Assembly (NCBI GenBank): GCA_029975295.1 | Contig: JARKPK010000057.1 | Span: forward strand, 1-64,000 | Origin: Thermoguttaceae bacterium | Lineage (GTDB): Bacteria > Planctomycetota > Planctomycetia > Pirellulales > Thermoguttaceae | DNA length: 64,000 bases | Reading direction: 5' to 3' | Shown here: positions 1 to 64,000 of the stretch, piece by piece | Numbering within the stretch: position 1 is the stretch's first letter | How the letters are laid out: each line of letters opens with the position of its first letter | The notes under the pieces: generated by a model | What the model saw: only the letters and a program-made list of their open reading frames with translations | Told to the model about the DNA's origin: nothing | Databases searched by the model: none | Translations under genes and position numbers: made by a program

Positions 1-166
1 CTCCTTTTCCTTCGCCTTTGCCCTCACCTTCACCTTTGCCTTCGCCCTTTCCCTCCCCCTTGCCTTCACCTTTACCTTTCCCTTCTCCTTTTCCCTCGCC
101 CTTTCCTTCGCCTTTGCCCTCACCTTCACCTTTGCCTTCGCCCTTGCCCTCACCTTTTCCTTCACC
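1..166. repeat. Degenerate 6-bp tandem repeat encoding Gly-Glu-Gly-Lys
   Basis: The plus strand reads as alternating GCC/ACC/TCC (Gly on the minus strand) with TTC/CTC (Glu) or TTT (Lys). The phase is unbroken from position 2 to about 166. Synonymous third positions vary, so selection appears to act on the protein. The repeat continues past the left edge. Confidence 0.85.
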
Positions 167-817
167 CTGCGACTCAGCCTTGGCTGCGTCTTCGCGCGCT
201 TTAAGCTCGCCGCCGAGCTTGCCCGTTTTGTCTGCCAACTGCCCTTGCTCGCCTGCCAGGCGGTCTGTGTTGTCGCCGCCGGCCGTGCGACCTTGAACAT
301 CAGTTTGTCGTTTGATGAGCTCGTTGACTTCCTTGATCATCCTCTTGTAGAACGCCTTTTCCATTTCGAGCTGTTTCGCTCGATTCTCGCTGAGCAGCAA
401 TTCGAGAAGTGCGCGTAGATCTTGCTGTAGATCTGCTTGGTTCTCCATGGCTCGCGAAAGCTGATCGTTGCCCAACAGCTCAATGAGCCGGTCGAATTGG
501 GAGTTGATCAACTGATCCTTGCTTTGCTCGACGGCCCGTTTCAGCAGTGCCGCCCGTCTCGGGTCGGTCACCGAATTGATTTCGGCCATGCGAAGCAAGA
601 CATCTTCCAAGTGCTTGTAGCGATCGCTGATCCGCCGTTGTTCGACGGCCAGCCGCTCGGGCGGCGACAGCTTGTCGCTTGCCTCGGGCTTGTCCTTGGC
701 CTCGGCGGCAGGCTTGTCGGCGGCGGCCTCCGCGCCTTCAAGCCGTAGCGGCGAAAACACAAACACCCACCCCGCGGCGAGCAAGGCGGCCGTTCGGATC
801 ACTCGGAAAGTGGACAT
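1..817 (-). CDS. Secreted or anchored coiled-coil protein with Gly-Glu-Gly-Lys tail (3' end off window)
   Basis: The frame opens at ATG 817 and runs off the left edge without a stop, so the C-terminus is missing. GGAGGA lies about 8 nt upstream, and the start is 3 nt past the stop of the DUF4175-like gene, so the two are co-transcribed. The N-terminus has a hydrophobic segment (about residues 8-24) that could be a signal peptide or anchor. An Ala/Lys/Asp/Glu linker follows, then roughly 150 residues of charged heptad-like helix. From about position 166 down to base 1 the protein is almost only Gly, Glu and Lys in a G-[EK] alternation. The tail is hydrophilic and probably unfolded. Function is unknown. 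It is the last visible gene of the MoxR/VWA operon and could be a partner of the membrane proteins before it. Confidence 0.75.
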
Positions 818-820
818 CGT

Positions 821-3211
821 TCAGTCCTCCATGAGTTCGCGGAGTTTTTCTTTCTGCCGCTGTTTGGTGGCCTGTTCCAACTGTTCTTGCTGCTTGATGA
901 TCGTACGCAGCATTTCGATTGCTTCGTTGAAGTCCTCGAGTTCAATCATCTTGGCCCGAACAGCCAACATGGCGGCCAAGATGTCTTCGGCTTGGGTTAG
1001 GGCGCGGCGCCTCGCGGCCGGGCCGCGTTGAGCGTCGCCAAGCAGTTCCTGGAGAAGTTCGACGTTCTTCTGAAGGACAGGGAACATCTCGTCAGCGATT
1101 CCGTGCAGCGGCCGAGCAATGCTCAGATCGATTCGTTGCCGCAATTCTTCCGTATCAATTCGGTTGTTTACCATTTGGGCGAGGATATCGTCGAACGACT
1201 CGGCAACGCCCTTTACTTCGGCCGCGTTCTTGCGAGCGTTTTGCAGCGCCCGTTGCACGCGCATGGTTTGCAGCGCCAGGTGCTTTTCGGGCGTCATCGC
1301 CTGGCCGGTTCGGGGGGCGTCGCCCGGCTCGCCCCCGATCTCCGATGCCGGCTTGTCGCCTTCACGAGAGGGTTCGTCGGTCGCCGGCTTGCCTTCGTCC
1401 TTCGTCGGCTTGTCGCCCGGCTCGGAGCCCGGTTTGGCGCCTTGATCCTCGTCGCTCGGGTCGAAATTGACCTTCAACAGCATATCGCGGGTTTCGCCCG
1501 CCTCATTGATAATCACTTCAAATCGCTGCCGAAGCACCAGCTCGCGAGCCTCAAGCATAGCGCGCAGTTGCTCGGGAGTGACAATTTCCAACTGCCATCG
1601 CTCGCTCTGGCCCACATTGGGCCCCTGGCCCTGCCATTGGAAGCGGTCGGCCGCCCTCAAAATCAGTTGCATCTTCTGGCCGGGCAACAGCTTCATTTCG
1701 CGGGCATCGAGCGCCGTTTCGGTGGCGATGGCCAGATCGGCCGGCGCGCGAGGCAGATCGAGCAGGCGATGTTCGACGGGATCGTCATGCTCGATGACCG
1801 TTTCGGCCCAAACTCGGGCTGTGCCGAAATCGTCGATCACCCGGCCTTCAAATGGAATTCTCACCGACGGGGTGACAGCCGTACCGATGCCGAACAGGCG
1901 CACGCGAACTTGCGGGGCCTCGTCCATTTGAACGGCCAAGGCTACCCGAACCGGCTCGCGGCTGCGAATCCCGTCGGCGTCGAACAGATGGAAGAACAGG
2001 CTCGTATCATCTTCCAGCGGCGGCAGACTGAGCGTGAGTGATTGACCATCGGGGCCCAACGCGTCGCCCGAAAGCTCCCGGACCTCGGCCGTTTGATTGG
2101 CGCGAACCGACTCGACCCTGATTTTACGCAGCGGCTTATTGGCGGCTGCCCGCAAGGTAAGCTCGCTTCCTAGCGGAAACTGCATGACGCCGGTGACAGG
2201 GAGCGTGCGCGCCGAGCGTTCCGTGTACTCGGGGAACCGGCACTCGACGGTCATTTCCATCAAGCTCGGGCTATCGACGACCTCGATGCGGCAATTCGAA
2301 AGCCGATCGCCGCTGGGGCCGAGATCAACCACTTCGAAGGCAATGGGAGCGAGCACGCCTTCGAACTGGAACGAGTACTGCTGGAAGCGGTCTTTCTCGG
2401 GATCGGCCCTTCCTTCGCGCGCCATGAGCTTGCGCTGGCGCGATCCGCCCTCGGGTCGGTAACGAAGCTCGACCGACGCGGGAATGCGCGGCATGGCCGT
2501 GTCGGCGCGAACTAGCAGTGTGAGTTCGGCGCCGCGAGCCACCTTCAATACGCCGTCAACGAACGGCTGCTCCTCGCCGTCGCGCACGCCGACGACTTCG
2601 AGGAACCGCGATTGCCGCGGCCATTGCTCGGCGCTGAGCAAGAGCCCGCGACGGAGCCAAAGCTGAGCGGCCTCGGGAAACATGCCGAAAAACAGTGCAA
2701 TGCTGGCCGCGAAAAAGATCGCGCCGGTCGTGCTGCGCCGCAGCGGAAGCGGATTGAAGACCTCTGCCACGCGCACTTGTCGAATCCGTTCGGCAGCCTC
2801 TTCGCAGGTCCGAGAAAGCATCAGAGGATTGCACTTCTCCGGATCGAGCGAATTCTCGGTCAGCCAGACGGCCGTCAGCAAGGCGTCGTCGAGATGCCGG
2901 AACCGCCGCTCCAACACTACCGCCATGCTGTGATCGGCCAGCGGGGTGGTCAATCGCGAAACCAGGCAACGTCCGATGATCCAAACGGCGACGATCGCCA
3001 CAGCGGCCAAGAAGGCCAAGCGAACGATCGTCGGGGGTTCGAAGAACCAGTCGAGAGCCAGTCCGAGCCAGAAGGCCGCGCCCAGCCACGTAAACAGCAA
3101 TGTGACGCCTTCCGCCCAAATGTAAGCGCGGATTCGCCCCCGGAGCGAGCGAAGGGTCGCCTTGATTTCCGGCGAAAGCGTCTGTGCAAAGTCAATCGCA
3201 GTGGTGGCCAT
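821..3211 (-). CDS. DUF4175-like membrane protein with C-terminal coiled coil
   Basis: 796 residues. Two transmembrane helices lie near residues 35-56 and 62-85 and a third near 160-180, followed by a long beta-rich extracytoplasmic region. An acidic/Lys/Pro linker (about residues 560-620) leads to a helical coiled-coil end rich in Gln, Glu and Arg. The architecture matches DUF4175-type proteins found in MoxR/VWA clusters; the assignment is from topology and context. The start at ATG 3211 has no clear Shine-Dalgarno. It lies 134 bp after the preceding VWA gene on the same strand, and its stop is 3 bp from the next start. It probably acts at the inner membrane with the VWA proteins upstream. 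Biochemical role unknown. Confidence 0.7.
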   Translation of the reverse strand: MATTAIDFAQTLSPEIKATLRSLRGRIRAYIWAEGVTLLFTWLGAAFWLGLALDWFFEPPTIVRLAFLAAVAIVAVWIIGRCLVSRLTTPLADHSMAVVLERRFRHLDDALLTAVWLTENSLDPEKCNPLMLSRTCEEAAERIRQVRVAEVFNPLPLRRSTTGAIFFAASIALFFGMFPEAAQLWLRRGLLLSAEQWPRQSRFLEVVGVRDGEEQPFVDGVLKVARGAELTLLVRADTAMPRIPASVELRYRPEGGSRQRKLMAREGRADPEKDRFQQYSFQFEGVLAPIAFEVVDLGPSGDRLSNCRIEVVDSPSLMEMTVECRFPEYTERSARTLPVTGVMQFPLGSELTLRAAANKPLRKIRVESVRANQTAEVRELSGDALGPDGQSLTLSLPPLEDDTSLFFHLFDADGIRSREPVRVALAVQMDEAPQVRVRLFGIGTAVTPSVRIPFEGRVIDDFGTARVWAETVIEHDDPVEHRLLDLPRAPADLAIATETALDAREMKLLPGQKMQLILRAADRFQWQGQGPNVGQSERWQLEIVTPEQLRAMLEARELVLRQRFEVIINEAGETRDMLLKVNFDPSDEDQGAKPGSEPGDKPTKDEGKPATDEPSREGDKPASEIGGEPGDAPRTGQAMTPEKHLALQTMRVQRALQNARKNAAEVKGVAESFDDILAQMVNNRIDTEELRQRIDLSIARPLHGIADEMFPVLQKNVELLQELLGDAQRGPAARRRALTQAEDILAAMLAVRAKMIELEDFNEAIEMLRTIIKQQEQLEQATKQRQKEKLRELMED

Positions 3212-3345
3212 GGGGCATCATATTTCAAGGTGTTTGATGGTAGGGTAAGTCGCCCTCATCCGACCGCAAATCCGCCGGTTGTCGCGGAGGCGCCGCCGCG
3301 GTTGGCTGCGCACTCCGATTCATCGCAAAAAGCAAGCAACGATGT

Positions 3346-5868
3346 TCAAGCCAGCTTCGCCAGCCGGCGGATGATCCATTCGACGCACAAAAACCCGAAC
3401 AAACCGAGCAGCAACCAAAGCAGCCATTGCTGCTGCCATTGGGCGCTTGGCGTTTCGGTGAAAATCAAGGTTCTTGTTCGGTCCTCGAACTGGGAAACGA
3501 TTTGATCCACGTCGTCGAACAGCGCCGAAAGCCCGACAAAATAGCGACCGCCGGTCTTCTGAGCAATTTCACTCAACACGGCGTCGTTGCGCTCCGGCCG
3601 TTCTCGCTCCAAATTGGGAATCTCCACGCGGATTTGCTGAGCGAGCGATTCATCGTCGCCGCCGGGCAGCGGGAGTTCCAATCGATATTCGCCCTCTTGC
3701 AACACGGTGAACTGGCCGGAATACGAGCCCGGGCGGCCGCTGTCGGCCGTGAGCTTGACCGTCTGAAGGGTTTGGTCCGGCAAAATCACCTGCAAGGTCA
3801 CGTCGGGCAGTTCCAGCGGCTCGAGTTGCGGCGTGGTGAGCCGATAGGCCTGCACGCCGACGGTATTGCCCAAACGGTAGCGCTCTTGCCCGACCAGCAG
3901 TACGCCGCGGGTCGAGCCCCGCAGCAAGCGGCCCTTCGAGATGTGGCGGATCAGCTTGGTGTAGAGCTGTTCGAAGTAGGTCGGATCGACGGCCCGCAGC
4001 CGCCACATTTCGCCGCTGCCCATATAGAGCACGCGCCCCGAGCCATAGAACTGCCACGCCATGAAGATCGGTTTCTCGCCCTCTTGCTGCGAACCGAAAT
4101 GGGCGAGGACTGTCGCGCCCTGCTTCGCTCCCCGCACCGGAAAACACCCGTAAACCCCAGGAAACCCCTCCCACGCTTGGCGGCTTTCAACCGCCGAATC
4201 GGTAAGGGTCAAGAAGTCGGCCTCCAGTCCTTCACGGGTGAATTCGAGCGGAGCCGGTTCGTCCGTCTTGAATGCGGCCACATCCAACGACGAAAGCCGT
4301 CGCGGGAACTCCACGGGATAGAGCGCGCGGATCTTCGACATCGAGGCGTCTTCCACCCACCCGCGCACCCGATTGCCCGTGAACACCGGCCCGGCCAGCA
4401 CGATCAACCCGCCGCCCTGCTCCGCCACCCAACTTTCCAACAGATCGACTTGTTGCTGATCGAGCGCGGTCCAGTCGGGGTCGAACGCCACGATGCAGTC
4501 GTATTGATACAACTCCTCACGAGTGGACGGGAACTCGTCGAGTATCTTCACGGCCTCTTGAGAAACGCCCGGCTGCGCCGTTTGCAGCAGCACATCGGAC
4601 TCGACGGACTTGTCGCGATACATCTGATTGCGGACGAACTGGTACTCGCGTGTCGGTCCGCCCGCAAACAACAGCACCTTGGTCTTTCGGTCAACGATTT
4701 CAACGTCGGCCTCCATCACGTTGTCGTCTTTTTCCCGGTCGTTCTCCGGGCCAAGCACCTTGAGGCAATAGGTCTTCTTTCCCACGGCCTCGGGCGTAAG
4801 CGTGAACTTGACCGGCACTTCCTCGCCGTCTTGCCCCAGCGTTATCTGCTGCGACTCCACCAGTTCGCCCGTGCCGCGCGACGCTCGGCGGTCGGCCGCC
4901 GAACCCACCGGGCGAGCCAGAAGCTGTACGGTGGCCGTTTGGCCCGGCATCCGCCACGACTGAATCACACCGGTGACATTGAACGGATCGCCCGGGTATG
5001 CGCGCGGAGGCGGATTGAAGGCGGCAACGCGCACGCTGGGCGGTTGCTTGTCGGACCCCACCCCGACGGTGAGCACCTTGACCTTCGCCTCGCGGGCCGC
5101 AGCCACAATCGCCTCGGGCCCGGGGCCGGCATTATGCCCGCCGTCGCTAATCACAATCACGCCGGAAAGCGGCAAGCGGCTCACTTCCGCGATCAATTGC
5201 TGGACGCTTTGCCCAAGTCGAGTCTCTTCGCCCGATAGGGCCAGGTATTTCGCCCAATCGACATCAGCGGGCGACTTCGCTTTTGTCTCGCCTTGTTCGT
5301 CCGAGTTTTCGTCCGAATCGGCGCCGGTGCCAGCAGCAGGGCCACCGCTGGCCGCATCGTCTCCCGCGGCTGCCGGCATCGGTTTGATCTTGGCGAAATC
5401 GAGGAAGTCGCGATGGAGTTGGCTGTCGAAGCGGACGACGGTCACATCGTGCCTCGATCGCAGGCGGTCGATCAACGAACTGTCTTTCAATGCGGCGGCC
5501 GTTTGCTGAATTCTCGACACCGAGGCCGTCGACACCGACGAGTCGAAGTCGGTCAAACCCATGCTCAAACTCGTATCGACGGCAACGACGGTGCGGGAGT
5601 TGATCGTTTTCTCAGTCTCGATCCGCCAGCGGGGCTCAAGGAAGAACATCAGCAGCGCCAAGAACACTGCCCCTCGCAAAACAGTCAGAAAGACGCCCAA
5701 CAGCGGCGACAGATCGGCGGCGTCGCGCCGATACATGTAGGCAACGTAGAGCAGCACAGCCGTAGTCACGGCAATCGGCAGGATCCAATCGGAGTTCGAT
5801 TGAATCCGCCCCCACTCGAACGTGCGGCGAGAAACCTCTTCGGCCATCAGCGGGAGAAAGCGGATCAT
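3346..5868 (-). CDS. VWA-domain membrane protein with glutamine-amidotransferase-like region
   Basis: 840 residues. Two N-terminal transmembrane helices (about 30-47 and 60-80) are followed by a von Willebrand factor A domain that begins VVAVDTSLSMG, an intact metal-ion adhesion (DxSxS) motif. A second VWA strand reads VIVISDGGHN. An acidic Asp/Glu/Lys loop interrupts the domain. Residues about 400-650 resemble the glutamine-amidotransferase-like fold seen in such planctomycete proteins. A beta domain and a final helix (WLLWLLLGLFGFLCVEW) re-enter the membrane. Its start overlaps the stop of the BatA-like gene by 4 bp (ATGA), so translation is coupled. VWA proteins of this type work with MoxR ATPases; the substrate cannot be inferred. 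Confidence 0.8.
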   Translation of the reverse strand: MIRFLPLMAEEVSRRTFEWGRIQSNSDWILPIAVTTAVLLYVAYMYRRDAADLSPLLGVFLTVLRGAVFLALLMFFLEPRWRIETEKTINSRTVVAVDTSLSMGLTDFDSSVSTASVSRIQQTAAALKDSSLIDRLRSRHDVTVVRFDSQLHRDFLDFAKIKPMPAAAGDDAASGGPAAGTGADSDENSDEQGETKAKSPADVDWAKYLALSGEETRLGQSVQQLIAEVSRLPLSGVIVISDGGHNAGPGPEAIVAAAREAKVKVLTVGVGSDKQPPSVRVAAFNPPPRAYPGDPFNVTGVIQSWRMPGQTATVQLLARPVGSAADRRASRGTGELVESQQITLGQDGEEVPVKFTLTPEAVGKKTYCLKVLGPENDREKDDNVMEADVEIVDRKTKVLLFAGGPTREYQFVRNQMYRDKSVESDVLLQTAQPGVSQEAVKILDEFPSTREELYQYDCIVAFDPDWTALDQQQVDLLESWVAEQGGGLIVLAGPVFTGNRVRGWVEDASMSKIRALYPVEFPRRLSSLDVAAFKTDEPAPLEFTREGLEADFLTLTDSAVESRQAWEGFPGVYGCFPVRGAKQGATVLAHFGSQQEGEKPIFMAWQFYGSGRVLYMGSGEMWRLRAVDPTYFEQLYTKLIRHISKGRLLRGSTRGVLLVGQERYRLGNTVGVQAYRLTTPQLEPLELPDVTLQVILPDQTLQTVKLTADSGRPGSYSGQFTVLQEGEYRLELPLPGGDDESLAQQIRVEIPNLERERPERNDAVLSEIAQKTGGRYFVGLSALFDDVDQIVSQFEDRTRTLIFTETPSAQWQQQWLLWLLLGLFGFLCVEWIIRRLAKLA

Positions 5869-8072
5869 CGCGCACCTCCCTTCACCTGACCGGCCGGATG
5901 ATAACCCGCGGAATAGGCCACCAATTGCTCGCCAAGCAGCAACAACACCAGTGCGAACAACAAAAATTGCGTCAGGTTGTAGCCCGCCAATTCACCCACA
6001 GAGTATTGGAACATGTCGGCCTGCGAGTAGGTGTAGGGCACGCCCTTGAGCCGGGTGGCCAGGTCGGTCTTGGAAATCACGTTCAGGTCGCCCTCGGCGG
6101 CGTCCACGTTGTACCCGAACCGCCGTATCTCGACGGCCGCGTCGGCAGTCTTGGTGAGCACGGCTTGATAGATTCCCGCCGAAAGTGTTTCTGAGAACGC
6201 GGCCGTCAGCGCGCCGTCGGCGGCAGGCACGGCTTCGACGGTGCCCGTTGGGGCGTTGCCGGCTGGATCGAGGAATCGGACCGACGATTGGTACTGGCCG
6301 GCGTCGAGACGGAGTTCCAACGGTGTGCCCACCAATCGCGACGATTCGCCGGGGCGTTGCGACAAAAACGCTTGCAGGTCTTGCAAGAGAACCACGAAGC
6401 TCGGCGTGCGGGCCCAGTTGTTCCACGTCGGCGCGGCGGTAGTGAGGAAAACCACAACGCGTCCCCGGCCGAACGCTCGCACCAGGGCCAAAGGATCGCC
6501 GTTGCGCAGGCGGGCAATCACCTCAATCGTCGAATCGGCCGGCGGATTCCATTGGTCGGCGGCGGCGAAGTACCGCTGAACCGAGAGCATTCCGACGAAC
6601 GGATCACTCAGCCCGCGTTCGAAAATGAAATGATCGCTCGGGTTGATGTCGGGCGCTCGCTCCAGACGATCGACCGGCAGGTCGGTTGCCCCGCGGAGCG
6701 GCAGCGGGAAAAACCCCTTGCCGTCGCGATAAAGCTGCTCGTTGACGAATCGGGGCTGAACTCGTTCGCCGAGAAACACGGCCACCCCGCCGCCGGAGGC
6801 GATATATCGCTCGACGGCCTCGATCGCCGATGCGTCGAGGTGATCGACGTTTAACAGATTGATCGCCCGGAACGAGTCGAGCGGCTTGAGCGACAGGAAG
6901 CGAGGCGTCTCGATCTGCGGCAGAAGTCCGGTTTTCACCGATCCGCCCGGCGCGCACGCTATGCCGACGTACTTGGCGTCCAAGGCCGACGGGTCGCCGT
7001 CGATCAGAAGAACCGGCACCTCGGCCGGCACCGAAAGGATGCCGTAGCGCGTGTTGTCTGCCGAAACGGCGTCGGCATCCAGCCGGGCAATCACCTGATG
7101 GTCGCCCGCGGTCGGAAAGCTCACGGGAAACGTCTGCGTCACTTTTCGGCCCGGCGGAATCGATGCGATGGTCACAGCCGACCGGGAGTGTCCGTCTTCT
7201 TCGAGCTGAACGGGAACGTCGCGCACAGCCGCATCGCCAAAGTTCTGAACAGTCACCTTCATCTGAAACGGAACCTGAGCGGCCTGAACACCCTCGGCTG
7301 GTTCCAAATCGGTGATCGCCAGGTTGGGCCTTGTCCGGTCAACGCAGTTGATCAGGTGCAGTTCGACGCCTTGCTCGGCCAACTCGCCGAGCACTCGCTG
7401 GGCCTCACTCGCATCGTTCCAATCGCGCAGGCGGTAATCGGAAAACAGATAGACGATCCGCCGCTCGCCCGCGTCGTCGCCCAAGATCTGCCCGATTTCC
7501 CGGAGTGCGGGCAGCCCGTCCGTCGCCAAGACGGAGCAGGTCATCCGCTCCAGCAGCGACGAAAGCTTCGGGACGAATTGCTCGCGGTTGACGACCTCCT
7601 GCTGCATGTCGGGCTGCGAACGACCGACATGCGAAAACCGCATCAGTGTGAATTGCTGCGATTCGGGCCGATCGGCGGCGGCCTTGCCCAACCGTTCGAT
7701 CGCCCGTTTCGCCTCCAAAAAAGCACTGGTGTCGGCCCACTGATCGGACATCGACAGACTGTCGTCGAGCAGCACAATGTGGTGCGTGCGCGTTGATCCG
7801 AAAATCCGGGCCAGTTGGTTGTTCATCAGCGGCTGGGCCACCATCAGCGCAACGGCTGCCAGGGCGCAAATCCGCATGAGCAGCAAGAGCAACTGCTTTA
7901 GTCGCACCCATGTGCGGTGCTTCTTATGACTCGCCAAGAGAAACTCCATGGCGGCCCATTCCACCCGACGATGCCGGAGCATGTTGATCAGGTGGATCAA
8001 AATCGGCAGCGCTACCGCGGCGTACAGCGCGAGGTAGCCTGGGCCGAGCAGTCCGGGAAATTGGAAATTCAT
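5865..8072 (-). CDS. BatA-domain / VWA membrane protein
   Basis: 735 residues. The N-terminus fits the BatA (aerotolerance regulator N-terminal) family: an anchor helix, then RHRRVEWAAMEFLL, then a second helix near residues 60-80. A VWA domain follows with HHIVLLDDSLSMSD, an intact DxSxS metal site. The middle contains a CARDB/beta-sandwich-like stretch and a glutamine-amidotransferase-like region. The C-terminus has one membrane helix (LTQFLLFALVLLLLGEQL). It starts 25 bp after the DUF58 gene and overlaps the next VWA gene by 4 bp. The gene order MoxR, DUF58, BatA-VWA is the classic Bat/MoxR arrangement, which supports a role in envelope-stress or periplasmic complex assembly. Confidence 0.82.
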   Translation of the reverse strand: MNFQFPGLLGPGYLALYAAVALPILIHLINMLRHRRVEWAAMEFLLASHKKHRTWVRLKQLLLLLMRICALAAVALMVAQPLMNNQLARIFGSTRTHHIVLLDDSLSMSDQWADTSAFLEAKRAIERLGKAAADRPESQQFTLMRFSHVGRSQPDMQQEVVNREQFVPKLSSLLERMTCSVLATDGLPALREIGQILGDDAGERRIVYLFSDYRLRDWNDASEAQRVLGELAEQGVELHLINCVDRTRPNLAITDLEPAEGVQAAQVPFQMKVTVQNFGDAAVRDVPVQLEEDGHSRSAVTIASIPPGRKVTQTFPVSFPTAGDHQVIARLDADAVSADNTRYGILSVPAEVPVLLIDGDPSALDAKYVGIACAPGGSVKTGLLPQIETPRFLSLKPLDSFRAINLLNVDHLDASAIEAVERYIASGGGVAVFLGERVQPRFVNEQLYRDGKGFFPLPLRGATDLPVDRLERAPDINPSDHFIFERGLSDPFVGMLSVQRYFAAADQWNPPADSTIEVIARLRNGDPLALVRAFGRGRVVVFLTTAAPTWNNWARTPSFVVLLQDLQAFLSQRPGESSRLVGTPLELRLDAGQYQSSVRFLDPAGNAPTGTVEAVPAADGALTAAFSETLSAGIYQAVLTKTADAAVEIRRFGYNVDAAEGDLNVISKTDLATRLKGVPYTYSQADMFQYSVGELAGYNLTQFLLFALVLLLLGEQLVAYSAGYHPAGQVKGGAR

Positions 8073-8097
8073 GTCAGGGTTGTCGTTCGATAGCGGT

Positions 8098-9003
8098 TCA
8101 GCCGCGAAGGGCGGCGGCCATGCGATTACTCAAAAAGGCGGACAGGGCGACATCCAACGGTTGACTCGTTCTCAACATCACGTAATCGATTGCGTTTTGC
8201 GCGCAGCCGCGACGAACCTCGGCCAAAAACTCTTCCAAGGCTTTCAGGTAGCCCGCGCGTAAAGCCCGCGGATTGCAGCGCAAGAAGTCGGGCGATTCCA
8301 GCCCTTCGAAGCGGGTCGGACCGTTGAAGGGAAAATCGAGCTCATCATCGTCGAGCACATGGAACACCAGCACGTCGTGCCCGCGGCTCCGCAGCAGCTT
8401 CAAGCCGCGAAACAGCCCGGGCCGCTCGACAAGCAGGTCCGAGACGATCACCACCACTCCGCGGCGCGGGTAGCTTTCAGCGGCGTTGCGGAGCGTTCCG
8501 TACATGTCGGTTTTTCTCGCCGGGCGGCTCACTTCCAGCGCCTGCACGATGGCGTCGAGGTGATTCCGTTTGGTGCGCAACGGCACCGAGACCCGCGGCG
8601 CCTCGTCGAACGAGAGACATCCCACGGCGTCCTGCTGCTTGAGCAACAGGTACGCCAGCGAGGCGGCGATCGAGGCGCCGTACTCATATTTGTTGAGCGG
8701 GCCCGAGCCGTACCGCATGCTGTGGCTCACATCGCAGAGCAACACGCAGCGGAGGTTGGTTTCTTCCTCGAACTGCTTGACGTAGTAGCGATCGTGTTTG
8801 GCCCACACCTTCCAGTCGAGATATCGAAGATCGTCGCCGAAGGTGTATTCGCGGTGCTGGCGGAACTCGACCGATTGCCCGAAATACGGACTGCGGTGCA
8901 TTCCCGACAGGAAGCCTTCCACGATGTGCCGCGCTCGCAGCTCGAGCCGCGAAATGCGCTTGATCGTTTCAGGATGCAAAAATCTTTTGGAATCGGGCGT
9001 CAC
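8098..9003 (-). CDS. DUF58 domain-containing protein
   Basis: 301 residues from a GTG start at 9003 that overlaps the end of moxR by 35 bp in another frame, a sign of translational coupling. Family hallmarks are [40 protein letters not shown]-type sequence near residues 42-82 (written here only as a pattern: R-x-Y-x-x-GD-x-R-x-[ID]-W) and a following VWA-like strand [13 protein letters not shown]58 proteins are almost always encoded next to MoxR and are thought to be substrates or adaptors of the ATPase. No transmembrane helix is evident in this copy. A downstream ATG is possible but would remove conserved residues. Confidence 0.85.
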
Positions 9004-10024
9004 GGGTCAGCTCGTCTTCACGGGTGGGAGTGACGGACAAAAGGCGATCGACGATCTGGTCGGCGGTAATGCCCTCGCTTTCCGCTGCGAAGTTCAGAAC
9101 CAAGCGGTGCCGCAGCACGGGCTTTGCCAGGGCTTGGATGTCTTCGATCGTTACGTGCGTGCGCCCGTAAAGCAGCGCCCTCGCCTTTCCGCCCAAGATC
9201 AGAAACTGCACGGCGCGCGGGCCGGCGCCCCAGGCCAATTGCTCCTCGACGAAGTCGGGAATACCCGGCTCGCGCACCCGCGTTTGCCGCACCAGCGACA
9301 GGCTGTAGCGGATGATATGGTCGGAAACGGGAACCTCGCGCACGATCCGCTGAAGCTCGATAATGTCGCCGGCCCCCAGCACCGGCTGAATGGCGTCGGT
9401 CATCACGGCCGTAGTGCGGCGGGCAACCTCGAACTCCTCGTCGAAGTTCGGGTACTTGACGAAGACCTTGAACATGAAACGGTCTTGCTGCGCCTCGGGA
9501 AGAGGATACGTTCCCTCTTGTTCAATCGGGTTCTGAGTGGCCAGCACGAAGAACGGATCGGGCAGCTTGTGCCGCACGCGCCCGACTGTCACCTGCCGCT
9601 CTTGCATCGCCTCGAGCAAGGCCGCCTGAGTTTTCGGCGGCGTACGGTTGATTTCGTCGGCGAGAATCACATTGCTGAACAACGGGCCTTCCAAGAATCG
9701 AAACTCGCGTTCGCCGGTCGCCTTATTCTCTTCGATCACGTCGGTGCCGGTGATGTCGGCCGGCATCAAGTCGGGAGTGAACTGAATGCGGCTGAACGTG
9801 AGGTTCAGCGTTCGGCTCAAGGTGCTGATCATCAACGTTTTGGCCAGCCCCGGCACGCCTTCCAACAGGCAGTGGCTCCGCGCAAAGAGCGAAATCAACA
9901 GCTCTTCGATCACTTGATCCTGTCCGACGATCACTTGCGCAAGCTGCTCGGTGATCGTTTGTTTCGCTCTGCCGAGTCGTTCGATGGCCGCCGCTCCGCC
10001 GGCCTTCAAGTCTTGTTCGTTCAT
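8969..10024 (-). CDS. MoxR-family AAA+ ATPase (first copy)
   Basis: 351 residues. The P-loop is the MoxR form GVPGLAKT (residues 56-63). Walker B and following read [19 protein letters not shown], then sensor I ([19 protein letters not shown]), and the lid domain near the C-terminus is complete. Length is normal for the family. AGGAAACCTCT precedes ATG 10024. It heads the cluster MoxR, DUF58, BatA-VWA, VWA, DUF4175, coiled-coil protein, all minus strand with tight or overlapping junctions. MoxR proteins are cytoplasmic hexameric chaperones that insert cofactors or assemble complexes with VWA partners. The toroid gene upstream ends 124 bp before this start, so it may or may not share the transcript. 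Confidence 0.9.
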
Positions 10025-10148
10025 AGAGGTTTCCTCGATGCGGAATGATAGAAATGATCGTCGGCGACCGAATACGGCTCATCGGTCGGGGACAGGCGTA
10101 ACGCACGTCGATTGCAGAAGATTGTCGGCCGCGCCGTGTTCAGCCGAC

Positions 10149-11192
10149 TCAACGCTGGTAAATGGGCAAAGCCGCTCGGTCCAATTGCAGGATGGTCAGG
10201 TTGATGGCCGTGGTGTACACCGCCCCGATGTAGCCCTGTGTCCACGAGCCATCGCTTCCTTGTTCGTTCAAGATTCGCTGGAAGACCTTGGCTCGGTAGT
10301 CTTCCCAGGTCTTGCCGCCCTCGCGATACACCACTTGTGCGTAGTAGTAATGCGCGTAGTGCCAGTGGCCGTAGCCTTCGTTCGAAATGTTGTCGAGGTT
10401 CTTTTTGCAGTAGTTGAGCACGCGCGGCACGTATTCGCCGTCGTACTCGCCCGCGTTGTACAAGCAGGCGATGGCCGCCGCGCTGATCGCCGGTCGGCCG
10501 CCGCCGCCAGGCGAGTTGTACTGCACACCGCCGTCGGGCAGGGTGCATTTGTGGATGTAGTTGATGGCCTTGTCGATGATTTCGCGCGGCACGACAACCC
10601 CGGCGTTGCGGCAGCCGCGGAGCCCCTGAACTTGGGTGATGGTTGTCGAGCCCTCGTCGAAACCGCCGCCGTCTTTGGCGCTGACATATCCCCAGCCGCC
10701 CGCGGGAGTTTGAGCTTGGCCCGTGAAGACCACTGCGCGCGTAAGAACGTCGATCAGTTCCGCCCGGCGGTCGGCGTCTTCTTCCTCGCCCAGCACTTGC
10801 GAGAGGAACAGCATCGAAAAGCCATGGCCATAGGTGTAACGATCATCGCGCGTCGGGTCTCCGATCAGGCCGTTGCTGCGGCTGCGGCTGATCAGGTAGT
10901 TGACCGCGCGGCGGATATTCTCGGCGTAGCGCCCTTGGGTGGTGGTCGAGCCTTCGGCCAGCAAGGCCGTGCCCGCCAAGGCCGTCATGGCGGTAGGATA
11001 GCGCCCGCCTTGCGACGCCTGCCAATGGCCGACGCGCGATTGATTGCGCGCCAGCCAATCGAGCCCGCGATCGGCCGCCTTGCGCACATCGGCTTCTTTC
11101 GGCCCCGCGCCGAGAGCGACGCCCGCCGCCGAGCCTGTCAGAATCGCCAAAGCGATTCCCGTTGCGATCAATGCCAGTCCCTGCCGCTTCAT
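10149..11192 (-). CDS. Secreted alpha/alpha-toroid (prenyltransferase/squalene-oxidase repeat) protein
   Basis: 347 residues from ATG 11192, chosen because GGGGAA lies just upstream and a signal peptide starts there (MKRQGLALIATGIALAILTG, cleavage near AGVALG-A). The frame stays open 102 bases further upstream without signal or RBS. Internal repeats of the QW/GxW kind are visible: LDWLARNQSRVGHW, AQTPAGGWGY, EQGSDGSWTQGY. The family folds as an alpha/alpha barrel. No DxDD cyclase motif was seen, so a terpene cyclase activity is not supported; a binding or scaffold role is more likely. It lies directly upstream of the first MoxR. A related toroid protein at 55629-57962 is next to the second MoxR. 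Confidence 0.75.
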   Translation of the reverse strand: MKRQGLALIATGIALAILTGSAAGVALGAGPKEADVRKAADRGLDWLARNQSRVGHWQASQGGRYPTAMTALAGTALLAEGSTTTQGRYAENIRRAVNYLISRSRSNGLIGDPTRDDRYTYGHGFSMLFLSQVLGEEEDADRRAELIDVLTRAVVFTGQAQTPAGGWGYVSAKDGGGFDEGSTTITQVQGLRGCRNAGVVVPREIIDKAINYIHKCTLPDGGVQYNSPGGGGRPAISAAAIACLYNAGEYDGEYVPRVLNYCKKNLDNISNEGYGHWHYAHYYYAQVVYREGGKTWEDYRAKVFQRILNEQGSDGSWTQGYIGAVYTTAINLTILQLDRAALPIYQR

Positions 11193-11409
11193 CGTGATTT
11201 CCCCTAACGCGTCAACTAACGAAATTCCCTTTTCCTTCCCGCCCTTGCGAGCGGCAACGCCGCACCGTAACGTCTCTGAAGCCAATCCCTTCAATCTCTC
11301 TTTGCGCTGTACGAGGTTGCGATTCTCCGCGTCTGCCGCATCGGTTCTCCGCGCCGGCCGCCCCCCCGCAACGCCGCCGTCCGTCGCTTGCTTGCCCTCG
11401 CCGAGACGG

Positions 11410-14400
11410 TTAGCGGTCTTCCTCGGCCGGCAGCAACTCTCCGCCCGGCAAGGCGTCTTGGCCGTCCGAGCCCGGAATGGCCTCGGGCAAGGCTCGGCCC
11501 AACGCCTTCAGCAAAGCCTTGCTTGGAGGCAATTTTGTTTTCGGTGCGGCGGTTTGTGCCGGCTTGTCGGGTTCGGCCGGCCACGGATCATCAGTCAATT
11601 TCAAGGTGACTGTTTGCTGTTGCAACCGCAATTCAATCGCATTCTTCGACCGGTCCATGCCGATTTCGAACGTCGCCGACGCTCCGTCGATCTTCTCATC
11701 ACATACCAATCGTCCGGTTCGCTTATCGATGCCGTTGATGATGATTTGCTGTTTGACGAACGATGCGCCCGATTGAATGTACTCTTGTGCGGCGAGGAAC
11801 ATGATCGGGCAGCTTTGCGGTTGAATCGGCGCTTGATAAAGCCCCTCGATTGCCACCGGGTTGGGCCAGGCCGGCTTGCCGTCGAGCCCGAAACCGAAAG
11901 CGAATCCCCAGGGCTGGAACTGAACCATGACGCCGGGCAACGGTTGGAGGTTGCGGTTTCGTGGAGTGTTTCGAGGCTGATTCGAGGTGACGATGATCAG
12001 CCGGTCGGCAAAGCGTTGGCAGGTTACGTTCCACAAGCTGCCGAATCCGCCAGGCACTTCGAGCGTATGATCGCCCACCACCTGCCCCTGCGGAAGCGAA
12101 ACGATCACAATCCGCGCCTTGCGGTCCACCTCTTCGCAGATGACGGCCAATTCGTCGCTCAGCACGTCGGCCTGGGCTCGATCGCTGAACTTCAGCGGAC
12201 CCCAAATCGTCTTCTGCTCCCAGGGATCAAAATACTCGAGCGTCCGCTGATTGTCGTGACGCCGCCAAAGCACCATGTTTCGCCCGTACGCGGCCAAACA
12301 CGAAACGCTGATCGGCACGAACTTGCGAGCCCCACGCGAGTCGTGATAATACTCGTTGGGCCCGGGCGTCGAACGCGGGATGGCTCGCTTGCCCACAATT
12401 GCGCCATCAACCGCCCTTAGAACCGTCGCCTCGGTCTGGTCCGAGGGCATTGCGAAGACATACTCGTCGTCGCCGAACAATTCGCAATTCGCCGGCAGGT
12501 TCGAATTGGTCCAAAGCGGCGATCCGGTCAACGAATCGATGGCGCAAAGCGTGCGGAACCGCTGGAAGCAAAGGGTGCGCGCCGTGGCCGGCCCCACTCC
12601 GTTCATGCGATTGTTCATTCGATTGGAATGAAACTGCTGAAGCATCCAAGGCATGACGTTCCAGAGCTGCACGGGCATGCCGCGGGCCGCAGCGAGGTTC
12701 AACCCTACGCTCATGTCGTGATCCCACAACACGGTGCCCGGCTTGTTGCCGCCCGTGCCCAACGCATCGATGGCAACGATGCGGAACCCCAGCGACATCA
12801 GAAGCAGATGGCCGTGTGCGGCCCCATCCACCGCCGGGCGGTGGAAGAAAACGTTTTCCGATTGGCCGATCGAGCATCGCCACAGCTCATTTCCGTCGGC
12901 GTCGCGAGCGGCAAACGCGCGCTGGTTTTGGTCAAACGTTATGCTGCGATCTTCCATGAACGGCTTCGAGGACCCTTGGAAGCGGACGTTCAACCGTCCG
13001 TACGTCGGCTGCCGGGCGCCCTTGCTCTTCTCGGTCGAGACAAGCACCTTGCCTTGCGGCCATTGCGGCTCAGAGCGGAGCAACCCGGCTGCGGGGCTCT
13101 CCGACGGCAATGACGCGATCATTTCCGCACCGGTCTTCCCGTCGAGACACGCCACGCTGGAGAACTGGTGGGCGATCATGCGGTAGCAGGCGGCTGCCTC
13201 GGCATTTTTCCCTGCCTTTTCCATGAATCGGGCGATTTTCGCCAACGCGGGGCCCGCCAACGCCTTATCGCCAGATGCGACGTCGGGCCACAAAAGCGAT
13301 TCCGCTTCGAGCAGCCGATCGGCAGCAGCCAGCCGCTCGGCCAGGGCGAATCGGAAGGGCTGGCCCTGTGCGTCGAATGCGAGCAGATCGAAGGCCTTGC
13401 GCAGTTCGAGCGGATCATTCGACTTCAACGCCGCCTCAACGCGTCGGTTCACCGCCTGACGAACCTGTTCGCGCACTTCGGGCCCCACATGACTCATCAC
13501 GCCGGAAAGACGCGCCAAGGCCCAGCGATCGCGCCGGACGAAGTGCCCAGCGGCAACCGCGTCGAGTTGGCGTTCGCCCCCAATCGAATCGAGCAAACGC
13601 AGATAGGCTTCAACCGCGGCCGAGTGTTCGCCGGCGGCATGCAATCCCTCGGCCAGCACGCGCTGCAAGGCGCTTTGCTCTGCGGGCGATTCGCACAACG
13701 CTTCGATTTGGGGCACCAACGGACGATACTCGGCGAACTTCTGGCGAAGCCCGTCCAGATAAGCGTCCCGGAGCAATCCCTTGGTGCGCGGGTCGGGGTC
13801 GGCTTGGAAGGCGCGTCGCAGCGAATCAATCGCCTCGGCCACCTTGCCTCGATCCAAAAGGATTTCGCCTTGAAGGGCCCACGCCACCGGATCGCTGTTG
13901 TCGCGGGCGAAGCGTTTTTGCACCTCGTTTTCGGCCGATTGACGAAGGTAGAACGTTTCAACGCCTTCGAAGCCCTGCGAAAGCACTCGGCCGCGGTAGC
14001 ACACAAGATTGCCCGGCACTTGGCCGTTGCGCGATCGGACCGTTTCGACCACCTGCCCGTTGCGGAGATCGACGGCCGCAATGCTCGCATTCGAAAGCGG
14101 AACGTAGTATTTTCCCTCGCTCACGAAGCCCTGCCCGCTCAGGCTTGCTTCGTCAGGGTAGGCGGCCACTTTGCCGGCCCAGCCTGGCTTTCCGTCGCTT
14201 AGTTGAAGGCTGCGCATTCCGCGTCGGCCCGCCAGCACGACCAATTCGTTCGTCACATGGGCGACAAACACGTCGTCTTGTTGCTTCTCAGACCACAAGA
14301 GCTTTCCGTCGCCCAAGTTCAAGCAGTGGAGCCGATTCGACTCGGCAGGCGTAATCAACACTCGGCCATCGACGATGATGGGAATGCTTTCGGCCCATCG

Positions 14401-16158
14401 GGCCGGCGCAGTTTGTCCGGGTTGAATCACGCCCTGCATCCGCAGCATCATGTGCTGATTGAAGTCGTAATCGCGACGGTAACGATAGCCCCACAGGAGC
14501 GAACGAGTGGCCAAATCAACGCCGACCACTGCGCCCACTGCGGTTGGGCAAACCAAAACCCCGTCGGCATACGACGGGGTGATGCCGGCGATCCGCCGCG
14601 ACGGGTCTTCGACCAAGCTGCTTTCCGAATTGGCCAACGGCTGCTGCCAAAGCAAATTGCCGGTTTGAGCATCCAGAACGATCAGACTGACGGCTCCCTC
14701 ATTCTTCGATTCGGCCAGCACATAAAGCTGCCCCATCAGCGGCAGCGGCGGACCGAGAAAGAAAGTATCGGCAAGCCGCAAGGCGAACTGATCGGAAGGG
14801 CCGCCCACATGCCACTTGAGCTTGCCGGTCCGCAGGTCGTGGGCCGCCAGCCGATTGCAGGCCACCGGGTTGTTGTTTTGGATCACCCGCCCGCCGACGA
14901 CCACCATCCGGTTCCCCGGCACAACGGCGCCGAAGCCCAAGTCTTCGATGCTGAACACCAGCCTTCCATCGCTGCTCAGGCTGCCGAACGTGGCGTCGTC
15001 GCCCACCCGTTGGCCCAGACCAATCAACATCTGTGGTTGCTTGAGCAACGCTTCGGGTGAGTTGCGGCCCAGAAGGTTCTCCCAAGCGTCGTCAACCGGC
15101 GCCTCCCAAAGCCGCTTGCCCGACTCGAAGTCGACGGCCAAGAGGTTGCGAGCCGTTCGCATCAGCACGATGTCGTTGACCACCAGCGGATGAAAACCGG
15201 GCAGAAGGGATTGATCTTGTTCGGTGAACACCTGCCGCACCTGACGAATCGTATCCTCCAGTGCCGGGTCGTCGGCAATGGCGACTCGCCACAACATGTT
15301 CATCAACGGCGCGCCGCCGGATACCGCGGCGGTTCGGGCCGGATTGCCGCGGCGCATGATCCAACGATCGGCCTGTTGATCCTCGGCCAAGCCCAGTTGC
15401 CCGGAAATCCCCAACAACCAATCCACCGCCTTCGACTTCTCGTCGAAGAAAGCGACTTCCCGGCCGGCGATCGTCAGCGTCCGTTGCGGGCGAGAGTCCT
15501 TCAGCCGAATCAACACGTCTTGCGCCTTGTCGTGCGCGCCCGACTGCACCCAACCGACAGCGCACGCCAGCGACAGCATCGGTTCAAACCGCACAGTGTT
15601 CTGGCAGGTGTCGGACAATCGCTGAAGCACCAGAGCAGCCGCCAAGGGGCGGCCGTGATTCAGGTGGTCGAGACCCAGTAAAAAGGCCGCCTCGTAGCCG
15701 GCGTCGGTATGAAAGAACCTGCGAGCCACATAGGCCAAGCCATCGGCATCGGCCGAGGCGATCGCTTCGTCGAGAGCCCGTCGGGCCTTGGCGCCGTAAC
15801 TCAGGCGATAAAGCTCCAGTCCGCGAGCCGGCATCGAGCCGATCAACCGTTGCGCTTCGTTCTTCACGCTTCGGTGGACGCCGTCTTTTCGATCCACTTG
15901 GAAGAAGGCGTCTTCTTCTTGGTCGAGCACCGCGTCGAGCAAACGGACGGCCTCGGCAAACTGCTCGTCGGCGATCAGTTGCTTGGCCTGATTCAGATTT
16001 TGGATGGTGGTTCGCTGCGGCGGCACAAAAACGTTCTCGACCTCGCCCTCCTTGTCGTCGCCGCCGGCGCGAGCACGGAAGATCTGAGCGTCGGCAAGCC
16101 TGCCCGCTTCTGCAACTCCGAGTAGAATGAGTATCAACAACGCGCGGCTAAGACTCAC
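11410..16158 (-). CDS. Giant secreted PQQ-type beta-propeller / TPR protein
   Basis: About 1582 residues. I place the start at GTG 16158: GAGGGAGAG lies upstream and a signal peptide follows (SLSRALLILILLGVAEAG). The open frame extends to a GTG at 16491, but that extension is Cys/Pro/Arg-rich and not coding-like. After the signal come TPR-like helices (about 50-200), then blades of a PQQ-like propeller with motifs LLAVDFESGKRLWEA, LAAHDLRTGKLKW, LIVLDAQTGNLLW and LHCLNLGDGKLLW. A TPR block follows (about residues 830-1050), then a second propeller (FAARDADGNELW, LCAIDSLTGSPLW). Such proteins are usually periplasmic or envelope-bound; quinone binding is not shown. The promoter/operator at 16509-16554 points toward this gene, leaving a leader of about 350 nt. 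Confidence 0.8.
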   Translation of the reverse strand: MSLSRALLILILLGVAEAGRLADAQIFRARAGGDDKEGEVENVFVPPQRTTIQNLNQAKQLIADEQFAEAVRLLDAVLDQEEDAFFQVDRKDGVHRSVKNEAQRLIGSMPARGLELYRLSYGAKARRALDEAIASADADGLAYVARRFFHTDAGYEAAFLLGLDHLNHGRPLAAALVLQRLSDTCQNTVRFEPMLSLACAVGWVQSGAHDKAQDVLIRLKDSRPQRTLTIAGREVAFFDEKSKAVDWLLGISGQLGLAEDQQADRWIMRRGNPARTAAVSGGAPLMNMLWRVAIADDPALEDTIRQVRQVFTEQDQSLLPGFHPLVVNDIVLMRTARNLLAVDFESGKRLWEAPVDDAWENLLGRNSPEALLKQPQMLIGLGQRVGDDATFGSLSSDGRLVFSIEDLGFGAVVPGNRMVVVGGRVIQNNNPVACNRLAAHDLRTGKLKWHVGGPSDQFALRLADTFFLGPPLPLMGQLYVLAESKNEGAVSLIVLDAQTGNLLWQQPLANSESSLVEDPSRRIAGITPSYADGVLVCPTAVGAVVGVDLATRSLLWGYRYRRDYDFNQHMMLRMQGVIQPGQTAPARWAESIPIIVDGRVLITPAESNRLHCLNLGDGKLLWSEKQQDDVFVAHVTNELVVLAGRRGMRSLQLSDGKPGWAGKVAAYPDEASLSGQGFVSEGKYYVPLSNASIAAVDLRNGQVVETVRSRNGQVPGNLVCYRGRVLSQGFEGVETFYLRQSAENEVQKRFARDNSDPVAWALQGEILLDRGKVAEAIDSLRRAFQADPDPRTKGLLRDAYLDGLRQKFAEYRPLVPQIEALCESPAEQSALQRVLAEGLHAAGEHSAAVEAYLRLLDSIGGERQLDAVAAGHFVRRDRWALARLSGVMSHVGPEVREQVRQAVNRRVEAALKSNDPLELRKAFDLLAFDAQGQPFRFALAERLAAADRLLEAESLLWPDVASGDKALAGPALAKIARFMEKAGKNAEAAACYRMIAHQFSSVACLDGKTGAEMIASLPSESPAAGLLRSEPQWPQGKVLVSTEKSKGARQPTYGRLNVRFQGSSKPFMEDRSITFDQNQRAFAARDADGNELWRCSIGQSENVFFHRPAVDGAAHGHLLLMSLGFRIVAIDALGTGGNKPGTVLWDHDMSVGLNLAAARGMPVQLWNVMPWMLQQFHSNRMNNRMNGVGPATARTLCFQRFRTLCAIDSLTGSPLWTNSNLPANCELFGDDEYVFAMPSDQTEATVLRAVDGAIVGKRAIPRSTPGPNEYYHDSRGARKFVPISVSCLAAYGRNMVLWRRHDNQRTLEYFDPWEQKTIWGPLKFSDRAQADVLSDELAVICEEVDRKARIVIVSLPQGQVVGDHTLEVPGGFGSLWNVTCQRFADRLIIVTSNQPRNTPRNRNLQPLPGVMVQFQPWGFAFGFGLDGKPAWPNPVAIEGLYQAPIQPQSCPIMFLAAQEYIQSGASFVKQQIIINGIDKRTGRLVCDEKIDGASATFEIGMDRSKNAIELRLQQQTVTLKLTDDPWPAEPDKPAQTAAPKTKLPPSKALLKALGRALPEAIPGSDGQDALPGGELLPAEEDR

Positions 16159-16508
16159 GGTTCGATCTCTCCCTCGCTGCGGCGGATGGGGCACACATCG
16201 TTGCCAACATGGCTGAGTGCCAACCGTTGATGCCGCGGCGCGATCTTCACGAGCCTGCCCTTTTCGGCCAGCCGGAGCGGACACTTGCCGCCCCAACGGC
16301 TTCAGCCGACAAACGTGCGGACGCCTGCTTTTCGTCCCAAGAGGTTGCAGTGGTCCGCGGGGCATCCTGCAATTGTACGTTCTTAGTGGGCAGAAGTCGC
16401 CGGAAAGCGTGATTGCACAGAAACTTGCCGCCGTCGCTCGAAGGCCGGTTGGCGAGCGCGCGAATACCCAATTCCGAAACCCCTGCCGCACTGAGGGAAC
16501 TCAACAAC

Positions 16509-16554
16509 CTACATTTGTAGTTGGTCGCCTGCCGGTTGTCAACTACACCTGTAG
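16509..16554 (-). promoter_or_regulatory. Sigma70-type promoter flanked by two BlaI/MecI-like operators
   Basis: Two palindromes, CTACA-TT-TGTAG at 16509-16520 and CTACA-CC-TGTAG at 16543-16554, have centres 34 bp apart and form a larger inverted repeat (14 of 16 bases). On the minus strand TTGACA (16537-16542), a 17-bp spacer and TACAAA (16514-16519) form a promoter. One operator abuts the -35 box and the other covers the -10 box. The TACA/TGTA half-site is the known signature of the BlaI/MecI repressor family. The predicted start near 16507 reads toward the PQQ-propeller gene. No blaI gene is in the window. Confidence 0.7.
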
Positions 16555-16769
16555 GCATATAGACGGAAAGTTGGCTTTTCAAGTTCCCGTTCGGGCGACT
16601 GATTTCAACGATCGTTTTCGCCCTGTGCAGGTGAAAATCGGCACCGGCTCCCCTTGCCGCAGTGGGTGGTGGAGGACTTGCCGAGCGACGATTCACGGGA
16701 GATCGTTTCAATCTGTCGAAAATGCGACGTTGGGCCCTAAATGCGGGTCGGTGGGCGGCCGCAGGGCGG

Positions 16770-16834
16770 TTTTTTCGGTATTTCTCGAAAAACCGGCCTT
16801 TTTCGGCATGTCCCTAGTTGCATTTTCCGAAAAA
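16770..16834. repeat. Cluster of four alternating TTTTTCGG / CCGAAAAA motifs
   Basis: TTTTTTCGG at 16770-16778, CGAAAAA at 16786-16792, TTTTTCGG at 16799-16806 and CCGAAAAA at 16827-16834 alternate in orientation, so several hairpins are possible. The last copy lies inside the spacer of the possible HU promoter, which would suit a protein-binding site. Confidence 0.55.
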
Positions 16835-16845
16835 GCGTCTTAAAT
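16818..16845 (+). promoter_or_regulatory. Possible promoter of the HU gene
   Basis: TTGCAT (16818-16823), 16-bp spacer, TTAAAT (16840-16845). The -35 box is weak. The start would be near 16852, about 128 nt before the HU ATG. Confidence 0.3.
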
Positions 16846-16979
16846 CATCACGTCCACACTAACGGACGGACATTTCGTGTCGCATGCGGCGGGACGGTCC
16901 AAGTGAGCCTTTCGAACGCGACTGTTCGCTCCGCACGATTTCCCATTCCTCATTACCTCGCATGGAGGGTGTGCAACCC

Positions 16980-17303
16980 ATGGCTAAAGCATCTGGAGCG
17001 AAGAAGGCGCCGAGCAAGACGGAAATCTACGCGGCCATCGCGGAGAAGACCGGAGTGACCAAGAAGCAGGTCGGGGCCGTCCTCGACGCCTTGGTCGAAG
17101 AGATCAAGAAGGCGATGAGCAATCGTGGCGCCGGCATCTTCGCGATTCCCGGCTTGGTAAAAATCGAGAAGAAGAAGATCCCCGCCAAGCCGGCCCGCAA
17201 GGGCGTGATGGTTCTCGGCCAACTTCGCGACATTCCGGCCAAACCGGCATCGGTCAAGGTTAAGGTTCGGGCCTTGAAGGCGTTGAAAGACATGGTGCAA
17301 TAG
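16980..17303 (+). CDS. HU-family DNA-binding protein
   Basis: 107 residues. ATG 16980 is chosen because GGAGGG lies 11 nt upstream and the family begins here; the frame is open further upstream but that part is not HU-like. The N-terminus carries a short Lys-rich extension before the conserved start (SKTEIYAAIAEKTGVTKKQV). The beta-arm region is GAGIFAIPGLVKIEKKKIPA followed by a Lys/Pro/Ala-rich arm. HU proteins are dimeric nucleoid proteins that bend DNA and insert a Pro-tipped arm in the minor groove. The arm here differs from the canonical one, which I have seen in planctomycete HU-like proteins. Monocistronic: a divergent gene lies upstream and a strong hairpin follows at 17360. Confidence 0.9.
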   Translation: MAKASGAKKAPSKTEIYAAIAEKTGVTKKQVGAVLDALVEEIKKAMSNRGAGIFAIPGLVKIEKKKIPAKPARKGVMVLGQLRDIPAKPASVKVKVRALKALKDMVQ

Positions 17304-17610
17304 TTCGTCCGGTCTTGCAACCCTTTGAGCCCCGCCAAGCGAATCTGATGAAGGGTAGCGCTGCGCGCCGTCGGGTCACTTAAACGACGGCGCGGCAGCG
17401 TTTCCGGCTTTGCTGGTGCGAAATCGCCCGTACTCCCGAGCGACAGACCTGGGTTTCCCTGGTCCATCGGTCGCTATGCCAAGGCTTGTCGTCGCTAAGG
17501 CGCGCCATCGGCCGAATTTCTATCTGGCTCGCGCGTTCGGCTGCCCCGGAGCAAGGCCGGGCTGTACGGCACAGTGGCGTCCTGGGTTGCCATTAGGGCC
17601 CGGCGGCGGC
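17304..17610. other. Convergent intergenic region between HU and the GH5 gene
   Basis: 307 bp. Apart from the HU terminator I see no gene or clear signal; a GGGCCC-centred GC patch near 17596 could help end the GH5 transcript. Confidence 0.4.
17360..17403 (+). terminator. Rho-independent-type terminator after HU
   Basis: GCTGCGCGCCGTCG (17360-17373) pairs with CGACGGCGCGGCAGC (17385-17399) with one bulged base and an 11-nt loop. GTTT follows. It is 57 bp after the HU stop. Confidence 0.65.
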
Positions 17611-19137
17611 TCAGCGGCTCGGAACCAACGCGTTCTTGAGCGGTTCGATCCATTGATCTTTTCCAGGGTCGTACGCGCCGAAGCCCGAACAAAACTCCCA
17701 GTAAGCGAATCCGATCTTTCGGGCCAGGGCTTCCTCGGCCACGAATTTAGTCCAGCGGGCACGCGATTCCATATCGGCTTCGCTAAACGCGCCGAACTCA
17801 CCCATAAAGATTGGACGACGGTGCTTCACCGCCCAGGCGATTGCATCGTTCAGTTCGCGGCACACGGCCAACCGTTCGGCCGCAGTGCCTGTCCATTTCG
17901 TGCCCCGCCACTTCTGCGCATCGCCGCCGACCCAGGAGGCGCCTTGGTGGGTGAAATGGAACGGGTTGTAGTAGTGGAAGGTGACGATCAAGTTGCGATC
18001 GTCTTCGGGAAGAACCAACGACGGCAAATCCTTGATGCTGTTCCAGCCGATCGCCCCGATAACAACCTGCCGCGTGGGATTCGTGCGGCGGACGATCTTC
18101 AGAGCGTCGGCCAGCATCGAATTCCACTGATCGGCGCCGAGCTTGTCGTGCGGCTCATTGCACAGTTCAAACGCTAATTCGGCCGGATAGTCTTTGAAGC
18201 GAACGGAAATCTGTTCCCAGATCGCAAGAAACCGCTCGCGGTGCGCATCGGGCTGCTTCATCAGTTCGTCGTAGTGATGCACGTTCAGAACGGCAAGCAG
18301 ATTGCGGTCGAGCGCCTGCCGAACAGCCCATTCCACTCGAGCGAAGAACTTCTCATCGATCTGGCACGGGGCCGTCTGCTGAGCGTGGTTGGACCAGCGG
18401 GCCGGAATACGCACTGAATCGAATCCCGCCTTTTTGATCGCCTCGAAATAGTGTTCTTTCAGCACCACTCCCCATTCGCCCTCGCGAGGCGCTTCAAGCG
18501 CATTGCCCAGATTGATTCCCCGCCCCATCACCGGAGTCAGCTTTTGGAAGAACGGGCTTTCCAAAACCTCAGTCGGCGGCGATGTCGAGAAGACAACCGC
18601 GCGGATATTGTCCACGACGAAGGTATGAGCTTGTTTCGGTCGATCGAGAAGAACCTGAATTGTCTCGATGTTCCCCAAATCGATCGGGCGATTGGGATTG
18701 CCGTGCCACATCCCGAAGGGAACGGTGAGCTTAACGCGGCCTTTCGGCGGACACTGAACCGACTCGCAATTGCAGCCGCGCTGGCCGTCGGAACCCGGGT
18801 TGTTCAGGCTGAGCAGCACCCGAACCGTTTTCTCCTGAGGATTGTAGATGTCGATTTCGACTGCGTCGAACCCGCGAAGATCCCAGCGACCTTCGATCGG
18901 CCGCAGATAAACGCTTGGGTAATCCGCATCAGCCCTGGTGCGGATTTCCAACGCCTTGCCGCCATCGGCGTCGACCAACGTCGCCGCTGCATCCCCGGCG
19001 TCCCACTTCACCGCACCGCCGACGTTGAAATCGGCAAGCGTTTTCGGGCCGGGCGATTTCTCGCCCGCAAAGGAAACGCATGCCCCCCCGACAATCGCAG
19101 CCACCCAAGCTGAAGCACTGAAAAAACACCGCATCAT
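17611..19137 (-). CDS. Secreted glycoside hydrolase family 5 (cellulase-like) enzyme
   Basis: 508 residues from ATG 19137 (ATG 19134 is equally close; GGAGAGG lies just upstream). A signal peptide precedes a likely cleavage at SFA-GEK (about residue 24). Residues 30-185 form a beta-sandwich carbohydrate-binding-like domain. Residues 205-500 are a GH5 (alpha/beta)8 barrel: GRGINLGNALEAP start, acid/base Glu328 in ELCNEPHD, nucleophile Glu447 in FMGEFGAF, and NVHHYDE with the conserved His. Both catalytic residues are present, so it is probably an active retaining beta-glycanase exported to the periplasm or surface. Substrate is not determinable. It stands alone on the minus strand. Confidence 0.88.
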   Translation of the reverse strand: MMRCFFSASAWVAAIVGGACVSFAGEKSPGPKTLADFNVGGAVKWDAGDAAATLVDADGGKALEIRTRADADYPSVYLRPIEGRWDLRGFDAVEIDIYNPQEKTVRVLLSLNNPGSDGQRGCNCESVQCPPKGRVKLTVPFGMWHGNPNRPIDLGNIETIQVLLDRPKQAHTFVVDNIRAVVFSTSPPTEVLESPFFQKLTPVMGRGINLGNALEAPREGEWGVVLKEHYFEAIKKAGFDSVRIPARWSNHAQQTAPCQIDEKFFARVEWAVRQALDRNLLAVLNVHHYDELMKQPDAHRERFLAIWEQISVRFKDYPAELAFELCNEPHDKLGADQWNSMLADALKIVRRTNPTRQVVIGAIGWNSIKDLPSLVLPEDDRNLIVTFHYYNPFHFTHQGASWVGGDAQKWRGTKWTGTAAERLAVCRELNDAIAWAVKHRRPIFMGEFGAFSEADMESRARWTKFVAEEALARKIGFAYWEFCSGFGAYDPGKDQWIEPLKNALVPSR

Positions 19138-19510
19138 CGTTGCCTCTCCTCTCCGTCGCCTCGCCGAAAGAAATGCTTCGCATTTGTTCGCCACATGCGG
19201 AACCGCGAAGTCGGCTCCAGCCTACTCTAATTGAAATACACAGCCAGCGAAAGTCTCACGCCGTTTGATTGAACCTGCTAGACCTGCGAAAAGAATGTCG
19301 GCGACTTCCCGAGGAATCCGCCAACGGCACGCTCCGCCCGCTTGAACCGCGTTACCCCAATCCGCGGTTCCATTTCGAAGCCGATTGCGCCGGGCTGTGG
19401 GGCCAACGGCAGCCGCGCCGCCGCAATCAAACCGCCGGCTGGCTTCGTCCGACGCAGAAGATGCCGCGCGGGAAGCGGAAAACGCCGCGCAACCAACCGC
19501 AACTACGGGC
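19138..19510. other. Intergenic region between GH5 and the small disordered protein
   Basis: 373 bp upstream of GH5 on its strand. A perfect 7-bp inverted repeat, AACCGCG (19345-19351) with CGCGGTT (19363-19369), lies about 140 bp after the small protein's stop. The -10-like TAGAGT near 19226 has no good -35. Confidence 0.35.
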
Positions 19511-19834
19511 TCAGCCGCTCAGGTCGAGCAGCGAACCGCTTTCGCCCGTCGCATCTTTGCTTGAGGACGCTTTCGGGTTGGCGGGTGTTTCAGCAGTTGG
19601 CTGTTTGGGCGATTGCCAAGGGCGACGGCCGTCGGCATCGCGCTCGGCGGCTTCGTGGTCTTGGCCGTCCGTCTCTCCGATTCCGGCTGCGCTTTCCGCC
19701 TTTTGGGCGCTAAAGACGCGAGCTTGCTGACTGCCTGCGGCCTGCTGATTGCGATCGACGTCGGAGCCTTTGGTTTGAGCCAAGGGCGTTCCGGCCAGAC
19801 CGGCGACCACGGGGTTGGTCGGACCAATGCTCAT
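19511..19834 (-). CDS. Small Gln/Ala/Asp-rich, probably disordered protein
   Basis: 107 residues from ATG 19834, preceded by GGAGGG at good spacing. The frame extends to 19915 but without RBS and with unlike composition. The protein starts MSIGPTNPVVAGLAGTPLAQ, is rich in Gln, Ala, Glu, Asp and Lys, has GIGETDGQDHEAAERDADG-type acidic sequence in the middle, and ends SLLDLSG. It has no signal peptide, no membrane segment and no Cys. The start and end look like a small protein I associate with planctomycetes, but this is recollection of style, not a search result. It follows the FabH-like gene by 87 bp on the same strand and may share its promoter. Function unknown. Confidence 0.6.
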   Translation of the reverse strand: MSIGPTNPVVAGLAGTPLAQTKGSDVDRNQQAAGSQQARVFSAQKAESAAGIGETDGQDHEAAERDADGRRPWQSPKQPTAETPANPKASSSKDATGESGSLLDLSG

Positions 19835-19921
19835 CGTTTCGCCCTCCGTCGAGCGCGTCTGCGCCGCAGCCGGGGCGAAGATGATCGGCGGCCGCAATCG
19901 TCGCCGCGACAACATCTGCCT

Positions 19922-20971
19922 TCAGGCAGCCTGAGTGTCGCGAAGCGATTCGTCGCCCGCAGCTACGCCCTGGGCGGTCCAGGTTTCGGTCCACGCACAT
20001 CCGGCCCAAGAAAGCCCAACGCCGAAACCGATCATCAGCGTTTGCTTTCCCGGTTTGAGTTGCTGCCGGTTTCGCAATTCATAAATCAAGATTGGTAGGG
20101 TAGAAGAGACCGTGTTGCCGTATTCCTCCAGCGCTTCCGGCACGAGATCGCGTTCCAGCGACAGCTTGTTGCGAAGGTGTTCCAACATGAACGACGTTGC
20201 TTGATGGACCAGGTAGTAATCAACCTGGTTGCGCTGCCAACGCGTGTCGGCAAGAATCTTGTCGATCATCGGAGGCACAACGTCGAGGGTGAATTTGACC
20301 AACTCCGGCCCATCCATGTAAAGCAGACTGGGCCATCGTTTGCGTTTGCGCGGTTGAAGCAAGTCGGACTTTCGCGAGAGTCCCTCGGTGAGCATCAGGG
20401 TGTCCGCGCCGCTGCCGTCGGTGCCAAAGACGAACGAACGGATCGATCGCTCCTCGCTGGCATCGATGATCGTCGCCGCGGCGCCGTCGCCGAAAATGGT
20501 TCGCAACGAGCGATCGGTCGGGTCGATGTACTTCGAGTAGGTTTCGGCCGTCACCAAGAGCACGCGTTTGGCCGCCCCCGATTGGATGAGCCCGTCGGCC
20601 AGCGAAAGCCCGTAAACAAAGCCGGAACAACCCAAATTGAAGTCGAGGGCTCCGGCCGACTTGCTCAAGCCCAGGCGATCTTGCATCAGGCAAGCGGTTG
20701 TCGGCAACAGATAGTCGGGGGACTGAGTGCAAAAGAGCAGGAAGTCGACCGATTTCGGATCAATCGCGTAACGGGCGAAAAGCCGTTGGGCAGCCAAAAC
20801 GCCCATGTCGGCCGCTGTCTGATCTGGGGCGGCGATGTGACGGGCGCGAATCCCCGTTTTCTGATAGATCAGGGGCATGTCCCAACGCGGATATTCGGCC
20901 GCAAGAAAATCGTTGTCTTCGATCTTCTCCGGCAGGTAGATTTCGATCGGTCCGATGGCTGAAAAAGGCAT
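19922..20971 (-). CDS. 3-oxoacyl-ACP synthase III-like (FabH family) thiolase-fold enzyme
   Basis: 349 residues. GCGGAGTGATCC precedes ATG 20971. The catalytic triad of KAS III is complete: Cys115 (FNLGCSGFVYG), His256 (YYLVHQATS) and Asn286 (EEYGNTVSST). FGDGAAATII and the C-terminal GFGVGLSWAG also match. The length is slightly above FabH (about 317-330), with a Lys/Arg-rich insert near residues 203-213. It may start fatty-acid synthesis or make a specialised acyl/polyketide product. No acpP, fabD, fabG or fabF lies nearby, so a dedicated secondary role is as likely as housekeeping FabH. Promoter at 21007-21036. Confidence 0.85.
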   Translation of the reverse strand: MPFSAIGPIEIYLPEKIEDNDFLAAEYPRWDMPLIYQKTGIRARHIAAPDQTAADMGVLAAQRLFARYAIDPKSVDFLLFCTQSPDYLLPTTACLMQDRLGLSKSAGALDFNLGCSGFVYGLSLADGLIQSGAAKRVLLVTAETYSKYIDPTDRSLRTIFGDGAAATIIDASEERSIRSFVFGTDGSGADTLMLTEGLSRKSDLLQPRKRKRWPSLLYMDGPELVKFTLDVVPPMIDKILADTRWQRNQVDYYLVHQATSFMLEHLRNKLSLERDLVPEALEEYGNTVSSTLPILIYELRNRQQLKPGKQTLMIGFGVGLSWAGCAWTETWTAQGVAAGDESLRDTQAA

Positions 20972-21006
20972 GGATCACTCCGCACGGCGGCGAAAAAGAT
21001 CAACCT

Positions 21007-21036
21007 AAGCTATCAGATGCTCTGGTGTTGCGTCAA
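21007..21036 (-). promoter_or_regulatory. Promoter of the FabH-like gene
   Basis: TTGACG (21031-21036), 18-bp spacer, TAGCTT (21007-21012) on the minus strand. The start would be near 21000, about 29 nt before the ATG. The same layout occurs at 61575-61604. Confidence 0.45.
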
Positions 21037-21174
21037 TGGCAACCCCGGCTGGCCAAGTTGGTCGATCCGTTTCGTTCGGATTGAATTCTTTGGCGGAATG
21101 CCCATTCTGGCTTCCGGCCGGAGCCAACGGCGACAACACCGTGTGCGAAACCGTTCGCGGAAAGGAACCCCGCC

Positions 21175-21203
21175 TTGGTGGGCCGTTCGTTCCAGGATAG
21201 AAT
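21175..21203 (+). promoter_or_regulatory. Possible promoter of the PTS operon
   Basis: TTGGTG (21175-21180), 17-bp spacer, TAGAAT (21198-21203). The -10 box is good and the -35 weak. The leader would be about 300 nt. Confidence 0.35.
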
Positions 21204-21507
21204 AGCAGTTTGGCAGTCGTTGCGCGGCAAGGCGGAATTGCCCCGGCGGCGGGCCGCAACGTGTCGCTCCATCTGGGGCGAACAGCCTGTTGTCCGGTGG
21301 TCTGAGGGCGATTGCCTCAACGGATGGCTAATGGATGGCTGCACGTGTTCGAAGCCTGTTTAGGCGGGCGATCGAACGGCCTGCACCACAGGCGTGATGG
21401 TAAGGCCCAAAGGGCCATCGCTCCGATGGGCATGATGGGGTGTGCATCTGAGTTTTTCGGGCCGTTCTTACGCGGCCCTTATTCGAAACGAATCGGGGAG
21501 TGAGCGC

Positions 21508-21984
21508 ATGAAGTTTGCCGATTTCATCGCCCGTGAGTCGATTTCGGCGTCATTGAGGGCGATTGACAAGGAAGGAGCCATCCGCGAGATGGTCCAAGCC
21601 TTGCTTGACGCCGGCCGCATTGACGCGGCCCAATACGAAAGCATTGTCAAGGCGATCCTCAAACGCGAGGAGTTGGGCAGCACCGGGATCGGTCGCGGGG
21701 TGGCCGTCCCGCACACCAAGCACGCGAGCGTCGATCAACTGGTCGGAACGGTGGCCATCAGCAGCGACGGGGTCGATTTCGCCAGCCTGGACGGCGAGAT
21801 GGTCCACGTGTTCTTTCTGCTGGTTTCGCCGATGGATCGTCCGGGCGACCATTTGCGGGCGTTGGAGAACATCTCGCGTCAATTGCGGAACGACACCTTC
21901 TGCCGGTTCCTCAAGAAAGCCAAGAATCCGGCAGAGATTCAGCAGTTGCTCGACGAAGCCGATAACAATCAGTTTGGCTCCTAA
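21508..21984 (+). CDS. ptsN: PTS EIIA component (fructose/Ntr type, PtsN-like)
   Basis: 158 residues from ATG 21508 with GGGGAG upstream; an upstream in-frame ATG at 21442 lacks an RBS. The fold is PTS EIIA type 2. The phospho-accepting His69 lies in IGRGVAVPHTKH, the diagnostic motif. FFLLVSPMDRPGDHLRALENISRQL matches the helical part (given as FFLL...HLRAL). It receives phosphate from HPr. It is fused to no EIIB/EIIC domain, and none is nearby, so a regulatory role like EIIA-Ntr is likely. The gene ends 14 bp before HPr. Could instead be the EIIA of a remote permease. Confidence 0.88.
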   Translation: MKFADFIARESISASLRAIDKEGAIREMVQALLDAGRIDAAQYESIVKAILKREELGSTGIGRGVAVPHTKHASVDQLVGTVAISSDGVDFASLDGEMVHVFFLLVSPMDRPGDHLRALENISRQLRNDTFCRFLKKAKNPAEIQQLLDEADNNQFGS

Positions 21985-21998
21985 TTGGCGTAGGGGCG

Positions 21999-22292
21999 AT
22001 GAACGAAAAGGCGGACATAAAGGCCACACGGACTGTGACCATCCGCAGTCGGCAGGGTTTACACGCTCGGCCGGCCTCGCTGATCGCGCGATTGAGTCGC
22101 AGCTTCGACGCCAAAGTGTACTTGGTGCGAGATCACGATCGCGTTGACGCAACCGACGTGATCCACGTTCTCGCGTTGGGCGTTATGCCCGATCAGGTGT
22201 TGCGGCTCGAAGCTATTGGCGCGCAGGCCGAAGAAGCCGCCGACGCCGTTGCGCGGTTGATCACCGAAGAGTTGCCCAAGATTGAAGACTGA
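21999..22292 (+). CDS. ptsH: HPr phosphocarrier protein
   Basis: 97 residues; typical HPr is about 85-90, and the extra length is at the N-terminus. The active His22 lies in QGLHARPAS, so phosphotransfer from Enzyme I to EIIA should work. The regulatory Ser of classical HPr (31 residues after the active His) is replaced by Asp53 in VDATDVIHV. This HPr therefore cannot be phosphorylated at that site by HPr kinase. GTAGGGGCG precedes ATG 21999. It lies between EIIA (14-bp gap) and Enzyme I (15-bp gap), a compact three-gene operon. Confidence 0.92.
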   Translation: MNEKADIKATRTVTIRSRQGLHARPASLIARLSRSFDAKVYLVRDHDRVDATDVIHVLALGVMPDQVLRLEAIGAQAEEAADAVARLITEELPKIED

Positions 22293-22307
22293 CGAGTCGT
22301 CGGGCTG

Positions 22308-24050
22308 ATGCAAAAACTTCAAGGCATTGCCGTTTCACCGGGCGTCGCCATCGGCGAAGCGCTGGTGATGGACAATGAGGGATTCCGCATCCCGCAGCGT
22401 TTTGTTGCGCGCGACGCGGTTGAGAACGAGATCGAACGTCTCGACAAGGCGATTGCCGCCGCAGCCGCCGAGATCGCCCGCAACCGCGACGTGGTCACCA
22501 AGGAACTCGGCGAAAAGTACGGGGCGATCTTCGAAGCCCATCTGCAAATGCTGCAAGATCAGCGATTGCGAGCGGACTTGGAAGAGCTGATTCGCGATCG
22601 CCATTACTCGCCCGAGTACGCGGTCAGCCGCAAGATGCGGCAGTATGTTCAGGTGTTTCAACGCCTGGAGAGCTCGTATTTGGCCGAACGGGCCAACGAT
22701 ATCGTCGACATTGAGAAACGGCTGCTCCGGCATCTCTTGGGCCATCGGCGCGAGAACATTTCGCAGCTCACTTCGCCCGTGTTGGTGCTGGCGCACAATC
22801 TCACGCCCAGCGAAACCGCCAACTTGGATCGGCGGTTCGTTCAAGGTTTTGCCACCGAGCTGGGCGGCCCGGGCAGCCACACGGCGATTGTGGCCGAGGC
22901 GTTGGAAATTCCGGCGGTTGTCGGCGCCGGCCCGTTCCTTGCCGAGGTTTCCGGCGGCGATACGGTGATCATCGACGGCGATCGCGGCATCATCATTCTT
23001 CAGCCCGACGAAGAGACGCTCGCTCGCTATCGCCACGAATCGAGGGAATTGCAGGCTCAGGCGGCGCGTTTGCAGAGCTTGCGCGATCTTCCGGCAGAAA
23101 CAGCCGACGGAGCCCGCATAAGTTTATTAGGAAACATCGAGTTTCCTTACGAAGTGGAACACTGCATCGATCGCGGCGCCGATGGGGTCGGGCTCTACCG
23201 CACCGAGTTTCTCTATTTGGGAAGCGACTCGGAGCCGAACGAGGAGCATCATTACCAGGCCTATCGGCAAGTGGTCGAGGCGATGAACGGCAAGCCAGTG
23301 ACCATCCGTACCTTGGACCTGGGCGCCGACAAGATTCCGCACCTTCCCAAGCCGGAAGACGAGAAGAACCCGTTTCTCGGACTACGGAGCATCCGCTTGA
23401 CGCTGAGGAACCTCCCGTTGTTCCGAACGCAGTTGCGGGCGATTTTGCGCGTCAGCGCGTTGGGCAACGTGCAGGTGATGTTCCCCTTGGTTTCCACCTT
23501 GATGGAACTGCGCCAGGCCAAAATGGTGCTGGCCGACGTCATGGAAGACCTCGACGAGAACGATATCGACTATAACCGCTCGCTGCCCGTGGGGATGATG
23601 GTCGAAGTGCCGGCGGCGGTGATGATGATCGACCACTTTCTTGAAGAGGTCGATTTCCTCAGCATCGGCACGAACGATCTGATCCAGTACACGCTGGCCG
23701 TCGATCGCAGCAATCGCGACGTTGTCGGTTTGTACAATCCGTCCGACCCGGCAGTTTTGAAGCTGCTTTCGATCGCCATCGGAGCTTCGGTCCGCAAAGG
23801 GATTCCGATTAGTTTGTGCGGGCAGATGAGCGGATCGATCACCTATATGATGTTGCTTTTGGGGCTGGGGCTGCGCTCGTTCAGTGTTACGCCCAGCGCA
23901 ATCCCCGAGTTGAAGAACGTGTGCCGTCGTCTGACAATCCCAGACTGTGAAATGGTTGCCCAAAAGGCGATGACGATGGAGAATGCTCGCGATATTACGG
24001 CGTATTTGCGCGGGGAATTGAAGAAGCGTGTGCCCGACGCCAGCTTCTGA
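22308..24050 (+). CDS. ptsI: PTS Enzyme I (phosphoenolpyruvate-protein phosphotransferase)
   Basis: 580 residues, the normal length. The phospho-His191 is in GGPGSHTAIVAEAL; the canonical sequence at this point is GGRTSHTAI, so the two preceding positions differ. The PEP-binding TIM barrel shows GLYRTEFLY, TIRTLDLGADK, MFPLVSTLMELR, IGTNDLIQYTLAVDR and the catalytic Cys in ISLCGQMSG. It has no N-terminal GAF domain, so it is not the PtsP (EI-Ntr) form. It takes phosphate from PEP and passes it to HPr. It is third in the EIIA-HPr-EI operon. No sugar-specific EIIB or EIIC is encoded in the window. Confidence 0.93.
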   Translation: MQKLQGIAVSPGVAIGEALVMDNEGFRIPQRFVARDAVENEIERLDKAIAAAAAEIARNRDVVTKELGEKYGAIFEAHLQMLQDQRLRADLEELIRDRHYSPEYAVSRKMRQYVQVFQRLESSYLAERANDIVDIEKRLLRHLLGHRRENISQLTSPVLVLAHNLTPSETANLDRRFVQGFATELGGPGSHTAIVAEALEIPAVVGAGPFLAEVSGGDTVIIDGDRGIIILQPDEETLARYRHESRELQAQAARLQSLRDLPAETADGARISLLGNIEFPYEVEHCIDRGADGVGLYRTEFLYLGSDSEPNEEHHYQAYRQVVEAMNGKPVTIRTLDLGADKIPHLPKPEDEKNPFLGLRSIRLTLRNLPLFRTQLRAILRVSALGNVQVMFPLVSTLMELRQAKMVLADVMEDLDENDIDYNRSLPVGMMVEVPAAVMMIDHFLEEVDFLSIGTNDLIQYTLAVDRSNRDVVGLYNPSDPAVLKLLSIAIGASVRKGIPISLCGQMSGSITYMMLLLGLGLRSFSVTPSAIPELKNVCRRLTIPDCEMVAQKAMTMENARDITAYLRGELKKRVPDASF

Positions 24051-24132
24051 CCATCCTCGCGAGCGAGAAACCGGCCGGCCTTCTCCGAGAACGGCCCGCG
24101 ACTCGGCATCGCTGTAATCACGACAAAAGGGA

Positions 24133-24147
24133 GGCCGTTTTTCGGCC
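24133..24147 (+). other. GGCCG-TTTTT-CGGCC hairpin after ptsI
   Basis: A perfect 5-bp stem with a five-T loop, 82 bp after the Enzyme I stop, followed by GATTTTGG. It could help terminate the PTS transcript, but the T-run is in the loop. The core resembles the TTTTTCGG motifs at 16770. Confidence 0.35.
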
Positions 24148-24338
24148 GATTTTGGAGACACCAAGGGATGCAGGAGCGGAGTACTCCTTGTCCCGCAAGG
24201 CCGTCCGATTCATCGGCCCTGTCTTGGTCGATGCGCAACATCGAGTTCATCTGTTTCTCGAATCCCGGCGGTTGGCTGTTTGGGGTCGTTGCACGATCGA
24301 TCTGACGGGCAGTGGAAAAGTGCGGGCGGCGCAGGTTG

Positions 24339-24962
24339 ATGGTTCGATATCGAGTGCGTATTCGTTTTGGCAAGCAGGGCGACCTGCGATGGTTGGGGCA
24401 CCGCGATTTGATGCGGTGTTGTGAGCGTTGGTTTCGCCGCGCCTCACTGCCGATGGCTTTCAGCGAAGGGTTTCATCCGAAACCGAAGATGACCTTCCCT
24501 TTGGCCTTGGCGGTGGGCATTGCCGCGGAAAACGAAGTGCTGGAGTTGGAGCTGGCCGAACCGCTGGCCGACACCGAGATTCAACGGCGTTTGCGCTTGT
24601 GTGCGCCGCAAGGGTTGGTGATTGGGTCGGTTGAGGCGCCCGTTGCGGGCAAGGCGAAAGTTCGCAGTGTCGAGTACTCCGGCGAAATTCCAAAGCCGCT
24701 TGTCGAGGTCTTGCCCCAACGGATTGCTCAGTTCCTGGATACCGATTCGAGCGTGGTGACTCGCGGGCCCGATCGCTCGCCGGTCGATGTGCGAGCGCTG
24801 GTCGAATGGTTGCGTCTCGACGGCTGCTGCTTGCAGATGCGACTGGCCGTTGGCGCCAACGCCAGCGCGGGGCCGCGCGAGGTCATGGCCGCGCTGGGCG
24901 CTGCTCAGGCCGACGCGGAGGGCGCCGTATGGAGCCGGACGGACGTAATCCTGGAATCGTAG
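24339..24962 (+). CDS. TIGR03936 / DUF2344 radical-SAM-associated protein
   Basis: 207 residues from ATG 24339; an in-frame ATG at 24312 would add a Cys/Arg-rich extension without RBS. The start (MVRYRVRIRFGKQGDLRWLG), HRDLMRCCERWFRRA and SEGFHPKPKMTFPLALAVG are the family's conserved blocks. In many bacteria this domain is the partner or C-terminal half of a radical SAM protein and is encoded just before RNase E/G, as here: rng starts 55 bp downstream. The radical SAM gene itself is not adjacent in this window. The molecular function of the family is not established; a role in tRNA or ribosome-linked modification has been guessed from neighbours. Confidence 0.82.
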   Translation: MVRYRVRIRFGKQGDLRWLGHRDLMRCCERWFRRASLPMAFSEGFHPKPKMTFPLALAVGIAAENEVLELELAEPLADTEIQRRLRLCAPQGLVIGSVEAPVAGKAKVRSVEYSGEIPKPLVEVLPQRIAQFLDTDSSVVTRGPDRSPVDVRALVEWLRLDGCCLQMRLAVGANASAGPREVMAALGAAQADAEGAVWSRTDVILES

Positions 24963-25017
24963 CAATCGCCCCGGACGGTCGGTTTGTGCCGACGAAACGC
25001 ACTCGCTCCTCTGACCC

Positions 25018-26652
25018 ATGAGAGAAAGCGAGATTATGAAGAAGGAAATGTTGGTCAACGTGGCGCAGCCGGAAGAATGCCGGATCGCCATTGTTGAAGA
25101 CGGCGTTCTCGAAGAATTGTACGTCGAGCGCACGGGCCAAGACAGCTACGTCGGCAATATCTACAAGGGCGTTGTCGTCAATCTCGAGCCAAGCATTCAG
25201 GCGGCCTTTGTCGATTTCGGCGTGGGGCGGAACGGCTTTCTGCACATCAGCGACGTCGAGCCGGAATACTTTCGCCAAGCCGGCTTCGATCCGAAACGCA
25301 TCGGCGGCGGCTACGATGGTCCGCGCGGCGGCGATGACGAGTTCGACGATGAGCATCACGTGGGCGGCGGGGCAGCGGCCCGTCGCCGGCCGCGCAACGG
25401 CGTCCGCCCGCGATTCAAGCCGCCGATTCAAGATGTGTTTCGCCGCGGCGACGAGGTTCTGGTGCAAGTCATCAAGGAGGGCATCGGCACCAAAGGGCCG
25501 ACGCTTTCCACCTACATCAGCATTCCGGGGCGCTACTTGGTTCTGATGCCGGCGTTGGGGCGCATCGGCGTGTCGCGGAAGATCGAAGACGAGGCCGTCA
25601 GGCGGCGGCTGCGCGACATCATGCTCGAATTGAATCCGCCCAAAGGCGTCGGGTTCATTGTCCGCACGGCGGGCGCCGATCGAACAAAACGGGAACTGTC
25701 GCGAGACTTGGCCTATTTGCTTCGCCTTTGGAAGGTGATCGTCCGGCGTGTGCGCAAGCTGCCGGCGCCGGTCGACATCTACCAAGAGAGCGACATGATC
25801 ATTCGCACAATTCGCGACATCTTCAACGGCGACTGCGATGCGATCTATATCGACGAGCCTCAGGCGTTCGAACGCGCGAAGGAATTCCTGCAACTCGTCA
25901 TGCCGCGCTATGTGCATCACTTGCAGCTCTATTCGGGCAAGGAACCGCTTTTCTACAAGTATCATCTCGACGAGGAAATCGCCCGCATCCACCAGCGAAA
26001 GGTCCCATTGCCCTCGGGCGGGTCGATCGTCATCGATCAAACCGAGGCCTTGGTGGCGATCGACGTGAATAGCGGCAGCTTCCGTGCGGATGATTCGGCC
26101 GAGGAGACGGCCTACCGGATGAACATGCTTGCCGCCCGCGAAATCGCCCGGCAGATCCGGTTGCGCGATCTGGGAGGGGTGATCGTCAACGACTTCATCG
26201 ACATGCGGCGAGAAAAGCATCGTCGCGATGTGGAACGGGCGCTGCGAGACGCCGTCAAGCGCGATCGGGCTCGCACGAAGATTCTGCGCACCAGTCCGTT
26301 CGGCTTGGTGGAAATGACCCGGCAGCGGGTTCGGCCCAGCCTGAAGAAGAGCGTGTTCACGGACTGCCCGACGTGCAGCGGCACCGGCTGGGTGAAAACG
26401 CCCGAAAGCATGGTGCTCGACGTGATTCGCCTGCTCATTCTCGCCTCTCAACGAGAGAACATCAGGCACGTCACTGTCACGGTAGCCGTGCCCGTGGCCG
26501 ACTTCCTCAACAACCGCAAGCGGCATGAACTCGCCCGCATTGAAGACGAAGGGCGAATGAGCGTCGAGATCGTCGGCGCCGAGCACGTTTCGCCGGAACA
26601 TCTAGCCGTGGCCTGCAAAGACGCGGACCATCGCGAAGTGCGTTTTCCTTGA
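25018..26652 (+). CDS. rng: Ribonuclease E/G family endoribonuclease
   Basis: 544 residues from ATG 25018; ATG 25036 (MKKEMLVNV) is an equally good start and has AGAGAAAGCGAG upstream. It begins with the S1-like domain (SYVGNIYKGVVVNLEPSIQA, NGFLHISDVEPEYF), interrupted by a Gly/Asp/Arg-rich insert (about residues 97-135). The DNase-I-like catalytic domain has metal-ligand Asp residues in VAIDVNSGSF and VNDFIDMRREKH. The Zn-link is CPTCSGTGWV. There is no long C-terminal degradosome scaffold, so the form is RNase G-like. It acts in rRNA 5' maturation and mRNA decay. Its start follows the TIGR03936 gene by 55 bp. It converges with the Gfo/Idh gene, 52 bp between stops. Confidence 0.9.
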   Translation: MRESEIMKKEMLVNVAQPEECRIAIVEDGVLEELYVERTGQDSYVGNIYKGVVVNLEPSIQAAFVDFGVGRNGFLHISDVEPEYFRQAGFDPKRIGGGYDGPRGGDDEFDDEHHVGGGAAARRRPRNGVRPRFKPPIQDVFRRGDEVLVQVIKEGIGTKGPTLSTYISIPGRYLVLMPALGRIGVSRKIEDEAVRRRLRDIMLELNPPKGVGFIVRTAGADRTKRELSRDLAYLLRLWKVIVRRVRKLPAPVDIYQESDMIIRTIRDIFNGDCDAIYIDEPQAFERAKEFLQLVMPRYVHHLQLYSGKEPLFYKYHLDEEIARIHQRKVPLPSGGSIVIDQTEALVAIDVNSGSFRADDSAEETAYRMNMLAAREIARQIRLRDLGGVIVNDFIDMRREKHRRDVERALRDAVKRDRARTKILRTSPFGLVEMTRQRVRPSLKKSVFTDCPTCSGTGWVKTPESMVLDVIRLLILASQRENIRHVTVTVAVPVADFLNNRKRHELARIEDEGRMSVEIVGAEHVSPEHLAVACKDADHREVRFP

Positions 26653-26704
26653 GCCGGCTGGCGTGTGACGCATGCCGAACGCAGAAGTTCGTTACGGGCC
26701 GATT

Positions 26705-27982
26705 TCAAGCCACCGGCGGCAATTCATACCCTTTGCGCGGCGTGCGCTCGATGAGCCTGTTCGCCTCATCGTCGGCCACGAATCGCTCGTTCTGCGGATC
26801 CCATTGCAGTTTGCGTCCGACTTCGCGGACGATATTGGCCAAATGGCAAACCGACACGGACCGATGCCCGATCTCGACATCGGCATTGGGACGCGATCGC
26901 GTTTTGATGCAGTCGAGCCAGTTCTGGAGATGGGGGCGGGCGATCCAGCCGGGGCCCTCCCAAACCTCGGCCTTTTCGGCCGGAGGCGGATTCTTCACGA
27001 AATCGGGCGGATTGGTCGTGAACTTGTTGCGATTGATTTCGATCTTGCACTGCTCGCCGGTAAATACAGCCCCACCCATCGGGCCGCGTTCCAGTTCGTA
27101 ACGCACCTCGACGCCGCTGGCATAGCGCATGCCGACCTTGCCGTTCGGGCCGGCCGTGATCGGCCAAAGTTCGACTGGGCCCGTTTCCGAAGCGCCCAGG
27201 GCCCATTGCACCTGATCGCATCCGTGCGCGCCCCAGTTGGTCATCTCTCCACCAGAGTAATCTCGCCAAGCCATCCAGCCGAATTGCAGCGCATTATTGA
27301 AGGGTTTGGCCGATGTTTGTCCTTGCCAGGCATCCCAATCATCGCCCTCCGGCACCGGTTCTTCCGGCAAGCCGACGTAGCGTTTCGGGCCCGGATAGCA
27401 GACGCCCTGCACCAGTTTGACTCGGCCGATTTCGCCCGATCGAACCAGCTCGCAGGCGAAGCGGTTCAATTCCATGCTTCGCTGCTGGGAGCCCACTTGA
27501 AACACTCTCTTTGCGCGGCGCACGTGCCGAACCAACGTGCGCCCCTCGGCGATCGTCAGTGTCAGCGGCTTTTCGGCGTAAACGTCCAGACCTGCCAGAA
27601 CCGCGTGAATCGCCACAAGCGTTCGGGCATGGTCGGGCGTTGCGATGATTGCAGCGTCCAGTTTTTCCCGATCGAGCAGCGATCGGTAGTCTTGATACGT
27701 GCGCCATTGCTGCTTCTTCTCTTGGAGCGTTTCCGCCATTCGGCGGACATAGCAGTCGCTGATGGCAACGATGCGGCCGGCCGGCGGGAGGTGATCGATC
27801 AATTGCCTCGCCCGTCCTCCGGTTCCAATCACGCCAATCACAATCTGTTCGCTCGGCGGCGGCAGCTCGGCCAGCCCGAGAACGCGTGAAGGAACAACCG
27901 CGGGAATCGTTGCCGCCGCTGCTCCGATACGAAGAGTCTGGGCGACGAATCGACGTCGCGTGCTTCGGTGTGTTGGGGTCAT
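26705..27982 (-). CDS. Tat-exported Gfo/Idh/MocA-family oxidoreductase
   Basis: 425 residues. The N-terminus has a twin-arginine signal (STRRRFVAQ, then a hydrophobic stretch to about residue 36), so it should leave the cytoplasm folded with its cofactor. The Rossmann start is VIGVIGTGGRARQ. The family's EKP motif is in VYAEKPLTLTIAEG, and the C-terminal domain has GGEMTNWGAHGCDQVQWALG. Secreted members are expanded in Planctomycetes and often act on sugars or glycosidic bonds with bound NAD(P); the substrate here is unknown. It is a single gene, with a 587-bp upstream gap to the ECF sigma gene. Confidence 0.88.
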   Translation of the reverse strand: MTPTHRSTRRRFVAQTLRIGAAAATIPAVVPSRVLGLAELPPPSEQIVIGVIGTGGRARQLIDHLPPAGRIVAISDCYVRRMAETLQEKKQQWRTYQDYRSLLDREKLDAAIIATPDHARTLVAIHAVLAGLDVYAEKPLTLTIAEGRTLVRHVRRAKRVFQVGSQQRSMELNRFACELVRSGEIGRVKLVQGVCYPGPKRYVGLPEEPVPEGDDWDAWQGQTSAKPFNNALQFGWMAWRDYSGGEMTNWGAHGCDQVQWALGASETGPVELWPITAGPNGKVGMRYASGVEVRYELERGPMGGAVFTGEQCKIEINRNKFTTNPPDFVKNPPPAEKAEVWEGPGWIARPHLQNWLDCIKTRSRPNADVEIGHRSVSVCHLANIVREVGRKLQWDPQNERFVADDEANRLIERTPRKGYELPPVA

Positions 27983-28569
27983 GCCTTGGATTCCTTTGAG
28001 AGGCTGGAAGAACTAGCGTGCCGGCTGTGGAACACCTATTCGGCCAAGAATGGCCAGTCGCGGCAAGACAGCATGGTGAAAGATCCCAAGCGCAAAGCCG
28101 GATGTGCCCGAAGGGCGGACCTGGGCTCCATCATCGGTCAGAGCGGCTGAACAGGCAATAGACCGTTCTTTGTCCCGGTGAAGTTCCGCGCGTGCCAAGG
28201 ATTGATTGCACCGGCCCGAGGCCGCTTGTGCTTGGACAAAATGCCGATCGGGCCGCCGATCATCGGCCCGCATTGCGGGCGTTCCCCAACGATCCGTGAA
28301 AAGAAGGCCTCGCCTGGGCGCGTTCGGCCGATAAAGGGTGCGATCAGGGCGGCGGATTGGGCCGGCCCGGCAGGATTGGAGCGGTTGCGCAAATAAATCC
28401 GCCGCCCCAAGGCGGTAGCAGCCCGACTAGCCCCGAGTGAAGCTTCTCGCTTGTAAGTTCGCCCCGGTGTATTTACAATCTTAAGAGTCGGATGGTTTTG
28501 GTGTGCCGGAGGGGGGCGGGCCTTTTCGCCAGCGTTGCCGGGCATCGTTCTCGTCAAGGAACAACCTAC
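27983..28569. other. Divergent intergenic region between Gfo/Idh and ECF sigma genes
   Basis: 587 bp. It includes the sigma-gene promoter at 28451-28479 and a CGGGCCG / CGGCCCG hairpin near 28251-28272. No gene is supported. Confidence 0.45.
28451..28479 (+). promoter_or_regulatory. Promoter of the ECF sigma factor gene
   Basis: TTGTAA (28451-28456), 17-bp spacer, TACAAT (28474-28479). The start would be near 28486, giving an 84-nt leader. It looks like a housekeeping promoter rather than an ECF autoregulated one. Confidence 0.55.
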
Positions 28570-29151
28570 GTGGCCCTCTCGGAAATCGACCGCTCGTTGC
28601 TCGATCGGTGTTTGAATCGCAAGCCTCGGGCTTGGGAGGATTTCGTCGACCGTTTCATGGGCTTGGTGGTCCATGTGGTCAATCACACCGCCCAAGCCCG
28701 CAGTATGCGGCTCTCGCCCGAGGATCGCGACGACCTGATTGCCGAAGTCTTTCTTGAAGTGCTGCGGAACGATTTCGCCCTTTTGCGAAATTTTCGTGGC
28801 CAAAGCAGCCTGGCAACCTATCTTACGGTGGTTGCCCGGCGGATCGTGGTTCGCGAACTGCTTGCTGGAAAATCGCCGCTGCGTCTTACCGACGCCGCCG
28901 AACATGCCGGTGCTGCGGCCGATCCTCAGCCCTCGGTCGAAACTCGTCTGGCCAATCACGATGAAGTGCAGCGGTTGCTCGATGGGCTTCAGGGAATCGA
29001 GGCCGATGTCGTGCGGCTCTACCACCTCGAAGGCAAGAGCTACCGGGAGATTGGGGCGGCAGTCGGCTTGCCCGAAAACAGCATCGGACCGATTCTAAGC
29101 CGTGCCCGCGGCAGAATGCGCCGCGCAGGCATTGGCCAAGCCGCCGGCTGA
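28570..29151 (+). CDS. ECF-type RNA polymerase sigma factor
   Basis: 193 residues from GTG 28570, preceded by AAGGAA at 9 nt; the frame is open to ATG 28492 but that part is not sigma-like. Region 2 spans about residues 15-90 (WEDFVDRFMGLV, DRDDLIAEVFLEVLRND, FRGQSSLATYLTVVARR). Region 4 is about 125-185 (LQGIEADVVRLYHLEGKSYREIGAAVGLPENSIG, shown here by its core KSYREIGAAVGLPENS). There is no anti-sigma gene next to it, and no C-terminal extension. Target promoters are unknown. A short hairpin with a U-run follows the stop. Confidence 0.88.
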   Translation: MALSEIDRSLLDRCLNRKPRAWEDFVDRFMGLVVHVVNHTAQARSMRLSPEDRDDLIAEVFLEVLRNDFALLRNFRGQSSLATYLTVVARRIVVRELLAGKSPLRLTDAAEHAGAAADPQPSVETRLANHDEVQRLLDGLQGIEADVVRLYHLEGKSYREIGAAVGLPENSIGPILSRARGRMRRAGIGQAAG

Positions 29152-29166
29152 CGTTTTCGTCCGATG

Positions 29167-29192
29167 CTGTCACGCCCGTTGACAGTTTTGTT
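29167..29192 (+). terminator. Likely terminator after the ECF sigma gene
   Basis: CTGTCA (29167-29172) pairs with TGACAG (29180-29185) over a 7-nt loop, followed by TTTTGTT. The stem is short, but the U-run and position (16 bp past the stop) fit. Confidence 0.45.
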
Positions 29193-29310
29193 GCGGGTTG
29201 GGGCGTTCTGCCTGGCCAACGCTCGTTGGGCCAAGAATCCGCCGAGCCGCGTCTGCTATTGCCGTTCAACGCATGCGCCCGAGCTGCGTTTCAGCAATCG
29301 CAAACGCGAT

Positions 29311-29985
29311 CTACTGCCCGCTGCCGGGCGGGCCGATGCCGTGAAAGTCTGCCAAGTGCCAAAGGGAGTTGATCGTCACAATCCGCACGGAGTCGCGGCT
29401 GCAACGAACGAGGTTGATTCCTCCGTTCTCCTGGACGATTTTTCGGTAATCGGCAAGGGGCGTGCGCAAATGATGGGCCAGAAAGCAGCGGTTCACCATG
29501 TTGTGTGCGACAACAACAATCATCTTTCCCTGATGATCATCGGCCAAGTGACGCAACGCGGGCACAACGCGCCGCTCGACATCGGCCAGACTCTCACCGC
29601 CCAAATAGGGAACATGGACGGGATCGGCAACAAAACTGCGGTATTGCTCGGGCCAGCTCTGTTCGACTTCGTCCCAGGTCAGGCCTTCCCATTGCCCGCA
29701 ATCAATCTCGCGCAATTCCTCCACAACGCGGATTGTTTTGCAGTGCGTCTGCGCAATACGCTCGGCTGTTTGCCGAGCGCGCAACAGAGGGCTTGCAAAC
29801 ACCTCGCAAATCGGCATTCTTGCAAGAAAGTCCGCTAATCGCTCGGCTTGGCGAAGCCCTGTGGCCGAAAGCGGCGGATCGCTCCGGGCGCCCTGCAATC
29901 GCGGCGGCACGGCATCGTTGTTCGGCGTGGCGCCGTGGCGGATAAGCACGATCCAACAGTATTCGTTAGCAGTTGGGGAAATCAT
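29311..29985 (-). CDS. Histidine phosphatase (phosphoglycerate mutase-like) protein
   Basis: 224 residues from ATG 29985; a TTG at 29994 is possible. The catalytic RHG is in VLIRHGATPNN near residue 17. Other active-site blocks are ASPLLRARQTAERIA, LREIDCGQWEGLTWDEV and the second His in VVVAHNMVNRCFLAH. All four are present, so it is probably an active acid-type phosphatase, like GpmB/CobC family members. The substrate cannot be told: sugar phosphates, phosphoglycerate or cobalamin intermediates are all possible. It lies between the ECF sigma gene (convergent) and pdxA, which ends 142 bp upstream on the same strand. Confidence 0.88.
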   Translation of the reverse strand: MISPTANEYCWIVLIRHGATPNNDAVPPRLQGARSDPPLSATGLRQAERLADFLARMPICEVFASPLLRARQTAERIAQTHCKTIRVVEELREIDCGQWEGLTWDEVEQSWPEQYRSFVADPVHVPYLGGESLADVERRVVPALRHLADDHQGKMIVVVAHNMVNRCFLAHHLRTPLADYRKIVQENGGINLVRCSRDSVRIVTINSLWHLADFHGIGPPGSGQ

Positions 29986-30127
29986 CGCAAGCAACTCGGC
30001 TCCCGCTACACAAGTTGGCAGAAAGACATCTTTGATCCTCAGGCGTCAATGTTCAACGCTGGGCTCGACGCCGTTGGACGAGCGAGATTTCGCCATTCGA
30101 CCGGGCGGCGCACGCTTCTTCGCGGCT

Positions 30128-31213
30128 TCAGCGTTGAGACTTCCGACCGAGGGCCAATCGCGCGGCAACGCGCACGGCCTCAATCATGCTTCCGGTTTCC
30201 GCTTGACGTTGCCAAGCAATGTCGAACGCCGTTCCATGGGCGACACTCGTGCGGATAATCGGAAGCCCGAGCGTGACGTTGACAGCTCGATGCATTCCCA
30301 AGAGCTTCAGTGCAATATGGCCTTGATCGTGGTACATCGCCACTACGGCGTCGTAGGCTCCGTCGCGGGCGCGCACCATGAGGGTGTCTACCGGGAGCGG
30401 GCCGAAGACGTTCAGCCCCTCGCCTTTGGCTCGCTCGACGGCGGGACGGATGATCCGCAGCTCTTCGTCGCCAAACAGTCCTCCCTCGCCCCCATGCGGA
30501 TTCAGCGCCGCGACGGCAATCCGCGGGCGAGCCTCCATCAACTGGCTCATGAATCGATCGGCGAGACGCGTTTTGGCGATGATCGCCTCGGCAGTCAACT
30601 CATCAAACACCCGCCGCAAGGCCGTGTGCAGCGTAACGTGGACCACGGCCAAGCCTGCCGGCGAGGCCCAGTCATCGCCGGGCCCCAGGTAGAGCATCAT
30701 CGCAAAGTCGTCCACGCTGCACAGGCTGGCCAGCAGCTCGGTATGGCCGGGAAAGCAGTGACCGGCCATTCGAAGCGCCTCTTTGTGCAAGGGCGCCGTA
30801 ACGATCGCCTCGACGCGATTCTCAAGAGCGAGCCCGGCCGCCGCAACCACGGCCTGATAGGCCGCCTCGCCGCTTCGGGCGTCGAGTACGCCCGGCGGAA
30901 CGGCAAGCAGGTTGTCGTCGCCGCACGGCAGGCAAGCGATGCAGTCTGGGGCGGGACGGGCGTCTTCGGGCCGCTCGACCTCGACAACTGCGGTGTCGAG
31001 TTGCCAGAGCGCGACCGCCCGCCGGAGCACTTCCGGATGCCCAATCACCAACGGGCGGCAGATTTCGTGGACAACCGTCTCGGCCCAAGCGCCCACGATG
31101 ATCTCCGGACCGATTCCGGCGGGATCGCCTAAGGTTATGGCCAACAACGGCTTGCGACTGATCTCCTTCACCAAAGGCGTCTCCCGTTCCGGGGGTCCTC
31201 CCGCGGTTAGCAT
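30128..31213 (-). CDS. pdxA: 4-hydroxythreonine-4-phosphate dehydrogenase
   Basis: 361 residues from ATG 31213; the frame is open to 31501 but the extra part is unlike PdxA. A GTG in TTGGTGAAGG, 14 codons later, is another possible start. The start of the family is PLLAITLGDPAGIGPEI. The three metal-binding His clusters are present: HKEALRMAGHCFPGHTELLA, VVHVTLHTALRRV and YHDQGHIALK. Catalyses NAD-dependent oxidation of 4-phosphohydroxy-threonine in DXP-dependent pyridoxal-phosphate synthesis. Some paralogs (PdxA2) act on other hydroxy-acid phosphates; no pdxJ is nearby to decide. Confidence 0.9.
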   Translation of the reverse strand: MLTAGGPPERETPLVKEISRKPLLAITLGDPAGIGPEIIVGAWAETVVHEICRPLVIGHPEVLRRAVALWQLDTAVVEVERPEDARPAPDCIACLPCGDDNLLAVPPGVLDARSGEAAYQAVVAAAGLALENRVEAIVTAPLHKEALRMAGHCFPGHTELLASLCSVDDFAMMLYLGPGDDWASPAGLAVVHVTLHTALRRVFDELTAEAIIAKTRLADRFMSQLMEARPRIAVAALNPHGGEGGLFGDEELRIIRPAVERAKGEGLNVFGPLPVDTLMVRARDGAYDAVVAMYHDQGHIALKLLGMHRAVNVTLGLPIIRTSVAHGTAFDIAWQRQAETGSMIEAVRVAARLALGRKSQR

Positions 31214-31743
31214 GGCTCCGGTGAAACGCGCGGCGCCAATTTCGGACGAAAACAACGCGGGTGTCGAGTGAACCGACAACCGCATTATGGTCGGATAATG
31301 TCTCTCTTGGAAGGCGACCCCTTGCCGCGATGGTAAGCCTCCGAGCCCAAACATCGATCCGATCGTTTGTTCCATCGAGCCGCAGCCGTTGCGCGGCCAT
31401 GATCGAGCGGTTTTCTGCACAATCCGCACGGGTCGCAAAGATTCTCCGATTGCCAGTGCCCTTACTCGCGCCAAACGCTTCGCACATCTCGGCCTCGGCA
31501 AGGCGTTCCTCCAACTTTCACCTTTCGGGTGGTTTCTCTACAATTATCGGGGGTGTTCGTGCCCGAAAATGGTTAGAGGCGCCGTGGTCTTCGGTCGAGA
31601 GGATTCGTGTTTGCGTTGGCCGAAGCGTTCGGCTCGTCCGACGACCGGCAGCGGGTGGGAACGCCACGCTATCGCTCGGCTGCTGTTTCGCCTTTGGCGT
31701 CGGTTTTCGAACTCATCGGTTGGTCTTCGTTGGACTTAAAGCA
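31214..31743. other. Divergent intergenic region between pdxA and the Cys-repeat gene
   Basis: 530 bp. A TACAAT -10 box at 31539-31544 faces the plus-strand gene, but its -35 is poor. The open frames here are shadow-like and I see no gene. Confidence 0.4.
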
Positions 31744-32775
31744 ATGACGATCGATACCGCTGACGCAATCAAGCATGCCGCGCCGGCTGACCAACCGCAG
31801 AGCGTCCACCAATTGACTGCGCGGCTTTTTGCCGCCTATCGGGTTGATGGCGGTTCGGTGCGGCTGGCGGGCTGCACTCTCGACGATCGCCTGTTCGTTC
31901 GCTGCGACTTCAACAACGAGTCTCCTCCCCGCTCTCTCTTCCTCGACGACCAATTGCAGCCGGTTCGACCTGAGTTGGTTGGCGAACTGGGGATGGAACA
32001 TTTGGTCGCATTGGCGTCGCCGCCGAAACGATGCCGCGAGGATTTAGACCGAATACAAGCCGCTTTGCGCGACCGGACCGGATCGGGCGAAACGACCGCC
32101 GTCGGCATGCCGCTTGTAACCGCGGTTTGGGCGAAGTTCGCCGAAGGGCGGCTCCGGTTCGACATCGGGGAACAGGCGGCCGAACTCGTATTTGCCGGCT
32201 GGGCACGCAGTCTTAAGCCGCCGGCATGGATTTGTCCGGTCAGCGGCCGAGCAACATTTCACTTGGCCGCCACCGACGATGGAAGGATCGTCGCGGCCGA
32301 AGCGATCGCCCGTTGCGAGGTTACCGGGCGAAGCGTCACCGCCGCAGATCTGACAACCTGTGCCGCTACCGGGAAGAACGTGCTGCCCGAATTGACGGTC
32401 GTTTGCCCGGTGAGCGAACAACAGGTTCTCGCCACCAGCCTGGTTGTCTGTTCGTCCTGCAATCAGGCAGTCGCACCGTTGGCCTTGAGCGATGGGCGAT
32501 GCACGGCGTGCAGAAGCCTGGCCTCGGTTGGTCCGGATGATCCTCGGATGGCGAGGATTCTTTCCGAGCATCCCGAATGGGAGCGATGGCGACGTTGGCG
32601 GCTCGCGGAGACGACCGCCATGTACATTCTCACCTGCTCCCGCTGGTTCCGATGCCTGCTTCTCGTCGTAGATCGCCAAACGCTTGAGCTGAAGCATTTG
32701 GCGGTTGGCAATCGAATCTTCGGCGGTTGGGAGCCGTTGCCTGCTGATCAATGGCCGTTGGTGATCAGCGAATGA
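31744..32775 (+). CDS. Uncharacterised protein with tandem 15-residue Cys repeats
   Basis: 343 residues from ATG 31744; the frame is open to 31261 but the extra 161 codons have no RBS and different composition. No signal peptide or membrane helix. From Cys164 the sequence becomes cysteine-periodic: Cys164, 191, 206, 221, 236, 239, 253 and 256. The four Cys at 191, 206, 221 and 236 are exactly 15 residues apart, each starting a unit like CEVTGRSV or CAATGKNV (pattern C-x-x-[ST]-[GE]-x-x-V). The last unit changes to two CxxC pairs (CSSC, CTAC), as in a zinc ribbon. Zinc binding is inferred. The N-terminal 160 residues and C-terminal 85 match nothing I recognise. Confidence 0.75.
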   Translation: MTIDTADAIKHAAPADQPQSVHQLTARLFAAYRVDGGSVRLAGCTLDDRLFVRCDFNNESPPRSLFLDDQLQPVRPELVGELGMEHLVALASPPKRCREDLDRIQAALRDRTGSGETTAVGMPLVTAVWAKFAEGRLRFDIGEQAAELVFAGWARSLKPPAWICPVSGRATFHLAATDDGRIVAAEAIARCEVTGRSVTAADLTTCAATGKNVLPELTVVCPVSEQQVLATSLVVCSSCNQAVAPLALSDGRCTACRSLASVGPDDPRMARILSEHPEWERWRRWRLAETTAMYILTCSRWFRCLLLVVDRQTLELKHLAVGNRIFGGWEPLPADQWPLVISE

Positions 32776-32840
32776 TTCTCAATCAGCTTGCTTCGCGCAG
32801 CTTGCTTCTTGCGTGACGCAACCATAACCGGCGAGAACGG

Positions 32841-33215
32841 TCAATTGGCAGGCTCTTCTTCCACGTAAGGGTTGCGAATACGCAACGGGCGGACCGCTGC
32901 GCGTTCCGCTTCGAACTGCTCGTCGGCCGAGAATCCGTTGCGCACCACTCGCGGGGAAGGAGCCGTTTGCGTAGCGCGAACAGCGGGAAGATCGGGATAG
33001 GGGCTGCCGCCGTAACTGCGAGGCGTCACATGACTGTAGTAAACGGGCGGATTTGCCGCGAAGTAGGGGATCGATTCGCGGGCGTAAAGGCTGCCGGAAC
33101 CAAACCAACCCGTGGGCGCCAAAACATACACAACCTCAGCGCCGGTCGCCGCGGTGACGGAGAGCATTCCCCCAACGAAAATTCCCAACGACAGAGAACG
33201 GAAGACGGTGCCCAT
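32841..33215 (-). CDS. Small secreted Tyr/Pro-rich protein
   Basis: 124 residues from ATG 33215, with GAGGAGCAAGACT upstream. The frame extends to 34004 as an Arg-rich shadow of topA, so this start is preferred. A signal peptide (MGTVFRSLSLGIFVGGMLSV, cleavage near ATGA) is followed by a Pro/Tyr/Gly/Ser-rich domain with NPPVYYSHVTPRSYGGSPYP and a charged C-terminal end (RIRNPYVEEEP). The PPVYYS-PRSYGGSPYP block looks like a recurrent planctomycete envelope-protein motif, from memory. No catalytic motif. Probably a small cell-envelope structural protein. It converges with the Cys-repeat gene, 65 bp apart. Confidence 0.68.
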   Translation of the reverse strand: MGTVFRSLSLGIFVGGMLSVTAATGAEVVYVLAPTGWFGSGSLYARESIPYFAANPPVYYSHVTPRSYGGSPYPDLPAVRATQTAPSPRVVRNGFSADEQFEAERAAVRPLRIRNPYVEEEPAN

Positions 33216-33663
33216 AGTCTTGCTCCTCGAAGAAGTTGTACTTGCACGCGTGAACCATCTACAAAACGGCCGACAACAGCAACAGGAAGAACCTCGGCCG
33301 ATGGATAACGCCGATCGCGGATGTGCGGCTTTCTCGCCTGTTGCCCGCAACCGCCCATTCCGCCTGGCGCACCGATGCTTTCCCGATTGCGCAACTCTGT
33401 CGGGCAATCTTCCCGGCCTTGGCGGACACGGACGCGACTGCCCCAAACATAGTAACCTGCCGCCGGAGCGAAGTCGAGGAACGCGACGAAACGGAAATGG
33501 CTGCGAAATACGGCAGCTATTTCGTTCAATTCCGCGCGCAGAATAGCAACGGCATGGGTGTCGGCACAACCGTTCCGCACTGCGCCGGGACGACCACCGA
33601 CGCCAAAAAGAATTCGCCGAGAAGCCGTTGACCGCACAAAACGCGTCGATCGCCGATGGGGCT
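33216..33663. other. Intergenic region between topA and the small secreted protein gene
   Basis: 448 bp downstream of topA on its strand. No gene or convincing terminator found. Confidence 0.35.
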
Positions 33664-36477
33664 TTATTCAGCCGGCTTGGCGCCCGTTGAGTCGGGCGCT
33701 GCTGGTTGGTCGAAGCGAGCAGTCTTGCCAGTCGCTCGACTGCGTTTGCCCGCTGCCGAGGGTTTCTTGGCTGCCTTGCTTGATCGACCCTTGCGCGTCG
33801 CCGCGGTCTTCTTTGTGGTCTTGGAGCGGGAGGCTGCCGATTTCTTCGTCGCCGAACGCCGGGAACGGCTCGATTTGGCCGACGCCCGTTTCGGCGCGCG
33901 TGCCGGGCCCTTTTCGGCGCGGGCCTTGAGCGTTTCCAGGGCCTGTTGGAAGTCGAGTTCTTCCGGGTCGGCCCCGCGCGGCAGCGAGGCGTTTGTCTCG
34001 CCATCGGTCACATAAGGGCCATAGCGGCCGGCCATGAGCCGCACCGGCTGGCCGGTTACCGGCGAGGCGGCAAAGGTCTTCAGTGGTTCGCGGCTGCCGC
34101 GCCGTCCCCGCCCTCCCTTCGGCTGAGCAAGCAACGCCACGGCCTGTTCCACTGAAACGTCGAGAGGCGAAATCTGCTCGGGAAGCGAACGGGTTTCCGA
34201 GCCGCACTTGATGTACGGGCCGAACCGTCCGTTGGCGGCCACGATCATCTCACCGCTTTCCGGATGCGGTCCGACGTCGCGAGGCAGCGAAAGCAATTGC
34301 AGCGCAACCTCGATGGTGATCTCTTCCGGCTTCATGCCCCGCAACAGTGACGCGCTTTGCGGCTTTTCGTCACCCTCCGCACCACCCCGTTGAACGTAGG
34401 GGCCGAAGCGCCCCGATTTGACGAAGATCGGCTTGCCCGTCTTAGGGCAATAGCCCAACGGCTGTTCGGCGGCTTGCGTCCGATCGAGCAGCTCCAAGGC
34501 TGCCGAAACCGTGATTTCGTCGGGCGGCGTTGCGTCGGGCAGCGAGGCGCGGCGCGATCCTTGTTCGAGGTACGGACCGAATCGCCCGACGCGAACAACG
34601 ATTTCCTCCTGCCCTTCCGGCCGACCGATGACGATGCGGCTGACGTCTCGAGCGTCGATTTCGCCGATCTTTGCGGCCACTTGGTCGCGAAGCCCGGGCC
34701 GGGCGTTTCCAAAATAGAACTCGCGCAAATAGTCCAAATGGTTCAGTTCGCCACGGCTGATCGCATCGAGTTCGTCTTCCATCTCGGCCGTGAATTGGTA
34801 ATCAACCAAGTGCGGCAAATGCGACTCGAGCAGTTGGCAAACGGCAAACGCGGTCCAGGTGGGCACAAGGCTGTTGGTCCGTTTGTGCTTGAAAACGTAC
34901 TGCCGCGCCAGAATGGTGTCGATAATCGAGGCGTAGGTGCTGGGCCGCCCAATGCCCATCTCTTCCAATGCCCGGGTCAACGACGCCTCGCTATAGCGAT
35001 TCGGCGGCTGGGTTGTGTGCCCCTTCGGTTCGAGTCGTTGCCAGTGCAACGATTCGCCCGGCTGAACCGGCGGCAGAACAACCTCGCGCTCGGCCAGATT
35101 CGCTTCGGGATCGTCGGCCCCCTCCACGTATGCCCGCAGGTAACCGGCGAACTCGATCGTTTTGCCCGATACTTGGAAGACGGCGTCGTCCGCCTCCACA
35201 GTGATCGTGATGCGGTGCGCCCGCGAGTCGCTCATCTGGCTGGCGATCGTGCGTTTCCAGATGAGATCGTATAGGCGGAACTGATCGTAACTGAGTTCGC
35301 CGCGGAGCGACTCGGGAAAGTCGAACGGGTGGCCGGCCGGCCGAATGGCCTCGTGAGCCTCTTGCGCGTTCTTCACCTTGGTTTGGTAGATGCGCGGCTG
35401 CGGCGAAAGGTATTCTTTGCCGTATTGGCTGGCCACCAAGTCGCGCGCGGCTTGCACGGCGACAGCCGCCAGGTTCGTCGAATCCGTTCGCATGTAGGTG
35501 ATATGCCCGTTTTCATACAGGCTTTGGGCCACCTGCATGGTGTGCCGCGCGGTGAAGCCGAACTTGCGATTCGCCTCTTGCTGCAAGGTGCTGGTGGTAA
35601 AGGGCGGGTAGGGGCGCGTGGTGTAGGGCTTGTCGTCGATCTCGACGACGCGAGGAACCGCCTTCAAGAGTCGCTCGGCAAGCTGCTCGGCCGCTGGTTG
35701 ATCGAGATGCAGAAGCGTTTGGTCCTTCAACGCGCCGGTCGCCGCGTCGAAGTCGCGGCTGGCGGGAACGCGCCGCGACGCCACCGAGACCAACTGCGCC
35801 TCAAGTCTTCCTCCGGAATTGGTTGTCAGCTCTGCGGCAAGATCCCAGTATGCTGCCGAGCGGAAGGCCATTCGTTGACGCTCGCGCTCGACAATCAACC
35901 GCACCGCCACGCTTTGCACTCGTCCTGCCGAAAGGCGGGGGCGAATTTTGCGCCACAGCAACGGCGAAACGTCGTAACCGAAAAGCCGATCAACGATGCG
36001 GCGCGTCTCTTGCGCGCGAACCAGGTTCTCGTCAATCTCGCGCGGCTGACGGAGCGCTTCGTGAATCGCTTCGGCCGTGATCTCGTGAAACACCAAACGA
36101 CGAATCGGCACCTTCGGCTGGAGCACCTCGCAAAGGTGCCAACTGATGGCCTCGCCCTCGCGGTCTTCATCGGTCGCCAGGTAGAGATCTGTGGCCGACT
36201 TGAGCAAGGCCCGCAGTTTTCGAACCTGGGCCGCCTTCTCTTTGGGAACGATGTAAACCGGCGCGAAATCAGAATCGACGTTCACGCCAAGATAAGCCCA
36301 AGGCTCCTTCTTCAACTCGGCCGGCACTTCCTTTGCCCCCTCGGGCAAATCGCGGATGTGGCCAATGCTAGCTTCCACCGTGAACCCCCGCCCCAGAAAG
36401 CGGCTGATGGTCCGCGCCTTGGCGGGCGATTCGACGATGACCAGTGAAGTCCCAGTCGCTTGAGGTTTCTTGGCCAT
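33664..36477 (-). CDS. topA: DNA topoisomerase I (type IA)
   Basis: 937 residues. TOPRIM motif Glu16 (LVIVESPAKAR) and the Asp103/Asp105/Glu107 cluster (ATDEDREGEA) bind Mg2+. The nucleophilic Tyr328 is in NGHITYMRTDSTN. The cleavage core is complete. The C-terminal third has no CxxC zinc fingers. Instead it has several repeats of the form GRFGPY, as in TopA_C-type domains, and ends in a Lys/Arg/Ser/Ala-rich tail of about 80 residues that probably binds DNA. Relaxes negative supercoils. The gene is read away from the 879-bp gap on its left side and downstream runs into the small secreted protein gene. Confidence 0.95.
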   Translation of the reverse strand: MAKKPQATGTSLVIVESPAKARTISRFLGRGFTVEASIGHIRDLPEGAKEVPAELKKEPWAYLGVNVDSDFAPVYIVPKEKAAQVRKLRALLKSATDLYLATDEDREGEAISWHLCEVLQPKVPIRRLVFHEITAEAIHEALRQPREIDENLVRAQETRRIVDRLFGYDVSPLLWRKIRPRLSAGRVQSVAVRLIVERERQRMAFRSAAYWDLAAELTTNSGGRLEAQLVSVASRRVPASRDFDAATGALKDQTLLHLDQPAAEQLAERLLKAVPRVVEIDDKPYTTRPYPPFTTSTLQQEANRKFGFTARHTMQVAQSLYENGHITYMRTDSTNLAAVAVQAARDLVASQYGKEYLSPQPRIYQTKVKNAQEAHEAIRPAGHPFDFPESLRGELSYDQFRLYDLIWKRTIASQMSDSRAHRITITVEADDAVFQVSGKTIEFAGYLRAYVEGADDPEANLAEREVVLPPVQPGESLHWQRLEPKGHTTQPPNRYSEASLTRALEEMGIGRPSTYASIIDTILARQYVFKHKRTNSLVPTWTAFAVCQLLESHLPHLVDYQFTAEMEDELDAISRGELNHLDYLREFYFGNARPGLRDQVAAKIGEIDARDVSRIVIGRPEGQEEIVVRVGRFGPYLEQGSRRASLPDATPPDEITVSAALELLDRTQAAEQPLGYCPKTGKPIFVKSGRFGPYVQRGGAEGDEKPQSASLLRGMKPEEITIEVALQLLSLPRDVGPHPESGEMIVAANGRFGPYIKCGSETRSLPEQISPLDVSVEQAVALLAQPKGGRGRRGSREPLKTFAASPVTGQPVRLMAGRYGPYVTDGETNASLPRGADPEELDFQQALETLKARAEKGPARAPKRASAKSSRSRRSATKKSAASRSKTTKKTAATRKGRSSKAAKKPSAAGKRSRATGKTARFDQPAAPDSTGAKPAE

Positions 36478-36657
36478 GGGCAGCAGGGGCGAAGCGGAAA
36501 CGATCGAACTGCCGCATCACCCACCGGTTTCAAACGGTCCCCGAGCAATTCGGGAAAAGGTCGGCAAACACCAACGTCGGCCGTCCTAACCATTCCGAAC
36601 AGAAGGCTAAGGCGATTCGATCAGCGTGAAGCAAAACGGAATTAGGACAAACGGGTG

Positions 36658-36686
36658 GTTGTCGCACAGATTCGGCCAGTCGTCAA
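36658..36686 (-). promoter_or_regulatory. Weak candidate promoter for topA
   Basis: TTGACG (36681-36686), 17-bp spacer, GACAAC (36658-36663) on the minus strand. The -35 is good and the -10 poor. Confidence 0.25.
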
Positions 36687-36998
36687 CCGGAGTTCTGCGT
36701 CGCTTTCGAAGGAAGCAGCTGGCTCGGCGCCCTGTCGTGGGTCGTTCCGGCGACACAGGGAGCGACGAACCTGCCGTGCCGAACATCTCCGGCGGCATCA
36801 CGAATCCTGAGCAGCAACTGCTGCACGCAACCATCTATCTAACAATATGTTATGGGCGGCACATGTAGGAGCAACCGGCGTTCCCGCCCCCTCGGCGTCC
36901 AATCGAAGAATTTAGACGCCGAGTTCCTCAGAAGGCGATGGCGGAGCCCTACGAAAGCCATTTGCCATTTGCGCTGCGGCTTTGGATGCGAAGTGGCA

Positions 36999-37026
36999 TT
37001 GCAATTGGCGCAAATCCCTTTAGAAT
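36999..37026 (+). promoter_or_regulatory. Candidate promoter of the PpiD-like gene
   Basis: TTGCAA (36999-37004), 16-bp spacer, TAGAAT (37021-37026). The leader would be about 324 nt. Confidence 0.35.
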
Positions 37027-37356
37027 TGCCGAATTACGGTTTTCAACCGCTGCCAGACCGGCGATCGTACCGCGTCGCGGTGATTGCCATTTACCCAGTC
37101 CGTTGGGTTCAGAGGTTATCGCCGGGTTCGTTCATCGCCCCGCAACAAGGGTGGGCAACGTCCCCGGCGATGACGGGGCGGCAGCGGACAGACGTCGATA
37201 ATCCGCGTGCCGAGCACGAGCGAGGACGATTCGACAAAGGCGACCTAACGACTGTCCGTTTCACCTGGCCGGAGTTCCTCGCCGGGAACAGGCTGTTTCG
37301 TCCAGGTCAGTTACCGGGTTTTCTCACAGTTATGCGCTAGGGAAGGTGATTGTCTC

Positions 37357-39882
37357 ATGGCTAGCCCGTTTGCTGTTTTCCGACGCAACCGCAAGGCGAT
37401 GATCGTCGCGCTGACCGTGATGGTCATGTTCGGCTTCATTTTCATTCCCATGTTGATGGATGCCATGGGCACCCGGCAGGGAACCGACCCGGTCATCGTC
37501 TCAACGGCTCGCTACGGCAATCTGACCCAGTCTCAGATCAATCAATTAGTGCATCGCCACGCCCGACTTGTGGCATTCGTGCGCGAGTTAGGCACGGCCG
37601 TCATGCAGGCTCAGGGCCGAGGCGAGGAAGCGAACAAGCTGCTGTTTCACTTGCGGGCCGACGAATCGAATCCCGTGCCCGACGTGGTGCGTCTTTGGAG
37701 CTTGGCTCGATACGCGCAAGAGATCGGAATGAGCGTCGATAACGCGGCGATCAACGACTACCTCGTGCAGCTTACCGAAAAGCGAGTGAAGCCGTTTGTG
37801 CTTGACGACATCCTCAAGCGATACTCGATGCGCGAATCCGAATTGTTCGAGCTGCTGCGAGAGTCGCTGTTGTCGATGGGATTGGTCGATGCCATCGTGC
37901 CTTCCGTGGCGATCACAACCCCTGGCCAGCGGTGGGACTATTTCCAGCGGATTCGTCGGCAGGCGAAGATCGAGCTTGTCCCCATTCCGGTGAAGAACTA
38001 CGTGGGACAGGTGGCGGAACCAAACGAAGCGGAACTCAAGCAGTTCTTCGAAGAGCACAAGAAACAGCCTTGGCCGCCGGCGTCGCCGACCCCGGGATTC
38101 TTCCAGCCGGCCAAGGTTCGCTTGCGGTATATCAAAGCCGATTTGGAGGAAATCGCCGAGAAGCATGTCACCGAAGCGGAAGTGCTAGCGCAATACGAAC
38201 AGGATAAAGAACGCTACGATCGGCAGAATCGCCCTCGAATCGACTTGGGGGCTCCAGATGAACCAAAAACTTCGCCGACCTCGCCTTCGGCCCCGACGGG
38301 CGGTTCGGCAACGCCGGCGCCGGCCGACTCGCCAGCGACTGGTCCCAGCGCTGCAGCCCCCTCGGACAGCGATCCGCCGGCAAAGCCGCCGGTTTCGGGC
38401 GAGCCCTCCGCCGCCGAAAAGCAGAACGGCGAGGCGAAGCCGGCCACGGAATCGCGTGAAATGAAAGAACCGGACGCTGCGTCGAAAAATAACGGCGATG
38501 CTGCCGCGGCCGCCGGCGATGCGATGCCCGCTGCGAAGGACAACGAGCCGGGCAAGAGCGAATCGACTTCCGAAACGCCTAGCACCCCCGGTGAAAAACT
38601 GAGTTCGGCCCCTGCGACGGAAGAGTCTTCGTTCAGTCGGACGCAAGCCCCGGTTCGCTTCGCGAGCCTGGCGGACGAACCGGCCGCCGGCGGCTCTGAG
38701 AAGGCTGACGGCAATGAATCCCCGAAACCGAGTGGCCCGTCGGCTGATGGGGGGCCGAAAGAACCGAAAACAGAAGACAACGCGAAGAAGCCCGGCGAGT
38801 CCGGCGTCGAACCCGGCAAGGAGCAACCTTCGGAGAGCCCGAAGCCCGAGAATGGTACGCCTGCGGGCGGCACGAATGCCATGAATGGTGACGAGCCGAA
38901 GCCGGCGGCCTCAGGTTCGGACCAGCCGGCCGAGCCGAAAACCAGCGTGCCCGAGACAACGGTTCCGCCGACCGGCCCAACCGACGAAATCAAGCAACAG
39001 ATTCGCCGCGAGTTGGCCACTCGCAAGATCGATGAGCTTTTTCAGCAGGTTGTTCGTCGGCTGACGCAATACCGCGAGCGAAGGATCACCGAGCAAGGGA
39101 AAGTCGATCCGCCGGACTTTGAAGCGTGGGCCAAAGAGAACAACTTGGTTCAGATCAATACGGACTTGCTGCCCGAATGGGAACTCCGAAAGCTCGAACT
39201 GGCCGACGCGCTAGCGGAATCGGGCGGTTCGTTTTTCGAGACGGTGTTCGGCCAACGGCTCTTCGTGCCAACCCGCGGCTTCGACCTTCGGGGAAGCCAG
39301 TTCATTTGGTGGCCGACCGAAGAAGCCAAGCCCTACACGCCCAAATGGGAAGATGACGGTGTGCGGAAGACCGTGCTCGACGCCTGGAAGCTCGTCAAGG
39401 CGCGCGATCTGGCGAAGCAGGCTGCCGACAAATTGGCGGCCGAGGCCCGTAAGGCCGGCAAACCGTTGAAGGAGGTCTTTGCGGGCCGAGCGGATGTCGA
39501 GGTGCTCGATCCGCCCGAGTTCACTTGGATGACCGCCGGAAGCGTGGCCCCCCTGCTCTCTGCGGGCAGATTGGAAGTGAGCGCGGTTGGCGGCGTCGAG
39601 TGGCCGGGCAACGAGTTCATGCGCACCACATTCGACTTGTCGCCGGGCGAATCGTCCGTGGCGATGAACCAGCCGCGCACTTTCGCTTATGTGATCCGCG
39701 TAGTTGATTTCACGCCTTCGGACAACGTCCTCTGGGAGTCGTTCACGACGCTCGAGTATCGGCACTACGCCCAGATCGCCGCCAACGACATGCAGGCCAA
39801 GCTTTTCGGGTGGTTCGCCCAGATTCAAGACGCCATCGGCCTGAAATGGGAACGCGACTACCAAGACAGCCCGCAGGAATAG
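37357..39882 (+). CDS. PpiD/SurA-like membrane-anchored periplasmic protein with low-complexity insert
   Basis: 841 residues. GGAAGG lies upstream of ATG 37357. One N-terminal transmembrane helix (residues 14-34) is followed by a SurA_N-like helical region (about 45-290) and then a low-complexity insert, residues 300-541 (38254-38980), made almost only of Pro, Ala, Ser, Glu, Lys, Gly and Asp. A C-terminal region (about 545-835) ends with FDLSPGESSVAMNQPRTFAY, like the end of PpiD. I see no parvulin rotamase motif, so peptidyl-prolyl isomerase activity is not supported. It is probably a periplasmic chaperone or folding factor fixed in the inner membrane. Confidence 0.7.
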   Translation: MASPFAVFRRNRKAMIVALTVMVMFGFIFIPMLMDAMGTRQGTDPVIVSTARYGNLTQSQINQLVHRHARLVAFVRELGTAVMQAQGRGEEANKLLFHLRADESNPVPDVVRLWSLARYAQEIGMSVDNAAINDYLVQLTEKRVKPFVLDDILKRYSMRESELFELLRESLLSMGLVDAIVPSVAITTPGQRWDYFQRIRRQAKIELVPIPVKNYVGQVAEPNEAELKQFFEEHKKQPWPPASPTPGFFQPAKVRLRYIKADLEEIAEKHVTEAEVLAQYEQDKERYDRQNRPRIDLGAPDEPKTSPTSPSAPTGGSATPAPADSPATGPSAAAPSDSDPPAKPPVSGEPSAAEKQNGEAKPATESREMKEPDAASKNNGDAAAAAGDAMPAAKDNEPGKSESTSETPSTPGEKLSSAPATEESSFSRTQAPVRFASLADEPAAGGSEKADGNESPKPSGPSADGGPKEPKTEDNAKKPGESGVEPGKEQPSESPKPENGTPAGGTNAMNGDEPKPAASGSDQPAEPKTSVPETTVPPTGPTDEIKQQIRRELATRKIDELFQQVVRRLTQYRERRITEQGKVDPPDFEAWAKENNLVQINTDLLPEWELRKLELADALAESGGSFFETVFGQRLFVPTRGFDLRGSQFIWWPTEEAKPYTPKWEDDGVRKTVLDAWKLVKARDLAKQAADKLAAEARKAGKPLKEVFAGRADVEVLDPPEFTWMTAGSVAPLLSAGRLEVSAVGGVEWPGNEFMRTTFDLSPGESSVAMNQPRTFAYVIRVVDFTPSDNVLWESFTTLEYRHYAQIAANDMQAKLFGWFAQIQDAIGLKWERDYQDSPQE

Positions 39883-40195
39883 ATAGACTGTCGGGCGGCG
39901 TCCGCGAGCAGACCCTAAACGCAACAAGCCCGCTGTTTGTCGGTCACGGTTTCCGCTGCGGCCGCTCCAGTGGGCTTGAGTCGCTTCAACATTCCCAACG
40001 CCTGCTTCCGCAGGCGAACGGCAAACGCGCTCAGGATGAACAATCGCGAGACGAAGCCCGCTCGCGATTGTCCTTGCGCTCTACGCGAGAGTTGCCGCAG
40101 TTGGCGGGGCTATTCTGTCCTGTCGAGGGGCTGGGCCTATTTGGTGAGCGCGCGGAACCGTTGCTCAATCGACAGCGTAGGAATCCGCCGGAATC
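39883..40195. other. Convergent intergenic region between PpiD-like gene and tat cluster
   Basis: 313 bp, holding the three hairpins listed. No gene. Confidence 0.4.
39925..40071. terminator. Three hairpins in the convergent gap between PpiD-like and tat genes
   Basis: CAAGCCCGCTG (39925-39935) pairs with CAGTGGGCTTG (39968-39978) with one G-U. CGCCTGC-TTCC-GCAGGCG (39999-40016) is perfect. ACAATCGCGAG (40040-40050) pairs perfectly with CTCGCGATTGT (40061-40071). No T-run follows, so Rho-independent termination is uncertain. Confidence 0.4.
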
Positions 40196-40531
40196 TCAGT
40201 CGCCTTGAAGGCGATCGCTCGGATGCGGGGGCTTCGACGGCGGAACGAACTTGGGGGCGGTGGCTTCGCTCGATTCATCCACCAAGTCGTCAGCGGCCGA
40301 CCGACTGCTTGAATTCGATGAATACGAACTGGAAGATTGTTCCACCCCGCTCAAAGCACCAGTGAACTCCTCTTGAATCCCGCGCACACTGCGGCGGAAC
40401 TCCGTGAGCTGCTTGCCGATTTTCCGAGCAACCTCGGGAAGCCGTTCGCCGAACAGCAAAATGGCGAGAATGCCGACGATCAGCATCTCTTGAGCACCCA
40501 TGCTGTCAATCAGCGAGAACAGGCTAAACAT
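40196..40531 (-). CDS. TatB-like twin-arginine translocase subunit
   Basis: 111 residues. ATG 40531 has GAGGTGG just upstream; an in-frame ATG at 40549 is less likely. The short N-terminal helix (MLIVGILAILLFGERLPEVA) and the amphipathic helix (KIGKQLTEFRRSVRGIQEEF) are typical of TatA/B. A Ser/Asn-rich and Pro-rich tail follows. It is longer than the other two copies and has an FGERLPE hinge, so I read it as the TatB-like one. Third in a row of three tat genes; 48 bp after the second. Confidence 0.8.
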   Translation of the reverse strand: MFSLFSLIDSMGAQEMLIVGILAILLFGERLPEVARKIGKQLTEFRRSVRGIQEEFTGALSGVEQSSSSYSSNSSSRSAADDLVDESSEATAPKFVPPSKPPHPSDRLQGD

Positions 40532-40579
40532 CGTCGTCCACCTCGTCAAACGCGCGGCCGAAAACGCCCACTGACGGGA

Positions 40580-40819
40580 CTACCCGCCGCGGGCCTCGTG
40601 CTCCGATTCAGAAGGCTTTGGTTCGGCCGCCTTTCGTTCCTCGGGCGGTTCCTCACCGCCTTGTTCGCCCCGGATCCCCTTTTTGAACTCGATCACTCCC
40701 CGGCCAACCGACCTCATCACTCCGGGCAATCGATGGCCGAATAGCAAGAGCATCACCAGAGCAAAGACCAACAGTTCCGGAAAACCGATAGGACCGAATT
40801 GGCTGAAAGGCGTTGTCAT
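40580..40819 (-). CDS. tatA: TatA-family translocase subunit
   Basis: 79 residues. ATG 40819 has GAGG five bases upstream. Helix LVFALVMLLLFGHRLP, then an amphipathic helix (VGRGVIEFKKGIRG) and a short acidic tail (EEPPEERK). It is the canonical TatA build: hinge FG-x-RLP and a conserved Phe before the Lys pair. TatA oligomers form the pore with TatC. It is second of three tandem paralogs; 157 bp after the first. Confidence 0.85.
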   Translation of the reverse strand: MTTPFSQFGPIGFPELLVFALVMLLLFGHRLPGVMRSVGRGVIEFKKGIRGEQGGEEPPEERKAAEPKPSESEHEARGG

Positions 40820-40976
40820 AGCAGCCTCGGGCACGCTGCCGCTCGGTGAACACGGCTCGCCAAATCAGCCCGCCAACGGCATCAGACGCCGACAGCCCGA
40901 GGAAAGGTCTCAGTCGATCCAACCACGACAGACGCCGAGCCGGCCCTCAACGGGCTCGCAGCGACTGCCGCTTTGG

Positions 40977-41180
40977 TCAGTTCGTCTTGCTGCCCGCGTC
41001 CTCAACCTGCTTCGTCTCGGTGGCAGACTTGGAGCCGTCTTCGAGTCCCTTCTTGAACTCGTTCATCCCTTGCCCCAGTGATCGCATCACGCTCGGCAAG
41101 CGATTGCCGAAAAGCAACAAGACCACTAGGCCGACGATCAGGGCAGTCGTCGGAGTCAACATCGCGAAGAGGGAAAGCAT
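40977..41180 (-). CDS. tatA: TatA-family translocase subunit
   Basis: 67 residues. ATG 41180; the frame is open to 41225 but without signal. Helix TALIVGLVVLLLFGNRLP and amphipathic segment LGQGMNEFKKGLEDG, then a short charged tail. Very like the second copy, so a duplication is likely. First of three in the transcription unit starting near 41283. No tatC is in the window. Confidence 0.85.
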   Translation of the reverse strand: MLSLFAMLTPTTALIVGLVVLLLFGNRLPSVMRSLGQGMNEFKKGLEDGSKSATETKQVEDAGSKTN

Positions 41181-41634
41181 GGAAACACTCTCGCCGTAAG
41201 GTGGGAAAAACGCACGCCCGGGCAATCGCGACTGACATGCCGGGGCTGCGCAGTTTAAGCCTCGGTGGCGATCCGCCCTACTAACTTCTATTGTAATGGA
41301 ACCAGTTGGCCTGTCAAACCGGTTGCATCAGAGCAACGGGCTCAATTGCCGTCACGGTGGGAGAAGCAGGCCACCCGGGCGCAAGCTCGACATTGAGCCG
41401 AAAACCGGCGGTTTTTCGTCGGCGAAACCGCGCATTTCCGCCCGACAATCGGTGCGTTTCCGAATAACCGCTTTCCGGCAACGCATTTGCAGCTGCAACG
41501 GCCCTTTGGCCGATTGTCTTTGGTCTCAGACCGCTTGGGACAGTGCATAGACAGCTTATCGCGATCAGTTTGCCGCTTCGTTTGGCACGACCGTAGCCGC
41601 TGCCGATCTGGTTGTCTTCCGCTGTGACAAACGA
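41181..41634. other. Intergenic region upstream of the tat cluster
   Basis: 454 bp. It holds the tat promoter and a hairpin CGAAAACC-GGC-GGTTTTTCG (41399-41418) near the end of the hypothetical gene upstream, like the motifs at 16770 and 24133. Confidence 0.45.
41290..41317 (-). promoter_or_regulatory. Promoter of the tat cluster
   Basis: Consensus TTGACA (41312-41317), 16-bp spacer, TACAAT (41290-41295) on the minus strand. The start would be near 41283, giving a leader of about 100 nt before the first tatA. Confidence 0.65.
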
Positions 41635-42447
41635 TCACGCGTCGTCGGCCCAGTCGGCCGGTCGAACGCCGCCTTCGGCCCGCAAAAGGCGCCACGCCCC
41701 CTTCTGTGGGCCGTGCGTTTGTTTTTCTAGGGTCATTCGCACAAAGAATGTTTTCTTCCGATCGCCTTCACCAAAGGTCACGGCAAAGAGCGGATAGGCC
41801 GCCAAATGGTCACCGCTTGGGCCGAATCCCTCGCAACCCAAGTATCGGACTTCGGCGTCGCGGCCCAACGCCAGCAACGCTCGAACGAGGCGATCTTTCA
41901 CGTAGGCGTCAAGTTCGCGCCGCCATTGCGGCCCGGCGCGATAGAACTCCCATACAACCTCGTCGCGCACCAATCCCGGGCGGTATTGAGGGGCGAGCGT
42001 AAGGGCATGCGCCTTGTGCGGCGATTGATCCGCCAAGTAGGCGAACCATTGGCGGCCGAACTGGCCACACTCGGCGGCAAGGCAATGCCGATAGACGGTT
42101 CGTTCGGCGACCGCCGCCGACACAACAAACGCGCCGACCACGCAACCGAAGACCGCCGCGGTCCGCCCGACCCGCCCGGGACTCCGTTTGATCCCAAGCC
42201 ACGCAACTGCCCCAAGAAGAACCGCCAGCGCGGGAATCAACCACAAGGCCGGATGCAGCAAGGCCGCCGGTGAAATCAACGCAAGAATTGTTGAGACTAC
42301 CGCAGCGATGCTGACCGATCGATATTCGGGCGGCAGGTCGGCCCCTTCGGTCAGCGCAGGGCGCATCGCCGGTCGAACAGCGGCAGTCGGCGTCGCTGCG
42401 GGCGGGTGCGAATCGGACGATCGCTTCGAAGTTGAATCTCGCTGCAT
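41635..42447 (-). CDS. Hypothetical membrane protein, DUF4190-like N-terminus
   Basis: 270 residues. A Pro/Ala-rich cytoplasmic start (about 45 residues) is followed by two transmembrane helices (about 48-80, and FGCVVGAFVVSAAVAER near 98-115) separated by a short loop, like DUF4190 proteins. A soluble C-terminal domain of about 150 residues follows with no motif I recognise; it has two Cys and conserved-looking GPSGDHLAAYPLFAVTFGEG. The gene lies 51 bp after the secreted hypothetical gene upstream and may be co-transcribed with it. Function unknown. Confidence 0.6.
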   Translation of the reverse strand: MQRDSTSKRSSDSHPPAATPTAAVRPAMRPALTEGADLPPEYRSVSIAAVVSTILALISPAALLHPALWLIPALAVLLGAVAWLGIKRSPGRVGRTAAVFGCVVGAFVVSAAVAERTVYRHCLAAECGQFGRQWFAYLADQSPHKAHALTLAPQYRPGLVRDEVVWEFYRAGPQWRRELDAYVKDRLVRALLALGRDAEVRYLGCEGFGPSGDHLAAYPLFAVTFGEGDRKKTFFVRMTLEKQTHGPQKGAWRLLRAEGGVRPADWADDA

Positions 42448-42498
42448 TCTCTTGCGATTGCTTTTCGGGGGCCTTTCCGGCCTTTGCCCGGCCGGCGA

Positions 42499-43404
42499 TC
42501 ACTTCCGTTCGGCGGCCGGGGCCGGCGCCTCGCCGGCCACAGACCGCAACTGCCGTCGCAACTGCCGAACCGAGTCTTGAACCGCCAGCGGCAGCTTCGA
42601 CCGCAACAGCGGCGCACCGCGGAACCACTCATGGGGCTCGGCGAACAAGAACCGCTGCTCAACAAAAAGCGCTCCGGCAGGCTCCGCCAATGGAATCACC
42701 TTGCAGTACGCGCCGGCGGTCGTGTATCTCCGCCGCGGAGCGGGTTCGCCCGATTCAGGGATGGACTGCCAAAAATTTGGAAACTTGTCATCTTCATTGA
42801 ACCGCGAATCGATCACAGCGGCAATAACCACCGCATTCGGTTCCCACGCAGTCATCACCCGATACGTCGCTCCGACGCGCACCCGGTCGAACAGAACGCC
42901 TTGTTGATAGGTGAACTGCTCCCGCAGCCGATTGCCAACAGCCGGAACGATCGAATAGCGCCGCAAATCGTCGGCAGAAATCATGGCGGCCGAAGGCTTC
43001 TTGTCCGACCGCGCCCATTGAACGAGCGGCACGGCCTGCCGCTCGTCGAAGAACTGGTTCAGTGAGCCGTAGGCGACAAACCAAACATCCACTCGCCGCA
43101 GCGGGTCGCCTCCGGGGTTCTCTAAATCCTCGATCTTCATGGCAAACGGGGCGACAATCGCGTTGCGAACCATGTCTTCATACGGCCGATTGCCGGGCAG
43201 TTCGGCAATGACCCGTCGCTGGTCGGCCGGGGCGGCGTCTTCGGGCATGGTCGGCTTGGGAAGAGCGACCTTTCTGGCGCCATCGGCCGAAACGGCGATT
43301 CCATCCTCGATCAACGCAGCGAAAACCACGTTGCCCGATTGTTCCGGGGCATTTGCCGAGGCAGACGCGGCAATGAGAGACGCAACGATCCAAAGTATTG
43401 GCAT
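42499..43404 (-). CDS. Hypothetical secreted protein
   Basis: 301 residues from ATG 43404. A signal peptide (MPILWIVASLIAASASANA, then PEQ) precedes a mature domain with VDVWFVAYGSLNQFFDE, VGATYRVMTAWEPNAVV and a basic C-terminal tail. No catalytic motif is visible and no membrane helix. It heads a two-gene minus-strand unit with the DUF4190-like gene (51-bp gap), which suggests a shared envelope role. I do not recognise the family. Confidence 0.6.
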   Translation of the reverse strand: MPILWIVASLIAASASANAPEQSGNVVFAALIEDGIAVSADGARKVALPKPTMPEDAAPADQRRVIAELPGNRPYEDMVRNAIVAPFAMKIEDLENPGGDPLRRVDVWFVAYGSLNQFFDERQAVPLVQWARSDKKPSAAMISADDLRRYSIVPAVGNRLREQFTYQQGVLFDRVRVGATYRVMTAWEPNAVVIAAVIDSRFNEDDKFPNFWQSIPESGEPAPRRRYTTAGAYCKVIPLAEPAGALFVEQRFLFAEPHEWFRGAPLLRSKLPLAVQDSVRQLRRQLRSVAGEAPAPAAERK

Positions 43405-43872
43405 AGATCACTCGCACCATCGGTTTCGTGTGAACCACCGCCCGAACGGTTGCATTGCCTTTCAGACGATGCAGCAGCCGCACGAATAGTCCCCAACGCC
43501 GCCGGTCACCGTGGCTTGCCAGTCGCCCCGGGGGCCATCCCCGTTTCAACACGCCCGGTTTCCGGATAGACTGCGCCTCGTTCAGTCGCCGGAGGCGGTT
43601 GACCGTGCGATACTGTTCTTCGCGGCAAAACCGAAGTTCATCGTAGCCCGACAATCGCTTGCCGACCAGCCTTCGCGCGGTACGAAGGCTGCCGCGCCAG
43701 CCGCGAAGAGAAGCACGGTCGCCCGACCGTTCGACCTGTCAACCGGCATAGCCTGCGAGGCGTTGTGCCCTTGCACGAGCCCGGCGGCGCAGAGTAAGGT
43801 TCACGGCGGACGACGCGGCCCTTCACCCCCGGAAGCGGCCCGGTTTCGGGCAGGTTGGAGGATGCCGGCCGG
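43405..43872. other. Intergenic region between secreted hypothetical and HEAT/TPR genes
   Basis: 468 bp on the minus strand downstream of the HEAT/TPR gene. Short open frames exist on both strands but none has an RBS or recognisable product. Confidence 0.35.
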
Positions 43873-44535
43873 CTATTGCCCTTCGACGATGCGGACAAGC
43901 CGGGCGACATAGACGCGAACACCCTCAAGATCGGGATTGAGCCCCAGCGCCCGCCGAAAACTTTCGAGAGCCGACGGATGATTCTCTAGTTTCATATACG
44001 CTTGGCCCATCAGCGAGGCTGCCGGAAAATGGTAGGGATTCAGTTCGAGCGCCTGATGGCAGTTGCGCACGGCCTCGTCGTATTTCTCCAAATGGTAACT
44101 GGCGACACCCCATTGATGCCAAACCTCCGGCAAGTCGGCGGCCTGCGACGCCAACTCCGAAGCAAGCTGAGCGGCAGCCCGATAATGCTGGGCGGCGTTC
44201 AGGCGAACCAATGCCGCCAACTGCCGGCGTTGGTCGTTGGTTCCCAACCGGTTCCAAACCCGGCGGATCGCGTCGTCGGCCAGCGATCGCACGGTGCGAT
44301 CGTCGTCGATCAGCGCCCGTCCGAGGGCATGGTTCGATTCGTAATCGCCGACGAACCCCAAGGCGAGCACGGCCGCGCGACGGACCTCAACCAACGGGTG
44401 GGTCGATAGCCGTTGCAGAGTCCCTTGCGTGTACACCTGCGACACGGAGGCCGCAAAACCATCGGCGCTTTTGTCGAGCAGGTAGCTGGCACTGAACTCC
44501 AGAAGCCGAGGATACCGCAATCTGTTTTCGGCCAC
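43873..44535 (-). CDS. HEAT-repeat / TPR protein
   Basis: 220 residues from GTG 44535, with GGGAG 9 nt upstream; the longer frame to 44598 is Cys-rich and not coding-like. The first half has HEAT-like helices (VEVRRAAVLALGFVGDYESN, DRTVRSLADDAIRRVW). The second half has TPR units (WHQWGVASYHLEKYDEAV, AASLMGQAYMKLENHPSALESFRRALGLNP, here cut to its core YMKLENHPSALESF). No signal peptide. A protein-protein scaffold; partners unknown. It is monocistronic under the promoter at 44661-44690. Confidence 0.7.
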   Translation of the reverse strand: MAENRLRYPRLLEFSASYLLDKSADGFAASVSQVYTQGTLQRLSTHPLVEVRRAAVLALGFVGDYESNHALGRALIDDDRTVRSLADDAIRRVWNRLGTNDQRRQLAALVRLNAAQHYRAAAQLASELASQAADLPEVWHQWGVASYHLEKYDEAVRNCHQALELNPYHFPAASLMGQAYMKLENHPSALESFRRALGLNPDLEGVRVYVARLVRIVEGQ

Positions 44536-44872
44536 AGCTCTTGCTCCCAATGATGCCTTGGAACAACCGGAACAGCGAACCGTCGCGCCCGGCCGCAACG
44601 CCGTCGAGCCCGAATATTGCTGAGAAGAGTCGCTGGGCAGCGATCGGCCTTGTTCTTTCCATTGTAACCATCAAAGCGCAAGCCGATCAAACGGTTTTTC
44701 CGGCCGTCAGAGAGGCCGGCACAAGCCCTGATCCGCAAAGATGACGGCCGACAACACGGCAAGACGGCCCATTTTCGGGCAGAGCGCGGCTGGGTGGTGT
44801 TGCGTCGGTTGCGGGATTGGCCCATCGATCATTCGCGATCCATCAGTCCCCCGGTCCACCCGAAACCGCCGC
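44536..44872. other. Intergenic region between HEAT/TPR and GH2 genes
   Basis: 337 bp, holding the promoter listed and the 3' end of the GH2 transcript. No clear terminator and no gene. Confidence 0.35.
44661..44690 (-). promoter_or_regulatory. Promoter of the HEAT/TPR gene
   Basis: TTGATC (44685-44690), 18-bp spacer, TACAAT (44661-44666) on the minus strand. The start would be near 44654, a 119-nt leader. Confidence 0.45.
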
Positions 44873-47077
44873 CTATGGCGATGGGCTCGGCGGAGTGAGT
44901 CCCGCGACCACATTCACGTTCCGGAGGCTTCGTGCCCGTCCGGTACGGGGATCGACCACCTCGGCCCAAAGGCGATAGCGGCCCGGCGTCTCGGGCGCAG
45001 TGAACTCGAAGGGAAGTATCTCGCGTCCCAGGCCGGCCACCCGCACCGCTTTGGCAGCGATCTGAACCGGTTCGCCGCCTTGCTTGGCGCACTTCAGCCG
45101 AATATCGCCGCTGAACTCTTCTTCGCGATCGTTGATGACGAACACCCGAGTTGACTGTTTGCTTCCAGCGGGAATCTCCTCCGCCCAGAAATCGAGCATC
45201 AGGCCCAACGGATTGAACGCTTCGCGCACGTACTCGGCGAAGTTCGGCTCGAAGGTCAATTTCTCAACATCGAGGAAGTGGTCGCTGGTGGCTCCGCCTT
45301 CGGGACGGGGTTTGTCGCCCGGCCGCGAGTACCCCAGCCCGCAAAAATGCAGCACGCCGGCCACCTCGCGATGGCACCGCCAGAACTCCGTTTTGGCTGC
45401 TAAGTAGCGGGCGAACAACTCGCGCCGCTGTTCGGCCGTGGAATTGGGGCCCAACAGGTTCTCGTAAATCTTGTCGGTCAGGCAGGTGGGGTTGCCCTGC
45501 CGATCGAGCCACAGCCACGCATATTCATTGATGATGATCGGAACTTCGATCGCCTGTTGCCGCTTGTGCAGGAACGGTCTGCCGGAAACCTTCGGCATTT
45601 CGCTCAGGCGGAAGAACTCCTTCCCCTGCCAACCGCGAATGAACAGGTAGGGATGCGACTCGACGCAATCCTCCTCGCATTGCGGCTCCGACCAGCCGTT
45701 TTCCCACGGCCGGCGCGAAAGGTCGAGGCGCCGCACCGCTTGAATCGCCTTGCCCGTCTCGTCGGTGAAGCTCTCGTTTTGCGCATCCCAAATCACCACG
45801 CACGGATGGTTCCATCGCTCGCGCATCCAATCGCGGTACTGCGGGATGATCTTTTCGGCCGAGGGGTTCTCGGGCGCCTTGCTCAGCAACCAAATGGGGA
45901 ACTCGTCTTGAATGAGGAACCCAACCTCGTCGGCGATGTCGTACCAATCCTCCGGCGGGAATCCGATGCAATAGCGGATCGAGTTCCAATGCATCGTCTT
46001 GAATTGCTCATGCAATCGGCGGACCCATTCGGTGCGCCAAGGGCGGTCGCCTCGGTCGGCATCTTCGAAAAAGCGATAGATGCACACGTTCGTTCCGCGC
46101 ATCAGATAGGGCCGGCCATTGAGCACTGCCCGTTTGCTCTGACGATCGAATCGGAACGAACGCATGCCAAAGCGCAGCCGCACGGCATCGAAGGCCCGGG
46201 CCGCAGCGTTCTCGTCAGCGCTCAGCGAGGTCAGTCGCAACTCGTACAAAAACGGGTCTTCCGGCGACCAGTGCCGGCAATCGGCGATCGGCACGCGAAA
46301 ATCCACGACCGTTTCGCCGCCCGCGGGCAATTCGACGACAGGGGATTTCGCTTCGCCGCTTTGCTTGCCGGTGCGGGCCTCGCGAAGGTCGGCCGCCAGT
46401 CGAAAGCGGGTTTTCTCCGAACCGCCGACCACCTCGACGACCAGCCGGGCCGTTGACGATTCCAGCTCGGGCACAACCTGTACGTTGCGGATCATCGGCG
46501 CTCCGGTGAGGATCAATTCCACCGTGTCGTAGATGCCGGGAATGAACAGATACTTCTCGAAATCCCAGCCGGTGGGAATCTCCGGCGGCAGCAGTTCGCG
46601 ATGAGCGCCGACGCGCACGACAAGTTCGTTGGCCTGCCCGTCGCCTTTCAAGAACGGCCTAACGTCGATGTATGCCGGCGTGAAGCACGGCAGATGCTCG
46701 GCCACCAGGCGGCCATTGAGAAACACCTTTGCCCCGTAACGCACTTTGTGCAGCTTCAGGATTGCGTTGGGCGGCAGCGGGCCGTCGATGGTGAACGTGC
46801 GGCGATACCAGAAGGCGTCGCGTTGGGCGCTCTTCTTGCCGACCTCGTCGAACGCCGGCTGGGCCATGTCGATCAGTCCCGGCACGGGCACGGTGCGATC
46901 GAACGTGTCGGGCATTCGGTCGAGCCCGCCCTGGCCGACATGCCACGAGCCGTTGAGCACGATGCTCCGCCGCGGAGGCTCGGGCCGGGTCGAAGCGAAG
47001 GTCGCTTGGCGCCACTGGCCCGTCGCGGCAGCCAGCAGAAGCCCAAGGACGACGAACAAGGTGCTGCCGTTGCGCAT
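44873..47077 (-). CDS. Secreted glycoside hydrolase family 2 enzyme
   Basis: 734 residues from ATG 47077 with GCGAGGTG upstream. A signal peptide (first about 25 residues) precedes the GH2 sugar-binding jelly roll (RSIVLNGSWHVGQGGLDR, FWYRRTFTI, KVFLNGRLVAEH), an immunoglobulin-like domain and the TIM barrel. The acid/base Glu is in VVIWDAQNESFTD (NE motif) and the likely nucleophile Glu in PIIINEYAWLWLD. The C-terminus carries another beta domain. Probably an exo-glycosidase (galactosidase, mannosidase or glucuronidase type). It follows the ThuA gene by 176 bp on the same strand and probably shares its promoter. Confidence 0.85.
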   Translation of the reverse strand: MRNGSTLFVVLGLLLAAATGQWRQATFASTRPEPPRRSIVLNGSWHVGQGGLDRMPDTFDRTVPVPGLIDMAQPAFDEVGKKSAQRDAFWYRRTFTIDGPLPPNAILKLHKVRYGAKVFLNGRLVAEHLPCFTPAYIDVRPFLKGDGQANELVVRVGAHRELLPPEIPTGWDFEKYLFIPGIYDTVELILTGAPMIRNVQVVPELESSTARLVVEVVGGSEKTRFRLAADLREARTGKQSGEAKSPVVELPAGGETVVDFRVPIADCRHWSPEDPFLYELRLTSLSADENAAARAFDAVRLRFGMRSFRFDRQSKRAVLNGRPYLMRGTNVCIYRFFEDADRGDRPWRTEWVRRLHEQFKTMHWNSIRYCIGFPPEDWYDIADEVGFLIQDEFPIWLLSKAPENPSAEKIIPQYRDWMRERWNHPCVVIWDAQNESFTDETGKAIQAVRRLDLSRRPWENGWSEPQCEEDCVESHPYLFIRGWQGKEFFRLSEMPKVSGRPFLHKRQQAIEVPIIINEYAWLWLDRQGNPTCLTDKIYENLLGPNSTAEQRRELFARYLAAKTEFWRCHREVAGVLHFCGLGYSRPGDKPRPEGGATSDHFLDVEKLTFEPNFAEYVREAFNPLGLMLDFWAEEIPAGSKQSTRVFVINDREEEFSGDIRLKCAKQGGEPVQIAAKAVRVAGLGREILPFEFTAPETPGRYRLWAEVVDPRTGRARSLRNVNVVAGLTPPSPSP

Positions 47078-47185
47078 ACTTCACCTCGCTGATGCTTTCA
47101 GGAAGGGGAAACGCCGGCGTCGCAGCGATTGCCGGGCAAAAAGCGCACAACCCGAGCGATCCCCACGACGGAGGCTTGGCGTTTA

Positions 47186-47239
47186 CCAATCGGCGCGAAA
47201 TCCGATTGGCGCGCGAAAACGCCGGCCCGCAATCGGGCC
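47186..47239 (-). other. Two perfect palindromic hairpins between ThuA and GH2
   Basis: CCAATCGG (47186-47193) pairs with CCGATTGG (47202-47209) over an 8-nt loop, and GGCCCG (47224-47229) pairs with CGGGCC (47234-47239) over CAAT. They lie 15-70 bp after the ThuA stop. No U-run, so attenuation or mRNA-processing is as likely as termination. Confidence 0.5.
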
Positions 47240-47253
47240 CGGAGTCTTCGAGC

Positions 47254-48012
47254 CTAATCGGTTACCTTGCCGGTGGCCGCCCATTCGACCCCGCGGGCGA
47301 TCAACTTGGCTACATTCGGATCGGCCATCACTTTGCCGTCATGTCCGAAGGCGTTGTGGACCACTCGCCCCTGGCCGTAGGTCTTCACGAAGAACAGCGG
47401 CTCGGTCTTCTTGCTCCAATCGGAATCAGCCTCGACGAGGACTTCGATCGGCTCGTCTCCCTGGAGCTTGGCATAGAGTTCGTCGTCGATCTTGAAGTTG
47501 GAAAGTCCCTTGGTGATCGGGTGATCGGTGTTGACCACCTTGGCCTCGAACACCGAACGCGGCCCATGGCCCGACTTGCCCATCACCCACTTTCGGCCGC
47601 ACAGCTTGCCGAATTCTTCCCAGTCGGCGAAGGAGGCACTGGCCAAGTGCTGTACGACGAAGCCTTTGCCCGAGCGAACGAACTTCAGAAGGTTCTCTTT
47701 GCCCTGATCGGTCAATTTGGGCGAGTTCTTCGTGGCGTAAACCGTGAAAAGAATGACATCGTAGGGTTCGATCGCCGCCGCGGAGTCGAGGATTTGCAAG
47801 TCCTCGCAGACCTTCACGTTGAACTTGCCGGCTTTGACCAGCACCTCGCGGGTCGATTCCGATATCTCGCGCCAGTTGTGCGCCCCCACGTCGTCGCCGG
47901 TGATCAACAGCACCTTGATCTTCGCCGGCGGCGCGTCGGCTGCCCAGGCCGCACCGAGGCTCATGCTGAAACCAACGACCATCGTCAACAACAAGCCAAC
48001 CAGTCGCTTCAT
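47254..48012 (-). CDS. ThuA domain-containing secreted protein
   Basis: 252 residues. A signal peptide (MKRLVGLLLTMVVGFSMSL to AWA) precedes a ThuA (trehalose-utilisation, class I glutamine-amidotransferase-like) domain: VLLITGDDVGAHNWREISES, DVILFTVYATKNSP, GKGFVVQHLASASF, VNTDHPITKGLSNF. The family is expanded in Planctomycetes and is usually encoded with glycosidases and Gfo/Idh proteins. The catalytic Cys of true amidotransferases is replaced by His here (VVQHLAS), as expected for ThuA. Enzymatic activity is unknown. First gene of a probable ThuA-GH2 unit. Confidence 0.85.
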   Translation of the reverse strand: MKRLVGLLLTMVVGFSMSLGAAWAADAPPAKIKVLLITGDDVGAHNWREISESTREVLVKAGKFNVKVCEDLQILDSAAAIEPYDVILFTVYATKNSPKLTDQGKENLLKFVRSGKGFVVQHLASASFADWEEFGKLCGRKWVMGKSGHGPRSVFEAKVVNTDHPITKGLSNFKIDDELYAKLQGDEPIEVLVEADSDWSKKTEPLFFVKTYGQGRVVHNAFGHDGKVMADPNVAKLIARGVEWAATGKVTD

Positions 48013-48397
48013 CGCTGTTTCCTTCTCAAAGGCGGGACGGAAGACTGAGTATTCACACGCAACTCAATCGGGAAGAAATCGCATCTCAGGCTTTAGTCAG
48101 TCGCTCGACGCGAGCGGCCGGCCCGGGGCGGGATTCGCGCCCGACGTACAGCCGGACGCGACCGTTGCGACTATCATAACCGCCCGGGGGGCGATGTCAA
48201 CGCAGTTGCCGTTTCGCGGCCGAGCCGGCGAGCATAGAATGAGGGCGGCCCGGCCCCGCAGCGATCCGCTCTCGGCAAGTGGCTTCCCTTGAACACCCCG
48301 CCGCCGAAGACGTCGGCAACCCGATCGTTGCGTGTGTTTCCACCAACCCGCGACCCGGGCATCGAAGATGAGCGACATTGCCCGGAAAGGTCGTTGC
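48013..48397. other. Divergent intergenic region between ThuA and beta-helix genes
   Basis: 385 bp. It holds the ThuA promoter. No distinct plus-strand promoter was identified for the beta-helix gene. Confidence 0.4.
48173..48200 (-). promoter_or_regulatory. Promoter of the ThuA-GH2 unit
   Basis: Consensus TTGACA (48195-48200), 16-bp spacer, TATGAT (48173-48178) on the minus strand. The start would be near 48166, a leader of about 154 nt to the ThuA ATG. Confidence 0.6.
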
Positions 48398-49609
48398 ATG
48401 AAAGCCATCGCCATAAGGACAGCCTGCGGACTCGCATTCCTGGCGGCAGTCTTGCTTTGTGTTGCCGGACTTTCGGCAGGAGAACCGCCGGAATTCTCGT
48501 GGCGGCCTGCCCCGGCCTCTCTGCCGGAACCAGTTGGCGCTGTTGTCCACGTTTGCAACACCGACGAGTTGTTTCGCGCGGTGGCCACGTCGCCGCCGAA
48601 GGCCACGATTCTGATTGCCGACGGCGTGTACTCGATGCCGCGGTGTTTGGTGGTGCGCACCGATGGGCTGGTGTTGCGCAGCCGGTCACAGGATCGCTCG
48701 CGCGTCGTTCTCGATGGCAAAGAGCATCAACTGGGCGAGCTTCTCGCCCTGACTGCGTGCCGCGACGTAACCATTGCCGATCTGACGGTCCGCAACGTGC
48801 GATGGAACGGCATCAAGATCAACTCGGAAACAAACGTGCAGAATGTGCTCATTCGCAACTGCGTCATCCACAACATCTGGCAACGGGGCGTCAAAGGGGT
48901 GAAGGTGCCGCCGGAGAACCGCGACACGGTTCGGCCCACCGGCTGCCGAATCGAGCACTGCCTGTTTTACAACGACCGCCCGAAACAGTTGGCCGACGAT
49001 CCGGCCGACACGGCGGAGAACTTCGACGGCAACTACCTCGGCGGCATCGATGTGATGTACGCGCGCGATTGGGTGATCGCGGACAACATTTTTTGGAACA
49101 TTCGCGGGCGAACGGGCACGGCGCGGGGTGCGGTTTTTCTTTGGTTCGAGGCGGAGAACTGCGTCGTCGAGCGGAACATCATCGTCGATTGCGACAGCGG
49201 CATCTGCTTCGGCAACGCCCATCGGCCAGCGGATGTGCCGATTCATGCCGTGCGCTGCGTCGCCCGGCACAACTTTTTGGCCCGCGTGCCCGAGAACGGG
49301 ATACTCGCCTTTCACACGCGCGATTGCCGGATCGAGCACAACACGGTCCATGATCCGGCAAGCAAACTCGGTCGGCTGATCCGGGCGGGCGGGGAGAACG
49401 ACGGGTTGCACGTGGTCGGAAACCTGCTCGACGGCCCCCGACCGGCGATCGAAAGCACCAGCAAAATGCGTTTCGAGAAGAACGCCGTGGGCAAGTTCAC
49501 GCATCTGTTCGTTGACGCTGCACGCGGCGACTTGCGGCTGCGCGAGCCGCTGCCGGGCGATCCCGGCGCACAGATGCCGACGGCCTCCGGCAGTAGGCAG
49601 CGCGAATAG
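48398..49609 (+). CDS. Secreted right-handed parallel beta-helix protein
   Basis: 403 residues from ATG 48398 (AAAGG upstream); an in-frame ATG at 48332 lacks signal and RBS. A signal peptide spans about residues 1-28 (MKAIAIRTACGLAF, then LSAG). The rest has parallel-beta-helix repeats, such as CRDVTIADLTVRNVRWNGIKI, VLIRNCVIHNIWQRGVKG, CVVERNIIVDCDSGICFGN and CRIEHNTVHD. The fold is shared by pectate lyases, polygalacturonases and Pfam NosD/right-handed helix proteins. No single catalytic motif is recognised, so a lyase or hydrolase activity is only likely, not shown. It is a single plus-strand gene in a carbohydrate-flavoured region. Confidence 0.8.
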   Translation: MKAIAIRTACGLAFLAAVLLCVAGLSAGEPPEFSWRPAPASLPEPVGAVVHVCNTDELFRAVATSPPKATILIADGVYSMPRCLVVRTDGLVLRSRSQDRSRVVLDGKEHQLGELLALTACRDVTIADLTVRNVRWNGIKINSETNVQNVLIRNCVIHNIWQRGVKGVKVPPENRDTVRPTGCRIEHCLFYNDRPKQLADDPADTAENFDGNYLGGIDVMYARDWVIADNIFWNIRGRTGTARGAVFLWFEAENCVVERNIIVDCDSGICFGNAHRPADVPIHAVRCVARHNFLARVPENGILAFHTRDCRIEHNTVHDPASKLGRLIRAGGENDGLHVVGNLLDGPRPAIESTSKMRFEKNAVGKFTHLFVDAARGDLRLREPLPGDPGAQMPTASGSRQRE

Positions 49610-49860
49610 CGCGGCCGAATCTCCCGGCGTCAATCCCGCGGTTCAGTTGTTCCCGTTTCTGACCGTCGCCGCGCCGCCTCGGTCCGACGCGGCCCCTCGT
49701 CGCCCGCAGCGACCAGCTGACTGCCGCCGGTGAATCTCTTGTCGATAAGAGAAGAAAGACGTTCGTATATTGCGCACCGCTCACGAATGGCCGCGGCGCA
49801 CTGTGCAATCTCTCAAACGCGCGATCTGCTTCATCATTCGCTAACGCGGAGGGCCTAACC

Positions 49861-51402
49861 TTGGACCGTTTCGCAACCACGGTCCCCTTCCAGCGGCGGG
49901 ATGCAATGGACCAACGCAAGCAACTGATCGAGGCGTTCAACTCCCTGTGTTTGGATTTGGCGGGCGCTGATCTGAGCGATTCCGAATATCCGATCCAAAT
50001 GGTCAATCGATTGATCACGTTGGCCGCGGAAATGCGGGCCAGCGATGTGCATCTTCAACCTTCGAGCCTCGGGTTGGAGCTGCGATTGCGCATTGACGGC
50101 GTGTTGCACTGTTGCGGCTTCATTCCTCCGTCAAATGCCCAACGCGTCATGGCCCGGTTGAAGGTCATGGCCGACTTGGTTCATTACCGACACGATCTTC
50201 CGCAAGAGGGCCGAATCATCTTCGCCGATCGCAATCAAGAGATGCGAATCAGCGTGCTGCCCACGCTGCACGGCGAAAAGATCGTGCTTCGGTTCCTTTC
50301 CGGCCCGGGGCATTTTCGGTCGATCGATGAACTCGGGTATCCGCCCGACGTGGCTGAGAGCTTGCGCGGCTTGTTGCAAGAGACGATGGGAGCGATCGTC
50401 GTTACCGGACCTGCCGGTTCGGGAAAATCGAGCTGCTTGTACGCCTGCCTGAGGGAGTTGACCCTCGGTTCCGATGGAATTCGCCGAAGCATTGCTTCGC
50501 TGGAAGACCCCATCGAGGTTGCCGTTGACGGCGTAGCGCAGACGGAAGTGAATCCGAGCGTCGGACTGGATTTGGCGTCCGGTTTGCGATATCTGCTTCG
50601 GCAGGATCCAGAAATCATCATGATGGGTGAAATCCGTGATCGGGAAACGGCCGACGCCGTCCTGCAAGCCTCGCTTACCGGCCACTTGCTGTTGACAACG
50701 TTCCACGCAGGCAGCGCCTCAGAAGCGATTAGCCGTTTGTTGGAAATGGATCTGGAACCGTACTTGATCCGCAGCAGCCTCCGGGCTGTGCTTTCGCAAC
50801 GACTGGTGCGGCGACTATGCACGTGCGCCCGGCCGTCTGACGACCCGAGCGAAGCCTGCGGACTTCCCGTCGAGGAGTTCTTTTTGCCCACCGGTTGCGA
50901 GAAGTGCGCGGGCACCGGATTTGCCGGCCGGCTGGCGTTGGTGGAGCTACTGACGATCGATTCCAGCGAGGTTGGCCGGGCTATTCTGGCAAAGAGCGAC
51001 TCGCGCACGCTCGAAGGCAAAGCCGTCGAATCAGGAATGATCCCCCGCTTGCAACGCGGAATCGACGCAGTTCTCCGCGGCCAAACTTGTCCGGCGGAGA
51101 TTCGCCGCGCGTTCGGATTTCTGAGCGATGATCGCTTCTTGCCAGCCGGGCAAAGTGATCTCCGTTTCGACGCCGGCCCCAGCCTCCTGCCCGCCGACTT
51201 CACTTCAGCAGACCCTGCGGAGAACCCTGAGCCCGGGGACAGGGCCGCAATGGACGAACGGGCCATTTCTCGGGTTGCGGAAGAATGCGTTTCCCAAGGC
51301 AACGGCAACGATCGGCAGACTCGTCCATCGCTCAGCGGGGAGCTGACACTCGCCGCCGAGGGCGGCAGCGACGCCGCCGCGGCGGACGATACTTCGCGGT
51401 GA
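49861..51402 (+). CDS. GspE/PilB-type secretion ATPase
   Basis: 513 residues from TTG 49861, chosen because GGAGGG lies 8 nt upstream; ATG 49906 (MDQRKQL) is the alternative. It lacks the long N-terminal GspE domain. The ATPase has Walker A GPAGSGKS (183-190), an Asp box, Walker B EIIMMGEIRDRETA, the His box LTGHLLLTTFHAG and a zinc-binding part (CTCARP near residue 315, CEKCAGTGFAGR near 345). The last about 75 residues are acidic, Ala/Ser-rich and probably disordered. It would power a type II secretion or type IV pilus-like assembly. No GspF, GspG or GspD is nearby, so its system lies elsewhere. It converges on the MscS gene, 38 bp apart. Confidence 0.85.
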   Translation: MDRFATTVPFQRRDAMDQRKQLIEAFNSLCLDLAGADLSDSEYPIQMVNRLITLAAEMRASDVHLQPSSLGLELRLRIDGVLHCCGFIPPSNAQRVMARLKVMADLVHYRHDLPQEGRIIFADRNQEMRISVLPTLHGEKIVLRFLSGPGHFRSIDELGYPPDVAESLRGLLQETMGAIVVTGPAGSGKSSCLYACLRELTLGSDGIRRSIASLEDPIEVAVDGVAQTEVNPSVGLDLASGLRYLLRQDPEIIMMGEIRDRETADAVLQASLTGHLLLTTFHAGSASEAISRLLEMDLEPYLIRSSLRAVLSQRLVRRLCTCARPSDDPSEACGLPVEEFFLPTGCEKCAGTGFAGRLALVELLTIDSSEVGRAILAKSDSRTLEGKAVESGMIPRLQRGIDAVLRGQTCPAEIRRAFGFLSDDRFLPAGQSDLRFDAGPSLLPADFTSADPAENPEPGDRAAMDERAISRVAEECVSQGNGNDRQTRPSLSGELTLAAEGGSDAAAADDTSR

Positions 51403-51440
51403 CCGAGGAATGATCCGCCGATCGAAAGCCGAAGACCGCC

Positions 51441-52820
51441 CTACTCCGTTCCGCGAATCACGCCCAAGGGGATGCCCTCGCTGCGCAGGTCGGATACCAC
51501 GCGCACGAGAAGCCGATCGGCGTGCCGATTGCACTCGACAAAGTCGGGCGGGCGATAGAAGTAGGTTAGCGCCACCACGAACCCGTCGGGACTGACGGCT
51601 GAGATCGTCGCGATCGGCTCCTGCGGCCGACCATTCACATCCAGGCCGATCGGGCCGGCCAGTTCCGGATCGGCACATGCGGCTCGCACGATTTCCAATG
51701 CTCGGGCAAGTTGTTCACCAGTGACGGTTCGGCTGAGAAGAACTTCGAACACTCGACGAATGGCCGGACGCCGACTGATATTCTCGACTGGGCCATTGAC
51801 CAAGTTCGCGTTCGGGATGGTTACCAAATTGCCGGCCAGGGTCCGCAGTTTCGTCGAGCGAAAACCGATCTCTTCAACAACGCCGTCGAAGCCCAGGCAG
51901 GCAATGCGTTCTCCAACCAAGAATGGGCGATCGAAGATGATCGTCATCGAGCCGAAAAGATTTTTCAGCGAGTCTTGAGCCGCCAACGATACGGCAATGC
52001 CGGCGATGCCCAAGCCGGCCAGCCATGCGCCGATGTCGCGTTCAAAAACGACGTCGAGGACGAAAAGAAGCACCAGGGCGGCAAGAATGACCTGGAGCGT
52101 CTTGCGGGCCAAAGGCAGCCATTGCCGGTCCAGCGATGAACCATCGGACTGCGCACCACGGCGAAGCGCAACTTCAGCCACTCCAATCAGGTTGAAGAAA
52201 AGCCATGCCGCGGTCAGCGTGCCCAGCAAGGCCAGCGACTTATTGCTCAACCAACGCCAAGTGGGGTCGAGCGTCAGCAGCCCCGCCCCGATCGCCAAAC
52301 CCACCGTGAGAAACAGCAGGGCCGTTGGACCGGCGATCGATCCGACCGCGGCCGAGCGAACGGTTTCGCCGTCGCGTCTCAGGTATTGGGCTGCGCGCCG
52401 AAGCCCCACCGCCGAAAGCCGTCCGACAACCAGCCCGCTCGCCACTGCAATCAAGAAGCCGAGCCAAACGGAAGGCTCGTTGCGGCGGACAACAGAGTCG
52501 CCAAGCTCATGCAACCATTCGCCCACGGTCCGATTGGGCGGCAAATCTGCCCCGACCGGGACGGGCGAATGCTCGTTCGACTTGACTTCGGCAGCGGTTG
52601 GGCTGTTGTTCGGAGCAGGACCGTCTGCCGTGGCGAAGGGAATCGGCAGCGGCGAACGCTGCCCGGGGTGTTGCCGCTCTTCCATCGCGGCCTTGTCCGC
52701 GCCGGCCTGGGCCGCTTCCGCGCCCGACGCGCGCCCAACGGCGCCCGGGGCAACAGCCGTCGCAACGGCCAACCCCAGCAATGATGCAAGCACGAATAGG
52801 AACGATTTGGTCTGACGCAT
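51441..52820 (-). CDS. MscS-family mechanosensitive channel
   Basis: 459 residues from ATG 52820 (ATG 52832 is possible, but its SD overlaps). A signal peptide (about 1-30) precedes a Pro/Ala-rich linker and four to five transmembrane helices (about 115-280). The pore and gate helix is IAGIAVSLAAQDSLKNLFG followed by SMTIIFDRPFLVGERI, the MscS signature. A cytoplasmic beta domain and mixed C-terminal vestibule follow (VTIPNANLVNGPVENISRR, shown by its core NANLVNGPVENISR). The size and build resemble a large-N-terminus MscS channel, with extra N-terminal helices. It should protect against hypo-osmotic shock. Confidence 0.88.
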   Translation of the reverse strand: MRQTKSFLFVLASLLGLAVATAVAPGAVGRASGAEAAQAGADKAAMEERQHPGQRSPLPIPFATADGPAPNNSPTAAEVKSNEHSPVPVGADLPPNRTVGEWLHELGDSVVRRNEPSVWLGFLIAVASGLVVGRLSAVGLRRAAQYLRRDGETVRSAAVGSIAGPTALLFLTVGLAIGAGLLTLDPTWRWLSNKSLALLGTLTAAWLFFNLIGVAEVALRRGAQSDGSSLDRQWLPLARKTLQVILAALVLLFVLDVVFERDIGAWLAGLGIAGIAVSLAAQDSLKNLFGSMTIIFDRPFLVGERIACLGFDGVVEEIGFRSTKLRTLAGNLVTIPNANLVNGPVENISRRPAIRRVFEVLLSRTVTGEQLARALEIVRAACADPELAGPIGLDVNGRPQEPIATISAVSPDGFVVALTYFYRPPDFVECNRHADRLLVRVVSDLRSEGIPLGVIRGTE

Positions 52821-52881
52821 GTCGTCGACCATCTCCGGTACTTCGGCAATGCGGCCGTTTCGCCCAACACAACGGTCGGCA

Positions 52882-54078
52882 CTACTCGATCACGCCAAAG
52901 CGATGCACGGTGGTATGGCGATAGACCTGTCCGGGGCGCAACACAGTCGTCGGATAGTCGGGCTTGTTGGGCGAGTCGGGATAGTGCTGCGTTTCCAAAC
53001 AGAAGCCGAAGTGTTTCTTGTAGTCCACTCCACCGCCGCTGACCGAACCGTGGAGAAAGTTGCCCGAGTAGAATTGCACGGCCGGTTGCGTAGTGTGGAT
53101 TTCCATGGTCCGACCACTCTTCGGCTCGACAACGCGCGCGCACAGACCAAGCCCCTCCGGCTTCTCGCGCGTGAGAACATAGCAGTGATCGTAACCGCCC
53201 TCGACTTGGGCGATGCGGGCGCCGATCTTGGTCGGCTGATTGAAATCCATCGGGGTGTCGGCCACCAGCTTGGGCTCTCCCAGGGGGATTAGCGTTTCAT
53301 CGACCGGCAAGTAGCGATCTGCCTGAATCATCAGTTCATGGCCGAGCACGTCGCCATTGCCGGCGCCGGCCAGGTTCCAGTAGGCGTGGTTCGTCAGGTT
53401 GAGCACGGTGGGCTTGTCCGTTTCGGCCGTGTAGTCCATTCGCAGCTCATTGTCGTCGGTCAAAGAGTAAACCACGGTCACGGTGAGGTTGCCGGGGTAT
53501 CCCTCTTCGCCGTCGGGGCTGACGCGGCGGAACGTGATCGACGCCGAATCGGCTTTTTCGGCCGCCTCCGCCTTCCAAACGTGTTTGTCGAAACCGCGTT
53601 TTCCGCCGTGAAGGTGGTTCGGCCCGTCGTTGGTCGCCAAGGCATATTCCTTGCCGTCAAGGGAGAACTTTCCACCGGCGATGCGATTGGCGAATCGGCC
53701 CACAATACAGCCGAAGTAAGGATGCCCTTTGAGATAGTCGTCCAAGCTGTCGCGGTGCAACGTGATGTTGGCCGCCATGCCGGTGCGATCGGGCGTTTCG
53801 ACTGCCGTGAGGATTCCGCCGTAGTCGATCGCTCGGACTGTCATTCCCTTGGCATTCCGCAAAGTGAATTCGGTCACCTCGGTCCCGTCTTCCAGTTTGC
53901 CGAAGGTTTTCTTGCTGATCCGCTGCATGGGCTGTTCCTTGTTCGAATCGGCCGACTGCCGGCCCGAGGGTGACGCTCCATCCGGCCGACCGGTCTTCGG
54001 CTGCGACGGGCCGCAACCGGCGAGCCAGCAGGTTACCGTTGCCAGAACACACGTCGCCCAGAACCATCGTGAAGCCAT
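52882..54078 (-). CDS. galM: Aldose 1-epimerase (galactose mutarotase), lipoprotein
   Basis: 398 residues. The N-terminus is a lipoprotein signal with lipobox WLAGC (Cys about 21), so it is probably attached to a membrane. The mutarotase beta-sandwich has the conserved His residues in NDGPNHLHGGKRGFDKHVW and LTNHAYWNLAGAGNGDVLG and the catalytic Glu in CLETQHYPDSP. All three are present. It converts alpha- and beta-anomers of sugars such as galactose and glucose. A membrane-attached mutarotase suggests action on sugars released outside the cytoplasm by the secreted glycosidases nearby. It is encoded 61 bp from the MscS gene and may share a transcript. Confidence 0.9.
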   Translation of the reverse strand: MASRWFWATCVLATVTCWLAGCGPSQPKTGRPDGASPSGRQSADSNKEQPMQRISKKTFGKLEDGTEVTEFTLRNAKGMTVRAIDYGGILTAVETPDRTGMAANITLHRDSLDDYLKGHPYFGCIVGRFANRIAGGKFSLDGKEYALATNDGPNHLHGGKRGFDKHVWKAEAAEKADSASITFRRVSPDGEEGYPGNLTVTVVYSLTDDNELRMDYTAETDKPTVLNLTNHAYWNLAGAGNGDVLGHELMIQADRYLPVDETLIPLGEPKLVADTPMDFNQPTKIGARIAQVEGGYDHCYVLTREKPEGLGLCARVVEPKSGRTMEIHTTQPAVQFYSGNFLHGSVSGGGVDYKKHFGFCLETQHYPDSPNKPDYPTTVLRPGQVYRHTTVHRFGVIE

Positions 54079-54448
54079 CGTTTCGTCCTCTCGCTCGTGA
54101 ATCCCTAAGAACCGTCCGCGGCGAACTCAGCAGAAATGAGGCCGCACGGCCGGAGAAGCGGCATTGAACATCCCGCCGCGCGACCGACGCTTGGCTGCAG
54201 CGGTTATCGTATTCGGCGGCGAAGCGGGCCGCAATCCGGGGCCACGTTGGCTTGGCCGGAAACAATCGCCTCCGCTTCGTCGCCGCCGCGCTCGAAGCCC
54301 GCCGTGAGCCACAGGGGGCCTTGGAAGGCTTCCGAAATCGCGGAACCGACCGAACCGATCATCCCACGACAACCCAGTATTGGCTGCGCGACCGTTTCGC
54401 CCGTTATCCTCTGTCGTCGCCGATCCCGACAGAGCAAGACTATCAAGA
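54079..54448. other. Intergenic region between galM and dehydrogenase genes
   Basis: 370 bp upstream of galM on the minus strand. No clear promoter or hairpin was identified. Confidence 0.35.
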
Positions 54449-55495
54449 CTATTCAGCGTCGGAGAGGCGGACGATGCCTTTGACGAGGCCGTCACGATAA
54501 CCGGCGGCCATCTCGAATCCCTCTTGCATGGTGCGCCAGCCGAAGTGATGAGTGATCATGGCGTCGGGCCGAATATGACCATCAGAAACCAAACGAATGG
54601 CCGGAGCGACGCATCCTTTCTGCCTTCGCACGCTCCGAAAGGCAAGCTCCTTGGTGCGCATCAGATGAATGTCGAAAGGCGTCTCCACCTGCGGCGGAAT
54701 GCCCACAAGCATCAATGTTCCGCCCGGTGTCAGCAACTGCTGAGCGTGGTTGATTGTCGTCGGATCACCGCTGCATTCGAACACCAAATCGAGTCCCCAA
54801 GGCTCGTTCTCGGCAATGCCGTGAATGGCCGCAGGGTCGCCCGCGTTCCCAATCCAATCGGCCCCGAACTGCCGCGCCAAAGCCAATCGCTCGTCAAGAA
54901 GATCGGTTACGTAAACCGTGCAGGGGGCGGCCGCCTTCGCGCAAAGCAAGACGCTCAATCCAATCGGGCCGGCTCCGAAAATGGCGATCCGCGCCGCGGG
55001 ATAGACCTGGGCCAACCGCACGGCGTACAGGCCAATCGAAAGCGGCTCAATCAAGGCGGCAGCGTCGAGGCTCATCGACGCAGGAATCGGCAGACAATTG
55101 CCCGCCGGCAAGACGCGAAACTCGGCCGCCGCCCCAGGCGCTTGACCAGGCGAACCCATGAATTGAATGTGTCGGCAGGTGTTCACTCGCCCAACGCGGC
55201 ACTGATCGCATTGATGACAGCTTATCGCCGGGTCGATCGCCACCCGGTCGCCGGGGCGCACATTGGCCGCCTCCGCGCCGACTTCCATCACCGTTCCGGA
55301 GCATTCGTGGCCCAGCGAGGCCGGATAGGCGAGCCGTTGACGCCCGATTCCCCCATCGACGAAATAATGGACATCGCTGCCGCAAATCCCCAGCCGGTCG
55401 ATTCGAACAAGCACATCGGTCGATCGTTGGAGATTCGGCTTAGGCTCCTCGGCGACTTCGATCGTCCGCGGGCCGGTGAAGTACGCAACCTTCAT
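54449..55495 (-). CDS. Zinc-dependent sorbitol/L-iditol-type dehydrogenase
   Basis: 348 residues from ATG 55495; the frame is open to 55591 but the extension is Cys/Lys-rich and lacks RBS. No clear Shine-Dalgarno precedes either start. Catalytic zinc ligands: Cys in GICGSDVHYFVDGG and His-Glu in LGHECSGTV. The four structural-zinc Cys are in CHQCDQCRVGRVNTC. The NAD fold is IFGAGPIGLSVLLC. It is a medium-chain dehydrogenase that would oxidise a polyol (sorbitol, xylitol or L-iditol) to a ketose, or a threonine-type substrate. Context suggests carbohydrate use. It is transcribed with the toroid gene upstream only 133 bp away. Confidence 0.88.
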   Translation of the reverse strand: MKVAYFTGPRTIEVAEEPKPNLQRSTDVLVRIDRLGICGSDVHYFVDGGIGRQRLAYPASLGHECSGTVMEVGAEAANVRPGDRVAIDPAISCHQCDQCRVGRVNTCRHIQFMGSPGQAPGAAAEFRVLPAGNCLPIPASMSLDAAALIEPLSIGLYAVRLAQVYPAARIAIFGAGPIGLSVLLCAKAAAPCTVYVTDLLDERLALARQFGADWIGNAGDPAAIHGIAENEPWGLDLVFECSGDPTTINHAQQLLTPGGTLMLVGIPPQVETPFDIHLMRTKELAFRSVRRQKGCVAPAIRLVSDGHIRPDAMITHHFGWRTMQEGFEMAAGYRDGLVKGIVRLSDAE

Positions 55496-55628
55496 ATTCG
55501 TTTTTTTTACAGAGGACGGAGTACAGAACGGGTTCTGGGAAGGTTTGATTCGCTTCATACGTTTGCAACGTTCGCTGCGGCCGGTTTGCAAAGGCCGAAA
55601 CGATCAGGCGGCATCGTCCCTGAAGCCA

Positions 55629-57962
55629 TCAATCGGCCGGAAGGATCGAATCGGCCGGCTTGCGGCGCGCTGCGCCCGGACTGTTTCGTTCGGACGCACC
55701 GGGCGCAACCCTGGCGGGCGGCCGCTCGGGCGACGTTTGAGGAGCGTCAACCGCCGGCGGGAGCGAAGGGCTGTCGCTAGTGGCCGGTTCGGCAGGCAGC
55801 ACGCCCTCGATCGCCGCCTGGCCGTAGAGCGGCAGGTGCCGATAATACACCTCCAAGGTGCATAGGCAAAGCGCGGTCATGTAAATCCGTCCCGCATAGT
55901 CGGCGAATCCACCCTCGATGCCGTTGCCGCGGGGAGTCCAACTGCCGGCGGCATGGCCCTTAATCTCTTGGCTCGAGACGAGCACGTCGCGCATTTTGTC
56001 GTTCCACGCACGCCACGAGCCGCCGCCGAAGTGGTGCATTACTTGAGTGGCATAGTACCAATAGTAAACGTTCGGCCGCTTCTCGCTAGGCAGATGTTGC
56101 CGCACCATCAGATCGACGCCGGCCTTCAGTCCCTTATGATCGCGCGACCAGCCGAGATATTGCCGACACAACAACGCCTCGGCTGTCATGGCGATGGTCG
56201 TCGATCGTCCGGGTTGATAATCATAAACGCCCAGATTCTGTTCGCGGGCCACGCTGTCGAGGAACAGCGACGCGCGTTCAAAAACTTGGTCGGGCACATG
56301 CAAGCCGGCCATTTGCCCGCTCTTCAACGCCATCAATTGCCATCCAACCACGCTCACATCGCCGGGTTCGCCCGGTTCGTAGCGCCATCCTCCCGCCGAG
56401 TGCTGGGCGGCCACAATGAAATTCAGGGCGCGTTGGGCCGGTTCGAAAAGCTGCTTGTCTTGCGTCAGGGCATAGGCTTCGCATAAGACGATCGCCGCCA
56501 TCCCATGAGCGTACATCCGTCCATCGCCTTCGCCGCGGAGGTCGCCGTTTTCAAGCTGTTGCGCACAAAGGGCGTTGAGCCCCTTGAGAACTTCCTGTTG
56601 ATAGTCGCCCTGAAGATGCGTTTGTCCGGCGCCCAAAAAGGGAAGCAGGGCCAAGGCCGTGCCGGCCACGTTGGTGCTAAAACCGCCCTGATGCGTGCAT
56701 GTTTCATCGCAGTCGGCGGTCCGAAAGTGCTGGAGGCTCCAACTCCCGTCGGGTCGCTGATGGCGCGCCAGGAACTTTAGCCCCCGCGCCACCGCCGCCT
56801 CTGTGGCGGAAGTGCCGCCCGAACTGCGGACCATCTGCGCCCGCAACGCAGGATCGCGCCCGAGAAACATTCGGCCTGCCGGCGCGGGTTGATCGGCCGT
56901 CGAAAACTTCTTCGCGCGCTCGGGCATCAGACCGACCGGGTTGAAGTCCGTCAACGGCGGATCAACCGGCGCAACATCGGGATCGATCTTCGCAATGCCC
57001 ATCGCGTCGAGCGATGTCTCAAAATCAATCGCCCCCGGTTCATCGAACTCGAACGCCTTTTCATCCAAATTGATCTTTCCCTGTTCCCCTTCGTAATCTT
57101 GCGGAGAGATTGCCGTCGATAAGATGATGCCGCGATTCTGCGGTTCCTCCATCATCCAAAGCCCCAGCAAAATGATCGCAACGGCATGAAAGATGAGGCT
57201 CACCAGCCACGCCGGCAAATCGCGCAGAAAACGGCGCGTTGCACCGACGAACCCTTCCTGCTGCCGCAATTGGGCCATCCGTGCACGCGCACTGCGATGC
57301 ACCAGCGCCGCCGGAACGCGACGGCGCCCCGCGGAACCGCCTGCCCGCCCAGGCGCTCCGGCGAACGGCGCGTCGGTCCGTCGTTGGCGAGTCGGCTCGG
57401 TCGGCGCCGAAGGCGGTGGATTCGCCGCTGTCGTCGGGCGCTGCGCACCTCCTTGCCTTGCCGCAGTCTGCACAGCGGCCGTCGGCGGCGCAGAACGTAC
57501 GGGGGCTTCTGGCGGGCGTTGGTCCTTCGACTTTTGCGAACCGATCCGCGGCGCAACCGAGCTCGATGCGGGCGTTGGCGGCGGACTCGGCGATGAGCTT
57601 GCCGACGGAGGCTGAACGGCGCCCGTTGCCAAGGCCGAACCGCCTGCCGCGGGTTTCGGGGGGGGCGACGGAGCCGGAGAAACGGCCGACTGGCGATAAT
57701 CGTGCAGCAATCGTTCGGCATGACGCTGCTGCTCTTCGGTCAGTTCCACGCTGGCGCCGCAACGCCAACAGTCGGCCGTCATCAGCCAAAGCCTGATCGA
57801 CATCGGCGCGCCGCAATCGGGGCAGGCGCAGGCCAAAACCCCGCCATCGAGCCAGATTTCCGCAATCCGGGTTTTGCCGCCCCTCTGCCGTGCGGAACCT
57901 TCGCCGGAGGGCGACGGCTGGAGAGGCCTGGTTGATGAATCGCTTGCGCGGCTCGTTGTCAT
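55629..57962 (-). CDS. Membrane-anchored alpha/alpha-toroid protein with N-terminal zinc ribbon
   Basis: 777 residues; GAGG precedes ATG 57962. The N-terminus has a Cys cluster (ACACPDCGAP, then CWRCG), a zinc-ribbon-like module. A Pro/Ser/Ala-rich disordered linker (about residues 95-215) follows, then a transmembrane helix (LPAWLVSLIFHAVAIILLGL, about 250-270). The C-terminal half is a prenyltransferase/squalene-oxidase repeat domain (FLARHQRPDGSWSLQHF, AAQHSAGGWRYEPG, SWTPRGNGIEGGFADYAG). The domain lies outside the cytoplasm if the N-terminus is inside. No DxDD motif was seen. A Pro/Ala/Ser tail ends it. Related to the protein at 10149-11192. Divergent from moxR2. Confidence 0.75.
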   Translation of the reverse strand: MTTSRASDSSTRPLQPSPSGEGSARQRGGKTRIAEIWLDGGVLACACPDCGAPMSIRLWLMTADCWRCGASVELTEEQQRHAERLLHDYRQSAVSPAPSPPPKPAAGGSALATGAVQPPSASSSPSPPPTPASSSVAPRIGSQKSKDQRPPEAPVRSAPPTAAVQTAARQGGAQRPTTAANPPPSAPTEPTRQRRTDAPFAGAPGRAGGSAGRRRVPAALVHRSARARMAQLRQQEGFVGATRRFLRDLPAWLVSLIFHAVAIILLGLWMMEEPQNRGIILSTAISPQDYEGEQGKINLDEKAFEFDEPGAIDFETSLDAMGIAKIDPDVAPVDPPLTDFNPVGLMPERAKKFSTADQPAPAGRMFLGRDPALRAQMVRSSGGTSATEAAVARGLKFLARHQRPDGSWSLQHFRTADCDETCTHQGGFSTNVAGTALALLPFLGAGQTHLQGDYQQEVLKGLNALCAQQLENGDLRGEGDGRMYAHGMAAIVLCEAYALTQDKQLFEPAQRALNFIVAAQHSAGGWRYEPGEPGDVSVVGWQLMALKSGQMAGLHVPDQVFERASLFLDSVAREQNLGVYDYQPGRSTTIAMTAEALLCRQYLGWSRDHKGLKAGVDLMVRQHLPSEKRPNVYYWYYATQVMHHFGGGSWRAWNDKMRDVLVSSQEIKGHAAGSWTPRGNGIEGGFADYAGRIYMTALCLCTLEVYYRHLPLYGQAAIEGVLPAEPATSDSPSLPPAVDAPQTSPERPPARVAPGASERNSPGAARRKPADSILPAD

Positions 57963-58035
57963 GGTCTGCCTCGCAGGCCCGGCATCACGCGCCTGGTTTG
58001 TCGATCACTGCCGATCGAGTCCCCTCACGGCATTC

Positions 58036-58041
58036 ATTATA
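58036..58041 (-). promoter_or_regulatory. Perfect TATAAT -10 box upstream of the toroid gene
   Basis: TATAAT on the minus strand at 58036-58041; no good -35 lies 16-18 bp upstream. The start would be near 58029, 67 nt before the ATG. Confidence 0.4.
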
Positions 58042-58442
58042 CAGATATTCGGACCTTCCGCACGAGTCCATTGTATCCGAAGGATGCAAGTCCCCGTCGG
58101 CCGCTTGAGTCCCTCCCACCCGTTAGCAACGGAGCGGCGGCTGCGAAACGCCATCGTCGCCCCCTTCTGCGACGCAACCGATCGGCATTACACCCGTTCG
58201 GACGGGGCACGCCGCGAATCGGCGTCAGAAGTCGGCCCCCCCAACAGAAACCGATGATTGGCGTCGCCGCTGTGAGAATTCGACTGGATTCTGCATCCCT
58301 AACATTCCACGAACGAAGTCCGCCCATCGGGTCGTTCGACAGCGCAATCGACCAATGTGCGCCCTCACACCAGCCTGCCAACCGACCGGCTCTCACTCTT
58401 GCCGGCGGAGAGAAATCTTGTCGGCCGGTCTCGTTGCATTTC

Positions 58443-58460
58443 GTATTGGGAGAACAATAC
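58443..58460 (+). promoter_or_regulatory. Hairpin holding the Shine-Dalgarno of moxR2 in its loop
   Basis: GTATTG (58443-58448) pairs perfectly with CAATAC (58455-58460), and the loop GGAGAA (58449-58454) is the ribosome-binding site of ATG 58462. The hairpin is one base from the start codon. A thermometer or binding-site role is possible. Confidence 0.5.
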
Positions 58461-58461
58461 A

Positions 58462-59412
58462 ATGGGCCGGATGAACGAATCGATCACTTCTCTGATTGCC
58501 TCGCTGGAATCGAATATTAATCGCGTCGTCCTCGGCAAATCCGAGGTCGTGCGTTTGGTCGTAACCGCTTTGTTGGCGGGCGAGCATGTGCTGATCGAAG
58601 ACGTGCCGGGAGTCGGCAAGACGCTGATCGGCAAATCGCTGGCCCGCAGCGTCGCCGGGCAATTCGGGCGCATACAATTCACGCCCGATCTGTTGCCGGG
58701 CGACATCACCGGCAGCAGCGTCTATCGCAGCGCAAGCGGCGAGTTCACCTTCGTGCCGGGGCCGGTGTTCGCCAATATCGTGCTGGCCGACGAAATCAAC
58801 CGGGCCACTCCGCGCACGCAAAGCGCGCTGCTCGAAGCGATGAGCGAGCGGCAGGTTTCAGCGGACGGCCAAACGTTTCCACTGCCGCGGCCGTTTCTGG
58901 TGATTGCCACCCAGAACCCGGTGGAGTTCGAGGGAACGTACCCCCTGCCGGAAAGCCAGCTCGATCGGTTTCTTTTTCGCTTGAGCGTCGGATATCCGGA
59001 CCGAGACGCGGAACGGTTGGTTCTCGAAACTCACCGCGAGGGCGAACCGGTGGATCGGCTGCCGGCAGTCATCGATTGCGAACAAGTGGCTCAGCTTCAA
59101 GACGCGGCGCGCGAAGTCGCCGTCGATGCCTCGATCAGCGAGTATATTCTCGACATCGCCGCGGCAACGCGGGCGTGCGTTGACCTAAGCGTGGGGGTCA
59201 GTACTCGGGGCTCTTTGGCGCTGTACCGCGCCGCGCAGGCGAGAGCACTCGTCGAAGGCCGCGATTTCGTCGTGCCCGACGATGTGAAATCGCTCGCCGT
59301 GGCCGTGCTTGCCCACCGTGTGATCCCCAAAGGGTACGTTCACGGCGGGCAGCGATCAGCCGTCGAGTCGCTCATCGAGCGCTTGGTTGACGATATCCCC
59401 GCACCGGTTTAG
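58462..59412 (+). CDS. MoxR-family AAA+ ATPase (second copy)
   Basis: 316 residues from ATG 58462 (ATG 58471 is possible). Walker A is DVPGVGKT (47-54). Walker B reads IVLADEINRATPRTQSALL, sensor [19 protein letters not shown], and the lid domain is complete. It lacks a DUF58 or VWA partner next to it; its only neighbour is the divergent toroid gene. The first copy at 8969-10024 is clearly a different paralog (P-loop Leu-Ala versus Val-Gly before Lys-Thr). The stop codon is 5 bp from the ilvD stop on the other strand. Confidence 0.9.
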   Translation: MGRMNESITSLIASLESNINRVVLGKSEVVRLVVTALLAGEHVLIEDVPGVGKTLIGKSLARSVAGQFGRIQFTPDLLPGDITGSSVYRSASGEFTFVPGPVFANIVLADEINRATPRTQSALLEAMSERQVSADGQTFPLPRPFLVIATQNPVEFEGTYPLPESQLDRFLFRLSVGYPDRDAERLVLETHREGEPVDRLPAVIDCEQVAQLQDAAREVAVDASISEYILDIAAATRACVDLSVGVSTRGSLALYRAAQARALVEGRDFVVPDDVKSLAVAVLAHRVIPKGYVHGGQRSAVESLIERLVDDIPAPV

Positions 59413-59417
59413 CCGAA

Positions 59418-61253
59418 TCACGAACGGACCCGAAGCACTGCTCCGGTGTCGGCGCTGGTGGCCATCGAGGTGTATCGGGCCAAATAGCCTCGCTGATACC
59501 GCGGCGGCGGCGCTTTCCAATTCCGCCCGCGTTGGGCCAATTCGGCATCGGCGACACACACGTTGAGCTTTCGATTCGGGATGTCGATCTCAACGATGTC
59601 TCCCGGCTGAATCAGCGCGATCGGTCCGCCGGCAGCCGCTTCGGGGCTGACATGCCCGATGCACGCCCCGGCTGTTCCGCCGGAGAATCGTCCGTCGGTA
59701 ACCAAGGCCACGGTCGAATCAAGGCCCATGCCCTTTAGCGCCGTGGTGGGGGCCAACATCTCCTGCATGCCCGGCCCGCCTTTGGGCCCCTCGTAACGGA
59801 TGATCACCACGTCGCCCGACTTCACCTTCCCGTTGACGATGCCGGCGTACGCTTCGGTTTCCGATTCGAAGATCACCGCAGGCCCGCGGTGGCACATCAT
59901 GTCGGGCCGCACGCCGGCGGTCTTCACCACGGCGCCATGCGGAGCCAAGCTTCCGTAAAGGATGGCCAAGCCGCCTTCCCGGCTGTAGGCGTTTTCAACT
60001 TCGCGGATGCAGTCGTACGGGTCGAATCCGAGCTTTTTTTTATCCAACTCGGCCACCGACGCCGCCCGACGTTCCACCACCATGCCTTTATTGGTCCGCT
60101 GTCCGCCGGCGGTAACCGCGGCCAGTTCCAACGCTTCCTTGGCCGCCGCCCGACCGCGGATGTCGAACTCGGCGATATTCTCGCCGATCGTCTTGCCCGA
60201 CACCGTGGGGGCATCGAGGTGAAGCAGTCCCGGGCAGCCGCGGACCAACGAGCCGAGGATGGTGTGGATTCCGCCGGAGTTGTGGCAGTCTTCAATGTGA
60301 TAGTGGCTGCTCGGAGCGATCTTGCAGACGTTCGGCGTGCGCTGACTCAATTCGTTAATCCGCGACAGATCGTACGGCACGCCGGCTTCGTCCGCGATGG
60401 CAAGCATGTGCAGTACGGTGTTCGTGCTGCCGCCCATGGCCATATCGAGCACCATGGCGTTATCCACTGAATCGCGAGTAACGATCTCGCGGGGCAAAAT
60501 GCCGTGGCCGGGGCCGAGCTTTTCGAATTGGAGCACCATTTCCACAATCCGCTGAGCGGCCCGGCGATAAAGCCGTTTTCGTTCGCCGCTGGTCGCCAAC
60601 AGGGTTCCATTGGTGGGCAACGCCATGCCGATCGCCTCGCAGAGGCAGTTCATGCTGTTTGCGGTAAACATCCCCGAACACGACCCGCAGGTGGGGCAGC
60701 CCGCCCTCTCCAACTCGAGCAACTGCTCGGCCGAGAGTTTGCCGTCTTGTTTCGCCGCGGCGCCGATGAAGACGTCGATCAGATCGACCGTTTTGCCGTC
60801 TGCCGTTTTTCCGGCCTCCATCGGGCCGCCGCTGACGAAGATCGTGGGAATGTTGCAACGCATCGCTCCCATGAGCATGCCCGGAACAATCTTGTCGCAA
60901 TTGGGGATGCATACCATGCCGTCGAAGCAATGGGCCTCGATCATTGTTTCGACCGAGTCGGCAATAAGTTCTCGGCTGGGCAGAGAAAACTTCATCCCCT
61001 CGTGGCCCATGGCGATTCCGTCATCAACACCGATCGTGTTGAACAGAAACGGCACCCCGCCTGCTTCGCGAACGCACTGTTTGACAAAACGTCCGACGTC
61101 ATCGAGATGAACATGTCCGGGAATGATGTCGACATGGCTGTTGCAAATGGCGATAAACGGTTTGCGGAAGTCGTCGTCGGCCACTCCGGTGGCTCGCAGC
61201 AGGCTGCGGTGCGGGGCTCGGGCGTCGCCCATCTTTACGCGGTCGGATCGCAT
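59418..61253 (-). CDS. ilvD: Dihydroxy-acid dehydratase
   Basis: 611 residues from ATG 61253 (AAAGGAA 10 nt upstream); ATG 61292 or 61325 would add an unusual N-terminus. The iron-sulfur Cys residues are in [27 protein letters not shown] and (first Cys) [11 protein letters not shown]. Other blocks: [37 protein letters not shown]. Dehydrates 2,3-dihydroxy-isovalerate and -methylvalerate in valine, leucine and isoleucine synthesis; a sugar-acid dehydratase (Edd/AraD-like) is less likely. Length is at the long end of the family. No leader peptide, T-box or other attenuator was seen upstream. Confidence 0.93.
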
Positions 61254-61429
61254 GGCGGTATTTCCTTTTTCGGTAATGACAACGATGCTCATCAAGCGAT
61301 CGCCGGCAGGCGAGCCAGTGAACAACTCCCAGCCCTAGGCCGGTGCGCCCGTTCGAAAACGGCCCCAAGCAGGCTCACTGCTGGGAAGAAGCAGTCGGTT
61401 CTCGCTTTCAGAGATTGGATGCTTTGACG

Positions 61430-61446
61430 CCTGTTTAGGAAACAGG
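61430..61446. other. CCTGTTT-AGG-AAACAGG hairpin upstream of ilvD
   Basis: A perfect 7-bp inverted repeat with a 3-base spacer, 177 bp upstream of the ilvD start. Could be an operator for an unknown dimeric repressor. Confidence 0.35.
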
Positions 61447-61574
61447 TTGCGAACCATCTATTTTATCTGGCCCGCTGTTGATGACCAGAGACGGAACGGG
61501 GCTATTTTCTACTGAAAGGGACTCGGGGCGAGGGCCAAGCCCGGACGTTCGCATTTCTGCTGCCGTCGCTCAGC

Positions 61575-61604
61575 TTGACTCGACTTGTGCAAATCCGATA
61601 GCTT
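61575..61604 (+). promoter_or_regulatory. Promoter of the glycosyltransferase gene
   Basis: TTGACT (61575-61580), 18-bp spacer, TAGCTT (61599-61604). The start would be near 61611, a leader of about 150 nt. Same layout as the promoter of the FabH-like gene. Confidence 0.45.
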
Positions 61605-61762
61605 GTTGGGGTTTGAATTCGTCAGCTCAACGGTGATTCACCCGCCGAAAGCTGATCTTTCGGTGAAAGCGTTGATACTGTGACTCCGATCGGTCTGTTG
61701 GTTGCCGGCACAGCGTCCGACGTTGGCGCACGGCCGTTGAGCCATCGTCCGAGGATCGCCCC

Positions 61763-63493
61763 ATGACTACCGGCCCAACCGATCAGAGTTGCGCCCCGCC
61801 GGCAATGGCGGCGCAGTCGCCCTGGTGGGCGGGCGTCCTGCCATGGGTGCTGCTTCTGCTCGTGGTCGCGATCCATAGCGTTCGGCTTTCGGCGTTGCCC
61901 CTGCGCGGTGAGGAAAGCCGTCGCGGACGAATCGCTATCGAAATGGCGGAATCGGGCGACTGGATCGTGCCGCGGCAGCAAGGCGAGCCGTTCCTTAGCC
62001 GTCCACCGCTGCAAAACTGGGTGATCGCACTGTTTGGTCGCCTGTTGGGCCAAGTGGATCTTTGGGCGGTTCGGCTTCCCAGCGTGCTGGCGGTTGTCCT
62101 CACCGCGATGCTCACTTATTGGTACGGGCGGCGGTTCCTTTCCCCAATCGGCGCGTTTTCGGCCGGCTTGGCGCTGGCGACCTTCGGGCAAGTGCTCGAG
62201 TTGGGTAGTCTTGGCGAAACAGAATCGCTATTCATGTTCGCCGTTGCCGCATCGATCTTGCTGTGGCACGGACTACGTCAGACGGGCTACTCGCCCTGGG
62301 TCTATTGGCCTCTGGCATACGCAATGGTCGGCCTTGGGGGGCTGGCCAAAGGGATTCAATCGCCCGTGTTCTTCGGGCTGGCCGTGGGCGTCTTCCTCGT
62401 GTCGCAAGGAGCTTGGCGCGAACTCTTTTCGCGGGCGCACTTGCTTGGCGGCGGTCTTGCGATGGCCGCTGTTTGGGGGCCCTGGCAGTTGCTTTTCTGG
62501 CAGGCCGAAGGCTGGCAGGCCGTGCGGGGGATTTACGGGGGCGATGTGGCGATGCGGTTCGAGCAGCTCGATCTGCGCACTTTTCTGTCGCATCTGGCGG
62601 TTTTTCCATTTGAAGTTTTCTTCGGCTGCCTTTTGCCCTGGTCGTTGCTTCTGCTCGCCTTGCTCAGCCGGTCGTTTCGCAATGCGGAGGGCGGCTCGCG
62701 GCCGTACGTGGCGTTCTTAGCCATCGCCGTGGCCGCAACGTTTCCAACATGCTGGCTGCCGCCGGGCGCCCGCGGCCGATACTTCATGCCTTTATATCCC
62801 TGCATTGCCGTTTTGGTCGGGCTAGTTGTTGAACGAAGTGCCGCGGCGCTAGCCGGCAGGCCCGACGGCGCCGATCGAAAATCGCTGGCGTGGCGGCGAT
62901 TTCTGGGGGCGACCGCGATTTTGGCGATTTTGTTTTCCGCGGCGATTCCATTTGCCGGGGCCCCGGCTCCCTTCGGCACCTTCCATAATCCGTTCCCCAA
63001 TTTTCCCAGCGAACTGTTCTCCCTCTGCGTTGTCTTTGCCGCAGTCGCCGCGCCGCTGGCCGTCGCCGCTTATTGGGCAAGCCGCAGCGTTCGCCCTTGG
63101 TCGGCCGTAGTGGGAGCGGCATCGGTCGGACTTTTCGCGGCATTGGTATGGAACGGGCCGATCGTGCAATGGAAACTGCTGCTAAGCGAACGTGGAACGG
63201 CCGAAGCCGTCGAGGCGCTGCGGCGCAGGTTGCCGGCAGACGCGGAGTTGATCAGCATCGGTCCGACCGATCACCTTTTCGCCTTTTATTACCGCGATCC
63301 GATTCGTTTGGTGCGATGGGACCGTCTGGGCAGCGAGCAGTTCGAGTATTTCTGCTATTCGACCCAATTCAGCGAGTCGCCGCCGATGAGCGAACTGCCC
63401 TTTTCGTTCAATATACTCGCCCAAGTATCGTGCGAGCGGCAGGAGACACAAAATCCACGACGGGTTGTGATCGTGGGCAAACGCAATGACTGA
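61763..63493 (+). CDS. ArnT/PMT-type (GT39 or GT83) membrane glycosyltransferase
   Basis: 576 residues with about 10-12 transmembrane helices. The first periplasmic loop has the family pattern REGEESRRGRIAIEMAESG-like (seen here as LRGEESRRGRIAIEM), then GDWIVPRQQGEPFLSRPPL, where ArnT/PMT_2 proteins carry D-E-x-R-Y-A. The catalytic acidic residue is a Glu here, not Asp. It would transfer a sugar from a polyprenyl-phosphate donor to a lipid or protein on the outer face of the inner membrane. Substrate unknown. The C-terminal about 80 residues are a soluble domain. The next gene starts 240 bp further. Confidence 0.85.
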   Translation: MTTGPTDQSCAPPAMAAQSPWWAGVLPWVLLLLVVAIHSVRLSALPLRGEESRRGRIAIEMAESGDWIVPRQQGEPFLSRPPLQNWVIALFGRLLGQVDLWAVRLPSVLAVVLTAMLTYWYGRRFLSPIGAFSAGLALATFGQVLELGSLGETESLFMFAVAASILLWHGLRQTGYSPWVYWPLAYAMVGLGGLAKGIQSPVFFGLAVGVFLVSQGAWRELFSRAHLLGGGLAMAAVWGPWQLLFWQAEGWQAVRGIYGGDVAMRFEQLDLRTFLSHLAVFPFEVFFGCLLPWSLLLLALLSRSFRNAEGGSRPYVAFLAIAVAATFPTCWLPPGARGRYFMPLYPCIAVLVGLVVERSAAALAGRPDGADRKSLAWRRFLGATAILAILFSAAIPFAGAPAPFGTFHNPFPNFPSELFSLCVVFAAVAAPLAVAAYWASRSVRPWSAVVGAASVGLFAALVWNGPIVQWKLLLSERGTAEAVEALRRRLPADAELISIGPTDHLFAFYYRDPIRLVRWDRLGSEQFEYFCYSTQFSESPPMSELPFSFNILAQVSCERQETQNPRRVVIVGKRND

Positions 63494-63733
63494 ATGGTTC
63501 CGCGCGATGGGCGACACACGTCCTGCGGAAAGCGCGGTCTTGCGCCCCAAATGCGAAAGACCAATGCCGCGCTCGGGCGGAGTTTTTTTCAGAGCCTGAG
63601 TCAGTCGGCAGTGGACAATGACGAAGCAAGCACGATTGCCGTTACGATTGTTATCGGTCGGCAGAGACAGCGGTGGCCGCCGGGCATCGCGCCGTCGGAA
63701 CAGTCAGATTGATCGAAAAGCAGGTCGCCTCCG

Positions 63734-64000
63734 ATGATTGCTTGGAACGAAATTGATTTTCGCCGCACGCCGCTGACGCTTTCGCTGGCAGCCGTCGTCG
63801 CCGCCCTGGAGATTGTCAGCACGTTCGACGCGGGAAGGCGCGATTTCTTCTTCCGCCAATCGCAACTGAGCATCGGAATCGAACTGTGGAACGGCGCCGT
63901 TTGGCAGCCGCTGACGACAACCCTTCTGCACGGCGATCTACTGCATGCCGCGTTCAATTTGTACTGGCTGATGGCCTTTGGGCATGTACTCGAACGCCGC
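63734..64000 (+). CDS. Rhomboid-family intramembrane serine protease (5' part)
   Basis: The first 89 codons; the gene runs off the right edge. The start at ATG 63734 has only a weak SD (AGGTC). The first helix (TLSLAAVVAALEIVSTF) is followed by a loop and the diagnostic segment WQPLTTTLLHGDLLHAAFNLYWL, whose His and Asn (HAAFN, HxxxN) belong to the oxyanion site of rhomboids. The GxSG motif should lie past the edge. Probably an integral-membrane protease; substrates unknown. Confidence 0.8.
   Translation, partial: MIAWNEIDFRRTPLTLSLAAVVAALEIVSTFDAGRRDFFFRQSQLSIGIELWNGAVWQPLTTTLLHGDLLHAAFNLYWLMAFGHVLERR

Follow-up and report, generated by a model that had tools for sequence, protein, structure and literature searches.

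A BlaI/M56 repressor-protease switch very probably acts in trans on the gene of a giant BamB-like TPR/propeller protein in the planctomycete genome G000 (5,011,136 bases, ~5.0 Mb), from which the 64,000-nucleotide stretch analysed here (the window, on contig C6) is taken. BlaI appears to control this gene because a rare operator-like site occurs genome-wide only at blaI and, twice, at the propeller promoter. Repressors of the BlaI kind are known for switching on penicillin resistance, and BlaI/M56 pairs are found well beyond the organisms studied, many of them tied to the β-lactam response by name only. The operator is rare enough for sequence alone to outline the regulon, which comprises the operon of the regulator itself and a single large gene of envelope type. 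Such a regulon offers an example, open to direct testing, of a BlaI/M56 pair with a role other than the β-lactam response. It also gives a first regulatory handle on the planctomycete propeller-MoxR-VWA cluster. This type of switch is already known; new here is its unusual, unlinked target. Our literature search found no study of a planctomycete BlaI.

Two exact CTACA-N2-TGTAG palindromes, at 16509–16520 (CTACATTTGTAG) and 16543–16554 (CTACACCTGTAG), lie 34 bp apart from centre to centre and frame a minus-strand promoter ~350 nt upstream of the propeller gene (Table 1). On that strand the layout reads GCCTACAGGTGTAG-TTGACA-N16-CTACAAATGTAG, and the TACAAA of the −10 box starts one base into the second palindrome, giving a −35/−10 spacer of 17 bp. 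Both operators touch core promoter elements: one abuts the −35 box and the other contains the −10 box. The initial annotation, made from the window alone, had described this arrangement, and palindromes, spacing, hexamers and contacts all proved to be exactly as described. Both sites also fit the 16-bp operator consensus RNYKACANNYGTMRNY, as GCCTACAGGTGTAGTT and AACTACAAATGTAGGT. The −35 box is perfect; the −10 box matches at only four of six positions and is weak by consensus. Because it has no final T, a generic sigma-70 scan misses the promoter. TACAAA is also the −10 box at the propeller promoter (16-bp spacer) and the blaI promoter (17-bp spacer) of G007, a Pirellulales MAG of another genus. 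The propeller reading frame is open to 16491, and its natural signal-peptide start is at 16158. The putative mRNA leader between promoter and start is unusually long, and an Rfam search of leader and flanks matched no family.

Table 1. Predicted regulatory elements of the propeller promoter and neighbouring genes, in window positions
Feature	Position	Strand	Basis
Distal BlaI-type operator CTACAGGTGTAG, predicted; 16-bp form GCCTACAGGTGTAGTT at 16541–16556	16543–16554	−	Exact palindrome, one of three in genome; G007 counterpart CTACAATCGTAG; abuts −35
−35 box TTGACA	16537–16542	−	Sequence; operator/TTGACA junction identical at blaI promoters of G000 and G007
−10 box TACAAA, inside proximal operator	16514–16519	−	Sequence; recurs in G007 promoters
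Proximal BlaI-type operator CTACAAATGTAG, predicted, covers −10	16509–16520	−	Exact palindrome; in longest block common with G007
Putative 5′ untranslated leader, ~350 nt	16159–16507	−	Start deduced from −10 and start codon
Shine-Dalgarno-like GGGAGAG ahead of GTG start at 16158	16167–16173	−	Sequence
Divergent HU-type DNA-binding protein gene, on promoter's other side	16980–17303	+	Bac_DNA_binding 2.8e-11; syntenic in G007
Target gene: 1582-aa secreted TPR/β-propeller protein, BamB-like fold in N-terminal half	11410–16158	−	Pfam PQQ_2 8e-32; AlphaFold model
Squalene-cyclase-like toroid protein, possible operon gene; ORF open to 11294, ATG 11192	10149–11192	−	Weak SQHop_cyclase_C; order kept in G007, 76% identical
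MoxR AAA ATPase, possible operon gene	8969–10024	−	AAA_3 2.8e-64; 87% identical in G007
DUF58, possible operon gene	8098–9003	−	DUF58 6e-50; syntenic in G007
BatA/VWA membrane protein, possible operon gene	5865–8072	−	BatA 2.4e-14; syntenic in G007
VWA-like membrane protein, possible operon gene	3346–5868	−	Weak VWA hit; syntenic in G007

A whole-genome search finds the exact palindrome CTACANNTGTAG three times in 5.01 Mb: the two window copies and one at C75:11682–11693, which abuts TTGACA at the promoter of the genome's single BlaI gene. The junction there, CTACAAATGTAG-TTGACA, is as in the window, GCCTACANNTGTAGTTGACA is common to the blaI and propeller promoters of G000, and through the TACANNTGTA operator at the blaI promoter BlaI would regulate its own gene. 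The protein is a full-length winged helix of 131 residues (PF03965, 2.9e-31 to 7.6e-32, positions 1–114 of 115) and matches the MecI structure 1okr at 2e-11. G000 has a second, weak PF03965 hit (C186), which we do not count as a BlaI, since by sequence it is an ArsR-type protein. The only M56 (BlaR1-type) gene of the genome lies 121 bp downstream of blaI. Its product of 671 residues (1.3e-27) is covered by PF05569 over the membrane part (residues 18–330), with HECGH as the HEXXH motif. The initial annotation had noted that the window holds no blaI or blaR, which is correct, and had proposed a genome search for these genes and for further palindromes. That search returns a single gene of the BlaI family and, next to it on C75, a single M56 gene, with the sole other CTACA-N2-TGTAG copy at their promoter. 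C75 and C6 are separate contigs and BlaI-M56 is unlinked to its target within the assembled sequence; its action in trans is predicted from the sites.

The M56 protein differs from its namesakes in its C-terminal part. Residues 340–671 match no Pfam family even at E ≤ 1, including any penicillin-binding (transpeptidase-like) sensor domain, and NCBIfam blaR1_generic aligns to the protease part only (profile positions 35–276 of 585). With no penicillin-binding domain detectable, β-lactams need not be the signal. Downstream lie a gene for a Spy/CpxP-like (LTXXQ) secreted protein (L006:8089–8871), also present in G007, and further on a gene for a PF00144 serine hydrolase of the β-lactamase superfamily (L006:6629–7846), which is not beside it in G007. 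A CopY-type copper repressor bound to the sites, which would make the propeller operon one of copper export or copper response, is very unlikely. The TACANNTGTA core is indeed common to CopY and BlaI (PMC7253601), and the top-scoring NCBIfam name for the C75 repressor is CopY_TcrY (64 bits, against a cut-off of 122); yet the repressor is cysteine-free, hence without the C-terminal CXC metal-binding motif and not a CopY, its gene neighbours an M56 protease gene and not one for a copper ATPase, and G000 has no further Penicillinase_R-family repressor.

We infer a mechanism for the BlaI/M56 switch by analogy with BlaI/MecI (PMC3305447) and with the two-layer repression proposed for two-operator promoters in this repressor family (PMC7253601). 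With a BlaI dimer on each site, the −35 and −10 boxes of the propeller promoter would be occluded, and one further site would repress the blaI promoter. The membrane M56 protease, once activated, would cleave or otherwise inactivate BlaI, upon which the blaI and propeller promoters would open together, perhaps with read-through from the latter into the toroid-MoxR-DUF58-VWA genes. At a promoter directed towards the propeller gene, one site touches the −35 box and the other overlies the −10 box; both are more than 400 bp from the HU start, and the matching geometry at blaI fits repression. It is therefore very improbable that BlaI is an activator or dual regulator here, as PetR, which both represses and activates, is at petJ (PMC7896320), or that the main role of the sites is control of the divergent HU gene, although that gene is conserved on the promoter's other side. 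As to what BlaI repression might respond to, an M56 protein without a penicillin-binding domain and a Spy/CpxP-like neighbour hint at an envelope condition. We tentatively propose, as one option among several, a non-β-lactam system in which such an M56 protein, perhaps with the Spy/CpxP-like partner, would detect an envelope condition and BlaI would derepress giant TPR/BamB-like propellers, which in G007 means both paralogs, along with the MoxR-DUF58-BatA/VWA genes behind them. A copper-responsive pair resembling PetRP is a possible form of the BlaI/M56 switch.

Several known systems can be set beside this one. BlaI/BlaR1 and MecI/MecR1 of Bacillus licheniformis and Staphylococcus (the blaP/blaZ and mecA divergons) have multiple operators at target and regulator promoters and are autoregulated (PMC3305447; PMC7253601). 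The present system resembles them in its BlaI-family repressor, in the order of blaI and the M56 membrane protease gene, in its several predicted operators and in its putative autoregulation. It differs in that the target is an unlinked propeller gene instead of an adjacent β-lactamase or PBP2a gene, and in that its M56 protein, unlike BlaR1 and MecR1, matches no penicillin-binding sensor domain and is followed by the gene of a Spy/CpxP-like periplasmic protein. In Synechocystis, the BlaI-like repressor PetR and the BlaR1-like protease PetP run a copper-controlled plastocyanin/cytochrome c6 switch; this shows that the regulons of such pairs can be very small and have nothing to do with β-lactams (PMC7896320). 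Our system is likewise a BlaI/BlaR1-type pair with a very small non-β-lactam regulon, here by predicted sites, in another phylum and with other targets. CopY/CopR copper repressors have the winged-helix family and the 16-bp operator consensus in common with it, and they usually have two operators per promoter, mostly 24–39 bases apart (PMC7253601); unlike them, the C75 repressor has no CXC metal motif and is partnered by an M56 protease, not a copper exporter. BlaI regulons of Clostridium thermocellum are small by DAP-seq, with few targets, autoregulation and sites for four protomers per promoter (PMC8457756), features that recur here as predictions, whereas the motif there is a GTCTAT repeat and the targets are interpreted as a β-lactam response (PMC8457756). 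Mycobacterium BlaI (Rv1846c) also has targets beyond β-lactamase (PMC12565901), namely cell-division and ATP-synthase genes, unlike the propeller target here.

The rarity of the operator was gauged with Markov models of order 1–3 trained on DNA of the same genome. These expect 0.12–0.31 exact 12-mers in 5.01 Mb, against three observed. In the window, a separate estimate gives 0.18 expected matches with at most one mismatch. For the 10-mer TACANNTGTA, which drops the outer C/G, the expectation is 2–3.5 in the genome; it is found at the same three places only, and its reversed control 18 times. What exceeds expectation is thus the full 12-mer and, still more, the placement of its copies. The compound CTACRNNYGTAGTTGACA, operator plus −35 box, is expected ~0.0002–0.0005 times per strand and is found twice in G000. 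Genome-wide, the relaxed 16-bp consensus by itself does no better than its control (18/9 hits against 17/28), and we therefore treat further relaxed sites as chance. One-mismatch sites in G000 (C38, C175 and C187) were rejected, as each lies inside a predicted gene or at its end.

The initial annotation had proposed BlaI/MecI-type control of the large propeller gene and had tied this reading to conservation of the palindrome pair in relatives. The pair is kept in G007, whose BlaI is an ortholog 72% identical to that of C75, and is absent in more distant propeller homologs. G007 has just three copies of CTACANNTGTAG, at blaI, at the syntenic propeller gene (contig CALLPE010000041.1) and at a propeller paralog. 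The syntenic promoter reads CTACAATCGTAG-TTGACA-N16-TACAAATGTAG, with a second operator copy, carrying one mismatch, 33 bp away. All G000 sites and the four G007 sites fit the 16-bp consensus (PMC7253601). The order of the locus is common to both genomes (HU, promoter, propeller, toroid, MoxR, DUF58, BatA/VWA, VWA), and in the intergenic alignment the operator and −35 blocks stand out from otherwise diverged DNA. The longest intergenic match, of 15 nt (ACTACAAATGTAGGT), includes the proximal operator; 300 Markov resamplings gave a maximum of 14. Together with the site at the sole blaI promoter, this conservation argues for the proposed control, and the support is stronger than sequence alone might have been expected to give.

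Three observations concern paralogs. The second giant propeller paralog of G007 (L086:9483–9494 = G007:C11:177482–177493) carries a single CTACAAGTGTAG right after a promoter-like TTGCAC-N17-TATAAC, so both G007 paralogs may belong to the BlaI regulon. G007 also has a second, divergent BlaI-M56 pair (G007:C22; L118:2853–5841) with no TACANNTGTA nearby; the two pairs therefore probably use different operators. In G000 the propeller paralog (C74) begins close to the end of its contig, and the part of its promoter that is visible contains no site.

Wider surveys place these sites within narrow bounds. The family's 119 genomes contain exactly four copies of CTACRNNYGTAGTTGACA, one at blaI and one at the propeller gene in each of G000 and G007. 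Among 397 genomes of the class, further hits come from G544 only, where four identical copies of a likely mobile element (L119–L122) contain CTACAGTCGTAGTTGACA, whether fortuitously or as a piece of the element's own promoter; being one repeated element, they were set aside. In a species-level collection of ~85,000 genomes, the twin pattern around TTGACA is found in two places: on the G007 contig, and in a Myxococcales MAG (QKPP01000247.1) whose twin sites lie 25–70 bp upstream of a blaI gene followed by M56. An unrelated phylum thus uses this arrangement for BlaI autoregulation. Within the family, the nearest orthologs of BlaI, from G007 (72%), G037 (55%) and G057 (55%), each have a TACANNTGTA palindrome at their own promoter. 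In G037 and G057 (L095:2600–2700 and L103:310–420) the blaI promoter has two sites in another geometry, the first within the spacer, the second immediately behind a TATAAT −10 box. The 16-bp consensus is missing upstream of all 29 propeller loci from other genera (~35–50% identical), 23 of which have 590 bp or more of sequence on that side, and this restricts the link to one or two lineages. Kept in G007 and missing from the distant homologs, the sites track the BlaI ortholog and not the propeller gene, a comparison whose weight lies mostly in two genomes and one distant blaI example. Least probable of all is a chance origin of the pair in promoter DNA that is merely operator-like: short palindromes can arise randomly, as the expected number of 10-mers and the chance copy in the G544 element illustrate, but the exact 12-mers exceed expectation, two of them lie so close together with the third at the sole blaI promoter, and a second genus keeps geometry and position.

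The target had been called a giant PQQ protein. It is a large secreted propeller protein; full-length similarity to PQQ-dependent dehydrogenases was not found (PQQ_enz_alc_DH, 24 bits against a 480-bit cut-off), and with matches this weak "PQQ protein" is a label for the fold only. In the AlphaFold model of residues 1–751 (mean pLDDT 76.9), the best PDB matches are BamB and tetrathionate hydrolase, with BamB the closest. The chain begins with N-terminal TPR-like helices, continues with the BamB-like propeller and ends in TPR-like and further propeller-like sequence, these last parts being judged by eye. Whether the promoter also governs the toroid and MoxR/VWA genes is uncertain: the gene order is conserved, but a gap of 217 bp separates the propeller gene from the toroid gene. 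The propeller-protein tree does not resolve a sister relation of G000 and G007, whose propeller proteins are 36% identical. The adjoining MoxR proteins are 87% identical, a striking difference in rate within one cluster.
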